This document shows, piece after piece, positions 1 through 64,000 of a DNA stretch of 64,000 nt. The notes beneath the pieces were generated by a model that worked only from the letters and a program-made list of their open reading frames with translations, made no database searches and was not told the DNA's origin. Both the position numbers and the translations under genes were made by a program. The DNA lies in contig NZ_PQIA01000009.1 in assembly GCF_003385235.1 (NCBI RefSeq), positions 1 to 64,000 of the forward strand. The letters run 5' to 3'. The stretch's first letter is position 1; the number at the start of each line of letters is the position of its first letter. Source of the stretch: Amycolatopsis circi (GTDB taxonomy: Bacteria; Actinomycetota; Actinomycetes; Mycobacteriales; Pseudonocardiaceae).

Positions 1-63
1 GCAGAAGACGCCATACGATGTCGTCTTCGGTCTCGTGGGTTCGGAGATGTGTATACGAGCCGG
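1..63. other. Illumina/Nextera P7 adapter contamination at contig end
   Basis: Positions 30-63 match the Nextera Read 2 transposase adapter at about 30 of 34 positions; the blocks GTCTCGTGGG and TCGGAGATGTGTATA are identical. Positions 1-19 match the P7 primer (GCAGAAGACG, CATACGA), with roughly 8-10 bases of index between them. The order P7, index, transposase end is that of a finished library molecule, so this is an artefact. A reading frame runs through it by chance, giving a false N-terminus to the next gene. Confidence 0.95.
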
Positions 64-1250
64 CGTTCGGCCCGTTCGGATCGGCGGTGCCCGCGCTCGC
101 CCCGGCCGTGCTGGTCACGCTGGTCGCGGCGGGCTGCGCGGGCACCGCCGATCCGAACGGGCCGATCGTGGTCGGCTCGGTCAACGCGCTGAGCGGACCC
201 GCCACCTTCCCGGAATCCTCCCAGGCCGCCAAGGCCGTCTTCGACGCGGCGAACGCGGCGGGCGGCGTGCACGGGCGCAAGATCGAGTACCACGCCATCG
301 ACGACAAGGGCGACCCGGCAGCAGCGGCGGCCGCCGCGCGCGAAATCGTCGGCGGCGATCAGGCGGTGGCGCTGGTCGGTTCTTCCAGCCTCATCGAGTG
401 CCAGATCAACGCCAAGTACTACCAGCAGGAGAAGGTGCTTTCCATCTCCGGCATCGGCGTCGACCCGTCATGCTTCACCAGCCCGAACATCGGGCCGGCC
501 AACGTCGGGCCGTTCCACGACATGACGCTGACCCTGCTGTACGGCTCGGAAGTACTGCACCTGCAGGACATGTGCGCGCTGCTGGAAATCGCCGGGAACA
601 CGTTGCCATACTACCGCGCCGCCATCGACGAATGGTCGAAAATCACCGGCAAGAAACTGAAGTACGTCGACGCGACCGTGCCCTACAACGGTTCCGACTA
701 CACGCCCTACATCGTCAAGGCTCGCGCGGCCGGCTGCAAAGCGGTGACGGTCAACCCCGTCGAGCCGGACTCGATCGGCCAGCTGAAAGCCGCGCAGGCA
801 CAGGGTTGGAAAGATGTGACCTGGCTGCTGCTCACGAGTGTCTACAGTGAACAGTACGCGAAGGCCGTTTCCGACGCGGGCAAGGGCGTTTACGTCCCCG
901 CCGAGTTCTACCCGTTCACCGACCCGTCGAGCCCGCGCACCAAGGAGTGGCGGGATCTCATGACCCGCAACAACATTCCGCTGACCTCGTTCAGCCAGGG
1001 CGGCTACCTCGCGGCGAAATACTTCCTGCAGGTGCTGAACGGCATGCAGGGCGACATCACGCGGGAATCGGTGACGAAGGCGCTGCGGGAGATGAAACCG
1101 ATCACCGATCCGATGGTCGGCACGCCGTACGTGTTCGGCCCCGGGCAGACCCACCACGACAACATCGCGGGCTGGCCGGTGAAGCTCGCGACGGGCACGA
1201 ACCGGTGGGAGATCTCCGGTACCGACTGGCTGCGGATTCCGCGGCGCTAG
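63..1250 (+). CDS. Branched-chain amino acid-type ABC transporter substrate-binding lipoprotein, 5' partial
   Basis: A type I periplasmic-binding-fold protein of the LivK/Peripla_BP_6 family, which should capture a small substrate outside the membrane for the permease encoded next. The hydrophobic stretch AVLVTLVAAGC, with lipobox Cys at 135-137, marks a lipoprotein signal peptide, and about 370 residues follow the Cys. The mature protein opens with IVVGSVNALSGP, typical of the family. The true start and the positively charged n-region are lost because the contig begins in adapter; in-frame starts upstream of 63 are artefacts. It is the first gene of a liv-type operon, 31 bases before the permease gene. 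The substrate is unknown; family members also bind amides, urea and aromatic compounds. Confidence 0.88.
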   Translation, partial: AFGPFGSAVPALAPAVLVTLVAAGCAGTADPNGPIVVGSVNALSGPATFPESSQAAKAVFDAANAAGGVHGRKIEYHAIDDKGDPAAAAAAAREIVGGDQAVALVGSSSLIECQINAKYYQQEKVLSISGIGVDPSCFTSPNIGPANVGPFHDMTLTLLYGSEVLHLQDMCALLEIAGNTLPYYRAAIDEWSKITGKKLKYVDATVPYNGSDYTPYIVKARAAGCKAVTVNPVEPDSIGQLKAAQAQGWKDVTWLLLTSVYSEQYAKAVSDAGKGVYVPAEFYPFTDPSSPRTKEWRDLMTRNNIPLTSFSQGGYLAAKYFLQVLNGMQGDITRESVTKALREMKPITDPMVGTPYVFGPGQTHHDNIAGWPVKLATGTNRWEISGTDWLRIPRR

Positions 1251-1281
1251 CCCGATCCACTCTGGACAGAGGAGAACTGCA

Positions 1282-2142
1282 ATGGTGCAGGGAGCGCTGG
1301 CCGGGCTGGCCGCCGGCGGGCTTTACGCGGTGCTGGCGGTGTGCCTGACGTTGATGTCGCGACTGGTCCGCGTCGTCAACTTCGCCCAGGCGGCCACCGG
1401 CATGTTCGGCAGTTACGTCGGGGTGGCCCTGTCCGTCCACGGTGGACTGCCGGAATGGCTGGCAGTGGTGCTCGGCGTGCTGCTGGGCGGGTTGCTGAGC
1501 GTGCTGATCGGCTGGGTCGTGTCGACCTGGCTGGCCGAAGCAGGCACCGGCACCCGCTCGGCCGTGACTGTCGCGGTATTGCTGCTGTTGATTTCGCTGT
1601 CGTTCATCTTGTTCGGCAACAAACCGCAGCCGTTCCAGGCGTTGCTGGCCGGTCCGGCCTTCACCGTCGGCGGCGTGGTGATCAGCCAGGTGACCGTCGT
1701 GACGGTCGCGCTGGCGGTGGTGATCGCCTTCGCCGCGCGGCTGATCCTGACAAAGACGCCCGTTGGTATCTCACTGCGCGCTTTGTCGGAACGCCCGACG
1801 ACAGCTGAGCTGTTAGGCATCCCCGCGAAACGGCTCAGTGCCGCGGTCTGGGGCGCCACCGGCCTGATCAGCACCATCATCATCGTGATCGTCGCACCGT
1901 CCCAGTCGAACGACGCCACGTCGCTGGCCATGCTGGTCGTGCCCGCCGCGGCGGCGGCCCTGCTCGGCGGGTTCCGCCGGCTGGACCTCGCCGTCGTCGG
2001 CGGTCTGGTGCTCGGCATGCTGCAGGGCGCGCTCGCGCAGGTCGACCAGCTTTCGGTAGTGCGGAATTTCGTCCCGTTCCTGGCCATCGTCGGCCTGCTC
2101 GTGTGGTCTCAGCGCAAGGAGGTGTGGGATGCAGCTCGCTGA
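1282..2142 (+). CDS. Branched-chain amino acid-type ABC permease (LivH-like)
   Basis: A 286-residue integral membrane protein of the BPD_transp_2 family. It opens with VQGALAGLAAGGLYAVLAV, the usual LivH N-terminus, and has about eight hydrophobic segments. It should form the translocation channel with the LivM part of the next protein. A GAGGAG Shine-Dalgarno lies eight bases before the ATG, which supports this start. The last 14 bases overlap the next gene, so the two are translationally coupled. Nothing is missing compared with the family. Confidence 0.9.
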   Translation: MVQGALAGLAAGGLYAVLAVCLTLMSRLVRVVNFAQAATGMFGSYVGVALSVHGGLPEWLAVVLGVLLGGLLSVLIGWVVSTWLAEAGTGTRSAVTVAVLLLLISLSFILFGNKPQPFQALLAGPAFTVGGVVISQVTVVTVALAVVIAFAARLILTKTPVGISLRALSERPTTAELLGIPAKRLSAAVWGATGLISTIIIVIVAPSQSNDATSLAMLVVPAAAAALLGGFRRLDLAVVGGLVLGMLQGALAQVDQLSVVRNFVPFLAIVGLLVWSQRKEVWDAAR

Positions 2143-3847
2143 CCGGGGCGCAGTGTCCCGCTTCGGAACCCCACTGGTCGTCGCGGTGGTCGCGGTTCTG
2201 GTCGGAATCGGCCTGACCGTCGGCCTCAACGGCTACTTCGCCTACCTCGGCGTGAGCGTCGTAGTAGCCGCCATCGCCCTGCTCGGCCTGGGCGTCGTCA
2301 CCGGCAGCGCTGGCATGATCTCGTTGTGCCAGCTGACTTTCGGTGCGATCGGCGCGTGGGTCGTCTCCGCGCTGAACGTCGCCGACGCTCCCGGCGGCTT
2401 CCTCTTCTGGCTCCTGCTGGGCGGTCTCGCGGCAGGCGTCGTCGGTGTCCTTATTGGACTTCCGGCGCTGCGTCTGCGCGGGATCAACCTGGCGGTGGTG
2501 ACGCTCGGTCTGGCCGCGGCCGCCGACGTCACTCTGGTGGAAATCCAGTTCCCCGGCACCACTGACGGCGTGTCGGTGGATCGTCCGTCCTTGGTCGCCG
2601 ACGACAACGCGTACTTCCTGCTCTGCGTCATCGTTCTGATCGTCTGCGCGTTGCTCGTGCACTTCCTCCGGCGCGGTCCGTGGGGCAGCAGCTGGGCCGC
2701 GGTAGCGTTCTCCGAGCGCGGCACCGCTGCAGCCGGGGCCAGTGTCCGTACTGCGAAACTCTCGGCTTTCGCGGTCAGCGCCACCCTGGGCGGCATCAGC
2801 GGCGGTCTGCTCACCGCGCAGGTCGGGTTCGCGTTCCCGACAAGTTTCGCCCCGATGCAGTCGCTGGCGTTGTACGTCCTCGCCATCATGTCCGGTGCAC
2901 ACCTGATTGATATGGCAGTGTTCGGCGCTGTCCTCTGGGTTGCCGTACCAGAGCTGTTGAAGCGATGGGGAGTCCCGCAAGACTGGGGTTACGTGATCTT
3001 CGGCTTGCTGGGCATCCAAGCTCTGGCTGGCCGCGGCAACCTGGGTACCGCGATCCGTGAACTGTGGCGTCGCCGTTCGAGGGCCAGCGCCGGAGTCCAG
3101 ATCACCGCACTGGGCGAAGAACCTCCGCGCCTGCCACCCGGTGAGCCGGTGCTCGTGGTCCGCGGACTGAGCGTCACCTTCGGCCAAGTCAAAGCACTGT
3201 CCGGAGTGGACTTAGCCGTCCCGAAGGGCGGAGTGCTAGGCGTGATCGGGCCGAACGGTGCCGGAAAGTCCACTTTGGTCGACGCGATCAGCGGCTTCCT
3301 GCCCCAAGCCGAGGGAACCGTCGAGCTAGCCGACCGTCCGCTCACCGGCAACCCCACGCAACGAGCCCGCTCCGGTCTCCGCCGAACGTTCCAGCAAGAC
3401 CGGGTCCCGTCGGGCTTGACCATCGAGGCGTACGTCCGCTTCGTAGCTCGCCGTCGCCCGCCCGCCGCCGAAGTCGCTGCAGCGCTGGAGTTTTTCGGCT
3501 GTCCGCCAGCCGCAACGCCGCTGGACCGGGTCGACGTGGGCGCGCGCCGGTTGGTCGAAGTCGTCGGCCACCTCATGGCAAAGCCCCAGGTGCTGCTCCT
3601 GGACGAACCAGCGGCGGGCCTTCCGCACGAGGAGCACGTGGCCTTCGGCGAACGCCTGCGTCAGGTTCCGGCCAGGTTCGGCGTCTCGGTGCTGATCATC
3701 GAACACGACCTCGACCTGGTCCGGTCGGTCTGCGACACCCTGACCGTGCTCGACTTCGGCGAGGTGCTGGCGAGCGGTCCGCAAGCAGAGGTACTGGCCG
3801 ATCCGGCGGTGCTGAAGGCATACCTGGGCGAAACGGAGATGCTGTGA
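2129..3847 (+). CDS. LivM-LivG fusion: ABC permease with C-terminal ATPase
   Basis: A 572-residue fusion. Residues ~1-300 are a LivM-type permease with many hydrophobic segments; residues ~335-572 are a LivG-type ATPase. Walker A is GPNGAGKS at 374-381 and Walker B is LLLDEP with Asp492 and Glu493, followed by the switch His in IIEHDLDLV. The ABC signature is degenerate: the place where LivG proteins have LSYGQ or LSGGQ reads VDVGARRLVEV. One of the two composite ATPase sites may therefore be weak, as in some asymmetric ABC dimers (inference). Fusion of these two subunits occurs in some actinobacteria. The gene overlaps livH by 14 bases and the next ATPase gene by four (GTGA). Confidence 0.9.
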   Translation: MQLADRGAVSRFGTPLVVAVVAVLVGIGLTVGLNGYFAYLGVSVVVAAIALLGLGVVTGSAGMISLCQLTFGAIGAWVVSALNVADAPGGFLFWLLLGGLAAGVVGVLIGLPALRLRGINLAVVTLGLAAAADVTLVEIQFPGTTDGVSVDRPSLVADDNAYFLLCVIVLIVCALLVHFLRRGPWGSSWAAVAFSERGTAAAGASVRTAKLSAFAVSATLGGISGGLLTAQVGFAFPTSFAPMQSLALYVLAIMSGAHLIDMAVFGAVLWVAVPELLKRWGVPQDWGYVIFGLLGIQALAGRGNLGTAIRELWRRRSRASAGVQITALGEEPPRLPPGEPVLVVRGLSVTFGQVKALSGVDLAVPKGGVLGVIGPNGAGKSTLVDAISGFLPQAEGTVELADRPLTGNPTQRARSGLRRTFQQDRVPSGLTIEAYVRFVARRRPPAAEVAAALEFFGCPPAATPLDRVDVGARRLVEVVGHLMAKPQVLLLDEPAAGLPHEEHVAFGERLRQVPARFGVSVLIIEHDLDLVRSVCDTLTVLDFGEVLASGPQAEVLADPAVLKAYLGETEML

Positions 3848-4539
3848 GCACGCTGCGAATCGAGAACCTGACCGTCACACGCGGCGCGGGCCCAGTCATC
3901 GCCGACGTCGGCCTGACGCTGGAACCGGGCAAGATCACCGCCCTCGTCGGCCCGAACGGTGCGGGCAAGACCAGCCTGCTGGAAGCGTTGTCCGGCGTGA
4001 TCCCCGCGGCGTCCGGGACTATCCACGTTGGACACACGGACGTCACCAAGCACTCCCGGGTGTCCAGAGCGCGGCTCGGACTGGCGCATGTGGAACAGGG
4101 ACGGGCGGTCTTCGCCAGCCTGACCGTCCTGGAAAACCTCCGCCTGACCGCCAAAACCCCCGCCGGGGTCGACGAAGTCCTGGCGCTCTTCCCAGAACTG
4201 GAGAAACGCAAGAACTCGCCCGCCGCCCTGCTGTCCGGCGGCGAGCAGCAGATGGTGGTGCTGGGCCGGGCCTTCGCGGCGAAGCCCAAATTCCTGCTTA
4301 TCGACGAGATGTCCCTGGGTCTGGCACCCGCCGTCTTCACCAGACTTCTCCCGGCAGTAACCGAGTTCGCCAACGCGGGCGCGGCGATCCTTCTGGTGGA
4401 ACAGTTCACCCACCTGGCGCTGAAAGTCGCACAGGAAGCCCTGGTCGTCTCCTCGGGCAAGGTCACCTACACCGGCGAGTCGCAGCCGCTGCTGGACAAC
4501 CCGGGCACCTTGCACCAGGCGTACCTGGGCACCAACTGA
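3844..4539 (+). CDS. ABC transporter ATPase (LivF-like)
   Basis: A 231-residue ATPase, the second nucleotide-binding subunit of the liv-type importer. It has a complete set of motifs: Walker A GPNGAGKT, signature LSGGEQQ, Walker B FLLIDEMSLGLAP and switch His replaced by Gln in LLVEQ, which is normal for LivF. The GTG start overlaps the upstream stop (GTGA), so it is translationally coupled. Its intact signature contrasts with the degenerate one in the fused partner. It is the last gene of the operon and is followed at once by a strong hairpin. Confidence 0.92.
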   Translation: MSTLRIENLTVTRGAGPVIADVGLTLEPGKITALVGPNGAGKTSLLEALSGVIPAASGTIHVGHTDVTKHSRVSRARLGLAHVEQGRAVFASLTVLENLRLTAKTPAGVDEVLALFPELEKRKNSPAALLSGGEQQMVVLGRAFAAKPKFLLIDEMSLGLAPAVFTRLLPAVTEFANAGAAILLVEQFTHLALKVAQEALVVSSGKVTYTGESQPLLDNPGTLHQAYLGTN

Positions 4540-4540
4540 C

Positions 4541-4581
4541 CCGGGGCGTGGGCGTTCCGCGGTGGAACGCCCACGCCCCGG
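4541..4581. terminator. Bidirectional terminator hairpin
   Basis: An exact 18-bp inverted repeat (CCGGGGCGTGGGCGTTCC and its complement) with a five-base loop lies between the convergent livF-like gene and the SnoaL-like gene, one base after the livF stop and four bases before the other. There is no U-tract, as is common for actinobacterial terminators. Confidence 0.85.
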
Positions 4582-4585
4582 CCGT

Positions 4586-4924
4586 TCAGCCTTCGCGGAT
4601 GGTCATCTTGGCGAGCCGGTCGCCGTCGACGTCGAAGACGAACTTCGACCGTCCGTTGGCGTGCTTGCTGCGCCAATCCCCGACAACGGTGACGGTGCCG
4701 CCGTCGTCGCCGGAGACCGTGACCTCCTCCGGGGTCAGGACGCCGCGCGAGCCGATGAACTCGACGTCGCTCCAGCCCTTGATCTCGGCGCGTCCGGTGA
4801 ACGACCGGCCCCAGTCGTCCACGACGCCGTTTTCGGTGAACGCGTCGAGGAACGCGGCGTCGTCGTGCCGGTTGACCGCGTCGACGAACGACGCCACCGG
4901 TTCCGGAATCTCCACTTCGGACAT
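4586..4924 (-). CDS. SnoaL-like/NTF2-fold protein
   Basis: A 112-residue protein with the NTF2/SnoaL pattern: VASFVDAVNRHDDAAFLDAF, then a -DDWGR- segment and GRAEIKGW. This cone-shaped fold is used by small isomerases, hydrolases and binding proteins, and the substrate cannot be told from sequence. I chose the ATG at 4924, where family similarity begins; an upstream in-frame start at 5005 would overlap the SDR. It lies 29 bases downstream of the SDR on the same strand, so the two are probably co-transcribed from the operator region at 5743. Confidence 0.8.
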   Translation of the reverse strand: MSEVEIPEPVASFVDAVNRHDDAAFLDAFTENGVVDDWGRSFTGRAEIKGWSDVEFIGSRGVLTPEEVTVSGDDGGTVTVVGDWRSKHANGRSKFVFDVDGDRLAKMTIREG

Positions 4925-4953
4925 TGCGTTTCCCTTGCTGTCGTAGGTGAAAC

Positions 4954-5709
4954 TCAGCGGGTGGTGTAACCGCCGTTGGCGAAGACAGTCTGCCCGGTGA
5001 TCCACCAGCCGGACGTCGCGAGGAACGACACGATCGGGGCGATGTCCTCGATCTTGGTCAGCTGCCCGCCCATCGCCTGCGACTTGTGGAATTCCACCCG
5101 TTCCGGGGTTTCCTGGCCGTAGAAGAACGGCGTGTCCATCGGGCCGGGCCCGACCGCGGTGACCGAGATCCCGCGCGGGGCGAATTCCTTGGCCGCGGCG
5201 CGGGTGAAGTGCTCTACCGGGCTCTTGCCGCCGGCGTAGGTCGAGTACCCGTCGGTGAACGCCGCGAGCAGGCTGGTCACGATGGTGATGATCTTGCCGC
5301 CGTCGGCGACGTTCTTGCCCGCTTCTTTGATGAAGAAGTACGCGGCCTTCGAGTTGATGTCGAACATCGAGTCGTACTCGTCCTCGGTGGTCTCGACGAT
5401 CGGCTTGCGCAGCACCTTGCCCACCGTGTTCACCGCGACGTCGATCTTCCCGAGCGCGGCCTCGGCGTCCGCGAACAACTTCGCCACGTTCGCCGGGACG
5501 GTCAGGTCGCCGGTGAGGACGACGCCCTTGCCGCCCGCCTCCTCGACCGCGGCGAGAGTCTCCTCCGCCCGCGGACGGGTCGACTCGGAGTTGTAGTGGA
5601 TCGCGACGTTCGCGCCGGCCTGCGCGGCCTGCCTGCTGATGAGCCCGCCCAGGTTCTTCGCCCCGGCGGCGACCAGGACGTTCTTGCCCTTGAGGGTGTG
5701 GTCGGTCAT
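4954..5709 (-). CDS. Short-chain dehydrogenase/reductase (SDR)
   Basis: A 251-residue classical SDR that should bind NAD(P)H and reduce a carbonyl or oxidise an alcohol. The Rossmann glycine motif is variant (AAGAKNLGG at ~15-22 in place of TGxxxGxG), as in some enoyl- or 3-oxoacyl-reductase-like members. Catalytic Ser146, Tyr158 and Lys162 (YAGGK) are present. A strong GGAGGGG Shine-Dalgarno precedes the ATG. It is divergent from a TetR gene, with a perfect palindrome in the 70-base gap, so it is the likely target of that repressor. Its substrate is unknown. Confidence 0.88.
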   Translation of the reverse strand: MTDHTLKGKNVLVAAGAKNLGGLISRQAAQAGANVAIHYNSESTRPRAEETLAAVEEAGGKGVVLTGDLTVPANVAKLFADAEAALGKIDVAVNTVGKVLRKPIVETTEDEYDSMFDINSKAAYFFIKEAGKNVADGGKIITIVTSLLAAFTDGYSTYAGGKSPVEHFTRAAAKEFAPRGISVTAVGPGPMDTPFFYGQETPERVEFHKSQAMGGQLTKIEDIAPIVSFLATSGWWITGQTVFANGGYTTR

Positions 5710-5742
5710 GAGGACCCCTCCATCTCTTTATCGCTGATATGC

Positions 5743-5759
5743 GTCACTGTATCAGTGAC
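5743..5759. promoter_or_regulatory. Palindromic operator between SDR and TetR genes
   Basis: GTCACTG-TAT-CAGTGAC is a perfect 7+3+7 palindrome in the only gap between divergent SDR and TetR genes. It lies just upstream of a possible TACCAT -10 box (5768-5773) for the TetR gene. Its placement and symmetry fit the TetR dimer's own operator. Confidence 0.72.
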
Positions 5760-5779
5760 ACAGCGGCTACCATAGCGGT

Positions 5780-6466
5780 GTGACACAGATTGCGAACGCG
5801 GATACACGGACCCGGCTCTTGGACGCCGCCGCCGAGCAGGTCGCCGCGACGCCGGGCGAGGACATCTCGCTGCGCGCGATCTGCGCCCAAGCCGGCGTGA
5901 AAATGCCGACGCTGTACCACTTCTTCGGCAGCAAACAGGGCCTGCTGGACGCGGTCGTCGAGCGCGGTTTCGACCTGTACCTGGCGGAAAAAGGCGCGCA
6001 CGAGCCGTCCGGCGACCCGATCCAGGACCTGCGCGACGGCTGGGACGCCCACGTCGCCTTCGGGATCGCGAACCCCGGCTTCTACACGCTCATGTACGGC
6101 CAGGTCCACCCCGGCCACGCCCCCGCGGCGCAAGAACGGCCCAGCGCGATGCTCCGAGCCCTGACGAAAGCCGCCGCCGACCAGGGACGCCTGACGGTCC
6201 CGCCGGACCAGGCAGCCGCGCACATCCTCGTGGCCAACATCGGCGTCACGCTGCGCCAGATCATCCTCGCCGAAGAGGACCGCCCGCTGTCGACGGCGGT
6301 CCGGGAAGGCGCGATCGCCGCGATCACCGGCACCGCCGCCACCGACAACCGGCACTCCGAAATCCACCGCGTACTGGAACACGCGGCCGCGAACCCGGAA
6401 ATCCTGGGCTCGGAGGAAACACAACTGCTGACCAAATGGCTGCGAAAACTGGCCGAATCAAGCTGA
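5780..6466 (+). CDS. TetR/AcrR family regulator
   Basis: A 228-residue TetR-type repressor. The N-terminal HTH is clear: TRTRLLDAAAEQVA, then LRAICAQAGVKMPTLYHFFG and KQGLLDAVV. The remainder is a helical ligand-binding domain. The GTG start lies seven bases after a TACCAT -10-like box, so the transcript may be leaderless. It probably represses the divergent SDR/SnoaL pair and itself through the palindrome at 5743-5759. The ligand is unknown. Confidence 0.88.
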   Translation: MTQIANADTRTRLLDAAAEQVAATPGEDISLRAICAQAGVKMPTLYHFFGSKQGLLDAVVERGFDLYLAEKGAHEPSGDPIQDLRDGWDAHVAFGIANPGFYTLMYGQVHPGHAPAAQERPSAMLRALTKAAADQGRLTVPPDQAAAHILVANIGVTLRQIILAEEDRPLSTAVREGAIAAITGTAATDNRHSEIHRVLEHAAANPEILGSEETQLLTKWLRKLAESS

Positions 6467-6503
6467 CCCATGCCACCGCGAACCAACCCTGGTGGGCAAT
6501 GCA

Positions 6504-6534
6504 GAAGTCCGTGAGGGGAACCCTCACGGACTTC
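6504..6534. repeat. Family A palindrome, short form
   Basis: GAAGTCCGTGAGGG is followed by loop GAA and the exact complement, a 14-bp perfect stem. It lies between the convergent TetR and SDR genes. It is the short version of a repeat seen seven times in this window, and it probably acts as a bidirectional terminator. Confidence 0.8.
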
Positions 6535-6566
6535 TCAACGGAGCAGAGATGCTCAGGCTGGGGTGC

Positions 6567-7376
6567 TTACGACCCCATCCCAGCCCGCTCGAACGCCAGC
6601 GTCGGCAGGTCGACCGCGTGCGCCCCACCATCAGCGACCAACACCGCACCGGTGATGTACGAAGACTCCGAAGACCCGAGGAACCGAACAATAGAAGCAA
6701 TTTCCTCCGGCTCGGCAGGACGCCGCAGCGGCACCTCAGCAGTCACCCGCCGATACCCCTCGTCATGCCCGCCGTCAAATCCGGCCGCCTCAGCGAACTG
6801 CTCCATTTCCCCATCCGCCATCGGAGTCCGAACCCACCCCGGGCACACCGCATTAGCCCGCACCCCGCGCGGGCCGTAATCCCGGGCAATAGACCGAGTC
6901 AACCCGATCAACGCGTGCTTGGCCACCGTGTACCCCGCGACATTGGGCCCAGCGAACAACCCGGCCAGCGAAGAAACAATAACGACCTGCCCGCCGCTCT
7001 TCACCAGCGAAGGCAATGCCGCACGGCAAAACACAAACGCACTGGACAAATTGGACCGAAGCGCGATCTCCCACTCCTCGTCCCCGGTGTCCACCACCGA
7101 AGACAGCCCATGCCCGCCGGCATTAGCCACGATCACGTCCAGCCGCCCGTACTTCTCGAGAATCTCCGCGATCGCCGCCTCCGCGTCCTCGCGAACGCTG
7201 GCGTCACAGGCGATCACGTGCGCGCCGGTCTCCGCCGCGACCTTCTCCAGCGGTTCCCGCCGCCGGCCCAGAACCACGACCTGCGCACCTTCTCCGGCGT
7301 ACCGCCGAGCAACCGCAGCCCCAATGCCCGTCCCTCCGCCGGTAATCGCCACGACCCGCGTGTCTGCCATCGTCAT
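6567..7376 (-). CDS. SDR family oxidoreductase
   Basis: A 269-residue classical SDR with cofactor motif TGGGTGIG near residue 12, NAG motif VANAGG, catalytic Ser in IVSSLAG and active-site YTVAK. The C-terminal ITGAVLVADGG is the usual end of 3-oxoacyl-ACP-reductase-like SDRs. It starts 10 bases after the preceding SDR gene ends, so the two form an operon. The pair is divergent from the amine oxidase cluster and may handle alcohol or carbonyl products of that pathway (inference from position only). Confidence 0.88.
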   Translation of the reverse strand: MTMADTRVVAITGGGTGIGAAVARRYAGEGAQVVVLGRRREPLEKVAAETGAHVIACDASVREDAEAAIAEILEKYGRLDVIVANAGGHGLSSVVDTGDEEWEIALRSNLSSAFVFCRAALPSLVKSGGQVVIVSSLAGLFAGPNVAGYTVAKHALIGLTRSIARDYGPRGVRANAVCPGWVRTPMADGEMEQFAEAAGFDGGHDEGYRRVTAEVPLRRPAEPEEIASIVRFLGSSESSYITGAVLVADGGAHAVDLPTLAFERAGMGS

Positions 7377-7386
7377 TCCATCCCTT

Positions 7387-8103
7387 TCAAGCAGGAAACC
7401 CAGACCGAGCCGAAAAGCCGAAGTCGGCGAGCAAGGCCTGTCCGTTCACCGTCCGCGCCCGCGCGGAAGCCAGATACAACACCTGCTGGGCCACCTCCTC
7501 GGCCGCCTGCACCGGGAATCCCGGTTCGTCCAGCAGGTCCCCCAAATCCCCCCGCGCCATCGGCGTATCGACCACCGACGGGCACACGCAGTTGACCCGC
7601 ACCCCGTCGAACTCGACCGACAGCGCCCGCGTCAACGACACCACCGCGCCCTTCGACGCGCAGTAGGGCACCATCCCCGGCGCACACACGAACGCCGAAT
7701 CGCTGGCCAGGAAGACGATCGAACTCCCGGCTCCCAGCCACGGCCGCGCGTGCTTCGCGACCAGGAACTGGCCCAGCACGTTCACCGACATGACCGCGGT
7801 GAAGTCCGCGGCGCTGGTCTCCGCGAGCGGCCGTCCGACCGGCCCTGATATCCCAGCGCAGCCGACTACCACGTCAAGCCCGCCGAACGACTCCGCCACG
7901 AGCTGCACCGCCGCGGCGACCTGGTCCTCGTCGGTGAGGTCCGCCCGCGCCGCGACGACGTCGCCCGGCAACGAGGGCGGCCGGACCCGGTCGAGGACCC
8001 CGACCCGCGCGCCCTCCTCCAGGAACGCCCGCGCGCAGGCCAGTCCGATCCCGGACGCCGCCCCGGTGATCAGCACGGCCTTGCCGGAAAGGTCGAGTCG
8101 CAT
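7387..8103 (-). CDS. SDR family oxidoreductase
   Basis: An SDR of 238 residues from the ATG at 8103: cofactor motif TGAASGIG, ADL after strand 3, GCAG motif, catalytic Ser in FLASDS and active-site YCASK. The family similarity begins at MRLDLSGKAV; a TTG at 8121 with GGAAGGG upstream is an alternative start six codons earlier. It is the first gene of a two-SDR operon. A 141-base gap separates it from the divergent copper amine oxidase, and both promoters must lie there. Confidence 0.86.
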   Translation of the reverse strand: MRLDLSGKAVLITGAASGIGLACARAFLEEGARVGVLDRVRPPSLPGDVVAARADLTDEDQVAAAVQLVAESFGGLDVVVGCAGISGPVGRPLAETSAADFTAVMSVNVLGQFLVAKHARPWLGAGSSIVFLASDSAFVCAPGMVPYCASKGAVVSLTRALSVEFDGVRVNCVCPSVVDTPMARGDLGDLLDEPGFPVQAAEEVAQQVLYLASARARTVNGQALLADFGFSARSGFPA

Positions 8104-8244
8104 TCCGCAATCCTGCAGCAACGGCCCTTCCGGGGATTGGCGACGAGTGCATCCTTGTTGTCAGCGACCGCACGACCCCCGAGCCCGGCTACCGCTGCCC
8201 CCGGGCCACCGCGAACACTGCGGCGAGGAGCGCGAAGGGACACC

Positions 8245-10116
8245 ATGAGCAACGCACACCCCCACCCCCTTGACCCGCTGACCGCCGACGAGCTCGCGGC
8301 CGGCCGGGCAGTGCTGGAGGCACAGGGGCTGATCACCGAGACGACCCGGTTTCCGCAGGTCCTCCCGGTGGAGCCGGACAAGGCCGCCGTACTGGCCGGT
8401 GCCCGGACCGACCGCCGGATCCAGTTCACCCTGCTCGACACCGCGACCGGCGAATCGGCCGACGCGGTCGTCTCGGTGACGGGCAAGGAGCTGGTCAGCC
8501 ACGAGAAGTGCGGCGAGGGCCAGCCGCCGTATCTCTTCGAGGAATACGACCTGGCCGAGGCCATCACGAAGGCCTCCCCGGAGTGGCAGGCCGCGATGCG
8601 GCGCCGCGGCCTCGGCGACCGCATCGAGCACGCGTTCTGCGCCCCGCTCGCCCCCGGTTACTTCGGTCGCGAGGACGAGACCGGCCGGGTCATCCGTTCG
8701 CTCACCTTCCTGCGCGAGGACAGCACCGACAGCCCCTGGGCGCATCCGGTCGAGGGCCTGGTCGCGCACCTCAACCTCACCGAGCAGCGCGTCCTCCGCG
8801 TCGAGGACGAGGGCGACACCCCAGTCCCGGAGGACTCCGGCCGCTACGGCCACCACCCCGCGCGGACCACGCTCAAGCCGATCGAGATCACCCAGCCGGA
8901 AGGCCCGAGCTTCCAGGTCGACGGCTCGCTGGTGACGTGGGAGGGCTGGCAGCTGCGCGTCGGCTTCAACGCGCGCGAGGGCCTCACCCTGCACCAGCTG
9001 ACCTTCCAGGACCGCTCGGTGATATATCGCGCCTCGGTGCCTGAGATGGTTGTTCCCTACGGTGACACCTCAATCGGCCGGTTCTGGATCAGCTACTTCG
9101 ACGCCGGCGAATACCTGCTCGGCAAGAACGGCAACAGCCTGCGCCTGGGCTGCGACTGCCTCGGCGTGATCCACTACTTCGACGCCTTCCTCGCCGACGA
9201 CCACGGCCAGCCGGTGCGCGTGCCGAACGCGATCTGCATGCACGAGGAGGACTACGGGATCCTCTGGAAGCACACGGATCTCGACTCCCATGCCGAGGTG
9301 CGCCGTTCGCGTCGCCTGGTGATCTCGTCGATCTCCACCATCGGCAACTACGACTACGGCTTCTTCTGGTATCTCTACCTCGACGGCACCATCGAATGCG
9401 AGGCCAAAGCGACCGGCATCGTCTTCTCCGGCGCCGGCGAACCCGGGTCTGCGCAGCCGCACGCGTCCGAGATCGCGCCCGGTCTGTTCGCTCCGGTGCA
9501 CCAGCACCTGTTCTGCGCCCGGCTCGACTTCGCCGTCGACGGCCAGCGCAACTCGGTGTACGAAGTGGACGCTGTCGGGATTCCGATCGGCGAAGACAAC
9601 CCGTATGGCAACGCCTTCACCTGGAAGGCCACGGAACTGCGCACCGAACAGGAAGCGAAACGGCACGCGAACCCGGCGACCGCACGGGTGTGGGAAGTCC
9701 GCAGCACCGAGCACACCAACCGGCTTGGCGCGCCGACCGCCTACCAGCTCGTGCCGCGGCCGTCGGCAACCCTGATGGCGCAACCGGAATCGTCGGTGTA
9801 CCAGCGCGCGACATTCGCCACGAACCACCTGTGGGTCACGCCGTACGCGCCCGGTGAACGCTTCCCGGCGGGCGACCGTCCCAACGCGCACCCGGGAGGG
9901 GCCGGCCTGCCCACGTGGACGGCGGCGGACCGCTCCGTCAGCGACACCGACGTCGTGCTGTGGCACGTCTTCGGCCCCACGCACATCCCGCGTCCGGAGG
10001 ACTGGCCGGTCATGCCGGTCGACTACTCCGGATTCATGGTGCGCCCCTACGGGTTCTGCGACCGGAACCCGGCACTCGACCTGCCCGCCGCCGCTCACGG
10101 CCACTGCGAACACTGA
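8245..10116 (+). CDS. Copper-containing primary-amine oxidase
   Basis: A 623-residue quinoprotein that oxidises primary amines to aldehydes with release of ammonia and hydrogen peroxide. Numbered from this ATG, the topaquinone precursor is Tyr369 in TIGNYDYG, the catalytic base is Asp286 in YFDAGEYLLG, copper ligands are His419 and His421 (HQH), and the third His is in GPTHIPRPEDW. The layout matches Arthrobacter phenylethylamine oxidase. The ATG at 8245 has an AAGGGA ribosome site; in-frame sequence upstream is low-complexity. There is no signal peptide, so it is cytoplasmic. It leads a run with a MoaF-like gene and an amidohydrolase gene. Confidence 0.96.
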   Translation: MSNAHPHPLDPLTADELAAGRAVLEAQGLITETTRFPQVLPVEPDKAAVLAGARTDRRIQFTLLDTATGESADAVVSVTGKELVSHEKCGEGQPPYLFEEYDLAEAITKASPEWQAAMRRRGLGDRIEHAFCAPLAPGYFGREDETGRVIRSLTFLREDSTDSPWAHPVEGLVAHLNLTEQRVLRVEDEGDTPVPEDSGRYGHHPARTTLKPIEITQPEGPSFQVDGSLVTWEGWQLRVGFNAREGLTLHQLTFQDRSVIYRASVPEMVVPYGDTSIGRFWISYFDAGEYLLGKNGNSLRLGCDCLGVIHYFDAFLADDHGQPVRVPNAICMHEEDYGILWKHTDLDSHAEVRRSRRLVISSISTIGNYDYGFFWYLYLDGTIECEAKATGIVFSGAGEPGSAQPHASEIAPGLFAPVHQHLFCARLDFAVDGQRNSVYEVDAVGIPIGEDNPYGNAFTWKATELRTEQEAKRHANPATARVWEVRSTEHTNRLGAPTAYQLVPRPSATLMAQPESSVYQRATFATNHLWVTPYAPGERFPAGDRPNAHPGGAGLPTWTAADRSVSDTDVVLWHVFGPTHIPRPEDWPVMPVDYSGFMVRPYGFCDRNPALDLPAAAHGHCEH

Positions 10117-10126
10117 GGAAGGCTCC

Positions 10127-10915
10127 ATGCCCGCGACCAATCTGTCCGACACCTCCACCTGGCTCCCGCTCGACGGTCTCGCTCCCGGCTTCGACGCCAA
10201 CAAAGCGGCCACTGTGGACGATCTCGACAACCAGTCGTTCACTTTGGACTGTGCCGACGGTGGCACGTTCTCGATCAGCTTCTCCGCAGGCCGCGCGTCC
10301 TGGGACGAGGACGGTGCCACCGGCGAGACCGCTTCCGAGACGTTCCTCGTGGACGCCGGACTGTTCTACGTGCAGTTCCACCCCGGCGCGGAAACCTCGT
10401 TCAGCCTGCTGCTGGACGTCCGCCAGGGCCGCGCGCTGGTCATCACGAGCACGATCGGCGACGGACTTCCCCGGGTGACGCAACGGTTCCGTCCGGCGAC
10501 CATTCAGGGCCGCGAGGCGCACGGCGAGGAGATTGCGCCCAGCACCGCGCTGATCGGCCGCCGCGTGCAGTGGGTCTACAGCGAGGAGCACGCGTACGAG
10601 CACGTTTACCTCACCCCGCACTGGTACAGCTGGCAGTGCCTCTCCGGTCCGGAGCGCGGGCTCGCCGACACCGACGAGAACTCCGTTTACCAGATCCGGC
10701 CCGGGATCTACGTGTTCTCCTGGCGCGAGAAGGTCATCCCGTGCGCGTCGGTGACCGTGGCCGACCACCGGAACGTGCGGGAACTGCGGTCGCACGGTTC
10801 GCTGTTCGGGCTGGGCGAGGACGGCAAGTCGCCGACGCACTTCACCTTCGGCGCGTACGGCCGGCTGCTCAGCAACACCGCCTATTCGCCGGACTACGAC
10901 CCCGCTGGACAGTGA
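10127..10915 (+). CDS. moaF: MoaF-like protein
   Basis: A 262-residue protein resembling the two-part MoaF family, with a lipocalin-like N half (TFSISFSAGRASW) and a C half with EEHAYEHVYLTPHWYSWQCL and GLADTDE. In enterobacteria moaF belongs to the monoamine regulon beside an amine oxidase, and here it sits 10 bases after an amine oxidase gene, which supports the call. The older link to molybdenum cofactor came from the shared name and is not supported. Its biochemical role is not established; binding a small aromatic or amine-derived ligand is a guess from the fold. Confidence 0.78.
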   Translation: MPATNLSDTSTWLPLDGLAPGFDANKAATVDDLDNQSFTLDCADGGTFSISFSAGRASWDEDGATGETASETFLVDAGLFYVQFHPGAETSFSLLLDVRQGRALVITSTIGDGLPRVTQRFRPATIQGREAHGEEIAPSTALIGRRVQWVYSEEHAYEHVYLTPHWYSWQCLSGPERGLADTDENSVYQIRPGIYVFSWREKVIPCASVTVADHRNVRELRSHGSLFGLGEDGKSPTHFTFGAYGRLLSNTAYSPDYDPAGQ

Positions 10916-10918
10916 CCC

Positions 10919-12529
10919 GTGGCGCCTGAACTGCTTCTCACCAACGCCACTGTGTACACAGTGGACGAAGACCGGCCGTGGGCGACCTCGCTCGCGGTGG
11001 AGAACGGCCGGGTGTCGACCGCCGAGGCCGGTCCGGACACCGAGGTCCTCGATCTCGGCGGCGCGTTTGTGTTGCCGGGATTCGTGGACGTGCACAGCCA
11101 TCACGCCCTCGCCGGACGTGAATTGTTCGAGCTGCGCCTGGAAAGCGGCTCGGGGTTGCCGGAAATCCTCGCCGCAGTACGGGAATGGTCTTCGCGGCTC
11201 GGGCCGGACGAATGGGTGGTCGGCGGTGCCTGGCCGTCCACTTTGGCCTCCGAGCTTGGCCACGACTCCGTGCGGCAAGCCTTGGACGAGGCGGCGGGCG
11301 GACGTCCGGTCGTGCTCATGGAGGACAGCAGGCACAACCGCTGGGCGAGCAGCCGGGCGCTGGAACTGGCCGGAATCGACGCGTCCACTCCGGACCCGAC
11401 GGGCGGGACGATCCACCGCGACCTGACGAGCGGCGCGCCGACCGGTTTGCTCATCGAGACCGCGGGCTTGGCGGTAGAGCGGGCGATGCGGGACACGCGC
11501 ACGCTCACCGCCGAGCAGCACGCCGAGGCGTCGCGGCGGGCGATCGAAATCCTGCACTCGTACGGGATTACGGCGTTCCAGGACGCTGGTGCCACGCTGG
11601 ACATCCTCGCCGCGCTGAAGTCCCTCGACGACGCTGGTGAACTGGCCGCGTGGGTCGTGTCGTCGATGCTGGTGAACGACCCGATCTTCGGCGCGGACCC
11701 GATCGGCAAGCCGCTGCTCGACCGCGCCGCGGCGTACCGCAGCGAGCATCACCGTCCGGACTTCGTGAAGATCTTCCTCGACGGCACCCCGCCCGCGCAC
11801 ACCGCGGCGTTCCTGGAGCCGTACCTGCACCACGAGTGCTTCTGCGGCGACACCACGATGCCGCCGGAGGAACTCGCGGGCTGGCTGGACGTCGCAGTCT
11901 CGGCCGGGCTTTCGGCGAAGATCCACTGCGCGGGCGACGCGGCTGTCCGGGCCACTTTGGACGCTGCCGGAGCCCTGCGAGCCGGTGGCGACTACACGAC
12001 GAAAATCCAAGTCGCGCACGGACAGTTCATCCACCCGGACGACCTGGAGCGGTTCGCGACGCTCAACGTCTCGGCGGACATCTCCCCGTTCCTGTGGGTC
12101 CCCGGAGTGATCCCGGACGCCATCGCACAGGTGATTCCCGCCGAACGCGCGGCGCGGATGCAGCCGAACCGCACCCTGCTGGACACCGGCGCGCTGGTCG
12201 CGGGCGGCTCGGACTGGCCGGTGAGCGAATCCCCGAACGCCTGGGAGGGCATCGAGGGCCTGATCACCCGGCAGGACCCGTACGGCAAGCATCCCGGGAG
12301 CCTGTGGCCGGAGCAGGCGATCACGCTGGCCGAGGCGATCCAGGTGTTCACGCTGAACTCGGCGCGGGCGTGCGGGCTGGACGACGTGACTGGGTCGCTG
12401 TCGCCGGGGAAGTCGGCGGATTTCGCGGTGCTGGACCAGGATCCGTTCAAGACCCCGGCGAACGAGCTGGCCGGGATCAAGGTGCGGGAGACGTGGTTCG
12501 GGGGGAAGCGGGTTTTCGCGCGGGATTGA
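10919..12529 (+). CDS. YtcJ-like amidohydrolase (Amidohydro_3)
   Basis: A 536-residue metal-dependent hydrolase. The metal site HSHH is at 59-62, the C-terminal SDWPV motif carries the metal-binding Asp, and the closing region (ITLAEAIQVFTLNSARA, GKSADFAVLD) is typical. The GTG start is three bases after the moaF stop, so it is in the amine oxidase operon. Such enzymes cleave C-N bonds of amides or cyclic amides. Here it may release the free amine used by the oxidase, which is inference from the operon. An unusual cluster of near-direct GCGGGATTGAC repeats lies at its 3' end (12520-12552). Confidence 0.86.
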   Translation: MAPELLLTNATVYTVDEDRPWATSLAVENGRVSTAEAGPDTEVLDLGGAFVLPGFVDVHSHHALAGRELFELRLESGSGLPEILAAVREWSSRLGPDEWVVGGAWPSTLASELGHDSVRQALDEAAGGRPVVLMEDSRHNRWASSRALELAGIDASTPDPTGGTIHRDLTSGAPTGLLIETAGLAVERAMRDTRTLTAEQHAEASRRAIEILHSYGITAFQDAGATLDILAALKSLDDAGELAAWVVSSMLVNDPIFGADPIGKPLLDRAAAYRSEHHRPDFVKIFLDGTPPAHTAAFLEPYLHHECFCGDTTMPPEELAGWLDVAVSAGLSAKIHCAGDAAVRATLDAAGALRAGGDYTTKIQVAHGQFIHPDDLERFATLNVSADISPFLWVPGVIPDAIAQVIPAERAARMQPNRTLLDTGALVAGGSDWPVSESPNAWEGIEGLITRQDPYGKHPGSLWPEQAITLAEAIQVFTLNSARACGLDDVTGSLSPGKSADFAVLDQDPFKTPANELAGIKVRETWFGGKRVFARD

Positions 12530-12554
12530 CGCGGGATTGACGCCGGATTGACGG

Positions 12555-12602
12555 GGTCGTGCGTGGTTGTGCCGGTTCTAAGCGGGATAACCACGCACGA
12601 CC
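12555..12602. repeat. Family B palindrome (CGTGCGTGG type)
   Basis: GGTCGTGCGTGGTT and its exact complement AACCACGCACGACC enclose 20 bases with an imperfect inner pairing (CCGGTTCTAAGCGG). It lies downstream of the amidohydrolase gene, at the left border of the tandem array. Confidence 0.78.
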
Positions 12603-12729
12603 TCCGCGGCGCGTGCGGGATTTTCCCCAAGTCGCGCTTGCTGTGGACAACCCGGCTGCGAGGGCCGGGGTTGTCGGTGGGGGCGGATAGACTGGGCAAG
12701 GGCCGTCCCCCAGAGGAGGGCGGGGGTTT

Positions 12730-12996
12730 GCGCCGCCCGGGGTTTGTTCCGCCCGGGGCATGGCGCGCCAAGGCATCGCGTCGCCGGGCCATTGCGCCGC
12801 TGGGAGTCTGCGCCGCCAGGGCATTGCGCGCCGGGCCGTTGTGCCGCCGGAGGTTTGCGCCGCAGGGGGTCTGCGCCGCCGGAGGTTTGCGCGCCAAGGC
12901 ATCGCGTCGCCGGGCATCGCACGCCAAGGCATCGCGCCCGCCAGGGCACACGCCGCCGGGGAGTCGCGCCGCCGAGATCTGCGCTGCCAGGGCATT
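12730..12996. repeat. Degenerate tandem array, 17 units of 15-16 bp
   Basis: Seventeen adjacent units with consensus near GCGCCGCCRGGGCATT run without spacers. Most are 16 bases; five are 15. Longer second-order identities occur: the block starting GCGCGCCAAGGCATCGCG appears near 12763 and again at 12889. The mixed unit length argues against coding use. Confidence 0.8.
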
Positions 12997-13113
12997 GGCA
13001 AGGAGCACGAATCCGCGATAACGCGACCCCACCATGGCAGCACGGCGGCCAAGCGGCCGGGCAACAATACCCGTCCAGAACCGCACCCACCAGCAACCAC
13101 CCCCGGCGTGGCC

Positions 13114-13157
13114 TCGTGCGTGGCAATCACGGTTAGAACCGCGCTCACCACGCACGA
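13114..13157. repeat. Family B palindrome (CGTGCGTGG type), second copy
   Basis: TCGTGCGTGG and CCACGCACGA are exact arms around a 24-base centre containing CGGTTAGAACCG, itself a short palindrome shared with the copy at 26311. It lies six bases beyond the GMC oxidoreductase stop codon and brackets the tandem array together with the copy at 12555. Confidence 0.75.
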
Positions 13158-13162
13158 CGCCG

Positions 13163-14602
13163 TCACGCCAGCAAGAACTCCGCCACCCGCTCCCCCATCA
13201 GCACCGCGGGCGCGTTCGTGTTCCCGCTGATCACCCGCGGCAGCACCGAAGCATCCGCGACCCGCAGCCCGGACACCCCACGCACCGCCAACGTCGGATC
13301 CGTCACTGCCAGCTCGTCCGTCCCCATCCGGCAGGTGCCCACCTGGTGGTGATAGGTGATCGCCGTGCGCCGCACGTACTCCCGGACATCCGCAGGCCCC
13401 GGATACAACTCCCGCGCGCCCCATTCCTCAGCCAAGGCCGGTGCCTGGCCGATCAACCGACATTGCTCCACCGAAGCGACCAGGCTCTCGAAGTCCGCCG
13501 GGTGCGTCAGCGCGGCCAGATCGATCAACGGCATCTCGGACGGATCCGCGCTCCGCAGCCGCAACGTTCCCCGGCTCTGCGGCGTGATCATGCCTGCCAT
13601 CAGCGAAAACCCGGTCGTGGGCCCGGTCATCCACGGCTCGTACATCGGCACGCTGAAGTGGATCGGTTGCGTGTCCGGAACCGCCAACCCCGGGCGGCTG
13701 CGCCAGAACAGGTGCGTCTGCGTCACCGAAAGGCCGGTCTGCGGCGGTGCGACCTCGCGCCGGTCGGTGGCGAACACGACCGGCGACAGCAGATGGTCGT
13801 GCAGGTTTTCCCCGACGCCCGGCAGGTCCGCGACGACGTCCAGGCCCAGTGAGGCGACGTCGTCGGCCGGGCCGATTCCGCTGCGCAGCAGGATCGCCGG
13901 GGACGCCAGCGCGCCGGCGGCGAGCACGACCTGGTCGGCGAACAGCGGCTCCAGTTCGCCGTCGATCTCCGCCAGGACACCGATGCAGCGGTCGCCTTCG
14001 AAGAGCACGCGGTGCACCAGGGCTCCGGTGCGCACGGTCATCTGGTCGGCGACCGGTTCGGAGTAGCAGAGCCAGGTGTTGCGCCGCCGTCCACCGGTCA
14101 TCGTGACCTGTTGCACGGAGATGCCGTCGAGCACGCCGCTGTTGTAATTGCCGTTGAACGGCAACCCGATCTGCTGCGCGGCATCCACAATGGACTGCTG
14201 GATCGGCTGCAGCGGGTCGTGCTGTTCCAGGTCGAGCAGGTCGCGTTCGATCCGCTCATATACCGGGCGCACGTCGTCCCAGGTCCAGCCGGGCAGTTCC
14301 CAGCCGTCGTAGTCCGCCGCCGCGCCGCGGACCCAGATCATCGCGTTCAGCGAGTGCGAGCCGCCGAGCACTTTGCCGCGCGGCAGGTGCAGCCTACGGT
14401 TTCCGGCGTGCGGCTGCGGCACCGTGTAGTAGTCCCAGTCCTCGGCGGCGTGCCACAGCTCCGCCGCGCGCGATGGGTCGTGGATCGCCGCGTTCGTGTC
14501 CGGTCCGCCCGCTTCCAGCAACGTCACCTTCGCGCCCGCGTCGACCAGCCGCCGGCACACCACCGAGCCCGCCGAGCCCGCACCCACCACGATCACGTCC
14601 AT
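13163..14602 (-). CDS. GMC-family FAD oxidoreductase (choline dehydrogenase-like)
   Basis: A 479-residue flavoprotein. It starts with the FAD-binding MDVIVVGAGSAGSVV and has the GMC signatures GKVLGGSHSLNAM and GALASPAILLRSGIG. The C-terminal active-site region reads HHQVGTCRMG, then GNTNAPA, where the catalytic His/Asn pair lies. It should oxidise an alcohol to an aldehyde or acid. In-frame sequence upstream of 14602 has no family similarity, so the internal ATG is preferred. It is divergent from an aldehyde dehydrogenase gene 141 bases away, a natural alcohol-to-aldehyde-to-acid pair. Confidence 0.9.
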   Translation of the reverse strand: MDVIVVGAGSAGSVVCRRLVDAGAKVTLLEAGGPDTNAAIHDPSRAAELWHAAEDWDYYTVPQPHAGNRRLHLPRGKVLGGSHSLNAMIWVRGAAADYDGWELPGWTWDDVRPVYERIERDLLDLEQHDPLQPIQQSIVDAAQQIGLPFNGNYNSGVLDGISVQQVTMTGGRRRNTWLCYSEPVADQMTVRTGALVHRVLFEGDRCIGVLAEIDGELEPLFADQVVLAAGALASPAILLRSGIGPADDVASLGLDVVADLPGVGENLHDHLLSPVVFATDRREVAPPQTGLSVTQTHLFWRSRPGLAVPDTQPIHFSVPMYEPWMTGPTTGFSLMAGMITPQSRGTLRLRSADPSEMPLIDLAALTHPADFESLVASVEQCRLIGQAPALAEEWGARELYPGPADVREYVRRTAITYHHQVGTCRMGTDELAVTDPTLAVRGVSGLRVADASVLPRVISGNTNAPAVLMGERVAEFLLA

Positions 14603-14743
14603 CTCCTGATCCTGGCCGGTCCCCTGGCTCCGCCCGGCATTGTCTTCACTCGCCGACAACGGGCGTGCCCTCGCGGACAAGACCGCCCGGGCGCCGCGCG
14701 CCGATACTCGGAAGCGACCAGAAGATCGGGACTAGGGAGCACC

Positions 14744-16180
14744 ATGGCGACACGCCTGTTCATCGACGGTCAGTGGACCGAGGCCGGCGGGGAGCCCATC
14801 CCGACCCGCGATCCGGCCACCGGCACGGTTCTCGAAGACGTCGGGACGGCGACCCAGTCCGACGTCGACGCCGCGGTCGCCGCCGCGCGCCGCGCGCTGA
14901 CCTCGCCGGAGTGGGCCGGGCTCGCGCCGGTGCAGCGCGCGAAACTGCTGTTCCGCCTCGCCGACCTCGTCGAGCAGCACCACGAGGAACTCGCCGCGCT
15001 GGAAACCCGCGACCAGGGCCAGCCGATCGGCGTCTCGCGGCAGGTGAGCGTCACCGGCGCGGCCGAGCACCTGCGCTATTTCGCCGGCTGGGTCACGAAA
15101 ATCCAGGGCACCACGAACCCGGTTTCGTTCCCGGACACCCTGCACTACACGCGCCGCGAGCCGGTCGGCGTGAACGCGCTGATCACGCCGTGGAACTTCC
15201 CGCTGATGATCCTCGTGTGGAAGCTCGCGCCCGCGCTCGCCACCGGCAACACCGTGGTGATCAAGCCGAGCGAGGTCACACCGCTCACCAGCATCCGGCT
15301 GGTACAGCTGGCCGAGCAGGCTGGTATCCCAGCGGGCGTCGTTAACCTGGTCATGGGCGACGGTCCAGTGGGCGCGATGCTGAGCGCGCACCACGACGTC
15401 GACCACGTCTCCTACACCGGCTCCACCGCGGTCGGGAAGCTGATCACCGCGGCGAGCGCGGAGTCCAACCTCAAGCGGCTGACGCTCGAACTCGGCGGCA
15501 AGGCCCCGAGCATCATCGCCGCGGACGCCGACCTGGACGCGGCCGTCGCGGGCAACCTCGCCGGTGCGACGCTGAACACGGGCCAGGTCTGCGCGGCGTA
15601 CACGCGGTTCTACGTCGACCGCAAGCGCGAGCAGGAGTTCGTCGAGAAGATGGCCGCCGGGCTCGCCGGACTGCAGGTCGGCCCCGGTCTGGAGGAGACG
15701 ACGCAGGTCGGCCCGCTGGTGTCGGACAAGCACCGCAAGCACGTGGCGAACCTCGTCGCGACCGGCCGATCCGAAGGCGCGGACCTGATCACCGGCGGTT
15801 CGGAAGTCGACCGCGACGGCTATTTCTACCAGCCGACGCTGTTCGCGGGCGTCACCGACAGCATGACGATCATGCGCGAGGAGATCTTCGGCCCGGTGCT
15901 GGCGGTGACGCCGTACGACGACCCGGACGAACTGGTCGCCCGCGCGAACGACACGCAGTACGGCCTCGCCGCGACTGTCTGGACCCGCGACATCCGTACC
16001 GCGCAACGCTATGCGGACGGGATCCGCGCGGGTGCGGTGTTCGTGAACATGCCGCCGATCCCGGACATGGCCGCGCCGTGGGGCGGGTACAAGGCGTCGG
16101 GCTGGGGCCGCGAGATGGGTCCGTGGGCGCTGGACGCGTACACCGAGACCAAGGCGGTCTGGCTGCATTACGGCTACTGA
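14744..16180 (+). CDS. NAD(P)-dependent aldehyde dehydrogenase
   Basis: A 478-residue ALDH with PWNFPL, KPSEVTPL, catalytic Glu in LELGGKAP and nucleophile Cys in NTGQVCAA. The ATG follows a TAGGGAG ribosome site; long in-frame sequence upstream is antisense to the GMC gene and is not real. Placed between the amine oxidase cluster and a divergent alcohol oxidase, it is the likely step that converts the aldehyde to the acid. The exact substrate is not readable; family branches include betaine and aminoaldehyde dehydrogenases. Confidence 0.93.
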   Translation: MATRLFIDGQWTEAGGEPIPTRDPATGTVLEDVGTATQSDVDAAVAAARRALTSPEWAGLAPVQRAKLLFRLADLVEQHHEELAALETRDQGQPIGVSRQVSVTGAAEHLRYFAGWVTKIQGTTNPVSFPDTLHYTRREPVGVNALITPWNFPLMILVWKLAPALATGNTVVIKPSEVTPLTSIRLVQLAEQAGIPAGVVNLVMGDGPVGAMLSAHHDVDHVSYTGSTAVGKLITAASAESNLKRLTLELGGKAPSIIAADADLDAAVAGNLAGATLNTGQVCAAYTRFYVDRKREQEFVEKMAAGLAGLQVGPGLEETTQVGPLVSDKHRKHVANLVATGRSEGADLITGGSEVDRDGYFYQPTLFAGVTDSMTIMREEIFGPVLAVTPYDDPDELVARANDTQYGLAATVWTRDIRTAQRYADGIRAGAVFVNMPPIPDMAAPWGGYKASGWGREMGPWALDAYTETKAVWLHYGY

Positions 16181-16188
16181 ACGCCTTC

Positions 16189-16217
16189 GGGGCTCGACAG
16201 CAGGACTGTCGAGCCCC
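16189..16217. terminator. Bidirectional terminator hairpin
   Basis: GGGGCTCGACAG, loop CAGGA, then the exact 12-base complement. It lies between the convergent aldehyde dehydrogenase and alpha/beta hydrolase genes, eight bases after one stop and two bases before the other. Confidence 0.85.
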
Positions 16218-16219
16218 GT

Positions 16220-17194
16220 TCAGCGGGCCAGTTCGGCCAGCGACAACAGCAGATGCGCCGACTCCGGGTACCAGATGTCCGAATGCGCCCCGGCTGGATT
16301 CCACCACCGCCCGCGCCGGAACCGCCAGCCCGCCTCGACATTGACGATCCTCCGGTCCATTTCGGACCGTAGATACTCCGTGTCCACTTTGTGCAGCACG
16401 GTGTTCGCCACGTCGTCAGCCGGGGCCTGCACGCCGACGTTCCCGATCCCTCGCACGCCCTCCGCCAGCCGGTGCCACAACCCAGTGGCCCGGTCCGCGC
16501 GGGACCGGGTCAGCACGATCGGGCCGTTGATCGGGGCGTCGCGCAAGACGGGGGCGAAACGATTGGTGAAGATGTCCGGCCGGGCAGCCATCTGGAACGC
16601 CAGCAGAGTGTCCACAGTGTACGGATAACGCGGGTCGACCCGGTCCCAGCCGAGGACGGGCGGACCGTCCCCCGCAGCGGCCTGCACCGCTTCCACCACG
16701 AACCGGCCGCCGAAAGAATGGCCGACGCAATGCAGGTACTGGCCAGTGACAGTCCGCAAACTCGGCGCACTGCCCGGCAATTGCCGTTCCGCGTTCAGAT
16801 ACCCGAGCAACTGGCCGAGCGCCTCCGCGGCCCGCCCGTCAGTGGTCATCTTGTGTGCGCGATCGCGGATCCGCCGGTACCCGGTCAGGAACGGGTTGCT
16901 CATCGACGGCCAGCGCACCATGACGTAAAACCCTTGCCACGCACCGAGTCCTTCGTAAGACCCGGCCGCGTAGCGCTCTTCCAGCAGGCCGAAGAACTGC
17001 CGGGCCCGCCGGCCCGCGGTCTCCCGGTTGTTCTGCCACCCGTGCACGAACACGACGATGTCGGTAGCCGTCGCCGGAACCTCCAGCCACCGGGCCAAAA
17101 ACCGCGGCGTCGCCTCGGCGGGCACCGGCTTCCCGGTTTCCGGATCCACGAAATAGCCGTGCTCGTCGAGGTCCAGGATCACCGGTTCGGTCAC
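16220..17194 (-). CDS. Alpha/beta-hydrolase fold protein of the kinase-CHAT operon
   Basis: A 324-residue protein with the alpha/beta-hydrolase signature. VVFVHGWQNN holds the oxyanion-hole HG, GHSFGGRFV holds the nucleophile Ser, and a late His occurs in GAHSDIWY. It could be an esterase, lipase or peptidase; no closer family is recognised. The GTG start overlaps the CHAT gene stop by four bases (GTGA), so it is the third gene of a coupled operon. In-frame sequence upstream of 17194 is the CHAT gene's shadow. No signal peptide is visible. In a kinase-protease operon, a lipase-like last gene suggests an effector (inference). Confidence 0.82.
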   Translation of the reverse strand: MTEPVILDLDEHGYFVDPETGKPVPAEATPRFLARWLEVPATATDIVVFVHGWQNNRETAGRRARQFFGLLEERYAAGSYEGLGAWQGFYVMVRWPSMSNPFLTGYRRIRDRAHKMTTDGRAAEALGQLLGYLNAERQLPGSAPSLRTVTGQYLHCVGHSFGGRFVVEAVQAAAGDGPPVLGWDRVDPRYPYTVDTLLAFQMAARPDIFTNRFAPVLRDAPINGPIVLTRSRADRATGLWHRLAEGVRGIGNVGVQAPADDVANTVLHKVDTEYLRSEMDRRIVNVEAGWRFRRGRWWNPAGAHSDIWYPESAHLLLSLAELAR

Positions 17195-18471
17195 GGTCGC
17201 CCTTCCTGCCACAGATGCACGTCGATCCCGCGGTACAGCGAAAACATCAGCCCGAGCGGATTGTGGTGGTCGTCGGCGAACGCACGCGCCAGCGACCGCA
17301 CGATGTCGCCCAGTTTCGCGCCCGAATCGATGAATTCGGTGAACAACCGCTGCGAATACTCGCGCGCGAACGCGGGCGGCAGGTCGATCTGCGGGCCGAT
17401 CAGGCAGCGTCCGCCGTGGCCGAGCAACGCTTTGCCGAAAGCCGAGTAGAACGCCGACGTCACCTGTCCGCCCTGGCACGCCCCGACGTACACGAACGGC
17501 CGAGTCGGCAGCGGCGCTTCCTCCAGCCACGCGATCAGGTCGGTGCCGTAAATCCGTTCCCCGTCGCCGAGTTTGAGGTAAGGCTGCTCGACCAGACCGC
17601 CGGAACCGCTCACCTTGCCGTGGCAGCCGAAATACGTTACATGATCACCGAAATCACGACTGCGGAAGTGCGCGGCCAGTGTTTTCTTGTCCGGCCGCAG
17701 CACCACTTCCGCCCGGCCGTGGAAGAAATCGACCACCGGCGCGATGTACGGCGTGTCCGGGAATTGCCGGTCCACCCCGTGGTCGACATTGAGCCCGACG
17801 ACCGGTTTGCCACCGTCCACGGTGATCCGCGCGTCGAAGTCGTCAACGCGAGAGAAGGTGTGCTCCACGACGTGCCGGTAGCCCCAAAACCCGGCGAGCG
17901 ACCAGTTTTCGTCGTCCGGGTACTCGTCCGGCCGCCGCGGCGACGTGTAGAGCATGCCCCACGGCACGATCAGGCTGTCCGATTCGATGCTGATCACGTT
18001 CTCGCCCTCGGCGAGCGCCAGTTCCAGCAGCGAACGGATCCGCCGCAACCCTTCGTCCGGACCGGCGAACAGCAGCCGGTACATCACGTATCCGGCTTCG
18101 GCGAGCGCGTAACCGGCGTGCCGCAACAGTTCCGGCCTCTCCGCCAGGTCCCAGCCGTCGGCGAACGGATGCCGGCGCGGCCCGCGTTCGGTCCGCTCGG
18201 CGAGGTCCACGACGTGCCGCTGCCACGTTTCGCGGAGGATGTCGATCCGGGAGTTCAGCTCGTCGAGACTGTGCGTGATCCGGCCCTGGTACCCGCCGCC
18301 GCCGTCCTCCGGGAACGCGCTGCCCCACGCTTGCACGAGAAGCCCTGGCACCCCAGGGAATTCGAGGAACCGCAGGTTGACCGTCCGCGCGCGGTTGTAC
18401 GGCGGCACCGCGACCCGACTCAGCCCAGCGGTGTTGTCGACAGTCACCTCGGCGCTCAGCTGGCGGGTCAT
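17191..18471 (-). CDS. CHAT-domain (caspase-like) protease
   Basis: A 426-residue protein whose second half (~210-420) is a CHAT domain. The catalytic His284 is in YFGCHGKVSG and the nucleophile Cys332 is in VYVGACQGGQ, both after hydrophobic strands as in caspases and separase. The first half (~1-200) has a beta-rich start and a helical segment and is not recognised. The ATG overlaps the kinase stop (ATGA), and the stop overlaps the next gene (GTGA). CHAT proteases act in type III-E CRISPR and gasdermin defence; here the upstream partner is a kinase. Its substrate is unknown; the DSRR array of the kinase is a candidate (inference). Confidence 0.88.
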   Translation of the reverse strand: MTRQLSAEVTVDNTAGLSRVAVPPYNRARTVNLRFLEFPGVPGLLVQAWGSAFPEDGGGGYQGRITHSLDELNSRIDILRETWQRHVVDLAERTERGPRRHPFADGWDLAERPELLRHAGYALAEAGYVMYRLLFAGPDEGLRRIRSLLELALAEGENVISIESDSLIVPWGMLYTSPRRPDEYPDDENWSLAGFWGYRHVVEHTFSRVDDFDARITVDGGKPVVGLNVDHGVDRQFPDTPYIAPVVDFFHGRAEVVLRPDKKTLAAHFRSRDFGDHVTYFGCHGKVSGSGGLVEQPYLKLGDGERIYGTDLIAWLEEAPLPTRPFVYVGACQGGQVTSAFYSAFGKALLGHGGRCLIGPQIDLPPAFAREYSQRLFTEFIDSGAKLGDIVRSLARAFADDHHNPLGLMFSLYRGIDVHLWQEGRP

Positions 18472-21400
18472 GACGGCACCTCCACCGGCAGCTCTGCCGC
18501 GATTTCCAAGAGCAACTGGGCGTCGTGCTCGCGGTAGATCCGGAACACCAGCCGCAGCGGTCCCGGTTCGGCCGGGACGACCCCGAACGCCGCCGGATCG
18601 CGCAGCCGGTCGCCGGTGATCCAGCCGACCCGCGACATCGGCACGGCCACCCCGGGCGCGGCGTCGAGCAGCACCCGGACGCGCACCACACCCGACTGGG
18701 CGGACGTGGATTCCTTGCGCCGCACCGAAACCGCGACACCCACCAGTTGCCCGACGACGGCCGGACCGTCGGACTGGCACTCGACAGTCGCCTCCAGCAA
18801 GCCCGGAGCCGGTTCCGGGGCGTCGTCCCGCGGTGTCGCGCCGATCGCCCGCAGTCCCGCCCAGATCACGTGCTGGGAGTCGAACGGATCCGGCCCGGGA
18901 TCCAGCTGGTCAGGCCGCACCGGATAGCCCACCCGGCCGGTACGCCAGGTTCCGGGCCGCTGGTCGGCCCGGCGGGAATCCGCGCGCCGGGAGTCGGCCC
19001 GGCGGGAATCGACCCGACGGGAGTCGGCGCGCCGCGAATCGACGCGACGGGAATCGACCCGCGCGCTGAGCACCGCACCGTAATCGGCCGCATCGGGCGC
19101 CACGAGGTCGTAATCCAACTCGCCGGGCTCCGCCGGATCGGCGGCGGCAGGCCCCCGGGGCCGGTACGGCACCGAGATCCGCTCCGACAGAAAGTCCTCC
19201 CCCGCCGGCGACCCGCGGAAACTCACGAGCCCGCTCTCCGCGTCGACGATATCCACCAGCAACCGCAACCGGCCCAGCACGGCCTCGTTGCCTTGCGCGG
19301 TCGCCAAAGTCACCGCCGAGCCCAGCGCTTCCAACGCGGCACTCACGTTTCCATTGCGGTACGCGGAAAGCGCGGCCTCGACCGTGCCCTCAAGACCTGC
19401 TTGACCCGTCGGCGAGTGAGCCAGCCGAGCCGGATCGTCGGTCAGCCGCACGTAAACGGTCTCCGCCTCCGACTGCTCAGAGCCCTGTCGCGCCCACACC
19501 GCGACCAGCTGGCTCTCTTGCTCGGTCGCCGTCCTCGACGGCACGAGCAAGCTCAGCGCGTAGTTCCTGGTTTCCCCGGCCGCCCATTGCCCGAGTTCGA
19601 GCACCGAGTCGCTGATTCGCCGCTGCGGCAACGGCAGCGGCGTTTCCTCCGGGGACAGCTGGCTGACCCGGTACACCACGCAACCCGGCGAATCCCGGAC
19701 GAACAGCCGCAGCGGACCACCGCCGGAGCCAGCCGTGACCGTCACCTGCACGGTCGTGCTGGAAGTGCGCGACGGCAGGTAGCGAGGGTGGTGCACCACG
19801 ACTTTCGGCTGCGAAGCCGAGATCGGTTCAGGCACCGCGAGGCCGCGCACCCGGCTCGCATGGTCCCGCAACCTCGACCACGCCCGGCTCGCCTGCTCCC
19901 AGTAGATCTGCGCGAGGCCGTGCCGCACCTCGCGCAGGTCAGGCAACCGGACAGCGGCGGCCGCGGGACGTTCGCCCCCCAGGCGCAGCAGCGTTTCCCC
20001 GGCCACCGCGGTGAGCCGGTCCTGTTCGTCCTCGTCCAGGCCCAGCTCGCCGAGCCGGGACCAAGCGGCGGCCGCTTCGTCCAAACTGGGCAGTTCCGGG
20101 GCAACCGAAGCAAGCGCCCGCACCGCCCCGACCCGCGCAGCGGCACCGGATTCCCGGCCAGCTGAGGGCACTTCGTCCAAAACCGCGGCCGCGCCGACCC
20201 GATCGCCGTGTGCGAGCTTCGTCCGAGCAAGCCCGAACGCCGCCGCGACCACGTCCCGGTCGCACACCCACACCGCTTCGTAGTACCGCGCCGCGCTCGC
20301 GGTCATGCCGCGCAGTTCCGCGCAGAAACCCAATGCCAGCAACGGTGCCAGCTCGCCCGGCACCAACCGCGCACACTCCCGGAACTGGTTTTCCGCCTCG
20401 ACGGTACTTCCGTTCTCCAGCGCCAGGACAGCACTGCCCCAAACCCGCGAAAGTTCTTCGCGAGCGGAGGGAAGCACGGGTGGCAGAACCGTCGCTACGT
20501 CGTGGTGCTGCGGAATTCCGTCGGCACGCAGCGGTGGTTCCCGGTCCCAGGCACCCCACTCCGGCACGCCGAGCCCCGCCGCGGCGAATCCGCCGGGTCC
20601 GCCGAACACCCCGGACACCGCCGGACGCGGCATCCGGGTGCGCTGGCTGAGCAACTGGCGCAGCACCCCGCGCAACTGTTCGGCCATGTCGTCGGCGGTG
20701 GCGAACCGCTCGCCGTAGCCGGCGGTCGCCCGGTCGATCAGCGCCTCGAGCATTTCCCGCCCGAGACCGCCGTCCGGCCCGGAACACGCGCGCAGCAACT
20801 CCGCCATGGTGCGGCCGAGCGAATAGAGATCCGAGCGGACGGTGATGCCTTCCCGGTCCAGCTCGGACCGCGACGGCTGATAATCCGGGGTGGCGACGAT
20901 CGCGCCTCCCCGGTCGTTCGCCCGCCGCACCGAGCCCAGGTCGACCAGCGTGATCCGGTCGCCGTCCTGCAGCACGTTGTCCGGTTTCAGGTCGACGTAC
21001 AGCAACCCCCGCTGATGCAGGTAGCCGACGGCCTCGAGCAACTGCAGCCCGTACGCGGCGACGTGCTCCGGGCGCAGCCGCTTCGCGCGCTGGAACACCG
21101 TCCGCAGCGAAATCCCGCGCACGTACTCCATCACCAGGTACCCGACGGGCTGGCCGGTCTCCGGGTCCGGGTCTTCGACGTGGGCGAGGGTGCGGACGAC
21201 GTTCGGATGATCCAGTTCCAGCAGTTCCGGCACGACGGCGGATTGCGCGGCGGCCAGCGCGCCGCTGCGGTCGCGTTCGCCGATCAAGCTTTTGAGCACC
21301 ACGAACCGGCCGTCGTCGGCCTCGTCGCGGGCGAGGTAGATCCAGCTGAATCCGCCGTGCGCGATGCAGCCGAGCACCGCGTAGCGACCGGCGACGACCG

Positions 21401-22217
21401 TGCCTCGCTCCAGCGTTGGCAGGAAAGTGAACGGCGTGCCGCAGCGTGCGCAGTAACCGCGCACCCGGCCGGGCCGCCCGCCCTCGCCGCGGCCCACCGG
21501 ATTGCCGCATTCCGCGCAGAACCGGTGCCGCTCCGGCAGTGCCGCGTCGGACAGCACGGCGTCGAACGGATCCGGCAGAGTCGCTTTCGGCAGCGCGACC
21601 CGCAGGTCCCCGGTGTGCGGCAGCGGCACCCCGCCGGTGCGGACGAGGAGTTCGTCGAGCCGGTCCTCGACCGTCGAATCGTCGGTCACCCATTCGCGCA
21701 GCTGGGGGAAGTACTCCAGCACGGTGTCCGCCGGAACCAGCCGCACCGCGTGGTCGACCACCACGATGCCGAGCAGCCGTCCGGTGGCGCTGTCGAACGC
21801 GGGACAGCCGGACAGATCCGGGTCGACCCGGCCCTCCAGCAGAGTGAGCGGCACCCGTTCGCCGTCCGGCACCCCGGCGGTGGCGCGCACCCAAATGCCG
21901 TAACCGAGGCGGAGGGGAAGACTGTGGATCCGGACTTCCCGCCCGGATTCGACCTTTCGCCGGAGCACAGCGCCGTGCTGCACCGGAGTGTCCAGCTCGA
22001 GCAGCGCCAGGTCGCCGCGCGCGCCCGCGAGCGGCGGGACCAGCCCGGCCAGCGCCGCGAGACCTGCCGGTTCGACCTGGAAAGCGGTTTCGGCGCGGGC
22101 CGCCCGGGAGCAGGTCAGGACGTATCGGCCGCCGATCAGCACGCCCGCGCCGAGCAGGCGGCCGTCGGCAGCGTGGATCCGCGTCTGCCCCGTATTCCAC
22201 CCCAGATCAACGGCCAC
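18468..22217 (-). CDS. PknG-like Ser/Thr kinase with N-terminal pseudo-trypsin domain and DSRR array
   Basis: A 1249-residue multidomain protein. Residues ~1-175 form a trypsin-like fold that keeps Asp69 and Ser136 (DLSGCP) but has VLTCSRAA where the catalytic His should be, so it is probably inactive. A two-CxxC zinc ribbon follows (Cys234, 237, 256, 259), as in PknG. The kinase domain spans ~278-520 with Lys309, catalytic Asp409 in YVDLKPDN and DLG at 426-428, a PknG-like non-RD form. TPR-like helices cover ~620-800, then beta-rich regions. Residues 1054-1088 are seven five-residue repeats (V/A-D-S-R-R). A GTG start follows a TAAGGT box, so it may be leaderless. It is coupled to the CHAT gene. 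Confidence 0.87.
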   Translation of the reverse strand: MAVDLGWNTGQTRIHAADGRLLGAGVLIGGRYVLTCSRAARAETAFQVEPAGLAALAGLVPPLAGARGDLALLELDTPVQHGAVLRRKVESGREVRIHSLPLRLGYGIWVRATAGVPDGERVPLTLLEGRVDPDLSGCPAFDSATGRLLGIVVVDHAVRLVPADTVLEYFPQLREWVTDDSTVEDRLDELLVRTGGVPLPHTGDLRVALPKATLPDPFDAVLSDAALPERHRFCAECGNPVGRGEGGRPGRVRGYCARCGTPFTFLPTLERGTVVAGRYAVLGCIAHGGFSWIYLARDEADDGRFVVLKSLIGERDRSGALAAAQSAVVPELLELDHPNVVRTLAHVEDPDPETGQPVGYLVMEYVRGISLRTVFQRAKRLRPEHVAAYGLQLLEAVGYLHQRGLLYVDLKPDNVLQDGDRITLVDLGSVRRANDRGGAIVATPDYQPSRSELDREGITVRSDLYSLGRTMAELLRACSGPDGGLGREMLEALIDRATAGYGERFATADDMAEQLRGVLRQLLSQRTRMPRPAVSGVFGGPGGFAAAGLGVPEWGAWDREPPLRADGIPQHHDVATVLPPVLPSAREELSRVWGSAVLALENGSTVEAENQFRECARLVPGELAPLLALGFCAELRGMTASAARYYEAVWVCDRDVVAAAFGLARTKLAHGDRVGAAAVLDEVPSAGRESGAAARVGAVRALASVAPELPSLDEAAAAWSRLGELGLDEDEQDRLTAVAGETLLRLGGERPAAAAVRLPDLREVRHGLAQIYWEQASRAWSRLRDHASRVRGLAVPEPISASQPKVVVHHPRYLPSRTSSTTVQVTVTAGSGGGPLRLFVRDSPGCVVYRVSQLSPEETPLPLPQRRISDSVLELGQWAAGETRNYALSLLVPSRTATEQESQLVAVWARQGSEQSEAETVYVRLTDDPARLAHSPTGQAGLEGTVEAALSAYRNGNVSAALEALGSAVTLATAQGNEAVLGRLRLLVDIVDAESGLVSFRGSPAGEDFLSERISVPYRPRGPAAADPAEPGELDYDLVAPDAADYGAVLSARVDSRRVDSRRADSRRVDSRRADSRRADSRRADQRPGTWRTGRVGYPVRPDQLDPGPDPFDSQHVIWAGLRAIGATPRDDAPEPAPGLLEATVECQSDGPAVVGQLVGVAVSVRRKESTSAQSGVVRVRVLLDAAPGVAVPMSRVGWITGDRLRDPAAFGVVPAEPGPLRLVFRIYREHDAQLLLEIAAELPVEVPS
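18954..19058 (-). repeat. 15-bp coding tandem repeat (DSRR array)
   Basis: Seven 15-bp units inside the kinase gene encode VDSRR or ADSRR; the last unit reads ADQRP. The units differ by a few bases but all are exactly 15 long, so the frame is kept. Such arrays can change copy number by slippage without breaking the protein. Confidence 0.9.
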
Positions 22218-22277
22218 GAGGTAAAACCTTACCCGCGGAAGGCCTCCGGATCGTTCAGTTCCGGCAAAGCCGTCCAG

Positions 22278-23633
22278 TCACCCGGCGCGACGGGTCGCCC
22301 TCCCCGAATGGACGTATTGCGCATGGCCGCTGCCGTCGTCGCCCAGGAAGACCAGCGGCAGATGGATCCCGCCCTGGGCCTCGCGCAGGATCAACGTGTC
22401 GCCTTCGAGAAAGACCAGCTCAGACTTGCTGGCGGCGCTCAATTCCGCGGCTGTCCCTTTAGGACGTTGCTCCAGCCAGACCCGTCCGTCGTCGTCCTGG
22501 GAGACCACGAGATCGGCGACCGTGCTGGCGTAAGTGCCGAGGTACCGGTCCGCGGCGAACGCCTCCGGCTCGGACGGCGGACGCGGCGGCAGCGACACCT
22601 CGACGCCCCCGAATTCCTTGAGCAGCGCGGGAACGAGGTCGGCGTACAGGCTCATCGCGTCGCCGCCGTTGGTCAGCAACGCCACCGCGAGGTCGCTTTC
22701 GGGCACCAGCCGCAGGAACGCCGCCTGGCCGATGGTGTTGCCGTCGTGACCGTAGACCTGGCCGCTCGGGGTGTCGAACAGCTCCCAGCCGAGCCCCCAG
22801 GCATCGCCCATGATGCCGAGCGGCGGGAGGCTGACCTGCCGCTGCAACATGGCCGCGGCGCTCTTCGCGCTCAGCACCTCGGCCCCGCCCGCGAGGTGCA
22901 TCCGGGCGAACGCGAGCAGATCCGCCGCGGACATCGCGAGCGACGACCCGGCCGGTCCGTTGGACCGCAACATCGACCAGAACGGCGCGGGCACGAGAGC
23001 GGCGCCTGGTTCGGGTTCGAGATGCCCGATCGCCGCGCGGAAGCGGATCGCGTCGAGGGCATTCGGGGAGAACTGCCGGAGTTTCAGCGGGGCGGCGAGG
23101 TGCTCGCGAAGGCAGTCCTCGTAATGCTTGCCGCGCAACACTTCCACCAGCCGCCCGAGGACGACGTACCCGGCATTGTTGTAGGAGAACAGCTCACCGG
23201 GCGGGAAAAGCTGGGCGACACCGTCGAGGGTCGCGACGAACTTCTCGACCGCGTCGTCGCCGGGACCGGTGTCGGTGAAGAGGTCGCCCTCGAACCCGGC
23301 GGTGTGGCTGAGCAGCTGGCGCACGGTGATGGCCGCGTCGCCGAGCTTGAGGCCGGGGAGGTACTGCCGGATCGGGGCGTCGAGGTCGACCAGGCCCTCG
23401 TCCACGAGCTGCAGGACGAGGGTGGCGGTCCACACCTTGGTGATCGAGCCGATTTGGAATACCGAATCGGTGGTGGCGGGGACGCCGGTGCCAAGATTCA
23501 GCACCCCGGCGGCCGCGGTGGCCGTCTCCTCGCCGACAGCCACCGCGATCACCGCGGCGGGGACGTGGTGTTGTTCGAGCAGCGCGGGAAGGTCGTGCTC
23601 CAGCCGCCTGCGGAGAGCGTCGAGCTTGTCCAT
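22278..23633 (-). CDS. Beta-lactamase-family serine hydrolase (class C-like)
   Basis: A 451-residue protein of the serine beta-lactamase/penicillin-binding fold. The nucleophile motif SxxK is Ser63-Lys66 (SITK), and YNN in FSYNNAGYVVLG is the second motif. A ~100-residue C-terminal beta-rich extension follows the catalytic domain, as in many esterase or D-peptidase members. No signal peptide is visible, so a cytoplasmic esterase or amidase is more likely than a resistance enzyme. It lies 60 bases upstream of the kinase gene on the same strand and could be transcribed with that operon. Confidence 0.85.
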   Translation of the reverse strand: MDKLDALRRRLEHDLPALLEQHHVPAAVIAVAVGEETATAAAGVLNLGTGVPATTDSVFQIGSITKVWTATLVLQLVDEGLVDLDAPIRQYLPGLKLGDAAITVRQLLSHTAGFEGDLFTDTGPGDDAVEKFVATLDGVAQLFPPGELFSYNNAGYVVLGRLVEVLRGKHYEDCLREHLAAPLKLRQFSPNALDAIRFRAAIGHLEPEPGAALVPAPFWSMLRSNGPAGSSLAMSAADLLAFARMHLAGGAEVLSAKSAAAMLQRQVSLPPLGIMGDAWGLGWELFDTPSGQVYGHDGNTIGQAAFLRLVPESDLAVALLTNGGDAMSLYADLVPALLKEFGGVEVSLPPRPPSEPEAFAADRYLGTYASTVADLVVSQDDDGRVWLEQRPKGTAAELSAASKSELVFLEGDTLILREAQGGIHLPLVFLGDDGSGHAQYVHSGRATRRAG

Positions 23634-23719
23634 CCCGGGAAGCTATCGCTCCGCCGAGGCGAAAACTTCGTCTCCGGCTACGGAAAAACCGGCGGCGGGC
23701 TGGAGGACCGGACGAACTG

Positions 23720-24907
23720 TCAGACGAGCACCTCGCCGTCCCGCACCACCACCCGGCCACCCGCGATCACCAACGCACGCACCGGCACTCGCATCAACGC
23801 ATCCGGCACATTCTCCGCCGCCACCAACACCACATCCGCCCGGCAACCTGGTGCCAGATCATGCCGCTCCCGAGCCACGAACGACGCCGCCCGACGCGTC
23901 GCCAGCTCAACCGCCGCCGTCAGATCCTCATCCGTCCGCAGGCCGTGCAACCGAGCGAAACCGAGCGCGATCTGCAGGACATCGCCATCGCCGTACGGGG
24001 ACCACAGGTCGCGGATCCCGTCAGTGCCGAGGCCGACCGGGACCTCGCGCGCGGACAGCTCGGTCCACGGCAGCGGGGCCGTCCGCACCGGCGCGACGGT
24101 TGCCAGCGAGATGCCCGCCTCGGTGATCCGGTCGAGCAATGCCGCCTGCCGCGCCGCGGGGACCTCGCCGAGGGCGAAGCCGTGCGACACGGTGACCTTG
24201 CCCTGCAGTCCAGTGCGCACCGTCCGGTCGGCGATCAGCTCGTACTGGAACGCACCCAGCTCGCCGCCGTCGTGCAGGTGGATGTCGAGGCCGACACCGC
24301 GCCGCTCGGCGATCTCGAACAGCCCGTCGAGCTGGCCGACCGGGTCGCGGTCGATGCCCGCCGGGTCGAGGCCGCCGATCCAGCCCGCGCCCGCCGCCGC
24401 GGCCTCGTCGAGCAGCTTGAGCACGCCGGGCCGGCGCAGCACGCCGTCCTGCGGGAAGGCCACGATCTCGACCTCGACCGCACCGCCCAGCCGTTCCGCG
24501 GCTTCCCGCACGATCTCGATGCCGCGCAGGCCGAGCCCGAGGTCGACGTCCACGTGGCTGCGCGCCGCGGTGGTGCCGTGCCGCAGGAACTCCCGCAGCA
24601 CTGTCTCGGCGACCTCGACGCTCGGGATCCCCAGCGCATCCCGCTCGGCCCGCTCGTGCGCGATGCGGCCTTCGGTGCTCGCGACACCGCCGTAGGAGAC
24701 CCACGGCTTGCCCCACCAGCTCTTGTCGACGTGCGCGTGCGAGTTGACGAACCCGGGCAGCGCGAGCAGACCCGCGCCGTCGATCCGTTCGCCCTCGACC
24801 GGGGCCGAACCGGCGGGCCGGACGTCGGAGATGCGGTCGCCGTCGAGGACGAGGTCGGCCGGGTCGCCGCCCCACGGGCGCACGCCGGTCACAGTGAGAG
24901 AAGCCAT
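23720..24907 (-). CDS. Cytosine deaminase-like amidohydrolase
   Basis: A 395-residue metal-dependent hydrolase with FVNSHAHVDK (HxH metal site), SHVDVD, HLHDGGE, SHGFALG and a C-terminal TDGIRDLWSPYG that carries the metal Asp. This set matches the cytosine deaminase/AtzC branch, which hydrolyses amino groups on rings. The ATG at 24907 is preferred; the longer in-frame extension upstream reads through the promoter and the opposite gene. A TGGTATACCA palindrome lies five bases upstream of the start. The natural substrate is not certain. Confidence 0.84.
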   Translation of the reverse strand: MASLTVTGVRPWGGDPADLVLDGDRISDVRPAGSAPVEGERIDGAGLLALPGFVNSHAHVDKSWWGKPWVSYGGVASTEGRIAHERAERDALGIPSVEVAETVLREFLRHGTTAARSHVDVDLGLGLRGIEIVREAAERLGGAVEVEIVAFPQDGVLRRPGVLKLLDEAAAAGAGWIGGLDPAGIDRDPVGQLDGLFEIAERRGVGLDIHLHDGGELGAFQYELIADRTVRTGLQGKVTVSHGFALGEVPAARQAALLDRITEAGISLATVAPVRTAPLPWTELSAREVPVGLGTDGIRDLWSPYGDGDVLQIALGFARLHGLRTDEDLTAAVELATRRAASFVARERHDLAPGCRADVVLVAAENVPDALMRVPVRALVIAGGRVVVRDGEVLV

Positions 24908-24912
24908 GTCAA

Positions 24913-24922
24913 TGGTATACCA
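24913..24922. promoter_or_regulatory. TGGTATACCA palindrome, possible GntR-type operator
   Basis: A perfect 10-bp palindrome lies directly upstream of the amidohydrolase ATG. It fits the TnGT...ACnA pattern of FadR-type GntR operators and includes a TATACC box at -10 spacing from the ATG, so binding would block the promoter. No GntR gene is in this window. Confidence 0.5.
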
Positions 24923-25057
24923 AATTATCCGGAACCTGTCCCGCGAGCCTGGCCCTGACACTCCCAGGACCGAGGGGTACTGGCCGCGCCGCGCCGCCGG
25001 CAGCACGATGGAGGACAGCCGCGACGGCACCGGCGCGGCGGAAAGAAGGGCGGAACA

Positions 25058-25927
25058 TTGACCGACAACCTCCCCGGCGGGACGTTCACGTTGGCCGGGC
25101 GCACCGTCGCCCGCCTGGGATACGGCGCGATGCAGCTGGCCGGACCCGGCGTCTTCGGGCCGCCGAACGACCGCGACGAGGCGCTCGCGGTGCTGCGCAC
25201 GGCCGTCGAACTGGGCGTGAACCACATCGACACCGCTGACTTCTACGGGCCGCAGGTGACGAACGAACTGCTCCGCGAAGCGCTCTCGCCGTACGACGGA
25301 TTGCAGATCGTCACCAAGGTCGGCGCGGTGCGCGACGACTCCGGCGGCTGGATCCACGAGCGTTCGCCCGAGCAGCTGCGCGACCAGGTGGAGTCGAACC
25401 TGCGGAACCTCGGCGTCGAGGCGCTCGACGTGGTCAACCTGCGAGTCGGCGGCGGAGCGGACGGCCACTCGCCGGTGCCGGGCTCGCTGGCCGAACCGTT
25501 CGGCGCACTCGCCGAGCTGCGCCAGGAAGGCAAGATCAAGGAACTCGGCGTGAGCGTGGTCGACGCCGAGCAGGTGGCCGAGGCGCAGTCGATCGCGCCG
25601 GTGGTCACCGTGCAGAACTGGTACAACGTCGCGCACCGGGGAGACGAGAAGCTGATCGAATCCCTTGCTGCCCAAGGGATTTCCTACGTCCCGTTCTGGC
25701 CGCTCGGCGGGTTCAGCCCGCTGCAGTCCTCGACGCTGGACGACGTCGCCGCCCGGCTCGGCGCCAGCCCGAAGGCGGTCGCGCTGGCCTGGCTGCTGCA
25801 CCAGTCGCCGAACATCCTGCTGATCCCCGGCACGTCGTCGGTCGCGCACCTGCGGGAGAACGTCGCGGCGGCCGACCTGGAGCTGCCCGCGGACGCGTTG
25901 GCGGAATTGGACACCATCGCCGGATAA
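25058..25927 (+). CDS. Aldo/keto reductase
   Basis: A 289-residue NADPH-dependent reductase with a TIM-barrel fold. Family motifs include GYGAMQL at the start, the catalytic Asp/Tyr segment NHIDTADFYGP, catalytic Lys in IVTKVG and the late ILLIPGTSSVAHLREN, which binds the cofactor phosphate. The TTG start is preceded by AAGAAGGG. It is divergent from the deaminase-like amidohydrolase and may share its control region. The expected role is reduction of an aldehyde or ketone. Confidence 0.9.
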   Translation: MTDNLPGGTFTLAGRTVARLGYGAMQLAGPGVFGPPNDRDEALAVLRTAVELGVNHIDTADFYGPQVTNELLREALSPYDGLQIVTKVGAVRDDSGGWIHERSPEQLRDQVESNLRNLGVEALDVVNLRVGGGADGHSPVPGSLAEPFGALAELRQEGKIKELGVSVVDAEQVAEAQSIAPVVTVQNWYNVAHRGDEKLIESLAAQGISYVPFWPLGGFSPLQSSTLDDVAARLGASPKAVALAWLLHQSPNILLIPGTSSVAHLRENVAAADLELPADALAELDTIAG

Positions 25928-25939
25928 CGCCAGGCGAAG

Positions 25940-25994
25940 GTCCGTGAGGGGAACCCTGAGGGACTCAGAGTCCCTCAGGGTTCCCCTCACGGAC
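25940..25994. repeat. Family A palindrome, long form
   Basis: Two exact 27-base arms beginning GTCCGTGAGGGGAACCCT meet at a single A. It starts 13 bases after the aldo/keto reductase stop. Its right end borders the remains of a phosphatase gene. Confidence 0.85.
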
Positions 25995-25995
25995 A

Positions 25996-26309
25996 TCTGC
26001 CGCGCAGCCCGCCGACCGGGTCGCCCACGGCGGTTCCGGGCTGGCGATCGTGCTTGACATCGACAACACCTCGCTCGAAACCGAGTACCACCCCGGCGAG
26101 CCGAACCGGCCGGTGCTAGCGGTCGCCCAGTGGGCAGGCCAGCACCAGGTGTCCGTCCTGTTCGTGACGGCGCGGACCAGCTCCTCCTCCGCGCGCAAGC
26201 AGCTGAGCAGCGCGGGCTACCCGATCGACGCGATCTGCGCCCGCAAGTCCGGCGGGGGCACCGCGGACGGCAACCAGCGCTGCCGGACTACGACGGCCAG
26301 CTTTCCTGA
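25996..26309 (+). pseudogene. Remnant of HAD-type acid phosphatase
   Basis: The frame from about 25996 encodes LAIVLDIDNTSLETEY, the DxDxT motif I of class B/HAD acid phosphatases, then VLFVTART (motif II) and a KSGG stretch with a Lys. After ~26255 the frame loses similarity. At 26280-26309 another frame encodes LPDYDGQLS plus stop, which looks like the natural C-terminus. So the gene has lost its start, the segment with the motif III acidic residues, and its frame. It sits exactly between a family A and a family B palindrome. It should be inactive. Confidence 0.7.
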
Positions 26310-26310
26310 C

Positions 26311-26354
26311 TCGTGAGTGGCGATCACGGTTAGAACCGGGATCGCCACTCACGA
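26311..26354. repeat. Family B palindrome (CGTGAGTGG type)
   Basis: Arms TCGTGAGTGGCGATC and the exact complement surround an inner CGGTTAGAACCG palindrome. It lies between the phosphatase remnant and the convergent NmrA-like gene, whose TGA stop (26349-26351) is inside the right arm. Confidence 0.85.
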
Positions 26355-27083
26355 CCTCAACCACTCCGCTAGCCCAACCTTCCCCCGCCACGAGCCTTCC
26401 GCGGGCACCAGGCTGTCCTTGCCCAGCACGGTCCCGAAGTACTTCGCGGCCGGATCGGTCACCACCTCGCGCGGGTCCTTCCGAGCGGTCAGCACCCGCC
26501 GGATCCACTCGTCCATCGGCAACACCTCCGGCCCGCCGATCTCGACGATCCCGCCGACCGCAGGCTCGCCCGCGGCCCGTGCGACCGCCAGTGCGACATC
26601 CTCCGCCGCGATCGGCTGCGTGCCGCCGTCGGAAAGCCGCACCACGCCGTCGACCGTCGAGGTGTCCGCGATCGCGACGGCGAACTCCAGGAACTGCGTC
26701 GCCCGCACGATCGTGTAGTTCAGTCCGCTTTCCCGGATCAGCTTCTCCTGCGCGGCCTTCGCCCGCAGGTAACCGGAATCCGGCAGCTCATCGGCGCCCA
26801 CCACGGAAAGCGCGACGAAATGGCCCACCCCGGCTTCGCGCGCGGCCCGCACCAGATTCCCGGTCGAGCGCTGGAAGAATTCCATGACGTCGTCGTCCGC
26901 GAAAGACGGCGAGTTCGACACGTCCACCAGCACGTCGGCGCCCCGCAGCACGCCGGACAGCCCTTCGCCGGTCAAGGTGTTCACGCCGGTGCTCGGCGCG
27001 GCCGCCACGACCTCATGCCCTTCGAGCAGCCGCACGACCTGCGAACCGATCCGCCCGGTCCCGCCGATGACGACGATCTTCAT
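26349..27083 (-). CDS. NAD(P)-binding NmrA-like oxidoreductase
   Basis: A 244-residue atypical SDR starting MKIVVIGGTGRIGSQVV, the dinucleotide-binding motif. It lacks the YxxxK pair of classical SDRs, as NmrA/UbiH-like members do; ELPDSGYLRAKAAQEK holds a Tyr and Lys at another spacing. The ATG at 27083 has a GGAGGGA ribosome site. It is divergent from an ECF41-type sigma factor gene, and this pairing with an epimerase or oxidoreductase is the typical ECF41 neighbourhood. Its promoter region matches the ECF41 consensus. Its stop codon is supplied by the family B repeat. Confidence 0.85.
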   Translation of the reverse strand: MKIVVIGGTGRIGSQVVRLLEGHEVVAAAPSTGVNTLTGEGLSGVLRGADVLVDVSNSPSFADDDVMEFFQRSTGNLVRAAREAGVGHFVALSVVGADELPDSGYLRAKAAQEKLIRESGLNYTIVRATQFLEFAVAIADTSTVDGVVRLSDGGTQPIAAEDVALAVARAAGEPAVGGIVEIGGPEVLPMDEWIRRVLTARKDPREVVTDPAAKYFGTVLGKDSLVPAEGSWRGKVGLAEWLRS

Positions 27084-27135
27084 GCTCGTTCCCTCCGTTT
27101 CCGCCGCGACGGCCGCCGCGAGCGTCACCAGTCAG

Positions 27136-27162
27136 GACCGGACAGCTCGCCGATTTGTGACA
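27136..27162 (-). promoter_or_regulatory. ECF41/SigJ-type promoter for NmrA-like gene
   Basis: On the minus strand TGTCACA is followed by 16 bases and GGTCCT. The published ECF41/SigJ consensus, as I recall it, is TGTCACA-N16-CGTC(CT), so only the first -10 base differs. It would give a leader of about 45 bases ahead of the NmrA-like gene and lies beside the ECF41 gene itself. Confidence 0.72.
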
Positions 27163-27219
27163 CCCCTGCCCGCTAAGCTCGCGAATGCCCCGCCGGACCA
27201 GGAAAGGAACGCGCCTCAG

Positions 27220-28086
27220 ATGGAGGAACTCGCCGAGGCCGCCTCGGTGTTCGCGCAGGTCCGGCCGCGATTGTTCGGGATCGCCTACCGGATGCTCGGC
27301 AGCGTCGCCGACGCCGAAGATCTCCTGCAGGACGTCTGGCTCCGCTGGCAGACCTGCGACCGCTCGGTCGTCCGCAACCCGGGCGCGTTCCTCGCCACCA
27401 CCACGACCCGGCTGGCCATCACCGCGAGCCAGACCGCGCGCGTGCGGCACGAAACCTACGTCGGCCCGTGGCTGCCCGAACCCGTCGACACCTCCGCCGA
27501 CCCGCAGCTCGGCGCCGAGCGGGCCGCCGCGCTCGAGGTAGCCGTGCTGTTCCTGCTGGAGAAGCTGCCGCCGACGGAACGGGCGGCGTACGTGCTGCGC
27601 GAGGCATTCGACTATCCGTATCAGCAGATCGCCGACATCGTGCAGACCACCGAGGTGAGCGCGCGACAGCTGGTCAGCCGCGCCCGCAAGCACCTCGCCG
27701 CGGAACGCCGGACGCCGGTCGAACTGTCGGAGCAGCGGCGGCTGCTCACCGCGTTCGTGGACGCCGCACGCACCGGAGACCTGGCGACGCTGGAGAAACT
27801 GCTCGCCGAGGACGTCGTCAGCTACTCCGACGGCGGCGGCGCGGTCCGCGCGACGCGCATCCCGGTGGTCGGCGCGGTCACCGTGGCGAAGTACGTCCGC
27901 GCGTTCGCCAGCCGGTTCTGGCCCGGCACCGAGGTGGGCTGGGGCGACGTCAACGGCCAGCCCGCCGCGGTGGTGAGCCACGGCGGCACTGTGATCGCGG
28001 TGCTGACCGTGTCCGCGTCGGCCGAGGGCATCGACCGGCTGTTCTGGCTGATGAACCCGGCCAAGCTCGGCGCGTACGCCGCCTGA
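27220..28086 (+). CDS. ECF41-type sigma factor (SigJ-like) with SnoaL-like C-terminal domain
   Basis: A 288-residue sigma factor. Region 2 (FGIAYRMLGSVADAEDLLQDVWLR split across ~19-43) and region 4 (AAYVLREAF, then IADIVQTTE at ~122-165) are clear. They are followed by a ~120-residue SnoaL-like domain with the group's DGGG at 204-207 and a terminal NPAKL at 279-283. In ECF41 this fused domain replaces a separate anti-sigma factor. The ATG at 27220 lies ~10 bases after GGAAAGGAA; a GTG at 27157 is possible but overlaps the divergent promoter. Its likely target is the NmrA-like gene. Confidence 0.9.
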   Translation: MEELAEAASVFAQVRPRLFGIAYRMLGSVADAEDLLQDVWLRWQTCDRSVVRNPGAFLATTTTRLAITASQTARVRHETYVGPWLPEPVDTSADPQLGAERAAALEVAVLFLLEKLPPTERAAYVLREAFDYPYQQIADIVQTTEVSARQLVSRARKHLAAERRTPVELSEQRRLLTAFVDAARTGDLATLEKLLAEDVVSYSDGGGAVRATRIPVVGAVTVAKYVRAFASRFWPGTEVGWGDVNGQPAAVVSHGGTVIAVLTVSASAEGIDRLFWLMNPAKLGAYAA

Positions 28087-28106
28087 ACGCGGGGTACCCA
28101 CCGGGT

Positions 28107-28469
28107 ATGAAGCGTCCCGGCCCGGTGCGCTGGCTGCACTACGTCTACGGCGGAGTACTCCCCGACGAGTACCGCGAGTGGGTGCTGCACGACGCGACCT
28201 CGAAAACCTGGGTACTGCGCTTCGCGTTCCGGATCTTCATCGAGGCGCTGCCCTGGCTGATCGCGGGCTACGTCGTGCTCACCCTGGTCACGCCGATGCC
28301 CGCCGGAATGATCGTCGCCGCGCTGCTGATCAGCCTGCTGCTGAGCTTGTTCCTTACCGTCACCAGCGCCGACGAACTCGCCGAAGTCCGGCTCACCAAG
28401 CACGGTTTCCCTCCTGGCACGGGGAAAGAGGTCCGCAAACGCCGCGGCGGCGCGTCGACCTGGCCGTGA
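28107..28469 (+). CDS. DUF5313 small membrane protein
   Basis: A 120-residue protein with the DUF5313 pattern: an N-terminal WLHYVYGGVLPDEYREWVL block and a Trp/Arg turn. Two hydrophobic segments follow (WLIAGYVVLTLV and MIVAALLISLLLSLF), then a charged RLTKHGFPPGTG tail. It should be an inner-membrane protein with both ends in the cytoplasm. The family is common in actinobacteria and has no known function. It lies 20 bases after the ECF41 gene and may be co-transcribed with it. Confidence 0.82.
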   Translation: MKRPGPVRWLHYVYGGVLPDEYREWVLHDATSKTWVLRFAFRIFIEALPWLIAGYVVLTLVTPMPAGMIVAALLISLLLSLFLTVTSADELAEVRLTKHGFPPGTGKEVRKRRGGASTWP

Positions 28470-28510
28470 GCTTCTTGCCGAACGCGTAACCACTGCGTTA
28501 CGCTTCCGTC

Positions 28511-28867
28511 GTGGATCTGGTCGCCAGCGCGATCGCCGACCCGGTGCGGCGGGACATCCTGGCACTCCTGCAGCGGCAACGGCTGCCCGCCGGGGAAATC
28601 GCCGCGCGCTTCACCATCAGCCGGCCGGCCGTGTCGCGCCATCTGCGCGTGCTGCGGGAAGCCGGGCTGGTGCGCGACGAACTCGTGGGCAGACAACGGT
28701 TTTACGCACTCGACCCGCGAGGATTCGCCGAACTCACCGCCTGGCTCACCCGGCTCGTCACCCCGCCGGCTTGGCAGCAGCGGCTCGACGCGCTGGAGAC
28801 CGAGGTCCACCGCACCCGTCGCGAACGCCGCCGGGACCCCGCTTCCGGAGAGGAAAACACCGCATGA
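28511..28867 (+). CDS. ArsR-family HTH regulator
   Basis: A 118-residue winged-helix protein (DPVRRDILALLQRQ, then FTISRPAVSRHLRVLREAGLV). It has no Cys-rich metal site, so it is of the non-metal type found beside AHSA1/SRPBCC genes (SdpR/YgaV-like). The GTG start is the first in frame. Its stop overlaps the next start (ATGA). The pair ArsR-SRPBCC is a common two-gene unit; the regulator likely controls its own operon. Confidence 0.9.
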   Translation: MDLVASAIADPVRRDILALLQRQRLPAGEIAARFTISRPAVSRHLRVLREAGLVRDELVGRQRFYALDPRGFAELTAWLTRLVTPPAWQQRLDALETEVHRTRRERRRDPASGEENTA

Positions 28868-29367
28868 AGCCCGTGCCCACCGCAAGAGCGCAGCGGCTCG
28901 CCGACAGCATCGACCTGGTCCTGCCGCGGACCTTCCGCGCGCCGATCGACGACGTGTGGGCCGCGATCACCGAACCGGAGCGCACCGCGCGCTGGTTCGG
29001 CCCCTGGAAGGGCGACGCGGCGCCCGGCCGGATGATCCAGGTCCAGATGGTGTTCGAGGAAGAGGAACCCTGGATGGACCTCCGCGTCGACGCCTGCGAG
29101 CCGCCGCACCGGCTGGCTGTTTCGTCGACCGACGGATCCGGGGCCTGGCGGATGGAGCTGCGGCTCGAGTCCCGTGGCGCGGCAACGGAACTCCAGCTGG
29201 TGCACCACCTGGACTCGGCGGACAAGATCCCGGACGCCGGTCCCGGCTGGGAGTACTACCTGGACATGTTCGCGGCCGCCTTCGACGGCACGCCGAGGCC
29301 GGACTTCGCCGACTACCACCCGGCGATGACGCCCTATTTCACCGAATTGGCCGGGAAGTTCTCCTGA
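28864..29367 (+). CDS. SRPBCC/AHSA1-family protein
   Basis: A 167-residue START-like fold protein: RTFRAPIDDVWAAITEPERTARWFG, then W-rich LELRLES-type strands and a final helix with YLDMFAAAFDG. AHSA1 homologues bind hydrophobic ligands; in bacteria the ligand is usually unknown. It is translationally coupled to the ArsR regulator through ATGA. The pattern suggests that the regulator and the binding protein respond to one small molecule, which is inference. Confidence 0.86.
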   Translation: MKPVPTARAQRLADSIDLVLPRTFRAPIDDVWAAITEPERTARWFGPWKGDAAPGRMIQVQMVFEEEEPWMDLRVDACEPPHRLAVSSTDGSGAWRMELRLESRGAATELQLVHHLDSADKIPDAGPGWEYYLDMFAAAFDGTPRPDFADYHPAMTPYFTELAGKFS

Positions 29368-29505
29368 CCCCGCGTCAATAGTCCACTTCGGACAGTCGGC
29401 GGCCGAACCAAATGTCCTTGAACGGCCAAGGCTTCCCGCCTGGCCGATTGCGCCCGCCGGTGCCGAATCGCGCGGCCGACTGCCCGATCTTTCGCGGCGT
29501 ATGGA

Positions 29506-29519
29506 GTACACTGCTGTAC
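29506..29519. promoter_or_regulatory. GTACA-CTGC-TGTAC inverted repeat upstream of ECF gene
   Basis: A 5+4+5 inverted repeat about 60 bases upstream of the ECF sigma factor start, in a 210-base AT-richer gap. It could be an operator. There is no direct evidence for the bound protein. Confidence 0.35.
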
Positions 29520-29578
29520 CAGTTACTTTCAGTAGTCCCGCGTGACGAGGTGTGGGCCGGTCCGGTGGGAGGTGCACG

Positions 29579-30367
29579 GTGGACGCGAGCACTTTGGTCG
29601 CCGATACGCACGACGACGAGCGCACCGACGCCGAACTCCTTGCCGCCGTACGCGCCGGGGATTGCCAGGCCGGCGGGGAACTGTTCCGGCGGCACGTCAC
29701 GTTGATGCGCCGCGTCGCCGCCGGTTTGGTGCGCCAGCAGGCCGAACGCGACGACCTGGTCGCCGAAGCCTTCGCCCGCGTCCTCAGCACAGTCGCGGCG
29801 GGCGGCGGCCCGGAGTCCAACGCTCCGGCCTATCTCGTGGCCACGATGCGCAATCTCTTCGCACGCTGGAGCCGCCACGAAAATCGTATCGATCTCTATG
29901 CGACCGTTCCGGAACCCGTAACTCTCGACGGCGGGGCTGACGAACTCGCAGTCATGCGCTCGGAAGACCGGCTGGTGTGGTCGGCCTACCGGACCCTGCC
30001 CGGCCGCTGGCGAACCGTGCTGTGGCGGATGTCCGCCGAAGGCAACACTCCGGCGGAACTCGCGCCGGTACTCGGCGTTTCCCCGAACGGCGTCGCGGTG
30101 CTGGCCCGCCGCGCCCGCGAAGGACTGCGGCAGGCGTACCTGCAAGTCCAGGTGCCGGACGCGGAATTGCCGCAGTGCCAGGAAGTCCGCCGCCGGATGG
30201 GCGCGTGGCTGCGCGGCACCCTGCCCGCCCGCCGGGCCGGGGTTCTCGCCGGGCACCTGGCCGTATGCGAACCGTGCCACGCGGTGGCCGCCGAACTGGC
30301 CGAGGTCAACCGCGAACTGCCCCGGATGACCGGTTGCTGCGATCCGGCGATCCCGGAACCCCGCTAG
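29579..30367 (+). CDS. ECF sigma factor with fused C-terminal zinc finger
   Basis: A 262-residue protein. Residues ~15-110 hold sigma region 2 (LFRRHVTLMRRVAAG, DDLVAEAFARVL, MRNLFARW) and ~125-185 hold region 4 (RTVLWRMSAEGNTPAELAPVLGVS). The C-terminus carries Cys200 and then His226-x3-Cys230-x2-Cys233, the zinc anti-sigma (ZAS-like) pattern that is usually a separate protein. The GTG start is chosen because GGGAGGTG lies six bases upstream. No separate anti-sigma gene follows, which fits an internal regulator. The target genes are unknown. Confidence 0.85.
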   Translation: MDASTLVADTHDDERTDAELLAAVRAGDCQAGGELFRRHVTLMRRVAAGLVRQQAERDDLVAEAFARVLSTVAAGGGPESNAPAYLVATMRNLFARWSRHENRIDLYATVPEPVTLDGGADELAVMRSEDRLVWSAYRTLPGRWRTVLWRMSAEGNTPAELAPVLGVSPNGVAVLARRAREGLRQAYLQVQVPDAELPQCQEVRRRMGAWLRGTLPARRAGVLAGHLAVCEPCHAVAAELAEVNRELPRMTGCCDPAIPEPR

Positions 30368-30386
30368 CCAGATCCTCGCCCCAGAC

Positions 30387-30441
30387 GTCCGTGAAGGGAC
30401 CCCTGAGGGAATCTGGTTCCCTCAGGGGTCCCCTCACGGAC
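30387..30441. repeat. Family A palindrome, long form, variant arms
   Basis: GTCCGTGAAGGGACCCCTG... pairs with ...CAGGGGTCCCCTCACGGAC, with one A-C mismatch. The inner arm differs from the copy at 25940 (ACCCCT for AACCCT) and the other arm changes to match. It lies between the convergent ECF and TetR genes, and the TetR stop (30434-30436) falls within it. Confidence 0.85.
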
Positions 30442-31162
30442 CTTCCGGAGCCTCGCCAGCCAGATTCCGCGTGATCAGGTTGACCATGAAGTCGAACCGG
30501 TCATGCCCGGTGCCCGCCGTCAGCTCCGCCGCGTACTGCCGCGTGCGAGGAAACTTCCCCTCCGGCAGCGCGGTGAACCGCTCGATCAGATCCTCCCGGC
30601 TGAGCACCCACTCGCCGCCGTGCTGCTGCCGTTGCCGGACCAGTGACACCTCCCACGCGTACGCGGTGACGTAGAGCGTCAGAGAATCCAACGCCCACGC
30701 GGCAGTCTGCGGCTCGATCCCCCCAGCCAGCAGAATCGCCAGGATCCCCTCGCTGACCCGCAGCGTCTCCAGGTGCGTCGGGACCATCGCGAGCGCGGCG
30801 CGGGACACGCCGGGGTACTTCAGATAAAGGTCGCGGATCTGCCCGTAAACGTCCAGGACCTGCTGCTGCCACGTCGCCGGGTCCGGTTCGGGCAGTTCGA
30901 TTTGCGCGCAGAGCCTGCCGATGAGCAGGTCGTCGAGATCCTCTTTGTTGACGATGTGCGCGTACAGCGACGACGGCCCGGTGCCGAGCACGGCGGTGAC
31001 CCGGCGGACGGTCAGCGCGTCGTAGCCCTCGGTGGCGACGACCTGCAGCGCGGCGTCGGTGATCCGGTCGATCGTGATGGGTTCTTTCCGCGGTTTCGGC
31101 TCGGGCTCGGCGCTGGTGGACGCGTGCCGGGCGGCGCGGCGTTCTCGGGGAGCAGCGGGCAT
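30434..31162 (-). CDS. TetR/AcrR repressor of the divergent MFS exporter
   Basis: A 242-residue TetR-type protein with an Arg-rich N-terminus, HTH in ITDAALQVVATEGYDALTVRRV and GTGPSSLYAHIVNKEDL, and a TetR_C-like ligand domain. The ATG at 31162 is preferred; a GTG at 31171 lies three codons upstream. A TATAGT -10 box (31169-31174) suggests a nearly leaderless transcript. It faces an MFS exporter gene across three copies of an AACTTAGTTCGT element, so it should repress both. Its TGA stop is inside a family A palindrome. Confidence 0.88.
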   Translation of the reverse strand: MPAAPRERRAARHASTSAEPEPKPRKEPITIDRITDAALQVVATEGYDALTVRRVTAVLGTGPSSLYAHIVNKEDLDDLLIGRLCAQIELPEPDPATWQQQVLDVYGQIRDLYLKYPGVSRAALAMVPTHLETLRVSEGILAILLAGGIEPQTAAWALDSLTLYVTAYAWEVSLVRQRQQHGGEWVLSREDLIERFTALPEGKFPRTRQYAAELTAGTGHDRFDFMVNLITRNLAGEAPEGP

Positions 31163-31182
31163 GCCCGTCACTATAGCTTGAC

Positions 31183-31236
31183 ACGAACTTAGTTCGTCAT
31201 CTAGAACTTAGTTCGTGACTACTGAACTTAGTTCGT
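31183..31236. promoter_or_regulatory. Three-copy operator (GAACTTAGTTC) between TetR and MFS genes
   Basis: Copies start at 31185, 31204 and 31224, spaced 19-20 bases, about two helical turns. The first is a full palindrome, ACGAACT-T-AGTTCGT (31183-31197). A TTGACA box (31178-31183) and TAGAAC (31202-31207) form the exporter promoter around them; the third copy lies inside the exporter's first codons. Confidence 0.82.
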
Positions 31237-32645
31237 CCCCGCGTGCCGCACCGTTACCGCTGGTCCAGGCGTGGCTGGTGCTGGCGGTCGTGGTGATCGC
31301 CGACCTGATGGACCTCATCGACACGAGCGTCGCCGCCCTCGCCGGCCCCTCGATCCGCGCCGACCTCGGCGGCGGGGAGATGACCCTGCAGTGGGTGCTG
31401 TCGGCCTACACCGCGGCGTTCGCGCTCGGCCTCGTGACCTCCGGCCGCCTCGGCGACCTGCTCGGGCGCCGCAGGCTGTTCCTGCTCGGCATGACCGGCT
31501 TCACCCTCGCGTCGCTGGCCTGCGGGCTCGCGCCCGGCCCCGGCTTCCTGATCGGCGCCCGCGTGTTCCAGGGCCTCTTCGGCGCGGCGATGATCCCGCA
31601 GGGCATCGCGCTGGTGAAGGTCGTCTTCCCGCCCGATCAGCTGCGCAAAGCCCTGATGCCGTTCGGGCCGATCATGGGCCTGGCCACCGTCGCCGGGCCG
31701 ATCCTCGCCGGATGGCTGCTGCACCTGAACCTCTTCGGCAGCGAATGGCGCTCGATCTTCCTGATCAACGTTCCGTTCGGCATCCTCGCCGGACTGCTCG
31801 CCCTGCGCGTGCTGCCGCGACACAGCGGCGAAGACCGCAGCGCCCGCCTCGATCTGCGCGGCGTCGGTCTGCTCACCGCCGCGTCAGCGCTGCTCATCGT
31901 GCCGCTCATCCAAGGCCGCGAACTCGGCTGGCCCGTGTGGACGTACGTGCTGATGGCGGCCGGCGTGGTCGCGTTCGGCTTGTTCGCGAGATCTGAACGC
32001 CGGAGCAGCCACCCGGTTATCGCGCCGTCGCTGTTTTCCAAGCGCGGCTTCGTCTTCGGCCTGCTGATCACCGGCGGGTTTTACGCCTCGCTCAGCGGAT
32101 TCGTCCTGGTCGTGAACCTGCTGTTGCAATCCGGCCTCGGCTGGACGCCGCTGCAGTCCGGTTTCGCCCTGCTCCCCTGGGCCGCCGGCACCGCGATCGC
32201 GACCCTGTTGTCCGGAGCGGTGCTCGCCGCGAAACTCGGCCGCGCGTCGCTCCACTTAGGACTGGCCATCGCGGTCGTCGGCCTGCTCGTCCTGTGGTGG
32301 TCGATCGCGCACTGGGGCGCCGCCATCACCGTCTGGCAGCTCGCCCCCGCGCTGTTCATCACCGGCGCCGGTTCCGGATTGCTGTTCATTCCGCTTTTCG
32401 ACTTCATCCTCGGCGACGCGACTCCCGAAGAGGTCGGCAGCGGTTCCGGAATGCTCAACGCCGCCCAGCAATTCGCCGGAGCCATCGGGGTCGCCGCGCT
32501 CGGCACGGTGTTTTTCGCCCGCGTCGGACCGGCCGCCGCGCCGTCCTGGATCCCTGCCGCCGAGCTGGTTTTCGGTCTCTGCGCCGGTCTGTACCTCGTG
32601 GCACTGGCCCTCGTCGGATTCCTGCCGAAACATTCCGCTCAATAA
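31215..32645 (+). CDS. MFS drug exporter, DHA2/EmrB-QacA type
   Basis: A 476-residue multi-pass membrane protein with about 13-14 hydrophobic segments. Motifs include the segment-1 acidic ADLMDLIDTSVA, WVLSAYTAAFALGLVTSGRLGDLLGRRR split over segments 2-3 (motif A), and a motif C-like GPIMGLATVAGPILAG. It should export a small compound using the proton gradient. The GTG start yields an N-terminus encoded in the third operator copy, with no clear ribosome site, so translation is probably leaderless. It is repressed by the divergent TetR and followed by an SDR gene. Confidence 0.9.
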   Translation: MTTELSSSPRAAPLPLVQAWLVLAVVVIADLMDLIDTSVAALAGPSIRADLGGGEMTLQWVLSAYTAAFALGLVTSGRLGDLLGRRRLFLLGMTGFTLASLACGLAPGPGFLIGARVFQGLFGAAMIPQGIALVKVVFPPDQLRKALMPFGPIMGLATVAGPILAGWLLHLNLFGSEWRSIFLINVPFGILAGLLALRVLPRHSGEDRSARLDLRGVGLLTAASALLIVPLIQGRELGWPVWTYVLMAAGVVAFGLFARSERRSSHPVIAPSLFSKRGFVFGLLITGGFYASLSGFVLVVNLLLQSGLGWTPLQSGFALLPWAAGTAIATLLSGAVLAAKLGRASLHLGLAIAVVGLLVLWWSIAHWGAAITVWQLAPALFITGAGSGLLFIPLFDFILGDATPEEVGSGSGMLNAAQQFAGAIGVAALGTVFFARVGPAAAPSWIPAAELVFGLCAGLYLVALALVGFLPKHSAQ

Positions 32646-32653
32646 CTCGTGAA

Positions 32654-33427
32654 ATGAGCAGCGCAGTGCCCAGAACCGCCCTGATCACCGGAACCAGCCG
32701 CGCCGCCGGACTCGGCTTCGCCACCGCCCGGCTTCTGTCCGAGCAGGACTACCACGTAATCCTCACCGCACGCGACCTCGCCCGCGCCGAAGCCCTTGCC
32801 GCGCGACTCCCGAACGCTACCGCGGTGCGGCTCGACCTCGCCGATCTCGCCACGATGACCGCAGCCGCCGACTACGTGTCCGAATCCTTCGGGTGCCTCG
32901 ACGTATTGATCAACAACGCCAGCGACACCGTCGATTTCGCCACGCTGTCCGCGCTCGACGCCGACCTGGCCGCCGTCCAGTCCGCATTGGACATTGACGT
33001 GCTCGGCCCCTGGCAGCTGACGCAACTGTTGCTGCCGCTGCTGAAAGCCGCACCGGCGGCCCGGATCGTCAATGTTTCCAGCGTTTCCGCACTGCAGATC
33101 TCCACCGGACTCGACCTGGGCGCGAGCCTGCGCGCCCCGGCGCACTCCTTCGCCAAACACGCGCTGAACACCCTCACTGGGGTGCTGGCCTCGGCGCTGC
33201 GGGAGACCCCGATCCTCGTCAACGCCGTCGATCCGGGAGAAACCGCAACCCATCCCGAACGCGGCGACGAGGACACCGCCCGCCCCGCGCTCGAAAGCGC
33301 CCGCGGCGTGGTGTGGGCCGCGACGCTGCCGCCCGGCGGCCCGACCGGCGGCCTCTTCCTCGACGGCCAGCCATTGCTGTCCTTGCCGCCCGGCGCGGAG
33401 AAACCTTTGGTACCTCAGGGTCCGTGA
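32654..33427 (+). CDS. SDR-family protein with altered active site
   Basis: A 257-residue SDR starting eight bases after the exporter stop. The cofactor motif TGTSRAAGLG, NNAS motif and Ser in VNVSSVSAL are present. At the active site the sequence is AHSFAK, so the Tyr of YxxxK is His while Lys is kept. Classical reductase activity is doubtful. The operon position suggests it modifies or senses the exported compound. The end of the gene is followed by a strong hairpin. Confidence 0.82.
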   Translation: MSSAVPRTALITGTSRAAGLGFATARLLSEQDYHVILTARDLARAEALAARLPNATAVRLDLADLATMTAAADYVSESFGCLDVLINNASDTVDFATLSALDADLAAVQSALDIDVLGPWQLTQLLLPLLKAAPAARIVNVSSVSALQISTGLDLGASLRAPAHSFAKHALNTLTGVLASALRETPILVNAVDPGETATHPERGDEDTARPALESARGVVWAATLPPGGPTGGLFLDGQPLLSLPPGAEKPLVPQGP

Positions 33428-33457
33428 CCCGGCCCTTGCCGCCCGGCACAAAACACA

Positions 33458-33493
33458 CCGCGGGCCCAGACCGTGAAAGGTCCGGGCCCGCGG
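33458..33493. terminator. Terminator hairpin
   Basis: CCGCGGGCCC, a short pairing AGACC/GGTC(C), and GGGCCCGCGG form a long GC stem with loop GTGAAA. It lies between the convergent SDR and IniB-like genes and probably serves both. Confidence 0.82.
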
Positions 33494-33518
33494 CGGGAAA
33501 GCCCTTGCTACGCCAGGA

Positions 33519-34865
33519 TCAGTGACCCAGGTGCAGGCTGTCCAGGTGCACGTTGCTCGCGTGCGACTCGAGAGCGCCCGCGACGTCGTGCAGGTGGTTC
33601 TGCACCTCGTTGAGCGGCGCGGCGTGCGAGACGTCCGGCAGTTCGCCGGTCGTCGCGTGCTGGGCGCCGGTCTCGACCGCGTCCTGGACGGTGCTCGTGA
33701 CGTGCTGCGCGGCGGCGTTCACGGCCGGCGCGTGCGCGGTCGCACCCTCGATCGCGTGGGTCAGCGAACCCGCGTTCGGGGCGGCCGGAGCCTGCGGCAG
33801 CTCCGGAGCGTGCGGCAGCTCGCCGACACCCGGGACCGACGGGACCTGCGGCAGTTCGCCGACACCGGGGACCTGCGGCAGCGCACCGACACCGGGGACC
33901 TGCGGCAGCGCGCCGACGCCCGGCACCTGCGGCAGCTCGCCCGCGCCCGGCACCGCCGGAAGGGCCGGGAGGCCCGGAACGGCCGGAAGCGAACCGGCCG
34001 CGTGGTCCAGCGTGCCGGACAGGTCGCCGGCCGAGGTCAGGTCGCCGGTCGCGTGCGTCAGGTCGGCGCGGAGGCTGTCGCCGTGGACGCCCACCGGGGT
34101 CGAGCCGATCGCCTCGTTGACGGTGCCCAGCAGGTGCGAGCCGCCCTGGCGGACGTCCTCGACGATGCCGCTGACCGGGCCGCCGACGCCGGGGAGCTTC
34201 CCGGTCTCGGCGACCACGGCCTTCCACGTCAGCGCGTCGCCGAGGTGGTTGGTGGTCGCGTCCACCGCGGAGCCGACGAGCTTGCCGTCGAAGACGTGCT
34301 CGCCCACCGCGTTCACGGTGTTCTGGGTGTCGATCGCGGCGGCGTCGACGATCGGGCCGACGACCGGGATCGGGTGCGTCGCGGCGGCGACGTGGTCCAG
34401 CACGCCGGAGACCGCGCCCAGGGTGCCGTGGGTGACGGTGTTGAGGCCGGTCGCGTCGGCGACGTTGCTGACGCCCTCGAAGACCGGGCTGAGGTTCGGC
34501 AGCGCACCGGCCAGTCCGCCGAGGCCGTCGCCGACCTGGTGCGCCACCGGCTCGGCGGCGGCGTCGGCCTTGTCGAAGGCACCGGCCAGGTCAGCGGACG
34601 GAACGCTCGGGGCGGCGGGCACACCCGGCACGGCCGGGAGGCTCGGGGCCGCCGGGACGCCCGGCGCCGCGGGAACGGCCGGGACGGCGGGCAGCGGGGC
34701 GCTGTCCATGACCAGCGGCATGATGTCCTGCACGTCCGACGGGTTCAGCTCGCCCAGACCGGCGCCGTTCAGCACGCCTTGCGGGTCGGCTTTGTAGTCC
34801 GCCATCGACTGCGGGTCGTTCAGCAGGTTCAGCGCGAATTCGTGCAGGGTCTGCACCGGGCCCAT
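33519..34865 (-). CDS. IniB N-terminal domain-containing protein with elastin-like repeats
   Basis: A 448-residue Ala/Pro/Val/Gly-rich protein. The first ~50 residues (TLHEFALNLLNDPQSMADYK, then GVLNGAGLGELNPSDVQDIMP) match the N-terminal domain of mycobacterial IniB. Two low-complexity zones follow: VPAVPAAPG repeats near 60-95 and GVG-LPQVP repeats near 320-375 that resemble elastin VPGVG. An AGGAG ribosome site precedes the ATG. IniB is induced by cell-wall stress in mycobacteria; the dynamin-like partners IniA/IniC are not present here. There is no signal peptide or membrane segment. Its function is unknown. Confidence 0.78.
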   Translation of the reverse strand: MGPVQTLHEFALNLLNDPQSMADYKADPQGVLNGAGLGELNPSDVQDIMPLVMDSAPLPAVPAVPAAPGVPAAPSLPAVPGVPAAPSVPSADLAGAFDKADAAAEPVAHQVGDGLGGLAGALPNLSPVFEGVSNVADATGLNTVTHGTLGAVSGVLDHVAAATHPIPVVGPIVDAAAIDTQNTVNAVGEHVFDGKLVGSAVDATTNHLGDALTWKAVVAETGKLPGVGGPVSGIVEDVRQGGSHLLGTVNEAIGSTPVGVHGDSLRADLTHATGDLTSAGDLSGTLDHAAGSLPAVPGLPALPAVPGAGELPQVPGVGALPQVPGVGALPQVPGVGELPQVPSVPGVGELPHAPELPQAPAAPNAGSLTHAIEGATAHAPAVNAAAQHVTSTVQDAVETGAQHATTGELPDVSHAAPLNEVQNHLHDVAGALESHASNVHLDSLHLGH

Positions 34866-35600
34866 AGTTTGTATTCTCCTGTGGTGACAACGGATCGGGG
34901 TGGGGTGTCCGGGAAACGGACGAGCCGGCCCCAGAGCCGGCTCCTTTTCCGAAGATAGGACTCCGCCGAACGCCCGCCATCGGGGGGTCACCCGGGTTGG
35001 CCGGGGACCCCACTAGGGACTTTCTCGGACCCCCGATTAGGGGCATTAGGGGATTCGGCGCGTCTGCACTGGTCACAGCGCTGCCGCCGAGCCACCCCGC
35101 CGAGCGCCGCCCACCCCACCGATCGGGGGACGGACGCGGGACTCCGGAAGAGGTTCGCCAGGACCACCCATTGGTGTGACACCTACATGGCTTTTCGGGC
35201 GAGGCCGGGCTCAGGAGGAAGGCTGAAACGGCGGGGAGATCGGGTTCGTCCGGTTCCTCGGCGTTTCGGATACCGCCGGGAATCTGGACGCGGAATCCGC
35301 GTTTAATGATGTTCGGCGGAGTTGATCACGTTCCCATTAAGGAGATTCTGCGCGGAATCCGCCGACCAGCTGGCGAGACGGGCGTTCGGCAGCGAAACCG
35401 GCGCAGTCGCTGAGCCGGGTCTGGCCGCCGGACCGCATGGCTGTTTTCTCAGGTCCGTGAGGGGAACCCTGAGGGACTCTGATTCCCTCAGGGTTCCCCT
35501 CACGGACAGCAAAACCCCGCTGGCAGCAACTGCTCAACGCAACCAGCCCACCAGGCCGTAGCCGCTGCGGCACGATCCCGTCCCGCGGCGGCTCCCGCCC
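34866..35600. other. Large intergenic region upstream of the IniB-like gene
   Basis: A 735-base gap between two minus-strand genes. It should carry the IniB-like promoter and a long leader. Visible structure: a GATTAGGGGCATTAGGGGATT-type direct repeat (ATTAGGGG twice, 9-base period, ~35033-35051), a partly symmetric CACTAGGG segment near 35010, AT-richer sequence at 35280-35350, and one family A palindrome at 35453-35507. I see no protein gene with good coding character. Confidence 0.7.
35453..35507. repeat. Family A palindrome, long form
   Basis: The arms start GTCCGTGAGGGGAACCCTG and match apart from the centre (ACTCTGATT). It lies ~93 bases downstream of the ferredoxin oxidoreductase stop on the minus strand, in terminator position. 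Confidence 0.85.
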
Positions 35601-38600
35601 TCAGGCAGTGGCGACCCGCACCGAATCCGGCATCTCCAGCTCCTTCAGCAGCTCCTCCTGCCGCCGCCGGTACGACGCCACGTTCGCCAGCTTGATCTCC
35701 TCGTATCCGCGCACCGCATCCGGCAGCGCGGCCAGTTCGACCAGCCGGGCGTCGCTCCGGTCGGCCACCTCGAGGGCGCGCGTCAGCGCCTGCCGGTACT
35801 CCCCGATCAGCGCCCGCTCGACCCGCCGGACCTCCGCGCGGCCGAACGGGTCCAGCTTCGTCCCGCGAAGTTTCCGCATTGCCTTCAGCGCCGCGAACGC
35901 GGGCCGGAAGCTGCGGCCGCCGAGGCTGATCTTGCGGTCCATGCCCAGCGCGCGCAGCACCGGCGGGTGCAGCCGGTGCGCGAATCGCGTGCCGACGCCG
36001 AACTGGGCTTCGATTTCCGCGGTCAGCTGCGGGTCCAGCGACAGCCGCGCCACCTCGTACTCGTCCTTGTAGGCCATGAGCTTGTAGAGGTTCCGCGCGA
36101 CCGCTTCGGTCACCGAAGCACTGGCGCGCGTGCGGATCCGCTCGACGAACTCCGCGTACTGCCGCGCGTACCGCTCGTCCTGGTAGGCGATCAGGTCCGG
36201 GATGCGGATGTCGAGCACCCGGGCGAGTTCGCCGTCCGCCCGCACCAGCGCGCGCACCCGGCGGACCGCTTCCGGGTCGACCGCGGCCGGAGCCGCGTCG
36301 TCCGATGACGGGGAGAGTTCCGCGTTGAGCGCGTCCGGGTCGGCGACCAGCTGCCTGCCGCGCCGGAACGCCTGCAGGTTCGTCTCCACCGCGGTCCCGT
36401 TGATCTTGATGGCCTGTTCCAGGCTTTCCGCCGAGACGGCCAGCGAGCCGGTCTGGTAGGCCGCGCCGAGCTGGAGGATGTTGGCGAACTGGTCGTCGCC
36501 GAAGATCTGCTCGGCGAGGCCGCGCGCGTCGAGGTAGTGCCCGGCGGCGGTCGCGTCGCCGAGCGCGCCGCGGATGCTCGACTGGTCCGGGTAGGAAACT
36601 TCCTTGTCCACCACCATTCGGCCGGTCGGAACCTCCGAAGTGGACACTACGGCGACTGTCCGCTCCGCGTCGGACACGCCGAGATAGGCGGGATCGGCGG
36701 CGACCAGCGCGTCGCACGCGAGGTAGAGGTCGCACTCCCCGTTGGCGAGCTTCGGGGCCTGCTCGACGGCACCGGTGGAGATCTTCACGTCCGAGACGAC
36801 CGCGCCGCCCTTTTGCGCGAGGCCGGTCTGGTCGAGGGTGCGGACCTGCTTGCCGTCGAGAACCCCTGCGACACCAAGGATTTGCGCGACGGTGACCACG
36901 CCGGTGCCGCCGATGCCGGTGATCCGGACGGCGACGTCAGACAGGGTCTTCTCCGGTTCCGGCAGGACGTCCGCGCCGATCGGGGCGAGGTGCCGCCGCT
37001 TGACCTCGCCAGTCGGGACGACGGTCAGGAACGACGGGCAGTCACCGTCGAGGCACGAGTAGTCGACGTTGCACGACGCCTGGTGAATCTGGGTCTTACG
37101 GCCGAACTCCGTCTCAACCGGCTGCACCGAAAGACAATTCGACTTCACGCCACAGTCGCCGCAGCCTTCGCAAACGCGCTCGTTCACGAACACCTTGCGC
37201 GCAGGCGTTTCCTGCTTCCCCCGCCGACGCTTGCGCCGCTTCTCCGCCGCGCACTCCTGCTCGTGAATCAACACCGTGACACCACGGTGCGCAGCAAGTT
37301 CTTCTTGCGTACGAAGAAGTTCCGACCGGTCACGCACCTCGACCCCACGCGGCAGCTTCCGCTTGCGCAGCCGCCGCGGAGCATCCGAGGTGATGACCAC
37401 CTTCGCCGCGCCCTCAGTAAGCAGCAGTGCGGCCACCTTCTCCACGGACAGCCCGCCGACAGCGTCCTGGCCGCCGGTCATCGCGACCGCGGAGTTGTAG
37501 AGCAGCTTGTAAGTGATGTCGACGCCCGCAGCGACCGCCGCGCGCACGGCGAGGCTGCCGGAGTGCATGAACGTACCGTCGCCGATGTTCTGCATCAGGT
37601 GCGGCGTCTCGACGAACGGGGCCATGCCGATCCACTGCGCGCCCTCGCCGCCCATCTGGGTCAGCCCGACGACCTCGCCGACCTGCTCCGGCTCCATGAA
37701 CAAAGCCATGGTGTGGCAGCCGATCCCGGCACCGACAAGGGTTCCGTCCGGGACCTTGGTGGACGAGTTGTGCGGGCAGCCGGAGCAGAAGTACGGCGTG
37801 CGAGCCAGCAGCGGCACCGAAATCCGCTCGCGACGACGCCGTTGTTTCCACGCCGCAACAGGTTCCGCATCCGGCAAACGCTTGGCCAGGCCGCTGGCGA
37901 TGCGGTCCGGGTCCAGCTCGCCGAGTTCGGTGAACAGCACCTGACCGTGCTGGTCGGACTTGCCGTACACGCGCGGCGCGCCGGTGCGGCCGTAGAGGAT
38001 TTCCTTGATCGCCGGTTCGACCAGCGCGCGCTTTTCCTCGATCACCAGGATCTCGTCGAGGCCCTCGGCGAATTCCTTGATGACGTTGGGTTCGATCGGA
38101 TACACGACGCCGAGTTTCAGCAGCCGGATGCCGTAGCGGGACAGCTCGGCTTCGTCGAGGCCGAGCATCCGCAGCGCCTGCCGAAGGTCCAAATAGGACT
38201 TCCCGGCGGTGACGATGCCGACGCGGTCGTTCGGTCCGGATCGGACGATCCGGTTGATTCCGCTGGCGCGCACGTATTCCATCGCGAGCGGCAGCCGGAC
38301 GCGGTGCAGGCTGTGCTCCAGCGTGATCAGCTCCGGCCCGAGAAGACGGCTGTTCGGCTGGTGCTTGTACGCCCCCTCAGGCATTTCCGGCGCGGTCCAT
38401 TCCGAATCGACCAGCGCGGTGCCGCCGGAATCGGCGACGTTCGCGACGATCTTCATCGCGGACCACAGCCCGCTCGCACGGGAAAGTTCGACCGCGTGCC
38501 TGCCGTGCTCCAGCACGTCCTGCGCGTCGGCCGGGAAGAACACCGGCATCGCGAGGTCGGCGAGCGCGTGCTCGGACGCACACGGGATGGTCGAGGACTT

Positions 38601-39044
38601 CGCGTTGGGATCGTCGCCGACCAGCGCGACCGCGCCGCCGCGCGGATCGGTGCCGGCGAGGTTCGCGTGCCGCAGCGCGTCGGTGGCCCGGTCGAGGCCC
38701 GGGGCCTTGCCGTACCACATGCCGACCACGCCGTCGGGCCGCATCGTGCCCGCTCGGGAGGCCAGCTGGCTGCCCATGACCGCGGTCGCGCCGAGTTCCT
38801 CGTTGACGCCCGGCTTGTGCACGATGTTGTGCTCGGCCAGCAAACCGGACCGCCGCGCCAGCTCCAGGTCGAACCCGCCGAGCGGCGAGCCCTGGTACCC
38901 GGACACGAAGGCCGCCGAGTCCGCGCCGTTGCGGCGGTCCAGCCGGATCCGGTCGAGCAGGACGCGCACCAGCGCCTGCACCCCGGTCAAGTAGACAGTG
39001 CCCGCTTCGCGCACGTACCGGTCTTCCAACGTGAAGGCGTTCAT
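35601..39044 (-). CDS. Indolepyruvate:ferredoxin oxidoreductase, fused alpha-beta form
   Basis: A 1147-residue enzyme that decarboxylates aryl-pyruvates (or related 2-oxoacids) to acyl-CoA with ferredoxin as electron acceptor. Order: an N-terminal pyrimidine-binding part with SGYQGSPLGG, a TPP-binding part from ~410 (CSGCPHNSS, GDGTFMHSG), an iron-sulfur region at ~625-670 (CEGCGDCG and further Cys), then a gamma/IorB-type domain from ~700 (GIGGTGVVTV). The ATG at 39044 has GGAAGGGAAG upstream; a second in-frame ATG at 39068 is less likely. It is divergent from an Lrp/AsnC regulator. Such fused enzymes take part in aromatic amino-acid breakdown. Confidence 0.93.
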   Translation of the reverse strand: MNAFTLEDRYVREAGTVYLTGVQALVRVLLDRIRLDRRNGADSAAFVSGYQGSPLGGFDLELARRSGLLAEHNIVHKPGVNEELGATAVMGSQLASRAGTMRPDGVVGMWYGKAPGLDRATDALRHANLAGTDPRGGAVALVGDDPNAKSSTIPCASEHALADLAMPVFFPADAQDVLEHGRHAVELSRASGLWSAMKIVANVADSGGTALVDSEWTAPEMPEGAYKHQPNSRLLGPELITLEHSLHRVRLPLAMEYVRASGINRIVRSGPNDRVGIVTAGKSYLDLRQALRMLGLDEAELSRYGIRLLKLGVVYPIEPNVIKEFAEGLDEILVIEEKRALVEPAIKEILYGRTGAPRVYGKSDQHGQVLFTELGELDPDRIASGLAKRLPDAEPVAAWKQRRRRERISVPLLARTPYFCSGCPHNSSTKVPDGTLVGAGIGCHTMALFMEPEQVGEVVGLTQMGGEGAQWIGMAPFVETPHLMQNIGDGTFMHSGSLAVRAAVAAGVDITYKLLYNSAVAMTGGQDAVGGLSVEKVAALLLTEGAAKVVITSDAPRRLRKRKLPRGVEVRDRSELLRTQEELAAHRGVTVLIHEQECAAEKRRKRRRGKQETPARKVFVNERVCEGCGDCGVKSNCLSVQPVETEFGRKTQIHQASCNVDYSCLDGDCPSFLTVVPTGEVKRRHLAPIGADVLPEPEKTLSDVAVRITGIGGTGVVTVAQILGVAGVLDGKQVRTLDQTGLAQKGGAVVSDVKISTGAVEQAPKLANGECDLYLACDALVAADPAYLGVSDAERTVAVVSTSEVPTGRMVVDKEVSYPDQSSIRGALGDATAAGHYLDARGLAEQIFGDDQFANILQLGAAYQTGSLAVSAESLEQAIKINGTAVETNLQAFRRGRQLVADPDALNAELSPSSDDAAPAAVDPEAVRRVRALVRADGELARVLDIRIPDLIAYQDERYARQYAEFVERIRTRASASVTEAVARNLYKLMAYKDEYEVARLSLDPQLTAEIEAQFGVGTRFAHRLHPPVLRALGMDRKISLGGRSFRPAFAALKAMRKLRGTKLDPFGRAEVRRVERALIGEYRQALTRALEVADRSDARLVELAALPDAVRGYEEIKLANVASYRRRQEELLKELEMPDSVRVATA

Positions 39045-39167
39045 CCGCACTTCCCTTCCGCACGCCATCAGCCCACGGGCACCCGCCGTTGGGACGTGAG
39101 CCACCTCACCCCATCCCTGCGCCCAGGCGCAACGTGCCCGGCCACTGTAGTGGCAAGGACGCAAAGG

Positions 39168-39677
39168 ATGACGCGCGAGAGGACCGATCAGGCAGATCTG
39201 TTGCGTACGATGCCGCTCATGGCCGAAGAACTGCTGGACGCGACCGACCACGAGATCATCGCGTTGCTCCGCGAGGACGCCCGGCGCACGTTCTCGGACA
39301 TCGCCACACGCGTGTCGCTCTCCACCGCGGCGGTGAAGCGGCGCGTCGACCGGCTCCGGGAGAAGGGCGTGATCACCGGCTTCACCGTGCAGGTCGACCA
39401 CGCGAAACTCGGCTGGGGCATCGAGGCGTTCGCGCAGCTGCGATTCTTCGGCAGCACGAACGTCGCCGAGATCGTCGAGACCACCACGCGAATCCCGGAG
39501 GCGCAGGCGGTGTTCACCATCGCCGGCGACCCGGACGCGGTGGTGTGGCTGCGCAGCCGCGACATGGCGCATCTGCAGAGCACGATCGACGAACTGCGGC
39601 GCAGCCACCGGATCACCAGCACGCGCACCCTGATCGTGCTCGACTCGTGGGTGCGTGGCGAGGACCGGCCGGAGTGA
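39168..39677 (+). CDS. Lrp/AsnC-family regulator
   Basis: A 169-residue regulator. The N-terminal HTH (LLDATDHEIIALLREDARRT, then FSDIATRVSLSTAAVKRRV) is followed by the RAM ligand-binding domain (FAQLRFFGS, IPEAQAVFTIAGDPDAVVWL). Lrp proteins sense amino acids. It is divergent from the indolepyruvate oxidoreductase, a typical place for its control, probably in answer to an aromatic amino acid (inference). The start is uncertain: ATGs at 39210 and 39219 also fit, and similarity begins near 39219. Confidence 0.86.
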   Translation: MTRERTDQADLLRTMPLMAEELLDATDHEIIALLREDARRTFSDIATRVSLSTAAVKRRVDRLREKGVITGFTVQVDHAKLGWGIEAFAQLRFFGSTNVAEIVETTTRIPEAQAVFTIAGDPDAVVWLRSRDMAHLQSTIDELRRSHRITSTRTLIVLDSWVRGEDRPE

Positions 39678-39760
39678 CCTTCGGGCAGCGTCGCGGCGAT
39701 CCGGTTGCCGCTCGGTCCCTTGCGTCGGCATGGTCGAGGTGACGCCAAGAAGGGGTGCCG

Positions 39761-40378
39761 ATGCCGAGCCACACCGCGACTTTCTCCCCCGCAGGCTGGG
39801 CCGAGGCCGGGCCCGGGGCCTGGACGAAGGATCTGCTGCGCTCGCCCGGTGACTCATTCACGCTGGTCCGGCTGAGTGCCGGTGCGGTGCTGTCCGAACC
39901 CGGAGACCGGGTGTTGGTGCTAGAAGGCGCGATCGCGCACCATCGCGCCGGTGCTTACCTGGCTGCTGACGGCCCACTGTCCAGTCCGGACGGCTGTCTC
40001 GCGCTGAGCCTCAGCGGCGAGCGGCTCGGCGAACCGGCCGACGACGTGTTCGGACCCGCGGGCTGGCAGAAATCCAGTCCTGGCCTGTGGTTCCGGCTGC
40101 TGCTCGATGTGACGTTCGACGAGACCTTCGACGAACGCGTCGTCGGACTGTCCTATTTCGAGTCAGGCTCGTTCTCGGCGCGGCATCCGCATCCGACCGC
40201 GCACCGGTTTCTGTTCCTCGACGGAGAAGCCGACGACGAACTGGTCTACCCGGACGGCACCCGTGTTACGGCCCGCCGTGCTCGTGGCGACTTCGTGGAC
40301 TATCCCGCCCAGGTCGAGCACCAGACGTTCAGCCGCGGCGGCTGCCTGATCCTGTTCCTGCACGAACCGGTGCGCTGA
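39761..40378 (+). CDS. Cupin-domain protein
   Basis: A 205-residue protein with a two-part, beta-rich pattern resembling ChrR-like double cupins: LVRLSAGAVLSEPGDRVLVLEG in the N half, and FESGSFSARHPHPTAHRFLFLDGE, then FVDYPAQVEHQTFSRGG in the C half. The C half keeps His-x-His-like residues (HPHPTAH) and a late His for a metal. No anti-sigma zinc motif is visible and no sigma gene is adjacent, so a metal-dependent enzyme or sensor is as likely. A-AGGGG ribosome site supports the ATG. Confidence 0.68.
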   Translation: MPSHTATFSPAGWAEAGPGAWTKDLLRSPGDSFTLVRLSAGAVLSEPGDRVLVLEGAIAHHRAGAYLAADGPLSSPDGCLALSLSGERLGEPADDVFGPAGWQKSSPGLWFRLLLDVTFDETFDERVVGLSYFESGSFSARHPHPTAHRFLFLDGEADDELVYPDGTRVTARRARGDFVDYPAQVEHQTFSRGGCLILFLHEPVR

Positions 40379-40384
40379 GCGGTC

Positions 40385-40993
40385 TCAGCGGTTGCCGATC
40401 GGCCACGTCGGCAGCAGGGTGCGGCCCGCGGTGGCGTTGGTGACGACCGCGAACGAGCCGTACCAGGCGACTACCGCGGTGGCCAGTCCGAGCCAGCCGC
40501 CGATCTTGCCCGCGCCTTCCGCGCCGCCCAATTCGCCGATGGTGAGGAAGAGGAAGGTCAGGAACAACAGGACGAAGACCCCGATGAGGACAGCGTTCGT
40601 GCGCAGCGACGCGATAGTCATGTAGCCGGTGAAAATGGTGAACACCAACAGGAACATCCCGGTCGCGGTCGCCGCGTCGGCGGGCGGGATCTTCGCCGCG
40701 AACTGCCAGACGTAGAAGGCGAAAGCCAGCCAGAACGCGCCGAAGGTGCCGAACGCGGTGGCGCCGAAGGTGTTGTTCTTGCGGAATTCCCACATCCCGG
40801 CCAGGAGCTGGGCCAGTCCGCCGTAGAACAGGGCGAGCGGGAGGACTACCGGTTCGACGGATTTGGGGATGAGTCCGGCGTTGACCGCGCTCAGCACGAA
40901 GGTGGTGGCGGCGAAGCCTGCCAGACCGAGCGGGCCTGGGTCCGCGATGCCGGTGGCGGCGGTTGAGGTCGGGCGAGCAGCGGTATCACTCAT
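40385..40993 (-). CDS. GPR1/FUN34/YaaH (SatP) acetate-permease family protein
   Basis: A 202-residue membrane protein with six hydrophobic segments. The family motif near the start is DPGPLGLAGFAATTF (usually NPAPLGL), followed by FYGGLAQLLAGMWEF with the conserved Gly/Gln/Glu. Family members take up acetate or succinate with protons, or form acetate channels. The ATG at 40993 is chosen by similarity; a start at 41047 would add an unlike tail. It is convergent with the cupin gene and divergent from the MftR-type regulator. Confidence 0.9.
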   Translation of the reverse strand: MSDTAARPTSTAATGIADPGPLGLAGFAATTFVLSAVNAGLIPKSVEPVVLPLALFYGGLAQLLAGMWEFRKNNTFGATAFGTFGAFWLAFAFYVWQFAAKIPPADAATATGMFLLVFTIFTGYMTIASLRTNAVLIGVFVLLFLTFLFLTIGELGGAEGAGKIGGWLGLATAVVAWYGSFAVVTNATAGRTLLPTWPIGNR

Positions 40994-41245
40994 CGGATCC
41001 TCGATTCTGCTTTGCGGCAGGATCTTCACATCTGACACCTGGCGCAACAGACTTGTCCACTGTCCACAACGTCCCTCTTTCGAGTGGTAACCGGAGAATG
41101 CGGGTTCAGGAACCGGTAAATGGGGTTTATTCCGGACTTACCGGATCGGATTGCGCATTCTTCGGTTATTCGACAGTCCATTGTGGATCGCCGCCTGTGG
41201 TCTTGCGTTGGCCGCCGGTGCTGCTCGTGGGTCGTGACCGAGTAG

Positions 41246-41260
41246 TGTCACCCGGTGACA
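41246..41260. promoter_or_regulatory. TGTCAC-CCG-GTGACA operator upstream of MftR-type gene
   Basis: A 6+3+6 inverted repeat 24 bases before the preferred ATG of the TetR gene. It overlaps an alternative GTG start (41255), which is therefore unlikely. Its position fits autoregulation. It resembles the palindrome at 5743 (GTCACTG), which may be chance. Confidence 0.6.
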
Positions 41261-41284
41261 GAAGCGTCTGCGGGAGGGGGAGGC

Positions 41285-41926
41285 ATGCCTGCTGATCCGG
41301 TCGGCGAGTCCGGCGAGGCTCGGCCCCGGCGGGGGCGTCCTCGGGGCACCAGCGCGCGGCAGTTAGAGGAGATCGCGCTGCGGCTGTTCACCGAGCAGGG
41401 CTTCCACGAGACCACGGTGGATCAGATCGCCGCTGCGGCTGGGGTTAGCCGGCGGACGTTCTTTCGGTACTACGACGCCAAGTCGGACGTGTTGTGGAAC
41501 GAGTTCGACTCTGAGGTGGATACGATCCGGGATCTGCTCGCGGATGCCCCGGACGATCTTCCCGTGCTCGAAGCGGTTCGGCGGGCGGTGTTGGCGGCCA
41601 ATCATTATCGGGCTGAGGATGTGCCTGAGTTGCGGATGCGGATGAATCTGCTCAGTACCGTGGCTGAGTTGGCGGCCAGTGCTACTCGGCATTATGACGC
41701 TTGGGAACGGGCCGTGATCAGTTTTGTGGCGCGGAGGACTGGGCAGGCCGAGGATTCGTTGTATCCGCTAGCTGTGGGGCGGGCTGTGTTGGCTACGTGC
41801 CGGGCGGCTTATGAGCGGTGGTCTGCTCGGGCTGATGCTGATTTGACTTTGTATTTGGATGCTGGGTTGCGGGCTTTGGCTGCCGGGTTTGCTGATGAGG
41901 TGCTTGTTGGGGAGCCTGGGGTTTGA
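41285..41926 (+). CDS. TetR-family regulator, MftR (mycofactocin regulator) type
   Basis: A 213-residue TetR protein. The HTH region (GRPRGTSARQLEEIALRLF, TVDQIAAAAGVSRRTFFRYY, KSDVLWNEFD) closely follows the MftR pattern, including DVLWxxFD after the recognition helix. MftR binds acyl-CoA and controls mycofactocin biosynthesis genes in mycobacteria. No mft genes are in the window, but an NDMA-type dehydrogenase gene is 2.4 kb away. The ATG follows GGGAGGGGGAGGC, a strong site. The 3' half uses many T- and G-ending codons, unlike most genes here. Confidence 0.8.
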   Translation: MPADPVGESGEARPRRGRPRGTSARQLEEIALRLFTEQGFHETTVDQIAAAAGVSRRTFFRYYDAKSDVLWNEFDSEVDTIRDLLADAPDDLPVLEAVRRAVLAANHYRAEDVPELRMRMNLLSTVAELAASATRHYDAWERAVISFVARRTGQAEDSLYPLAVGRAVLATCRAAYERWSARADADLTLYLDAGLRALAAGFADEVLVGEPGV

Positions 41927-42001
41927 GGTGCTGCTCGTCGCCTGGCGGCGACATTGCGCACGGTGGTTGCGTGGGGCACCCCGAAGCTTGATTGTGATGA
42001 C

Positions 42002-42056
42002 GGTCTGAGGGTGGTTGTCAAGGCGGGAAAGATGCCTTGACAACCACCCTCAGACC
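42002..42056. repeat. Family C palindrome, left copy
   Basis: Exact 23-bp arms starting GGTCTGAGGGTGGTTGTCAA with loop GGGAAAGAT-like centre (42025-42033). The loop is the reverse complement of that in the right copy, so the two are in opposite orientation. Confidence 0.88.
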
Positions 42057-42143
42057 GCATTTTGGCTTCGTATCGGGGTGCGGGGGTGGTGTGGGTGCCT
42101 CGACAGTTGGGTGCATCGGCTGCGGTTGGGCAGCGGGCGGGTG

Positions 42144-42198
42144 GTCCGTGAAGGGCTCCTTGAGGGAATTAGGTTCCCTCAAGGAGCCCTTCACGGAC
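42144..42198. repeat. Family A palindrome, CTCCTT arm variant
   Basis: Exact 25-bp arms (GTCCGTGAAGGGCTCCTTGA...), loop TTAGG. The middle of the arm (GCTCCTT) differs from other copies and the opposite arm changes with it (AAGGAGC). It is the left inner element of the composite palindrome. Confidence 0.88.
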
Positions 42199-42207
42199 TT
42201 TCGAAGG

Positions 42208-42260
42208 GTCGTGAGGGGAACCCTGAGGGACTCGGAGTCCCTCAGGGTTCCCCTCACGAC
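42208..42260. repeat. Family A palindrome, long form
   Basis: Exact 26-bp arms (GTCGTGAGGGGAACCCTGA...) with one unpaired G. It lies next to the previous copy with nine bases between; the axis of the composite palindrome runs between the two. Confidence 0.88.
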
Positions 42261-42340
42261 CACCGCCCAACAGCCACCGGCGCACCCAACGATCGAGGCA
42301 CCCAGACCCTGCCCTGCACCCCGATACGAAGCCTCCCTGC

Positions 42341-42395
42341 GGTCTGGGGTTGCTTGTCAAGGCATCTTTCCCGCCTTGACAAGCAACCCCAGACC
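42341..42395. repeat. Family C palindrome, right copy
   Basis: Exact 23-bp arms starting GGTCTGGGGTTGCTTGTCAA with loop ATCTTTCCC. Compared with the left copy, arm bases differ at several places but always in matched pairs. Confidence 0.88.
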
Positions 42396-42434
42396 GTCAG
42401 CACAATTGGCTTCGGGGTGCCCCACCGCACCAAG

Positions 42435-42459
42435 GTCCGTGAGGGGAACCCTCACGGAC
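42435..42459. repeat. Family A palindrome, short form
   Basis: GTCCGTGAGGG, loop GAA, CCCTCACGGAC. It begins at the edge of the composite palindrome and contains the TGA stop (42452-42454) of the vWA gene. Confidence 0.85.
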
Positions 42460-43207
42460 GGTCCAACAGCGTAGCTAGTGCGGCGGGGGCGGCCGCGGCT
42501 CCAGTGAGCGGGTGCCAGCGCGCACCTGATTCCCTGGCGAAGCGTTCCGCTTCCTCACAGTCTTCAGCCGGGGCCAAAATCAGCAGTTCCTCGCATGCGC
42601 GAGCGGCGGGCAGCGGATCCTGGTCGTCCGTAGCTCGGCAATCCGACAGCAGTAGAACCGTTTTTCGGGCCGCCCTTGACGAAGTCAGTTGCTCATTCGC
42701 CTTCCGCAGAGCCGCCGCCAATGCGGTAACTCCGTGTCCTCGCAGCGACAACACCGAATCCACCACCGCTGCCTTCGGCCGAGAAGACCGCATCGGGCGG
42801 ATTACCTCTGCGGTCCGGGCGAAGGACACCACCGCGTGTTCCACCGGGGCTCGCCACGAACACGCTGCCGCGGTAAGCGCCGCCGCGGCTAAGCGGGCTC
42901 CGGTCATTGAACCGCTAGTGTCAATTACCAAGCATAGGGCCAATTCTGGTCGTGCCCACCGTCGCGACACCAGGTCGTCCAGCGCTGGCACACCGCCTAC
43001 TGCAGCCGCGTCTACCAAGGCAGGCAGTGAGCGGTCTAGGTCTAGTTCGCCGCCTCGGTCGGCTCGGTCGCGGCGTAGTTTTCCTACGCCGCGGGCGCGC
43101 GCGACGCCGCGCCGGGCGACGTCGATCATCAGGCGACGGGCCAAGCCTCGGGCGGCTGCGCGCAGAGACTCGTCGGTGGCTTTGCTCATCTCGACCAGCA
43201 AGGCCAT
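42452..43207 (-). CDS. vWA-domain protein (MoxR partner), start unresolved
   Basis: At least 251 residues with a von Willebrand A domain: LCLVIDTSGSMTGARL is the metal-binding MIDAS motif (DxSxS), with later Thr in HGVTALAAAL and Asp in LLLSDCRATDD. The same frame stays open upstream to 43402 and reads like conserved N-terminal sequence (SRFAEISPEVGVLDEEAF), but has no ATG, GTG or TTG; only CTG (43306, 43258) occurs. So the true start may be CTG, or the protein may come from a -1 frameshift out of the MoxR gene; 43207 is the first standard start. MoxR-vWA pairs act as chaperones for metalloenzymes. The stop lies in a family A repeat. Confidence 0.8.
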   Translation of the reverse strand: MALLVEMSKATDESLRAAARGLARRLMIDVARRGVARARGVGKLRRDRADRGGELDLDRSLPALVDAAAVGGVPALDDLVSRRWARPELALCLVIDTSGSMTGARLAAAALTAAACSWRAPVEHAVVSFARTAEVIRPMRSSRPKAAVVDSVLSLRGHGVTALAAALRKANEQLTSSRAARKTVLLLSDCRATDDQDPLPAARACEELLILAPAEDCEEAERFARESGARWHPLTGAAAAPAALATLLDRP

Positions 43208-43383
43208 TGCCTCGTCGGCGTCCTCGCGGAAGGCCGCGCTGAAGGCTTCTTCGTCCAGTACGCCGACTTCGGGCGAGATTTCTGCGAAGCGGCTGTTGCG
43301 TGACAGTTCGGAGCGTGGTGTGGTGCTGCTCCGTGCTGAGCCTGGCCGGGGTGACCGCTGCTGTTGGCCCGCCGGTGGCGGGC

Positions 43384-44331
43384 TTAGGCTTCCCCCGGCG
43401 GGTCACCGTCCTTCGAATCCGGTGGAGGGGATTCCGCGCCAAAGACTGCCACATACAGTTCATCGATCACTGATTCCGCCGTACGCCCGCTGGATTCGTG
43501 CAGGGCGATCCGGCCGGACAAGGCGGCCAGTGCGGCGTCGTGGCCGATTCGCCAGTCCGTGGTCGAGGCGCCGCGGATGCGGGCCAAGGAAACTGCCAGG
43601 CGTACCACGTCGATCGCGCCGCGCACTGAGGAGCCGACTCGCACATCGGCATGTTCGCGGGTGCGGCGTACCAGATCTACTACGTGGTCTCGCCATTCGG
43701 AGGGCACCGAAGGGCTGCGGCGGCCGACGATGTCGGCTTCCTCGTCCTGGCTTTGGTAGCCCATGACGATTCGGCAGACTCGATCGTAAATCGCCGAGGA
43801 GATTCGGGCGGTGCCGACTGCGTCGAACGGGTTCATCGCGGCTACTAAACGGAATCCGTCCGCTGCGCGTACTCGGCCTAGGCGGGGGACGTGCAGTTCG
43901 GCTTCGGACATGACGGTGATCAGGACGTTGAGGGTTTCCTCCGGGATTCGGTTGACCTCCTCGACGTACAGCAGGCCGCCGGTGCGCAGCGCTTCGATCA
44001 GCGGACCGTCCACAAAGGTCTCTGGTACGTAGCCTTCGGCCAGTACCCGCGAAGGGTCGAACTGTCCGACCAGGCGGGCAGGGGTCAGTTCGGCGTTGCC
44101 CTCGACGAACACGAACGGTGAGCCGCCTGCTTCCGCGACTGCGCGCAGCAGCGTGGTTTTGCCGGTGCCTGGCGGGCCTTCGAGCACGACGTGTGCGCCG
44201 CAGTCGAGTCCGGCCAGCAGCAGTTCGATTTCGCGGCGGCGGCCGACTACGTCCGCGGTCAACAGGGGAACCGCGGACTGCGGACCGGAAACCGGCCCGC
44301 AGTCCGCCGACAAAGCTGACACGGCCGTCAC
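43384..44331 (-). CDS. MoxR-family AAA+ ATPase
   Basis: A 315-residue ATPase with Walker A GPPGTGKT at 52-59, Walker B LLYVEEVNRIP, sensor 1 in VAAMNPFD and a C-terminal lid (VVDLVRRTREH). MoxR proteins help insert metals or cofactors or activate enzymes such as methanol dehydrogenase. The GTG start overlaps the alcohol dehydrogenase stop (GTGA), so it is coupled to that gene and is probably its activator. The vWA partner follows directly. Confidence 0.92.
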   Translation of the reverse strand: MTAVSALSADCGPVSGPQSAVPLLTADVVGRRREIELLLAGLDCGAHVVLEGPPGTGKTTLLRAVAEAGGSPFVFVEGNAELTPARLVGQFDPSRVLAEGYVPETFVDGPLIEALRTGGLLYVEEVNRIPEETLNVLITVMSEAELHVPRLGRVRAADGFRLVAAMNPFDAVGTARISSAIYDRVCRIVMGYQSQDEEADIVGRRSPSVPSEWRDHVVDLVRRTREHADVRVGSSVRGAIDVVRLAVSLARIRGASTTDWRIGHDAALAALSGRIALHESSGRTAESVIDELYVAVFGAESPPPDSKDGDPPGEA

Positions 44332-45449
44332 GGAGCGTCGTGGACCAGCACGCCGCGCACGTTCCGGCCCTCCAGCAGATCGTCGTACCCCTGGTTGACC
44401 TCGTCCAGGGTGTACGTGCGGGTGATGATCTCGTCCAGCTTCAGGTCCCCGCTCTGGTACAGCCCGAGGATCTTCGGGATGTCCACGGTCGGGTTGCAGT
44501 CGCCGAACAGGCTGCCCTTCACGGTCTTCTTGAACAGCGTCAGGATCGAACCGGGGAGGTTGACGTTGTTGACCGACAGCTTGTTCAGCCCGGTCAGCAC
44601 GATCGTGCCGCCCTTGCCGGTGGCGTTGAACGCGCCGGTCACGATCTCCTCGGTGACGATGCCCGCGGTGACGATCGTCTTGTCCGCGCCGTTGCCGTTG
44701 GTGAACGACTGGGCCAGCTCAGCCGCTTCCTCCGGTGTCGCGACCGCGTGCGTCGCGCCGAGTTCCATCGCCTTTTCGCGCTTGTTCTCCAGCGGGTCCA
44801 GCGCGATCACGTTCTTCGCACCGGCGTAGCGCGCGCCCTGCACCGCATTGATGCCGATGCCGCCGACGCCGGACACGATCACCGTCTCGCCCGGGCGTAC
44901 GTTGGCCGCGTTGACGGCCGAACCCCATCCGGTCGGGACGCCGCAGCCAACCAGCACCGCCTTGTCGAGCGGCAGGTCGTCGTCGACCTTCACGACCGAA
45001 TTCTGGTGAATGGTCGAGTACTGACTGAACGTGCCGAGCATGCACATCGCGCCGTACTGCTTGACCGGGCCGGGGCCGCTGAACGGGAACCGCTCGCCGG
45101 GCAGGTAGCCCTCGAGGATCGTGGCGCCCATGTCGCAGATCGCCTGCTGCCCGGTGGAACACCAGCGGCACACGCCGCAGTTCGGGATGAACGAGCACAC
45201 CACGTGGTCGCCCGGCTTGACGCGGGTGACGCCGACGCCGACGTCCTCGATGATGCCCGCGCCCTCGTGGCCGAGCACCATCGGCAGCCGGGCCTCCAGG
45301 TCGCCGTGCGCGATGTGCACGTCCGAGTGGCACAGTCCGGCGTGCGTGTACCGGATCAGCACTTCGCCGGGGCCGGGGCCTTCGAGGTCGAGTTCGACCA
45401 CCTCGATCGGCTTGCCCACCTCGTAGACGACTGCGGCTTTCGTCTTCAT
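44328..45449 (-). CDS. NDMA-dependent (mycofactocin-type) zinc alcohol dehydrogenase
   Basis: A 373-residue medium-chain dehydrogenase. Catalytic zinc ligands are Cys40 (GLCHSDVH) and His61 (GHEGAG) plus a later Cys in VGCGVPTGWG; structural zinc Cys are in NCGVCRWCSTGQQAIC. The NAD site is VSGVGGIG. Overall it fits the NDMA-dependent alcohol dehydrogenase group (TIGR03989 type), in which NAD is held permanently and mycofactocin is thought to re-oxidise it. It should oxidise an alcohol to an aldehyde, which the ALDH of the same operon would then oxidise. The gene lies 28 bases after the ALDH gene and overlaps MoxR. Confidence 0.9.
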   Translation of the reverse strand: MKTKAAVVYEVGKPIEVVELDLEGPGPGEVLIRYTHAGLCHSDVHIAHGDLEARLPMVLGHEGAGIIEDVGVGVTRVKPGDHVVCSFIPNCGVCRWCSTGQQAICDMGATILEGYLPGERFPFSGPGPVKQYGAMCMLGTFSQYSTIHQNSVVKVDDDLPLDKAVLVGCGVPTGWGSAVNAANVRPGETVIVSGVGGIGINAVQGARYAGAKNVIALDPLENKREKAMELGATHAVATPEEAAELAQSFTNGNGADKTIVTAGIVTEEIVTGAFNATGKGGTIVLTGLNKLSVNNVNLPGSILTLFKKTVKGSLFGDCNPTVDIPKILGLYQSGDLKLDEIITRTYTLDEVNQGYDDLLEGRNVRGVLVHDAP

Positions 45450-45477
45450 CGGGAACTCCTTTGTTCGAGCGGGCGGA

Positions 45478-46977
45478 TCAAAGCGCGATGTTCACGGACT
45501 TGGTCTGGGTGTAGAGGTCGAGCGCGGCCGCGCCCAGCTCCCGGCCCCAGCCGGACTGCTTGTAGCCGCCGAACGGCATCGCCGTGTCGAAGCCGTTGTA
45601 CTGGTTGACCCACACCGAGCCTGCCTTCAACTCCTTGGCAGTACGGTGCGCCTTGGCGACGTCGCGTGTCCAGACCCCGGCGGCCAGTCCGTACTCGCTG
45701 TTGTTGGCCGCGGCGGCCACGCCCTGTTCGGCGTTGAACGGCATGGCCGCCACGACCGGGCCGAAGATTTCTTCCCGGACGATGCTGAATTCCGGTTTGA
45801 CGTCAACGAAAACGGTCGGCTCGATGAAGTATCCGGTGTCGCCCCAGCGTTTTCCGCCGGTGAGCGCGCGGGCGCCGTCGGCGAGCCCCTCGCCGAGATA
45901 GCGCGAAACGCGGTCGAACTGCTCTTGGGAAACCATCGGTCCCAGCTGGGTTTCCGGGTCGAGGCCCGGCCCGATTTTCACCTGGCTCGCCGCCTGCGCG
46001 ACCGCCTGGGTGAACTCCTCGAAGATCGTGTCCTCCACGTACAACCGCGTTCCGGCTACGCAGCACTGGCCGTGGTTGAACATCCACGCGTTCACCGAAC
46101 CCGGCACCGCGAGGTCGAGATCGGCGTCGGCGAACACCACGTTCGGGCTCTTTCCGCCCAGCTCCAGAGAAACCTTTTTCAGATTTCCGCTCGCCGCCTG
46201 GACGATCTTCTTGCCCACCTCGGTCGAACCGGTGAAAGCGACCTTGTCGACGCCGTCATGCGCGGCCAGCGCGGCCCCGGCGTCGCCGAAACCGGTGACG
46301 ATGTTGACCACGCCGGGCGGGAATCCGGCTTCCTCGAACAGTTTGCCCAGCAGCAGCGCGGTCAGCGGCGTCTGCTCGGCGGGCTTGAGCACCACGGCGT
46401 TGCCCGCGGCGAGCGCCGGCGCGATCTTCCACGCGGCCATCAGCAGCGGGAAGTTCCACGGGATGATCTGCCCGCACACGCCGACCGGCTCGCGCAGCGT
46501 GTAGGCGTGGAACTGGGCATCCGGTGCGAACGGCATCGACACGTTTACCGTGCTGCCTTCGATCTTGGTCGCCCAGCCCGCGTAATAGCGGAAGACGTCG
46601 GCGGCCCAGTTCGTGTCGACCGCCGTCGCGATCGCCGCGGACTTGCCGTTGTCGAGCGCTTCCAGCTGGCCGAAGATCTCCGCGCGCTCGGACAGCAGAT
46701 CGCCGATGCGCCAGATCAGCCGTTCGCGCTCGTTCGGCTTCATCGCCGCCCACGGGCCCTCGTCGAACGCCTTGCGCGCGGCGGCGACGGCGCGGTTGAC
46801 GTCCTCGGCCTCGCCGTGCGCGACCTCGGCGATCTTCTCCCCGCTGGCCGGGTCGTAGGTCGGGAACGTCCGGCCCGACGCGGCCGGGACCCAGCGCCCG
46901 CCGATCAAGAGCTCCAGCGGGCCAGAAACAAACTCCTGGACCTGGGTGTGCAGGGGGAATTCCACCGTTGCGGTCAC
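45478..46977 (-). CDS. Aldehyde dehydrogenase of the alcohol-oxidation operon
   Basis: A 499-residue ALDH with PWNFPLLMAAWK, FTGSTEVG, catalytic Glu in LELGGKSPN and nucleophile Cys in NHGQCCVAG. It closely resembles acetaldehyde/betaine-type ALDHs (AcoD, ExaC, ThcA group). I chose the GTG at 46977, since AGGAGG lies seven bases upstream; a GTG at 46992 lies before that site. It is the first gene of the operon ALDH-ADH-MoxR-vWA. The AcoR-like activator gene lies 64 bases upstream on the same strand. Confidence 0.94.
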   Translation of the reverse strand: MTATVEFPLHTQVQEFVSGPLELLIGGRWVPAASGRTFPTYDPASGEKIAEVAHGEAEDVNRAVAAARKAFDEGPWAAMKPNERERLIWRIGDLLSERAEIFGQLEALDNGKSAAIATAVDTNWAADVFRYYAGWATKIEGSTVNVSMPFAPDAQFHAYTLREPVGVCGQIIPWNFPLLMAAWKIAPALAAGNAVVLKPAEQTPLTALLLGKLFEEAGFPPGVVNIVTGFGDAGAALAAHDGVDKVAFTGSTEVGKKIVQAASGNLKKVSLELGGKSPNVVFADADLDLAVPGSVNAWMFNHGQCCVAGTRLYVEDTIFEEFTQAVAQAASQVKIGPGLDPETQLGPMVSQEQFDRVSRYLGEGLADGARALTGGKRWGDTGYFIEPTVFVDVKPEFSIVREEIFGPVVAAMPFNAEQGVAAAANNSEYGLAAGVWTRDVAKAHRTAKELKAGSVWVNQYNGFDTAMPFGGYKQSGWGRELGAAALDLYTQTKSVNIAL

Positions 46978-47040
46978 CTGGCGCCTCCTCACTTCGTTGT
47001 GATGGAGGTCATCGTCACCCGGCGGACCGGGGGCGAAGTG

Positions 47041-48684
47041 TTACAGAAGTGGACAGTCGTCGGTCACGCCCAGCGCCTGCATGCGGCGATAGAGCGTGGT
47101 GCGGCTGATGCCGAGTTCGCGGGCCGCGCGCAGCTTGTTGCCTTCGCTGGCGCGCAACGCCGTGACGATCGCGTTCCGTTCGGCGAGTTCGCGCCCGCCG
47201 AGCTGCCTCGTGCGCGAACTGCCGCGGCACGCGGGCGGCAGTTGCGCGAGGTCGATCACCCCCGTGTACGGGAGGCCGGACACCTCGCGCATCACCGCGC
47301 GGAGTTCGTGCAGGTTGCCCGGCCACGGGTGCGTGCGCAGCGCGGCCAGCGCGGTGCCGGTGAAATGCGGTTTCCGGTCCGGATATTCGTCGCGGAGCAT
47401 CGTTACGGCGATCGCGGGCAGGTCGTCGAGGCGCTCGCGCAGCGGGACGAGGGTGACGGTTTCCGCGCACCTCGCCGCTATCGCTGCGACGGCCGGGGAC
47501 ATCGCGTTCGACGGAACGGAAGTGAGCAGCAACCGGGCCGATTCGGGGTTGTCGAGCGCCTCGCCGACCAACGGGAGCAGGCTCTCCGGGAGCAGGTGGA
47601 CGTCATCCAGGACAACTGCGGTGCGTGGTTGCGCGACGAGGTCAGTGAATCTTGTTGCCCAGGCGCGCGGTTCCTCGCGCAGCGCGGCGGCGTGCAGGAC
47701 GACCGGATCGTCGACGCCAGCTCGCGCGCGGGCCGCGGTGGTCCGGCCGGTGCCCGGTTCGCCCGTGATGAGGATCGAGCGTGCGGGTTTTGTCATGGCG
47801 GGAGCCGGTTTCCGACTGCTGTTCGGGCTCTTCGCGATGCGGAAGACGGCACCGTCCGTCGAACCCTCGACGCGTTCGGCTACGACCGAAAGACTGATTC
47901 CGTCACCCACATCGAGGCGAGTGTCGAATACTCCGCGTTCCGGTACTTGCGGCAACAGCGTGCGCAGCAGGGTCGGATCGGCGGGACGAAGCTGTTCGAT
48001 GCAGGTTTCGTTGGCGAACACGAGGTCCCCGCCGAGCACCGCGACCGGCACGCTGCGGTGGTGCGTGGCCTGCTGGAACGCCAGGAAAAGCCGCCTTTCG
48101 CAGGCGCGGGCGCTCTCCAGCACGAGCTGTTCGATGTCGCCGACGACGCGTTTCACCAGCGGCCCGAACAGCGGGTTGCCGCTGTCGCTCTCGCCGGTGA
48201 TGTCGAGGACGCCCTCGATACGCCCGGTAAGCGGATGCCGGATCGGATGGCCGTAGCAGCTGAACCGCTTCAACGCGTCGGCGTAGTGCTCCTGTCCGTG
48301 GATTTCTACCGCCTGGCGCGATTCGTGCGGCGTGCCCAGCGCGTTCGTGCCGACGCGGCCCTCGCTGAGCTGCGAACCGTGCAGCACGCCGAGGTCCTCC
48401 AGCTGGCGTTGCAGGCCGCGGTCGCCGAACCAGCGGAAGACGAGGCGGCAGTCGCGGTCGGCGAGCAGGATGGAGAACCGGGTGCCGGTGAGCTGCTCGA
48501 CGAGCTGGTCCAGCACCGGACGGGCGGCGGTCATCAGCCGGCTGCGCGGATCGACCTCGGCGATCGAAATCGCGGCCCGGTCCAGCTCCGGCTCCACGCC
48601 GAACAGCCGGGACCGGCGCCACGAATCGGCGATCGGCGGCCGCAGGACGGCGGAGCCCTGCGACGGTATCCCTCCGAGCGACAC
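47041..48684 (-). CDS. AcoR-like GAF/AAA/Fis-HTH activator
   Basis: A 547-residue regulator: an N-terminal V4R/GAF-like sensor (~50-200, SILLADRDCRLVFRW, EGRVGTNALGT), a reduced AAA-like part (~295-470, ITGEPGTGRTTAARA) and a C-terminal Fis-type HTH (GNKLRAARELGISRTTLYRRM). It resembles the sigma-54 activator AcoR but lacks the GAFTGA loop, as do actinobacterial members, which must act with sigma-70-type polymerase. EGRVGTNALGT is the typical GAF motif of this group. It likely activates the downstream ALDH-ADH operon in response to an alcohol or aldehyde. Confidence 0.9.
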   Translation of the reverse strand: MSLGGIPSQGSAVLRPPIADSWRRSRLFGVEPELDRAAISIAEVDPRSRLMTAARPVLDQLVEQLTGTRFSILLADRDCRLVFRWFGDRGLQRQLEDLGVLHGSQLSEGRVGTNALGTPHESRQAVEIHGQEHYADALKRFSCYGHPIRHPLTGRIEGVLDITGESDSGNPLFGPLVKRVVGDIEQLVLESARACERRLFLAFQQATHHRSVPVAVLGGDLVFANETCIEQLRPADPTLLRTLLPQVPERGVFDTRLDVGDGISLSVVAERVEGSTDGAVFRIAKSPNSSRKPAPAMTKPARSILITGEPGTGRTTAARARAGVDDPVVLHAAALREEPRAWATRFTDLVAQPRTAVVLDDVHLLPESLLPLVGEALDNPESARLLLTSVPSNAMSPAVAAIAARCAETVTLVPLRERLDDLPAIAVTMLRDEYPDRKPHFTGTALAALRTHPWPGNLHELRAVMREVSGLPYTGVIDLAQLPPACRGSSRTRQLGGRELAERNAIVTALRASEGNKLRAARELGISRTTLYRRMQALGVTDDCPLL

Positions 48685-48802
48685 TGCTCCTCCCGACTAC
48701 CGGACGGCGACGTAGCGGTTCGTGTGACAGTACCTTCGCGGATCGACAAGTTCCAGACGTGCGTCTTCCGTGTCCTTTGTGGACAATGGTAGGATCGGGT
48801 GA

Positions 48803-49372
48803 ATGCCGCGGCGTTTTCTGATGTTTTTCGTCCTGTTGTTCGGCTGGGCCGAATGGGAACACTGGCGATCCTCGCGCCGCGGAATGGGCGGCCGTCCCGG
48901 GACCGCGGGCACCGGCGAGGCGGTCGTCGTGCTCGGCTACCGCAACGGCGGGTCGCGGGCCAATTTCGTGAACCGCTGGCGAGTGCGAGCGGCAGTACGT
49001 TCCCAGGCGCCCGGACCTTCGCGACTGGTGCTGTGCGGCGGGGCTGTCGGGGGTTCGGAGGCGGAGGCTGTGCTGATGGCGCGGTATGCGCGGGAGCGCG
49101 GTTACCGGGGCGAGCTGACGCTGGAGACAGCGAGCCGGTCGACGTGGGAGAACGTGCTCGGCGCGGTGCCGCTGATCGAGGACGCGGACCGGATCAAGAT
49201 CGTCTCGAATTCCTTGCACGCGGAAAAAGCACGCCACTACCTTCGGCGGCTGCGACCGGACTTGGCGGAGCGGTTGGTGCCCGCGGAGGATTACCGGTTC
49301 GGTGAGCTGCTCGCGGTGAAGCCGGTGCTGGCGGTGATGGGAAAGCAGAGATTGCGAAGGCTGCGGCGGTGA
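48803..49372 (+). CDS. DUF218/YdcF-like protein
   Basis: A 189-residue protein with a short hydrophobic N-terminal segment (FLMFFVLLFGWAEW) and the DUF218 core: AVVVLGYRNGG, LVLCGGAVGGSEAEAVLMARY, LETASRSTWENV and IVSNSLHAEKARHY. DUF218 proteins (YdcF, SanA, ElyC) bind nucleotides or act in envelope maintenance; the precise activity is unclear. The TAGGAT box (48790-48795) upstream of the ATG suggests a very short leader. It stands alone, divergent from the AcoR-like regulator. Confidence 0.85.
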   Translation: MPRRFLMFFVLLFGWAEWEHWRSSRRGMGGRPGTAGTGEAVVVLGYRNGGSRANFVNRWRVRAAVRSQAPGPSRLVLCGGAVGGSEAEAVLMARYARERGYRGELTLETASRSTWENVLGAVPLIEDADRIKIVSNSLHAEKARHYLRRLRPDLAERLVPAEDYRFGELLAVKPVLAVMGKQRLRRLRR

Positions 49373-49830
49373 GCCTGGGTTGCTGTGCGCTCATCGCGGA
49401 ATCGCTGGGAAGCGACAACTCCGCACCGTGGTTGCGGCGAAGCGCGCTCGATCAGCGCTGGCGCTGCCCGAAACGGAAGCCGGGTTCCGCCGCCGTGGCC
49501 GTCTTTTCGCAGCTCGGCGCCTTGCCGCGAAGAGCCGTCGCCCCCGACGATGCCGGAATGCGAGAGCCACGACAGCAGCTGCCCCATCCCGGCCCTAGCT
49601 TGCCCCTGCGACGCAGGGCCGTCGTCCGGCGGAGCCCGCCGACGCCCCAACCCGGCAACAACGGTGCCGGAAAGCGAAACCGCGCCCCTTTCCTGACCAC
49701 AGCTCGCCCCGCACGAGACAGGGCCACCTTCCAGGAAGCCGCCAGCGCCCCAACCGACGGCACCCGGAAGCGGCAGATGCGGCCGCCTACCGCGGCGAAG
49801 CCAACCCGCCTGCGGCCGGGCAGGCGCTCC
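49373..49830. other. Intergenic region with degenerate ~100-bp repeats
   Basis: A ~460-base stretch of GC-rich sequence without a supported gene. Blocks near 49537 (GCCGTCGCCCCCGACGATGC), 49637 (GCCGACGCCCCAACCCGGCA) and 49740 (GCCAGCGCCCCAACCGACGG) recur at ~100-base spacing, each followed by a CCGGAA(A/T)GCG-like motif. It looks like a decayed tandem repeat. The longest frames are Arg/Pro-rich and lack any family pattern. Confidence 0.6.
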
Positions 49831-49884
49831 GGGCCTCGTGAGTGGCGATCCCGGTTCTAACCGGGATCGCCACTCACGAGGCCC
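49831..49884. repeat. Family B palindrome (CGTGAGTGG type), longest copy
   Basis: Exact 26-bp arms (GGGCCTCGTGAGTGGCGATC...) with a two-base CT loop. It lies downstream of the DUF218 gene and contains the TGA stop (49874-49876) of the convergent TetR-MarR gene. Confidence 0.88.
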
Positions 49885-50917
49885 CCGGCAGGTGCGCGTT
49901 GATCTTGGCCACCAACGACTCCAGCCCGGCTCGCTCGTCCCGGTCGAGCGAAGCGAAGACCATCTCGTCAGCCTCGGCCAGCACCGCGTCGAGGCCGGTG
50001 ACCAGGTCGATCCCGGCGGGGGTGGCGTAGACGCGCTTGCGCCCGCCCTCCGTCCGCCGCTCGATCAATCCACGACGTTCGAGCCCCTTGAGCAGCAGCG
50101 AGACGTTCGCCGGAGTCGTGTGGCTCATCTCCGCGACGTCACGCTGGATGACTCCAGGCTGCCGCTCCAGGTAGCCGAGCACCATGGCCTGCTCGAAGGT
50201 GAGTTCGCGCGCACGGCTCCATTCCTCGATCCGCTTGCGCTGCGCCCAGCGAATCGACCGGAAAAGGTCGCCGGGCATCGGTTCCGGTCGCTTTTCCGGC
50301 TCTGGTGTTAAGTCTTTAACTCCGGCGTCCGCCTGAACGAGCGGCAGGAAAAGCTCGTCGACGATCGACCGGATCCGGGCGGGCCGGAGCGGTGCGAGGT
50401 CCAGCAGCAGGTCGTGGCGCACCAGCTGGAACGGCATCTCGAGCACCGCGCTGGAGAGGCCCGCCAGGTCGATCTCGCCCCGCGCGTGGGCACGCTGGTA
50501 GAGCGTCCGCCCGTGCGGGAGCAACCGGTCGCCGACGATCCGGTCGCGAACCTGGCCGGGAGTGGCGCCGGTGCTGGCCGACAGTCCGGAGGAAGCAGCG
50601 GCGGCCGCGATGGCCAAGAACCCGGCCAGGGCTTCGCTCACCGCGGTCAGGTACGCAAGAAGATCGCCGCGCAAAGTCCCGGTGTCGGGAACGGCGATCG
50701 GGTTGACGTCCCGGTGCCGCCGCATCGCGGCCAGCACGAGCTGGTCCTTGTTGGCCCATCGCCGATAAAGCACGGCCGCGCTCGTGCGAGCACGGACGGC
50801 GACCGATTCCATGGTCAGCCGCGCGTATCCGGCTTCGACCAGTTCGTCCCATCCGGCGGCCAGCAACGCGGACTCCAGCTGCTCTCCGCGGCGTCGGCGG
50901 ACGGGTTCAGAGGCCAT
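49874..50917 (-). CDS. TetR-MarR fusion regulator
   Basis: A 347-residue protein with two complete DNA-binding domains. Residues ~1-195 are TetR-like (GEQLESALLAAGWDELVEAG, then TMESVAVRARTSAAVLYRRW and KDQLVLAAM, followed by a helical TetR_C domain). After a Pro/Glu linker (~205-225), residues ~230-347 are MarR-like (TFEQAMVLGYLERQPGVIQRDVAEM, then TPANVSLLLKGLERRGLIER). It starts at the ATG at 50917; 50953 is an alternative. It is divergent from an FAD monooxygenase gene across an inverted repeat, so it probably controls that gene and itself. Confidence 0.88.
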   Translation of the reverse strand: MASEPVRRRRGEQLESALLAAGWDELVEAGYARLTMESVAVRARTSAAVLYRRWANKDQLVLAAMRRHRDVNPIAVPDTGTLRGDLLAYLTAVSEALAGFLAIAAAAASSGLSASTGATPGQVRDRIVGDRLLPHGRTLYQRAHARGEIDLAGLSSAVLEMPFQLVRHDLLLDLAPLRPARIRSIVDELFLPLVQADAGVKDLTPEPEKRPEPMPGDLFRSIRWAQRKRIEEWSRARELTFEQAMVLGYLERQPGVIQRDVAEMSHTTPANVSLLLKGLERRGLIERRTEGGRKRVYATPAGIDLVTGLDAVLAEADEMVFASLDRDERAGLESLVAKINAHLPGAS

Positions 50918-50929
50918 GCCGTTCACAGT

Positions 50930-50947
50930 AGAAAGGTTTGCCTTTCT
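50930..50947. promoter_or_regulatory. AGAAAGG-TTTG-CCTTTCT operator
   Basis: A perfect 7+4+7 inverted repeat in the 87-base gap between the TetR-MarR fusion and the FAD monooxygenase genes. It overlaps the likely promoters of both. It is the best candidate for the fusion regulator's TetR-half site. Confidence 0.68.
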
Positions 50948-51004
50948 TAGCAAGTTTCCCTACGCTGGCGTCCAGAATTTCTTCGGGAACCAGGGGGATG
51001 GAAA

Positions 51005-52471
51005 ATGTCGCAGGAAAACCTGTCCGCGCCGGAATTGCCGGTCCTGATCGCCGGAGCGGGCCCGACCGGGCTGACGCTGGCCTGTGAACTGGCCCGGCGC
51101 GGCGTCGAGTTCCGGCTGGTGGAAGCGTCTCCCGGCCCGCGCCCGGGCTCGCGCGGCAAGGGGCTCCAGCCGCGCAGTCTCGAGGTGTTCGACAACCTCG
51201 GCGTAATCGACCGCATCCTCGCCAACGGCCGGTCGGCGATGCCGATCCGGCTGATCGACCCCGACGGCCGGACGAGCGGCGGCCCGACCTACGAGGAGCG
51301 GCCCGATGTTCCTTACCCCGCAACGGTAATCACCCCGCAGTGGCGGGTCGAGGAAACCCTCCGCCGCCACCTCGACGAACTCGGCGGAACAGTCGAATTC
51401 GGCACCGCGCTTGAGAGTTTCGAGCAATCGGCCGACGCGGTGACAGCAGTCCTCCGCAGCGGGGACCAGACCGAAACCGTCGGCGCGCAATGGCTGGTCA
51501 GCTGCGAAGGCGGTCGCAGCGTCGTCCGCAAACAGGCTGGAATCGCCTTCGAAGGCGAGACGGACGAGCGGATCCGGATGATCGTCGCCGACCTGGCCGT
51601 TGACGGCATCGACCGCGACGCCTGGCACATGTGGCGCTGCGAGGAGGGCTTCGTCAGCCTTTGCCCGCTGCCCTCCACCGAACTGTTCCAGTACCAAGCG
51701 CCCATTCTCGGCGAAACCGACCTCGACCTCGCCACCCTGCAAACGATCCTCGACCGGCGAAGCGGCCGCAGCGACGTCCGCCTGCGAAGCCCGGAATGGA
51801 CGTCGGTGTGGCGCTCCAACACCCGGCTGGCCGCCCGCTACCGCAACGGCCGCGTCTTCCTCGCCGGCGACGCCGCGCACGTGCACTCCCCCGCCGGCGG
51901 CCAGGGCATGAACACCGGCATCCAAGACGCACACAACCTGGGCTGGAAACTCGCCGCCGCCTCGCCCGCCCTGCTCGACACCTACGAGTCCGAACGCCGC
52001 CCGATCGCCGCCGGCGTGCTGCAGTTGTCGACCGCGCGGATGGCCGAAGCCGCCAAGCAAAGGAGCATCCCGATCCGCAGCGATCGAGCCACGACCCAGC
52101 TCAGCGTCAACTACCGCGGGTCCGTTCTGGCCCGCGACGACCGTGCCGATTCCGCCCAGCTCCGCGCAGGCGACCGCGCCCCCGACGCCCCCGGCCTCAC
52201 CACCGCGACCGGCGAACGCCGCCTCTTCGACCTCACCCGCGGCGGCCAGTTCACGCTGCTGAACTTCGGCCCGCGGTTCGACTCGACCGTCCGCACCTTC
52301 CACGTCGTCGCGCACCCCTCCGCGGCCGACGAGATCGCCGATTCCGCCGGCCACCTGGCCCGCGCGTACTCCCCGACCGAACGCACCCTGGTTCTGCTCC
52401 GCCCCGACGGCTACATCGGCCTGATCTCGGACGCGGGCGACTTCGCAGCTGTCACGGAGTACCTGCTCTAG
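51005..52471 (+). CDS. FAD-dependent monooxygenase (aromatic hydroxylase type)
   Basis: A 488-residue flavoprotein of the PheA/TfdB group. It has the FAD dinucleotide motif GAGPTGLTLA near the N-terminus, an EG variant of the DG motif (CEGGRSVVRKQAG) and GDAAHVHSPAGGQGMN, which binds the FAD ribityl chain. The C-terminal thioredoxin-like part (~380-488) completes the family layout. Members hydroxylate phenols, polyketides or rifamycin-type antibiotics. With a TetR-MarR regulator opposite and a MarR gene after it, a detoxification role is plausible; the substrate is unknown. Confidence 0.92.
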   Translation: MSQENLSAPELPVLIAGAGPTGLTLACELARRGVEFRLVEASPGPRPGSRGKGLQPRSLEVFDNLGVIDRILANGRSAMPIRLIDPDGRTSGGPTYEERPDVPYPATVITPQWRVEETLRRHLDELGGTVEFGTALESFEQSADAVTAVLRSGDQTETVGAQWLVSCEGGRSVVRKQAGIAFEGETDERIRMIVADLAVDGIDRDAWHMWRCEEGFVSLCPLPSTELFQYQAPILGETDLDLATLQTILDRRSGRSDVRLRSPEWTSVWRSNTRLAARYRNGRVFLAGDAAHVHSPAGGQGMNTGIQDAHNLGWKLAAASPALLDTYESERRPIAAGVLQLSTARMAEAAKQRSIPIRSDRATTQLSVNYRGSVLARDDRADSAQLRAGDRAPDAPGLTTATGERRLFDLTRGGQFTLLNFGPRFDSTVRTFHVVAHPSAADEIADSAGHLARAYSPTERTLVLLRPDGYIGLISDAGDFAAVTEYLL

Positions 52472-52480
52472 CCTCTTCCC

Positions 52481-52909
52481 ATGTCCGCCCCCGACGAACT
52501 GGCCGCGACGCTGTACGGCGCGGTCAGCCTGATCGCCCGCAGGCTGCGCCAGAGCCAGGTCGCGGCCGAACTGTCCCTGCCGGAACGCTCCGCGCTGTCC
52601 CGCCTGGACCGCGACGGCCCGGCCACCACCGCCGCGCTGGCCCGCGCCGAGCAAATCACTCCGCAGGCGATGAGCACGACCATCAGCGGCCTGGCCACGC
52701 GCGGCTTCGTAACCCGCGACGCCGACCCCGCCGACGGACGGCAGATGATCGTCACGCTCACTCCCGAAGGCAGCGAGGTCCTGCGGGCTCGCCGCGATGC
52801 CCGGATGCGTCAGTTCGAGGCTTCGCTCAGCACCGGATTCTCGCCGGAGGAGCTGGCGGTGCTGAAGGAAGCAGCCCCACTGCTGGAACGGCTAGGCCAG
52901 ACGTTCTGA
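52481..52909 (+). CDS. MarR-family regulator
   Basis: A 142-residue winged-helix regulator (SLPERSALSRLDRDGP, then ALARAEQITPQAMSTTISGLATRGFV, and wing residues RDADPADGRQMIVTLT). It lies nine bases after the monooxygenase stop, so it is in that operon. Together with the divergent TetR-MarR fusion, two MarR-type domains control this small locus. MarR ligands are often phenolic, which fits the monooxygenase. Confidence 0.9.
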   Translation: MSAPDELAATLYGAVSLIARRLRQSQVAAELSLPERSALSRLDRDGPATTAALARAEQITPQAMSTTISGLATRGFVTRDADPADGRQMIVTLTPEGSEVLRARRDARMRQFEASLSTGFSPEELAVLKEAAPLLERLGQTF

Positions 52910-52951
52910 ACCGCTCCACCGCACGCCTTTGACTCGCTACGGTGGAGCGTC

Positions 52952-53718
52952 ATGAGCGGGCTGGAGACGGGCGCTGTCAAGATCGGCGGGAAAATCGCGA
53001 CACACGGGGCGAAGTCGTGGCTGCTGCGGTGGAAGGACCGGAAGACCCGCGGATTGAGCCTGGTCGATCTCGCTGCTGGCGCTGGACCGCTCGCACGGGC
53101 GAACTTGGACTCGTTGATTCGCCGCTCCTCCACGGACGCATCCGAGTGACCAGCACCCGGCTGATTCCGCACGCGCGAAGGTTGAAGAATCTCAAATCGC
53201 TGTCGGTCCGCGTCTTCGATTCCGATCTTGCCGTCATTTCGAAGGCACCAGCAACTACCCCGACGTGAAAGCCCGGAAAAGGGCTTCCGCGACTGCGCGC
53301 TCTCGGCCTGTTCCGCTATGTCGCATGGCGGAGATTTCGAGTATTCGCGGGGCTCTCGAACCTCACCGACTTGGCTCTCGGCAACTTGTCCGCCGTAGAA
53401 AGCCTCGATGCCTTGGCCGGGATGAAAACCTCGCCGAACTGACCGTGCGCGCGATCGCCGCCACGCCGCCTCTCATACAGGTGCGAACGTTGGAGCATTT
53501 CGATCTCCGGCCTCACCACGTTCGCCGACGCTTTTCCGGAACTCACCAGACTGAGCCTGCTCCACGAAAGCGCGCCGAACCTGGAGCCGCTACTCGCCTT
53601 GCCGCTCCAGAAACTGAGCCCGTTGAAAGGCTGCGAGCTGAAACTGCGGATAAGCCAGGCTGGGGAGCTGATCGGAGCCGACCAGCTCGGCCCCGGCATA
53701 AAACTAGAGCGCTGCTAG
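52952..53718 (+). pseudogene. Decayed NACHT/LRR-like gene
   Basis: The first ~65 codons (52952-53149) encode MSGLETGAVKIGGKIATHG and a charged segment like the start of actinobacterial NACHT-domain proteins. The NTPase part is missing. From ~53160 leucine-rich repeat fragments follow in shifting frames: ARRLKNLKSLSVRVFDSDL, LSNLTDLALGNLSAVESLD, ENLAELTVRAI, then FADAFPELTRLSLLHESAPN and LEPLLALPLQKLSPLKG to a TAG at 53716. So a large deletion and at least three frameshifts have left only the two ends. Bacterial NACHT-LRR proteins include antiphage NLRs. This copy should be inactive. Confidence 0.68.
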
Positions 53719-54096
53719 CCGCCGGGCCACAGTGGAACTCGGATGCGCTTCGTCCGCTTCCTGGTATCCTGGCCGACGGACAGCAGACTCGATCCAAGAG
53801 GATTCCTATCGTGGTGGGTGAAGACGACATCTCCGGGTGAGCCCGGGGCACGGGCCATTACGGCACCGGCCCCTCGCTGATCCCTGCGCGGCTCCCAGAC
53901 CGCGCGTGGAGGTTCCCCGTGCCGGTCACACGACCCACGGGCTGCGAGGCACCCCGACCCCAGGCAGGCGCGAGCGCGCCGCCGCTCCAGGTCGGACGAA
54001 GCCCGGGAACGGGCAGGTCGCGGATGGCCCTACCCAAGTCGTCCACACCAACACCAGCAGGACCACACTCCTGCCGATCCACCGCGAGGCCGCACC
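53719..54096 (+). promoter_or_regulatory. Long leader of the ABC-F operon with alternative hairpins
   Basis: A TATCCT box at 53765-53770 would start a ~320-base leader. After the small ORF (53811-53840) come several GC hairpin arms. GGGGCACGGG (~53845) can pair with CCCCGTGCC (~53918), while CCCGTG (~53919) can instead pair with CACGGG (~53936). Mutually exclusive pairing ahead of an ABC-F gene is the layout of ribosome-mediated attenuators known for antibiotic-resistance ABC-F genes. Actual structures were not computed. Confidence 0.5.
53811..53840 (+). CDS. Short leader ORF (9 codons) upstream of ABC-F genes
   Basis: GTG GTG GGT GAA GAC GAC ATC TCC GGG TGA encodes MVGEDDISG. An AAGAGGAT ribosome site lies ~8-10 bases upstream. 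It sits ~35 bases into the presumed transcript and just ahead of the hairpin arms, where ribosome stalling by an antibiotic could open the operon. The coding status is inferred from position, not from conservation. Confidence 0.42.
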   Translation: MVGEDDISG

Positions 54097-55715
54097 ATGT
54101 CCGATCTTCGTATTGTCCTGTCCGGGATTTCCTTCTCCTGGCCCGACGACACCCTCGTCTTCGACCAGCTTTCCGCCACTTTCCCCGCTGGCCGGACGGG
54201 TCTCGTCGCGCCCAACGGGGCCGGGAAGTCCACTCTTCTGAAGCTCATCGCCGGGCAGCTCAAACCCGCGGCGGGCAGTGTCGGCGTCGACGGGGTTCTC
54301 GGGTATCTCCCCCAGGACCTGCCGCTCACCGCCGACCGCACGGTTGCCGAGGTGCTCGGCATCGACGCGATCCTCAAGGCCATCACGGCCGTCGAGGAGG
54401 GGGACGCGGCCGAAGCGCACTTCACCGCGATCGGCGCGGACTGGGACATCGAGGACCGCACCCGGGCGCAGCTGGACCGGCTCGGGCTGGGCGATCTCGC
54501 GCTCGACCGGCTGCTCGGCACGCTCAGCGGCGGCCAGGTCGTCTCCCTCGGGCTCGCCGCGCAGCTGTTGCGCGGCCCGGACGTCCTGCTGCTCGACGAA
54601 CCCACCAACAACCTCGACCAGACCGCCCGCCAGCAGCTCTACGACGTGCTTTCCGACTGGTCCGGCTGTCTCGTCGTGGTCAGCCACGACCGCGCGCTGC
54701 TCGATCGGATGGACCGGATCGCGGAGCTTGGCGCGGACGAAATCCGGTTCTACGGCGGCAATTTCACCGAATACGAAGAGACCGTGCGGGCCGAACGCGA
54801 GGTCGCGGAGAAGAATATCCGCAACGCCGAACAAGAGGTCAAACGCGAGAAGCGCGAAATGCAGCAGGCTCGGGAACGCGCGGCGAAACGGGCCAGCAAC
54901 GCGCAGCGGAATCTGTCCAACGCCGGGTTGCCGAAAATCTTCGCGGGCACGATGAAGCGCAACGCGCAGGAGTCCGCGGGGAAGGCGGACGGGACGCACG
55001 CGGCGCGGGTCAGCGCGGCGAAGGCCAAGCTCGACCAGGCGGAACGGTCGCTGCGGGAGGATCAGAAGATCAGTCTGGAGCTGCCCAAGACCGCGGTTCC
55101 GGCGGGGCGGACGTTGTTTGACGGCAAGCATCTTCGGGTGCGCGAGCTGTTCGCGGGCGAGGGCGCGGACCTGTCGATCCGGGGTCCGGAAAGGATCGCG
55201 CTCACCGGACCGAACGGCGTCGGCAAGTCGACGTTGCTGCGACTGATGCACGGCACGCTCACGCCGGACGCGGGCGAGATCAGCCGGGCGGACGGACGGA
55301 TCGCGTATCTGTCGCAGCGGCTCGATTTGCTGGATTCCGAACGCACGGTCGCGGAGAATCTTGCCGACGCGGCACCGGAAATGCTTCCTGCGGACAGGAT
55401 GAATCTGTTGGCGCGCTTCCTGTTTCGCGGCGCGCGGGCGCACTTGCCGGTCGGGGTGCTGTCCGGCGGCGAACGACTGCGCGCGACGCTCGCGTGTGTC
55501 CTGTTCGCCGAGCCTGCCCCGCAACTGCTGCTGCTCGACGAGCCGACGAACAACCTCGACCTGGTCAGCGCCGGCCAGCTGGAAAGCGCGCTCAACGCCT
55601 ACCAGGGCGGGTTCGTGGTGGTCAGCCACGACGAGCGGTTCCTGGCCGAGATCGGCGTCGACCGCTGGCTGCGGCTGGAAAACGGCCAGCTTCGGGAGAC
55701 GGCCGGGATCACGGA

Positions 55716-55719
<4 letters not shown>
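54097..55719 (+). CDS. ABC-F family ATPase (ribosome-associated), first copy
   Basis: A 540-residue soluble protein with two ABC domains and no membrane part. Domain 1 has APNGAGKS, LSGGQ, LLLDEPTNNLD and VVSHD. Domain 2 has GPNGVGKS, LSGGERLR and again LLLDEPTNNLD. Between them (~225-330) a charged helical linker (EVKREKREMQQARERAAKR) is the P-site tRNA-interaction motif region that displaces antibiotics or assists translation. Its stop overlaps the next ABC-F start (ATGA). The leader with a small ORF suggests an antibiotic-induced resistance factor; a housekeeping translation role is the alternative. Confidence 0.92.
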
Positions 55720-57332
<1,613 letters not shown>

Positions 57333-57411
57333 GCCACACCGGGAGGATGTCCAGCGGCAAGCCCCGGCACCGACCACCCCGCGGAACATCCGCCCGCGAA
57401 GGGAACGACAG

Positions 57412-58539
57412 ATGATGCACGAAGTCCTGCGCCGCCACGTCGACTCCGGGTTCGTCCCGGGCGCGGTCGCCCTCGTCGCGCGCGGCGACGACGTCCAGGT
57501 GACCGCGGTGGGATCTCTCGACGTCGAGGGCACCGCGCCGATGACTCGCGACTCCATCTTCCGGCTCGCCTCCATCACCAAGCCGATCACCGCGGCAGCC
57601 GTGCTGATGCTGGTCGAGGACGGCCTGTTCCACCTGGACTCACCCATCGCCGAATGGCTGCCCGAACTGGCCGACCCGATGGTCGTCCGGACGCCGCAGA
57701 GCCCAGCCGACGACGTCGTACCTGCCGAACGGCCGATCACCGTCCGCGACCTGCTGACCTTCCGCGCCGGGTACGGCTTCCCGTCGGACTTCTCGTTGCC
57801 GCAGGTCCAGGAGTTGTTCAAGGTGCAGACTGACGGCCGCGAGGTGCGGCTGCGTCCGGAGCCCGACGTTTGGCTCGCCCGGCTGGCCCGCATCCCGCTG
57901 CTGCACCAGCCCGGCGCGGCCTGGCTGTACGACACCTGCGCCGACCTGCAAGGCATCCTGATCGCCCGCGCGTCCGGCCAGTCGCTGCCGGACTTCCTCG
58001 CCGAGCGGGTGTTCGAGCCGCTCGGCATGGTCGACACCGCGTTCGAGGTTCCCGCGGCCAAACGGCACCGCTTCGCCAGCTACTACCGCGCGGGCGAGAA
58101 CGGCCTGGAGCTGGCCGACGCGCCGGACGGCCAGTGGCGCGAGGTGCCGCCGTTCCCGGCCGGATCCGGCGGGTTGGCAGGCACTGCGGACGATTGGCAC
58201 CGCTTTGCCCGAATGCTCCTTTCCGAGGGCGAAGGACTGCTGTCGAAGGAATCAGTCCGGCAGATGACGACCAACCACCTGACCGCGCAGCAGCGCGCGG
58301 CCAACCCGGTCTTCCTCGAAGGCCAAGGCTGGGGGTTCGGCGGCGCGGTCGACGTCGAGCCGACGCAGCCGTGGCAGGTCCCCGGCCGCTACGGCTGGGT
58401 TGGCGGCTCCGGAACCAGCGCCTACCTGACTCGCTCGACCGCCGAGGTGGCGATTCTTCTCACCCAGCGCGCGGTGGACGGGCCTGGCGGCATCCCGCAG
58501 ATGCAGGACTTTTGGCGCGAGGCGGCCGCGCCGGAGTGA
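57412..58539 (+). CDS. Beta-lactamase-family serine hydrolase
   Basis: A 375-residue class C-like hydrolase. Ser-x-x-Lys is SITK in [12 protein letters not shown], the YDT-type second motif is in [11 protein letters not shown], and the late [11 protein letters not shown] replaces HxG. No signal peptide is present. This EstB-like pattern usually means an esterase or transacylase. ATG at 57412 or 57415 both follow AAGGGAACG. It starts 79 bases after the ABC-F pair and may share its transcript, but a role in resistance is not shown. Confidence 0.87.
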
Positions 58540-58602
58540 TCCGGCGCGGGTCGCGCACTGTACTGTGGCCCGCGGGCACGAGGCAACGACGAGGGGTCAG
58601 AC

Positions 58603-59757
58603 GTGGGCATCTTCGACAAGATCCGCGGCGAGTTCATCGACATCATCGAGTGGACCGACGACAGCCGGGACACCATTGTGTGGCGCTTCCCGCGCTACGA
58701 CAACGAGATCAAGATGGGCGCCAAGCTCACCGTCCGCGAATCGCAGGCCGCGGTCTTCGTGAACGAGGGCCAGGTCGCCGACGCGTATCCGCCGGGCATG
58801 TACACGCTGCAGACGCAGAACATGCCGATCATGTCCACCCTCAAGGGCTGGAAGTACGGCTTCGACTCGCCGTTCAAGGCCGAGGTGTACTTCGTCAACA
58901 CCCGGCAGTTCACCGACCTCAAATGGGGCACGCAGAACCCGGTCATCCTGCGCGACGCCGAGTTCGGCATGGTCCGGCTGCGCGCGTTCGGCGGCTACGC
59001 GATCCGCGTCGTCGAGCCGGTCGCGCTGCTGAAGGAACTCGCCGGCACCGATCCGCAGTTCCGCACCGAAGAGGTGTCGGACTACCTGCGCAGCATGGTC
59101 ATCAGCAAGCTCGGCCCCGCGATCGCGGCCGCCAAGGTGCCGATGCTCGACCTGGTCACCCAGCAGGACCAGATCGCGGGCAAGATCGCAGTCGCGCTGA
59201 ACCTCGAACTGCGCGAGGTCGGCATCGAGATCTCGAAGTTCATGATCGAGAACATCTCGGTGCCGCCCGAGGTCGAGGCCGCGATGGACAAGCGGACCCA
59301 GATGGGCGTGGTCGGCGACCTCGACCAGTACACGAAGTTCCAGTCCGCGAACGCGATCGAGGCGGCGGCGAACAACCAGGGCGGCGCGGGCGAGGGGCTG
59401 GGCATCGGCCTCGGCATGGCGCTCGGCCAGCGCGCGGCCGGGCCGCAGCAGCAGCCCGCCCCGCAGCAGTACCAGCAGCAGGCTCCCCAGCAATACCAGC
59501 AGCCGCAGTATCAGCAGCAGGCTCCGCCGCAGATGCCGCCGCCGCTGCCGCAGGGCGAGCAGTGGTTCATCGGCGCGAACGGCCAGCAGCTCGGTCCGTT
59601 CGACCGCTCCGGCCTCGGCCAGCAGATCTCCTCGGGCGCCCTCGGCCAGGACACGCTGGTGTGGAAGGCGGGCATGGCCCAGTGGACCCCGGCCGCGCAG
59701 GTGCCGGAGGTGTCGGCGCTGTTCGGCGCGGCCCCGCCGCCGCTGCCGCCGTCCTGA
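58603..59757 (+). CDS. SPFH-domain protein with C-terminal GYF_2 domain (YdjI-like)
   Basis: A 384-residue protein. Residues ~1-260 form an SPFH (band 7) domain of the 'virion core' YdjI type (GEFIDIIEWTDDSRDTIVWRF, then QSQAAVFVNEG-like strands, and DYLRSMVISKLG). A Gln/Pro-rich linker (~280-315, QQYQQQAP repeats) leads to a GYF_2 domain (WFIGANGQQLGPFDRSGL, WKAGMAQW). No membrane segment is present. In Bacillus, YdjI works with the zinc-ribbon protein YdjG and PspA at the membrane; the next gene is such a partner. GTG start with GAGGGG upstream. Confidence 0.9.
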   Translation: MGIFDKIRGEFIDIIEWTDDSRDTIVWRFPRYDNEIKMGAKLTVRESQAAVFVNEGQVADAYPPGMYTLQTQNMPIMSTLKGWKYGFDSPFKAEVYFVNTRQFTDLKWGTQNPVILRDAEFGMVRLRAFGGYAIRVVEPVALLKELAGTDPQFRTEEVSDYLRSMVISKLGPAIAAAKVPMLDLVTQQDQIAGKIAVALNLELREVGIEISKFMIENISVPPEVEAAMDKRTQMGVVGDLDQYTKFQSANAIEAAANNQGGAGEGLGIGLGMALGQRAAGPQQQPAPQQYQQQAPQQYQQPQYQQQAPPQMPPPLPQGEQWFIGANGQQLGPFDRSGLGQQISSGALGQDTLVWKAGMAQWTPAAQVPEVSALFGAAPPPLPPS

Positions 59758-59782
59758 GCCGCTTCAACCTTCCGGGGGACCC

Positions 59783-60916
59783 ATGACTGATCCACGTTCC
59801 CAGCAGGGCGGCGTGGCCAACACGACCTATCCGTGCGGCGGCTGCGGCGCGCGGCTGGAGTTCGCGCCGGGCACGACGGCCATGCAGTGTCCGTACTGCG
59901 GGTTCCGGCAGGAGATCGCCGCCGGCGACCGGGAGATCCGCGAGATCCCGTTCGCCGAGCTGGCGAACCTGGCGCGCAAGCCGGTGGGTTCGATCGGCAA
60001 GTATGTCTTCGTGTGCCAGCGATGCGCGGCGAGGACGGAAACCAACGAGACCGCCAGCATGTGCCAGTTCTGCGGCGCGCCGCTGGTCATCGATCCGGGC
60101 GCGTCCGGGCAGCTGGTGCCGGAGGGCGTGCTGCCGTTCGCGTTCGACCGTCCCGCGGTGAGCACACACCTGAAGAAGTGGACGTCTTCGCGCTGGTTCG
60201 CGCCGACCGCGCTGAAGAAGGTCACCACGGCCGAGTCCACGAAGAGCACGTACATCCCGCACTGGACGTACGACTCGCAGACCGTCTCCGTCTACACCGG
60301 TGCGCGCGGCGAGTACTACTACGTCACCGAGAGCTACTACGAGAACGGCGAGCGCAAGACGCGCGAAGTGCGCCATACGCGCTGGTACCCGGCGCGCGGA
60401 CGGGTCGCGCGGAATTTCGACGACGTCCTGGTGCCGGCGAGCACCCAGCTGCCGTTGCCGGAGCTGGACAAACTCGCGCCGTGGCCGCTGCTCGACTCCG
60501 CGCCGTACCAGCCGCAGTTCCTCTCCGGGCATTTCGCGCTGCGGTACGACGTCGAGCCGGAGAACGGCTTCGAAGAGGCGAAGAACCGGATGGCCCCGGT
60601 CATCGCCGACGACTGCAAGTACGACATCGGCGGCGACACCCAGCAGCTGAATTCGGTCGACACACAGCACAGCAACGTGACCTTCAAGCTGATGCTGCTG
60701 CCGGTGTGGGTCGCGACCTATGTGTACGCCGGGAAGAACTGGCAGATCCTCGTCAACGGCCGCACCGGCGAGATCCACGGCCAGCGTCCGTGGAGCAAGG
60801 TCAAGATCGCCGTCGCGGTGGTGCTCGCGCTGATCGTGATCGCGGCGATCGTCTACTTCGTCGCGATGAAGGGCCACAGCACGGGCACGACCCACCATTC
60901 CGTTACGCACCACTGA
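59783..60916 (+). CDS. Zinc-ribbon membrane protein (YdjG-like partner)
   Basis: A 377-residue protein with two zinc ribbons at the N-terminus: CGGCGARLEF...CPYCGF (~18-41) and CQRCAART...CQFCGAP (~78-100). A long soluble middle follows, and one membrane segment near the C-terminus (KIAVAVVLALIVIAAIVYFV split, ~340-360) ends in a short His-rich tail. It starts 25 bases after the SPFH gene. The pair resembles the ydjG/ydjI unit that anchors an SPFH protein to the membrane under stress. The repeated Tyr-rich YYYVTESYYENGER segment is a noted oddity. Confidence 0.86.
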   Translation: MTDPRSQQGGVANTTYPCGGCGARLEFAPGTTAMQCPYCGFRQEIAAGDREIREIPFAELANLARKPVGSIGKYVFVCQRCAARTETNETASMCQFCGAPLVIDPGASGQLVPEGVLPFAFDRPAVSTHLKKWTSSRWFAPTALKKVTTAESTKSTYIPHWTYDSQTVSVYTGARGEYYYVTESYYENGERKTREVRHTRWYPARGRVARNFDDVLVPASTQLPLPELDKLAPWPLLDSAPYQPQFLSGHFALRYDVEPENGFEEAKNRMAPVIADDCKYDIGGDTQQLNSVDTQHSNVTFKLMLLPVWVATYVYAGKNWQILVNGRTGEIHGQRPWSKVKIAVAVVLALIVIAAIVYFVAMKGHSTGTTHHSVTHH

Positions 60917-60970
60917 ATTTTCCAGGGAAGTGATGTTCCATGCTGATGGGCATGGTTCTCGGCGACCGCT

Positions 60971-60991
60971 GCTCCCGCGCTTCGCGGGAGC
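60971..60991 (+). terminator. Terminator hairpin
   Basis: GCTCCCGCG, loop CTT, CGCGGGAGC: a 9-bp GC-rich stem 54 bases after the zinc-ribbon gene stop and 98 bases before the methyltransferase start. It probably ends the SPFH operon. Confidence 0.75.
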
Positions 60992-61089
60992 ACGCGGGTT
61001 CGCCACTGTCTTGACCGGCGGGAATCCTCGCCCGCTCTCCGCGAAGCGTCGACGGCTGACTGGCCCTTCGACCCTTCCCGGGAGCATTA

Positions 61090-62190
61090 ATGTCCACCGT
61101 CCAGTGGACCGAAAACGGAACCCACCACACCGCCCGTTGGCATTCCGAAAACGGAACTCTGCCGCCGGGCCGCATTGTCGTCGTCGATGATCGGCTGACC
61201 GCTGCCGCGGCGCTGCGTTATGCCCGCGCTGGCACCGGAATGCTGTGGCGCGGCGACTTTCCCAACGCACGACAGCTCGTCCGCGCCATGGACCGACGGC
61301 TCCCGCAGCGTTCGGGTTCTTTCGCCGAGGTGCGTTCAGCACGCTCGGAACGCGCGACGCTGCTGGGGAAAGTCCTGGTCTCCGTCGAGGACGACCATTC
61401 GCTGCGCCTCCGCCGAGCCCCTGACGTCCGAGCCGCCTGCGAGCACGCGTTCGGCGGTTTACCCGGCACGTTGCTCTCGTTGCGTGAGCTGCTCGGCGCC
61501 CTGAGCGCTTTTCAATGGCATCAGAAAGGCATACATATCAAGGCTTTGAACGCGCGGTTGTATCCCGCGTACAGCGTGTTCGCCCCAACACGGAGCGAAT
61601 ACCTTGCTCTGGTCGCGGAGGAACCGTTGCCGGGCAAGGGTTCTCCGGTCGTCTTCGATCTCGGTACCGGCACCGGTGTGCTCGCCGCGATCCTCGCCCG
61701 GCGCGGTGCCGCCGAAGTGGTGGCAACCGACCTGAACCCGCACGCCGTCCGCTGCGCACAGGACAACCTGCGGCGGCTCGGGCTGTCCGACCGGGTCCGC
61801 GTCCTCGAAGCCGACCTCTGGCCCGCCGACCGACGCGCTGACCTGGTCGTCTGCAATCCCCCCTGGCTGCCCGGAAATCCGGCTTCGGCGCTGGAACTCG
61901 GGATCTACGACGCCTCGTCGGCCATGCTGAACCGGTTCCTCGACGGCCTGCCCGAACACCTGACGCCGCACGGCGAAGGCTGGCTGATCCTGTCGGACCT
62001 CGCCGAACACCTCGGCTTGCGGACCCGGGCCGAACTGCTCGACCGGATTTCCGCGGCCGGGCTCAAAGTCGCGGGACGTCGCGAAACCACGCCAAGGCAC
62101 CGACGCGCCACGGACAGTGCCGATTCCTTGCACGCGCACCGCGCCCGGGAGCGGACAATGCTGTGGCGGTTAACCATGTCCAGAGCGTGA
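61090..62190 (+). CDS. Class I SAM-dependent methyltransferase (HemK/PrmC-like)
   Basis: A 366-residue protein. The second half holds the Rossmann methyltransferase: motif I VFDLGTGTGVLAAIL, motif II VVATDLNPHAVRCA, and catalytic NPPW in LVVCNPPWLPG. NPPY/W enzymes methylate amide or ring nitrogens of proteins or nucleic acids. The N half (~1-170) is an unrecognised domain that probably binds the substrate. Release-factor PrmC has a different N domain, so this is a separate group. It starts after the hairpin at 60971 and so probably has its own promoter. Confidence 0.86.
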   Translation: MSTVQWTENGTHHTARWHSENGTLPPGRIVVVDDRLTAAAALRYARAGTGMLWRGDFPNARQLVRAMDRRLPQRSGSFAEVRSARSERATLLGKVLVSVEDDHSLRLRRAPDVRAACEHAFGGLPGTLLSLRELLGALSAFQWHQKGIHIKALNARLYPAYSVFAPTRSEYLALVAEEPLPGKGSPVVFDLGTGTGVLAAILARRGAAEVVATDLNPHAVRCAQDNLRRLGLSDRVRVLEADLWPADRRADLVVCNPPWLPGNPASALELGIYDASSAMLNRFLDGLPEHLTPHGEGWLILSDLAEHLGLRTRAELLDRISAAGLKVAGRRETTPRHRRATDSADSLHAHRARERTMLWRLTMSRA

Positions 62191-62253
62191 CCCGGCGTTT
62201 CCACACTGGACTACACCAATCGAATATCCTCGCCGAAGACACGGGGAGGGACG

Positions 62254-63522
62254 ATGCCCGGACCGGGTTTTGCCGTACCACGCCGGGAATTCGTGCGGAC
62301 GCTGCTGCATCGCGGCAGCCCGCCGGAGCGGCCGGACGCGGAAGAGGACCTCGCCGCGGTCGGAGACGCGACGCTGGCCCGCGCCGCGCGGTACTGGGTC
62401 GTCGTCCCGGTCGCCTACCGGATCGCCGCGTTCGTGAAGGTGTTCATCGGGTTCGCCGCGGCCAACGGCAGCACCGGACTGGTTCCGGTGCTGCCCGCGG
62501 CCGCGCTGGGCGTCGCCGCGAACGCCGCGTTCCTGTGGTGGCTGCTGCGTTCCGGCGGGCTGCCCGCGCGGCGCACGCGACGGGTGCTCACCGTGGATCT
62601 CTGCGCGGGGCTCGTGCTGAACCTGCTGATCGCCGTGCTCGCGCCGGACTCGGTGCAGCCGTTCGCGATCGACGTCACCTGGACGTGGCTGGTCGGCTCG
62701 GTGGCGATGTGGGCCGGGACGTCCGGGCTGCCCGCGGCGTTGCTGCTGCTCGCCGCGGCCGTCCCAGTGCGCGTCCTGCTGACCGTGGCGGGCGGGCTGC
62801 GGCTGGACAACCCGCTCGCGATCAACCGGTCGATCGGCTGCCTGGTCGCGCTGGCCGTGTCGATCGTGGTGGCGTGCGGGATCCTGGTGCTGCTTGGCGT
62901 CGGCACGCGGTTCGCGCTCGACATCGGCCTGCGCCGCGGCCAGGAAGCCGAACGCAGGCGCACTCAGCGGTTGCTGCACGACAGCGTGCTGCAGACGCTG
63001 GAAGCGCTCGCGATCGCCCCTTCCGACGACGCCGACCACGCCGCCGAACGGCTCGCCCAGCTGCGCTCGGTCGCGCACGCCGAGGCGGCCGAACTCCGCC
63101 GGAGCATCACCGAGCCGATCGAACCGCGCACGAGACGCGGTTTCGTGGTCGAACTGGCCGACGTCGCGGCCGATATGGCCCGCGAAGGCCTGCGCACCCA
63201 GCTCGTAGCCGCCGACTTCGCCGACGACGACCGCCTTTCCGCTGACCGGCGCACCGCGATGTGCGAGGCGGTGCGGGAAGCGTTGCGCAACACGGTGAAA
63301 CACGCCGGGACCAGCCGAGTCGTGCTCCGGGTGGAGGAACGCGACGGCGGGACCGCAGTGGTCGCGCGAGACCAAGGCCGCGGCTTCGACGTGCGCGAAC
63401 GGGGGCCGGGGTTCGGCATCCGCCAGTCGATCGAAGCCCGGCTGGCGGAGGTCGGGGGAACCGGGCAGGTGGAATCGACGCCGGGACACGGGACCCGGGT
63501 CACTCTTTGGGTGCCGCACTGA
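62254..63522 (+). CDS. NarL-type sensor histidine kinase
   Basis: A 422-residue membrane sensor. About six hydrophobic segments (~45-220) are followed by a HisKA_3-like dimerisation helix with phospho-acceptor His in RRTQRLLHDSVLQTLEAL, then an HATPase domain with an N box in REALRNTVKHA and G boxes DQGRGFD and GFGIRQS. HDxxxQ is the hallmark of the NarL-linked group. No response-regulator gene follows; the next gene encodes another HTH protein. The signal is unknown. Confidence 0.9.
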   Translation: MPGPGFAVPRREFVRTLLHRGSPPERPDAEEDLAAVGDATLARAARYWVVVPVAYRIAAFVKVFIGFAAANGSTGLVPVLPAAALGVAANAAFLWWLLRSGGLPARRTRRVLTVDLCAGLVLNLLIAVLAPDSVQPFAIDVTWTWLVGSVAMWAGTSGLPAALLLLAAAVPVRVLLTVAGGLRLDNPLAINRSIGCLVALAVSIVVACGILVLLGVGTRFALDIGLRRGQEAERRRTQRLLHDSVLQTLEALAIAPSDDADHAAERLAQLRSVAHAEAAELRRSITEPIEPRTRRGFVVELADVAADMAREGLRTQLVAADFADDDRLSADRRTAMCEAVREALRNTVKHAGTSRVVLRVEERDGGTAVVARDQGRGFDVRERGPGFGIRQSIEARLAEVGGTGQVESTPGHGTRVTLWVPH

Positions 63523-63666
63523 GCGCTGGACGGCGGATTCTTCTCTGAATCAGCGAAACTGTTACGTTTTCCAGAGTAATCAGCACGCTTGAAGATTGTT
63601 CTTGTGAGGCGCTTGCGTCATCATTTGCGGACAAACAACCTGCCGCGCATGCACCACGTTCGTAGC

Positions 63667-63696
63667 TTCACATTCCGGTTTCGCGAGGCTGATAAT
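63667..63696 (+). promoter_or_regulatory. Probable promoter of the terminal HTH gene
   Basis: TTCACA (63667-63672), 18 bases, GATAAT (63691-63696), in an AT-richer 216-base gap after the histidine kinase gene. It would give a leader of ~40 bases to the ATG at 63739, which has GGGAG upstream. Confidence 0.55.
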
Positions 63697-63738
63697 GGAG
63701 GGTCGCGCACGACGACGCCCAGCCGCGGGAGCGCTTGC

Positions 63739-64000
63739 ATGGACACGCCGGACGAGGCACGCACGAGTCGGACCGAGCGGAACCGCCGGATGCTCGAATC
63801 CTGGCGGGCCGGCGCGTCGATCACCGAGATCGCCAGGGAACACGGGCTGTCGCTCAGCTGGACCGGACGCTTGCTGCGCCAGGAAGGCGCTGTTCTGCCG
63901 GAAATCCGCCAAGGCGTGCGGCGTGAACTTGACGTACCGCGAATAGTCCGCGAGTACGAGTCAGGATCTACTATTCAGAGCATCGCGGACGCGCATCAGG
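63739..64000 (+). CDS. Helix-turn-helix protein, 3' partial
   Basis: The first 87 codons of a gene that runs off the window. They encode two similar HTH-like segments, WRAGASITEIAREHGLSLSW and YESGSTIQSIADAHQ, the (Y/W)xxGxxIxxIAxxHG pattern seen in actinobacterial HTH proteins that recur in tandem. So it is likely a DNA-binding protein with repeated HTHs. It is downstream of an orphan histidine kinase gene, but it is not a response regulator. Confidence 0.65.
   Translation, partial: MDTPDEARTSRTERNRRMLESWRAGASITEIAREHGLSLSWTGRLLRQEGAVLPEIRQGVRRELDVPRIVREYESGSTIQSIADAHQ

Follow-up and report, generated by a model that had tools for sequence, protein, structure and literature searches.

A near-palindrome in Amycolatopsis circi consists of two members of a dispersed hairpin family whose 5′ flanks carry a strand-specific composition gradient

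How does a near-palindrome of about 470 bp, itself built from smaller palindromes, come to stand at the end of a bacterial gene? The structure lies between convergent genes for a TetR-type regulator (+) and a vWA/CoxE-like protein (−) in a 64,000-nucleotide stretch of Amycolatopsis circi DNA (the window), and a first-pass annotation had suggested that it may be a mobile palindrome, the product of an inverted duplication or a very strong bidirectional terminator. Here, we show that it comprises two independent members of one family, placed head to head around palindromes of a second family. The family is a dispersed hairpin with a covarying structure, and each copy in the clade anchors a strand-specific composition gradient that extends for about 1.3 kb on its 5′ side.

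Two family members head to head

Self-alignment and folding bore out the annotated near-palindrome (41957-42439). Its arms pair at 183 positions in three blocks without gaps (41957-41987/42409-42439, 31 nt, 81%; 41991-42085/42312-42406, 95 nt, 87%; 42088-42144/42252-42308, 57 nt, 77%), so that the outer arms align over more than ~100 bases, and among inverted repeats with arms at most 500 nt apart, none found in the window is longer than the 95-nt block. Folded as DNA, the palindrome reaches −247 kcal/mol, versus −98 for shuffled sequences (z −27, 0 of 100 shuffles as good); folded as RNA, it has a z of −30 against shuffles. Four perfect hairpins are nested within it, two of 24 bp, one of 25 bp and one of 27 bp. 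The "family C" stems are thus 24 bp rather than the 23 bp first given, and their loops, GGGAAAGAT and ATCTTTCCC, are indeed mutually complementary. The left element begins at ~41933, beyond the span first annotated, and a third small palindrome, absent from that annotation, follows the mirrored region (Table 1).

Table 1 Features of the near-palindrome and its flanking genes in the window
Feature	Position	Strand	Remarks
TetR-type regulator gene, 5′ side of left element	41255-41926	+	ORF list; name from reading the sequence
5′ module, GCTCG-(GTCGCC TGGC GGCGAC)-ATTGC	41933-41957	+	A few bases past the TetR stop codon
Left element core, 116 nt	41973-42088	+	Covariance model match 136.9 bits; CACCCCGA...TCGGGGTG bulged outer stem, variable covarying stem, conserved TTGTCAAGGCGGGAAAGATGCCTTGACAA apex
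"Family C" hairpin, left copy	42001-42057	+	24-bp stem, loop GGGAAAGAT
G/T-rich 3′ tail of left element, GTGGGTGC..GTTGGGTGCATCGGCTGCGGTTGGG	42089-42143	+	Common to other copies
Perfect palindrome, family A kind	42144-42198		25-bp arms
A-type perfect palindrome near symmetry axis	42207-42261		27-bp arms
3′ tail of right (inverted) element	42262-42308	−	
Right element core, inverted	42309-42423	−	Covariance model match 127.6 bits
"Family C" hairpin, right copy	42340-42396	−	24-bp stem
Short A-type palindrome, GTCCGTGAGGG GAA CCCTCACGGAC	42435-42459		Outer end of right element
vWA/CoxE-like gene converging on element	42452-43207	−	ORF list; name from reading the sequence

The two cores are 85.3% identical to each other. 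When 29 other copies were compared, the right core proved 99.1% identical to a copy on contig C251, which has a stretch similar to the 42435-42459 palindrome at the same place, and the left core 98.3% identical to one on C301. Each core is therefore closer to other copies than to its partner, which makes the right half an independent family member and an inverted duplication in place unlikely. The left half is present at the same site in other species, which speaks against a misassembly of that half. Among 30 TetR orthologues (30 of the 33 genomes with a match), five have the element by profile score, the window included, and four more retain a remnant. A second, inverted element accompanies it in the window alone; the eight relatives that keep an element or remnant at the site show no such partner. 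A. rubida, A. nivea and A. jejuensis, which hold the closest named relatives of the vWA-like gene, have the left copy alone, degraded in A. rubida and A. jejuensis; some of these sites probably belong to the same genomes as in the orthologue table. Among the orthologous sites compared, the left copy is thus shared between species and the right copy restricted to the window. The 27-bp A-type palindrome probably marks the junction of the two elements, and recombination at self-complementary repeats of this kind may have joined them. Inverted pairs also occur in a second genome, G028 (L138/L155, L149/L156, L150/L154 and L144/L145); three of these four are of divergent type and show little C depletion.

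The A-type palindromes form a separate dispersed family, with ten half-sites in the window against 0.01 expected. Others lie at 6510-6529, 25933-26001, 30387-30441 and 35453-35507 (CGTGAGGGGAACCCTGAGGG and its complement), a third palindrome type (TCGTGAGTGGCGATC...AACCGGGATCGCCACTCACGA) occurs at or near gene ends at 26311-26354 and 49831-49884, and in the single-contig relative G026 a palindrome array (GCGCCCCAATGTGGCATTGGGTGC...) lies 3′ of many elements, for example at L111, L122 and L124.

A dispersed, covarying hairpin

We defined the element core from an alignment of 58 copies and built a covariance model. The core, ~116 nt long, has a bulged outer stem, ACCCCGA/TCGGGGT, whose ends pair as terminal inverted repeats, a conserved unpaired stretch (TGATTGTGA), a nearly invariant apex (TTGTCAAGGCGGGAAAGATGCCTTGACAA) and an inner stem that varies in sequence while mostly keeping its pairing. 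Across copies, 95.8% of cells in the 34-pair structure pair, and 18 of the 34 named pairs have changed on both sides. The covariation score is 0.295, compared with 0.072 in shuffled alignments (0 of 500 reach it) and at most 0.070 in slid versions. Departures from the consensus pairs comprise 188 two-sided cells, 14 one-sided cells and ~78 unpaired cells, many of the last being A-C combinations, which on the opposite strand would be G-U. That so few changes are one-sided suggests that the structure is maintained in the DNA itself or on both strands. A hairpin in the 5′ module accompanies 66 of 79 copies in G026, where copies of this type also have GTGG just 5′ of the hairpin foot (GCGTGGGGCACCCC); sampled copies of G680, G657 and G460 have no GTGG at the foot. 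A known Rfam RNA family was rejected, since none of 50 hits passed the gathering cut-off and the best matches were to microRNA models (48.9 versus a cut-off of 137 bits). A scan of 41700-42700 for U-tract terminators gave one weak site, versus 0.9 expected by chance.

The A. circi genome has 141 covariance-model matches on both strands, which a hand count resolves into at least 87 distinct places, at least 76 of them above 95 bits; some copies lie at contig ends and may be counted twice. Many draft contigs (C38, C77, C96, C110, C173, C177, C247, C274 and others) end within ~150 nt of a copy, so the element seems to break assembly. G026 has at least 79 places above 100 bits, retained from 149 matches listed, the others being mostly opposite-strand duplicates together with two weak partial places. 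All copy numbers are lower bounds, since 150 candidates were scored for A. circi, G026 and G028 and 9-13 per genome elsewhere. Within the genus, 28 of the 35 other genomes match by DNA similarity; in the rest of the order, outside this family, the figure is 0 of 24. The covariance model (E 1e-4) finds matches in 17 of the 46 genera sampled from the family and in 83 of its 297 genomes, in many of which there are one or two weak copies. In a draw of 396 genomes from the phylum under stricter filters, which may include few members of the family, A. circi was the sole match. Judged by eye, stem sequences are alike within a genome and different between genomes, which suggests lineage-specific amplification. 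Loci L050-L057 share a similar element subtype in several low-copy Amycolatopsis genomes; L051 and L052 adjoin sequence that by eye resembles a tRNA 3′ end, perhaps an attachment site of an integrative element, and ARAGORN found a whole tRNA in 0 of 25 loci scanned.

The proposal of a mobile palindrome therefore holds in part: the family is dispersed and looks to have been amplified lineage by lineage, but its unit is one half of the palindrome rather than the whole, and no transposase, target duplication or mobilisation event was seen. A Y1 transposase (PF01797) is present in 0 of 36 Amycolatopsis genomes, A. circi included, while the same search was positive in 5 of 14 controls, and mobilisation by a RAYT or IS200 enzyme was rejected on this basis. 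Spread driven by a reverse transcriptase was likewise rejected, as RVT_1 counts do not correlate with copy number across 35 genomes: G017, with 12 copies scored, has none, and element-poor G013 has nine. Target duplications were looked for by eye at one element-less sister site (L226), whose flanks were too diverged for a junction to be placed.

A composition gradient on one strand

On the 5′ side of the elements, the top strand has lost C and silent A and gained T and G. Towards the element, the top strand of the 79 G026 loci becomes steadily poorer in C (0.319 at −1500, 0.215 at −200) and richer in T (0.169 to 0.235) and G (0.368 to 0.407). C is lower near the element than far upstream at 78 of 79 loci (p 1.6e-14). 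On the 3′ side, composition is near background ~300 nt past the core, with a weaker effect on the same strand. Synonymous sites show the change most clearly. Where element and fork are co-oriented, the final 150 nt of the upstream gene show fourfold-site frequencies of A 0.015, C 0.08, G 0.58 and T 0.33, versus C 0.27 and T 0.16 at 1200-1350 nt from the element. With a home-made gene caller, a co-directional upstream ORF was found at 60 of 79 loci (at least 120 codons) or 62 of 79 (at least 100 codons); median fourfold C is 0.10 in the 62 element-adjacent genes versus 0.43 in 468 control genes (p 4e-34). Near the element, codon shares rise to 0.57 for Leu TTG (0.09 in controls), 0.69 for Asp GAT (0.13) and 0.91 for Glu GAG (0.63), A at twofold purine sites drops from 0.27 to 0.08, and Gly and Arg codons shift to GGG and CGG rather than GGT and CGT, that is, from C to G. 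Since the first two codon positions are little altered, the pressure must have acted over a long time, with selection filtering its effects.

The same trail marks the locus in the window. In the last 300 nt of the TetR gene, fourfold C is 0.10 and T 0.39. The vWA/CoxE-like gene, which lies 3′ of the left element, has fourfold A of 0.16 in its last 150 nt, 0.23 at 150-300 nt and 0.27 at 300-600 nt from its end, versus 0.03 in an element-less sister. This raised A is as expected for C-to-T change on the top strand of the left element, and the same-strand effect here also reaches beyond 300 nt. Two other genes in the window, at 6567-7277 and 23720-25030 (both −), show raised third-position T and lowered C near their 3′ ends with no element seen adjoining; an A-type palindrome follows the first.

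Gene ends, or ends closed by a palindrome, do not share this composition as a general property, as 40 control regions of G026 show. We surveyed these for palindromes of any kind with arms of at least 11 within 100 nt of a stop codon. Where the intergenic gap is at least 40 nt, they occur at 31 of 91 convergent and 21 of 154 tandem gene ends, and at closely spaced ends at 1 of 59 and 1 of 161, a placement expected of terminators. The 21 tandem and 31 convergent genes that end at such palindromes show no element-like gradient (fourfold C 0.43, T 0.06-0.07). Composition of the element type is found at 52 of 62 element-adjacent gene ends, against 4 of 468 control ends. Insertion bias is common among mobile elements, and a preference for DNA that was already G/T-rich could in principle yield the association; the rarity of such DNA at control ends and the normal composition of orthologues that have no element make this reading very unlikely. 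Fourfold C in TetR is 0.05-0.16 in 9 of 9 orthologues with an element or remnant and 0.26-0.81 in 21 of 21 without, the closest element-less orthologue (L226) having C 0.58 and T 0.00. The pyrD gene, which points away from its element and was found in 80 of 80 genomes, was compared in the best 30 of the 80. Its coding-strand A is 0.05-0.15 in 8 of 8 genomes with an element in the usual orientation and 0.00-0.04 in 21 of 21 without, and in L339, where a partial element is flipped, T is 0.12 and A 0.00. Each of these two contrasts is largely one clade against the rest, so that independent replication comes from the many loci.

The gradient follows the strand of the element and not transcription. 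At 17 of the 79 G026 loci no co-directional ORF lies directly upstream, and from 15 of these we chose by eye ten genes that point away from the element, leaving out two further candidates, L130 and L183. Within ~450 nt of the element, base frequencies on the coding strand of the ten genes are A 0.16-0.17, C 0.60-0.67 and G 0.14-0.20, which makes the top strand C-poor once more (0.14-0.20, versus 0.43 at 1350 nt). Glu GAA reaches 0.74 in eight of the ten (46 Glu codons), versus 0.37 at control gene ends and 0.09 in genes pointing at the element. Two readings based on transcription can be weighed against these genes. In one, the element is a strong terminator that stalls RNA polymerase and leaves the non-template strand of the preceding gene exposed in R-loops. 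A co-directional ORF does precede 62 of 79 elements, the core starts 40-59 nt past the stop codon in 46 of 60 measured, and the length scale is similar. Genes that point away, pyrD among them, nevertheless change on their template strand, which contradicts R-loops at terminators, and genes ending at other palindromes show no effect; we regard this reading as improbable. In the other, the element is an ordinary bidirectional hairpin terminator and the composition a side effect of selection on mRNA or codons. The convergent gene pair would suit it, and hairpin clusters have been proposed to act as intrinsic terminators (PMC8355165). U-tract terminators are not above chance here, however, and because away-pointing genes shift their codons in the opposite sense, selection on mRNA cannot explain both; there is very little chance that this account is right. 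The bidirectional terminator of the first-pass annotation thus agrees with the convergent position, but not with elements 5′ of away-pointing genes or with the strand-specific gradient.

Orientation relative to replication has a further influence in G026. With fork direction set from dnaA at 5.754 Mb, 65 of 79 elements are fork-co-oriented, compared with 386 of 671 genes (p 3.6e-6); elsewhere the figures are 11 of 15 in G012, among the places listed, and 10 of 22 in G028. Counter-oriented G026 copies affect the same strand less strongly, with a mean fourfold C of 0.19 (n=10) versus 0.11 (n=52; p 0.04), still below controls (p 1.3e-6). Copies with the 5′ module are more C-depleted than those without (0.220 versus 0.259, p 0.004), but several copies without it are also depleted, and the module was therefore set aside as the cause.

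The gradient is also limited by lineage. It is clear in G012 (7 copies), in A. circi (15 loci) and at single copies of G028 (14), weaker in G028 once 8 paired copies are included, and mild in G017 (7). Copies sampled from G680 (7), G657 (7), G460 (7) and G004 (6) have a weak gradient or none. Nor was there one at the seven single copies, drawn from seven genomes, that were looked at first. As several element-bearing genomes have little or no gradient, the core alone is not sufficient. The A. circi loci number 15 with full flanks, or 27 with at least 300 nt upstream, and insertion age made no significant difference between copies shared with G026 (21) and not shared (6). At 21 sites shared by G000 and G026, divergence over all sites is 0.085 near the element versus 0.064 far from it, and at codon positions 1 and 2 it is 0.040 versus 0.027. 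Fourfold divergence at these 21 sites is not raised near the element (0.19 versus 0.23), so either an equilibrium has been reached or the process has slowed.

A putative source of the gradient and its meaning

We propose that the top strand of the element, when single-stranded, may fold into the long bulged hairpin, and that this hairpin, or a factor recognising it on the top strand, would block or interrupt copying of that strand. Polymerases read their template 3′ to 5′, so a block would leave a single-stranded gap on the 5′ side of the element, perhaps up to about one Okazaki fragment in length. The block would act in both directions of replication, though more frequently with the top strand as lagging-strand template. 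In the gap, exposed C and A may deaminate, or filling may be error-prone, or both, giving C-to-T, C-to-G and A-to-G changes on the top strand. Such mutation would be repeated each generation, and since purifying selection would preserve the proteins, a graded C-poor, G/T-rich trail would remain at synonymous sites.

A recurrent gap, a block at the hairpin and mutagenic filling are what we infer from the composition data, and the model gives the right strand, side and length scale and, in G026, the orientation dependence. Deamination with translesion filling could be the source of the mutation spectrum. In mycobacteria, DinB1 favours A>G or T>C, and C>T and C>G are among the changes linked to DnaE2 (PMC9346131, in which the strand is not resolved). 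Several observations fit the model less well. A perfect stem should fold on both strands, while one alone is affected; the same-strand effect on the 3′ side, the change beside counter-oriented copies and the lack of co-orientation in G028 also count against a hairpin block, and the shift to GGG and CGG is not what simple deamination would produce. Overall, we judge the chances evenly balanced that a pair of dispersed hairpins and mutagenically filled 5′ gaps caused by such hairpins together account for the locus. The broader claim, that the element is a cis-acting, strand-specific local mutator beside which ~1.3 kb of one strand is recurrently single-stranded wherever it is active, is more tentative.

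The main rival to a hairpin block is a strand-specific nickase. Here, the core would be a recognition site of HUH or relaxase type, at which a protein nicks or displaces the bottom strand; resection leftwards would then expose the top strand. Such an enzyme would explain a strand polarity that holds regardless of the direction of replication or transcription, as well as a conserved loop and apex on a freely covarying stem, and its presence or absence would give the lineage restriction. Searches for the Y1 and RVT_1 families yielded no candidate enzyme, with Y1 missing from all 36 Amycolatopsis genomes and reverse transcriptase not tracking copy number, and we consider a nickase unlikely.

Returning to the element itself, its parts resemble several known systems. 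Like REP, BIME and REPIN sequences, it is a dispersed intergenic hairpin with many copies per genome, here in an inverted pair as in a BIME, and IS200/IS605 relatives act on the lagging-strand template (PMC6006769). Its 116-nt core exceeds the 21-65 nt of a REP; where a REP would have its GT[AG]G foot, GTGG stands in copies of this clade but not in the copies sampled from other genomes; and the Y1 transposase (TnpA-REP, RAYT) that goes with REPs and BIMEs is missing from the 36 genomes. We know of no kilobase mutation trail at REPs. Strand specificity, a fork bias in one genome and hairpin ends recall non-autonomous derivatives of IS200/IS605 (PATE- or MITE-like); against this comparison, a Y1 transposase was found in none of the 36 genomes, and neither a target duplication nor an empty-site junction was seen at the one site inspected. 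The target sites of diversity-generating retroelements (DGRs), with a hairpin or cruciform after the variable repeat, share a hairpin near a stop codon, a free stem, a conserved loop and change on the 5′ side (PMC3240598). In DGRs, though, adenines are randomised in a short repeat, whereas here it is mainly C, along with A, that is lost synonymously over ~1.3 kb, and G017 has 12 copies scored and no RVT_1 match. Finally, C-to-T and A-to-G change on one strand with an excess of G and T resembles replicative strand skew, the leading-strand G/T excess that arises through deamination (PMC2031905), but the change beside the element is local, spans ~1.3 kb mainly on one side and is anchored at a short element.

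A literature search, in which subscription journals were thinly covered, found no description of the element or the gradient. The near-palindrome is assembled from components of a familiar kind, dispersed hairpin repeats, and one of these components has an unusual and well-supported property; the palindrome would be more than a variant of known repeats if its reading as a mutator in cis is verified. If the gap model is true, dozens of natural replicates per chromosome would report the position, strand and length of recurrent single-stranded DNA, which are otherwise hard to measure in vivo, and the trail would be a fossil record of such sites in a bacterial chromosome. Beside these elements, composition-based gene callers and horizontal-transfer scores can fail. 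Each copy would drive directional mutation of the neighbouring genes, a short repeat thereby imposing a strong local bias that lowers silent C about fourfold, and this would explain the abrupt shifts in codon usage at many gene ends in these antibiotic producers.
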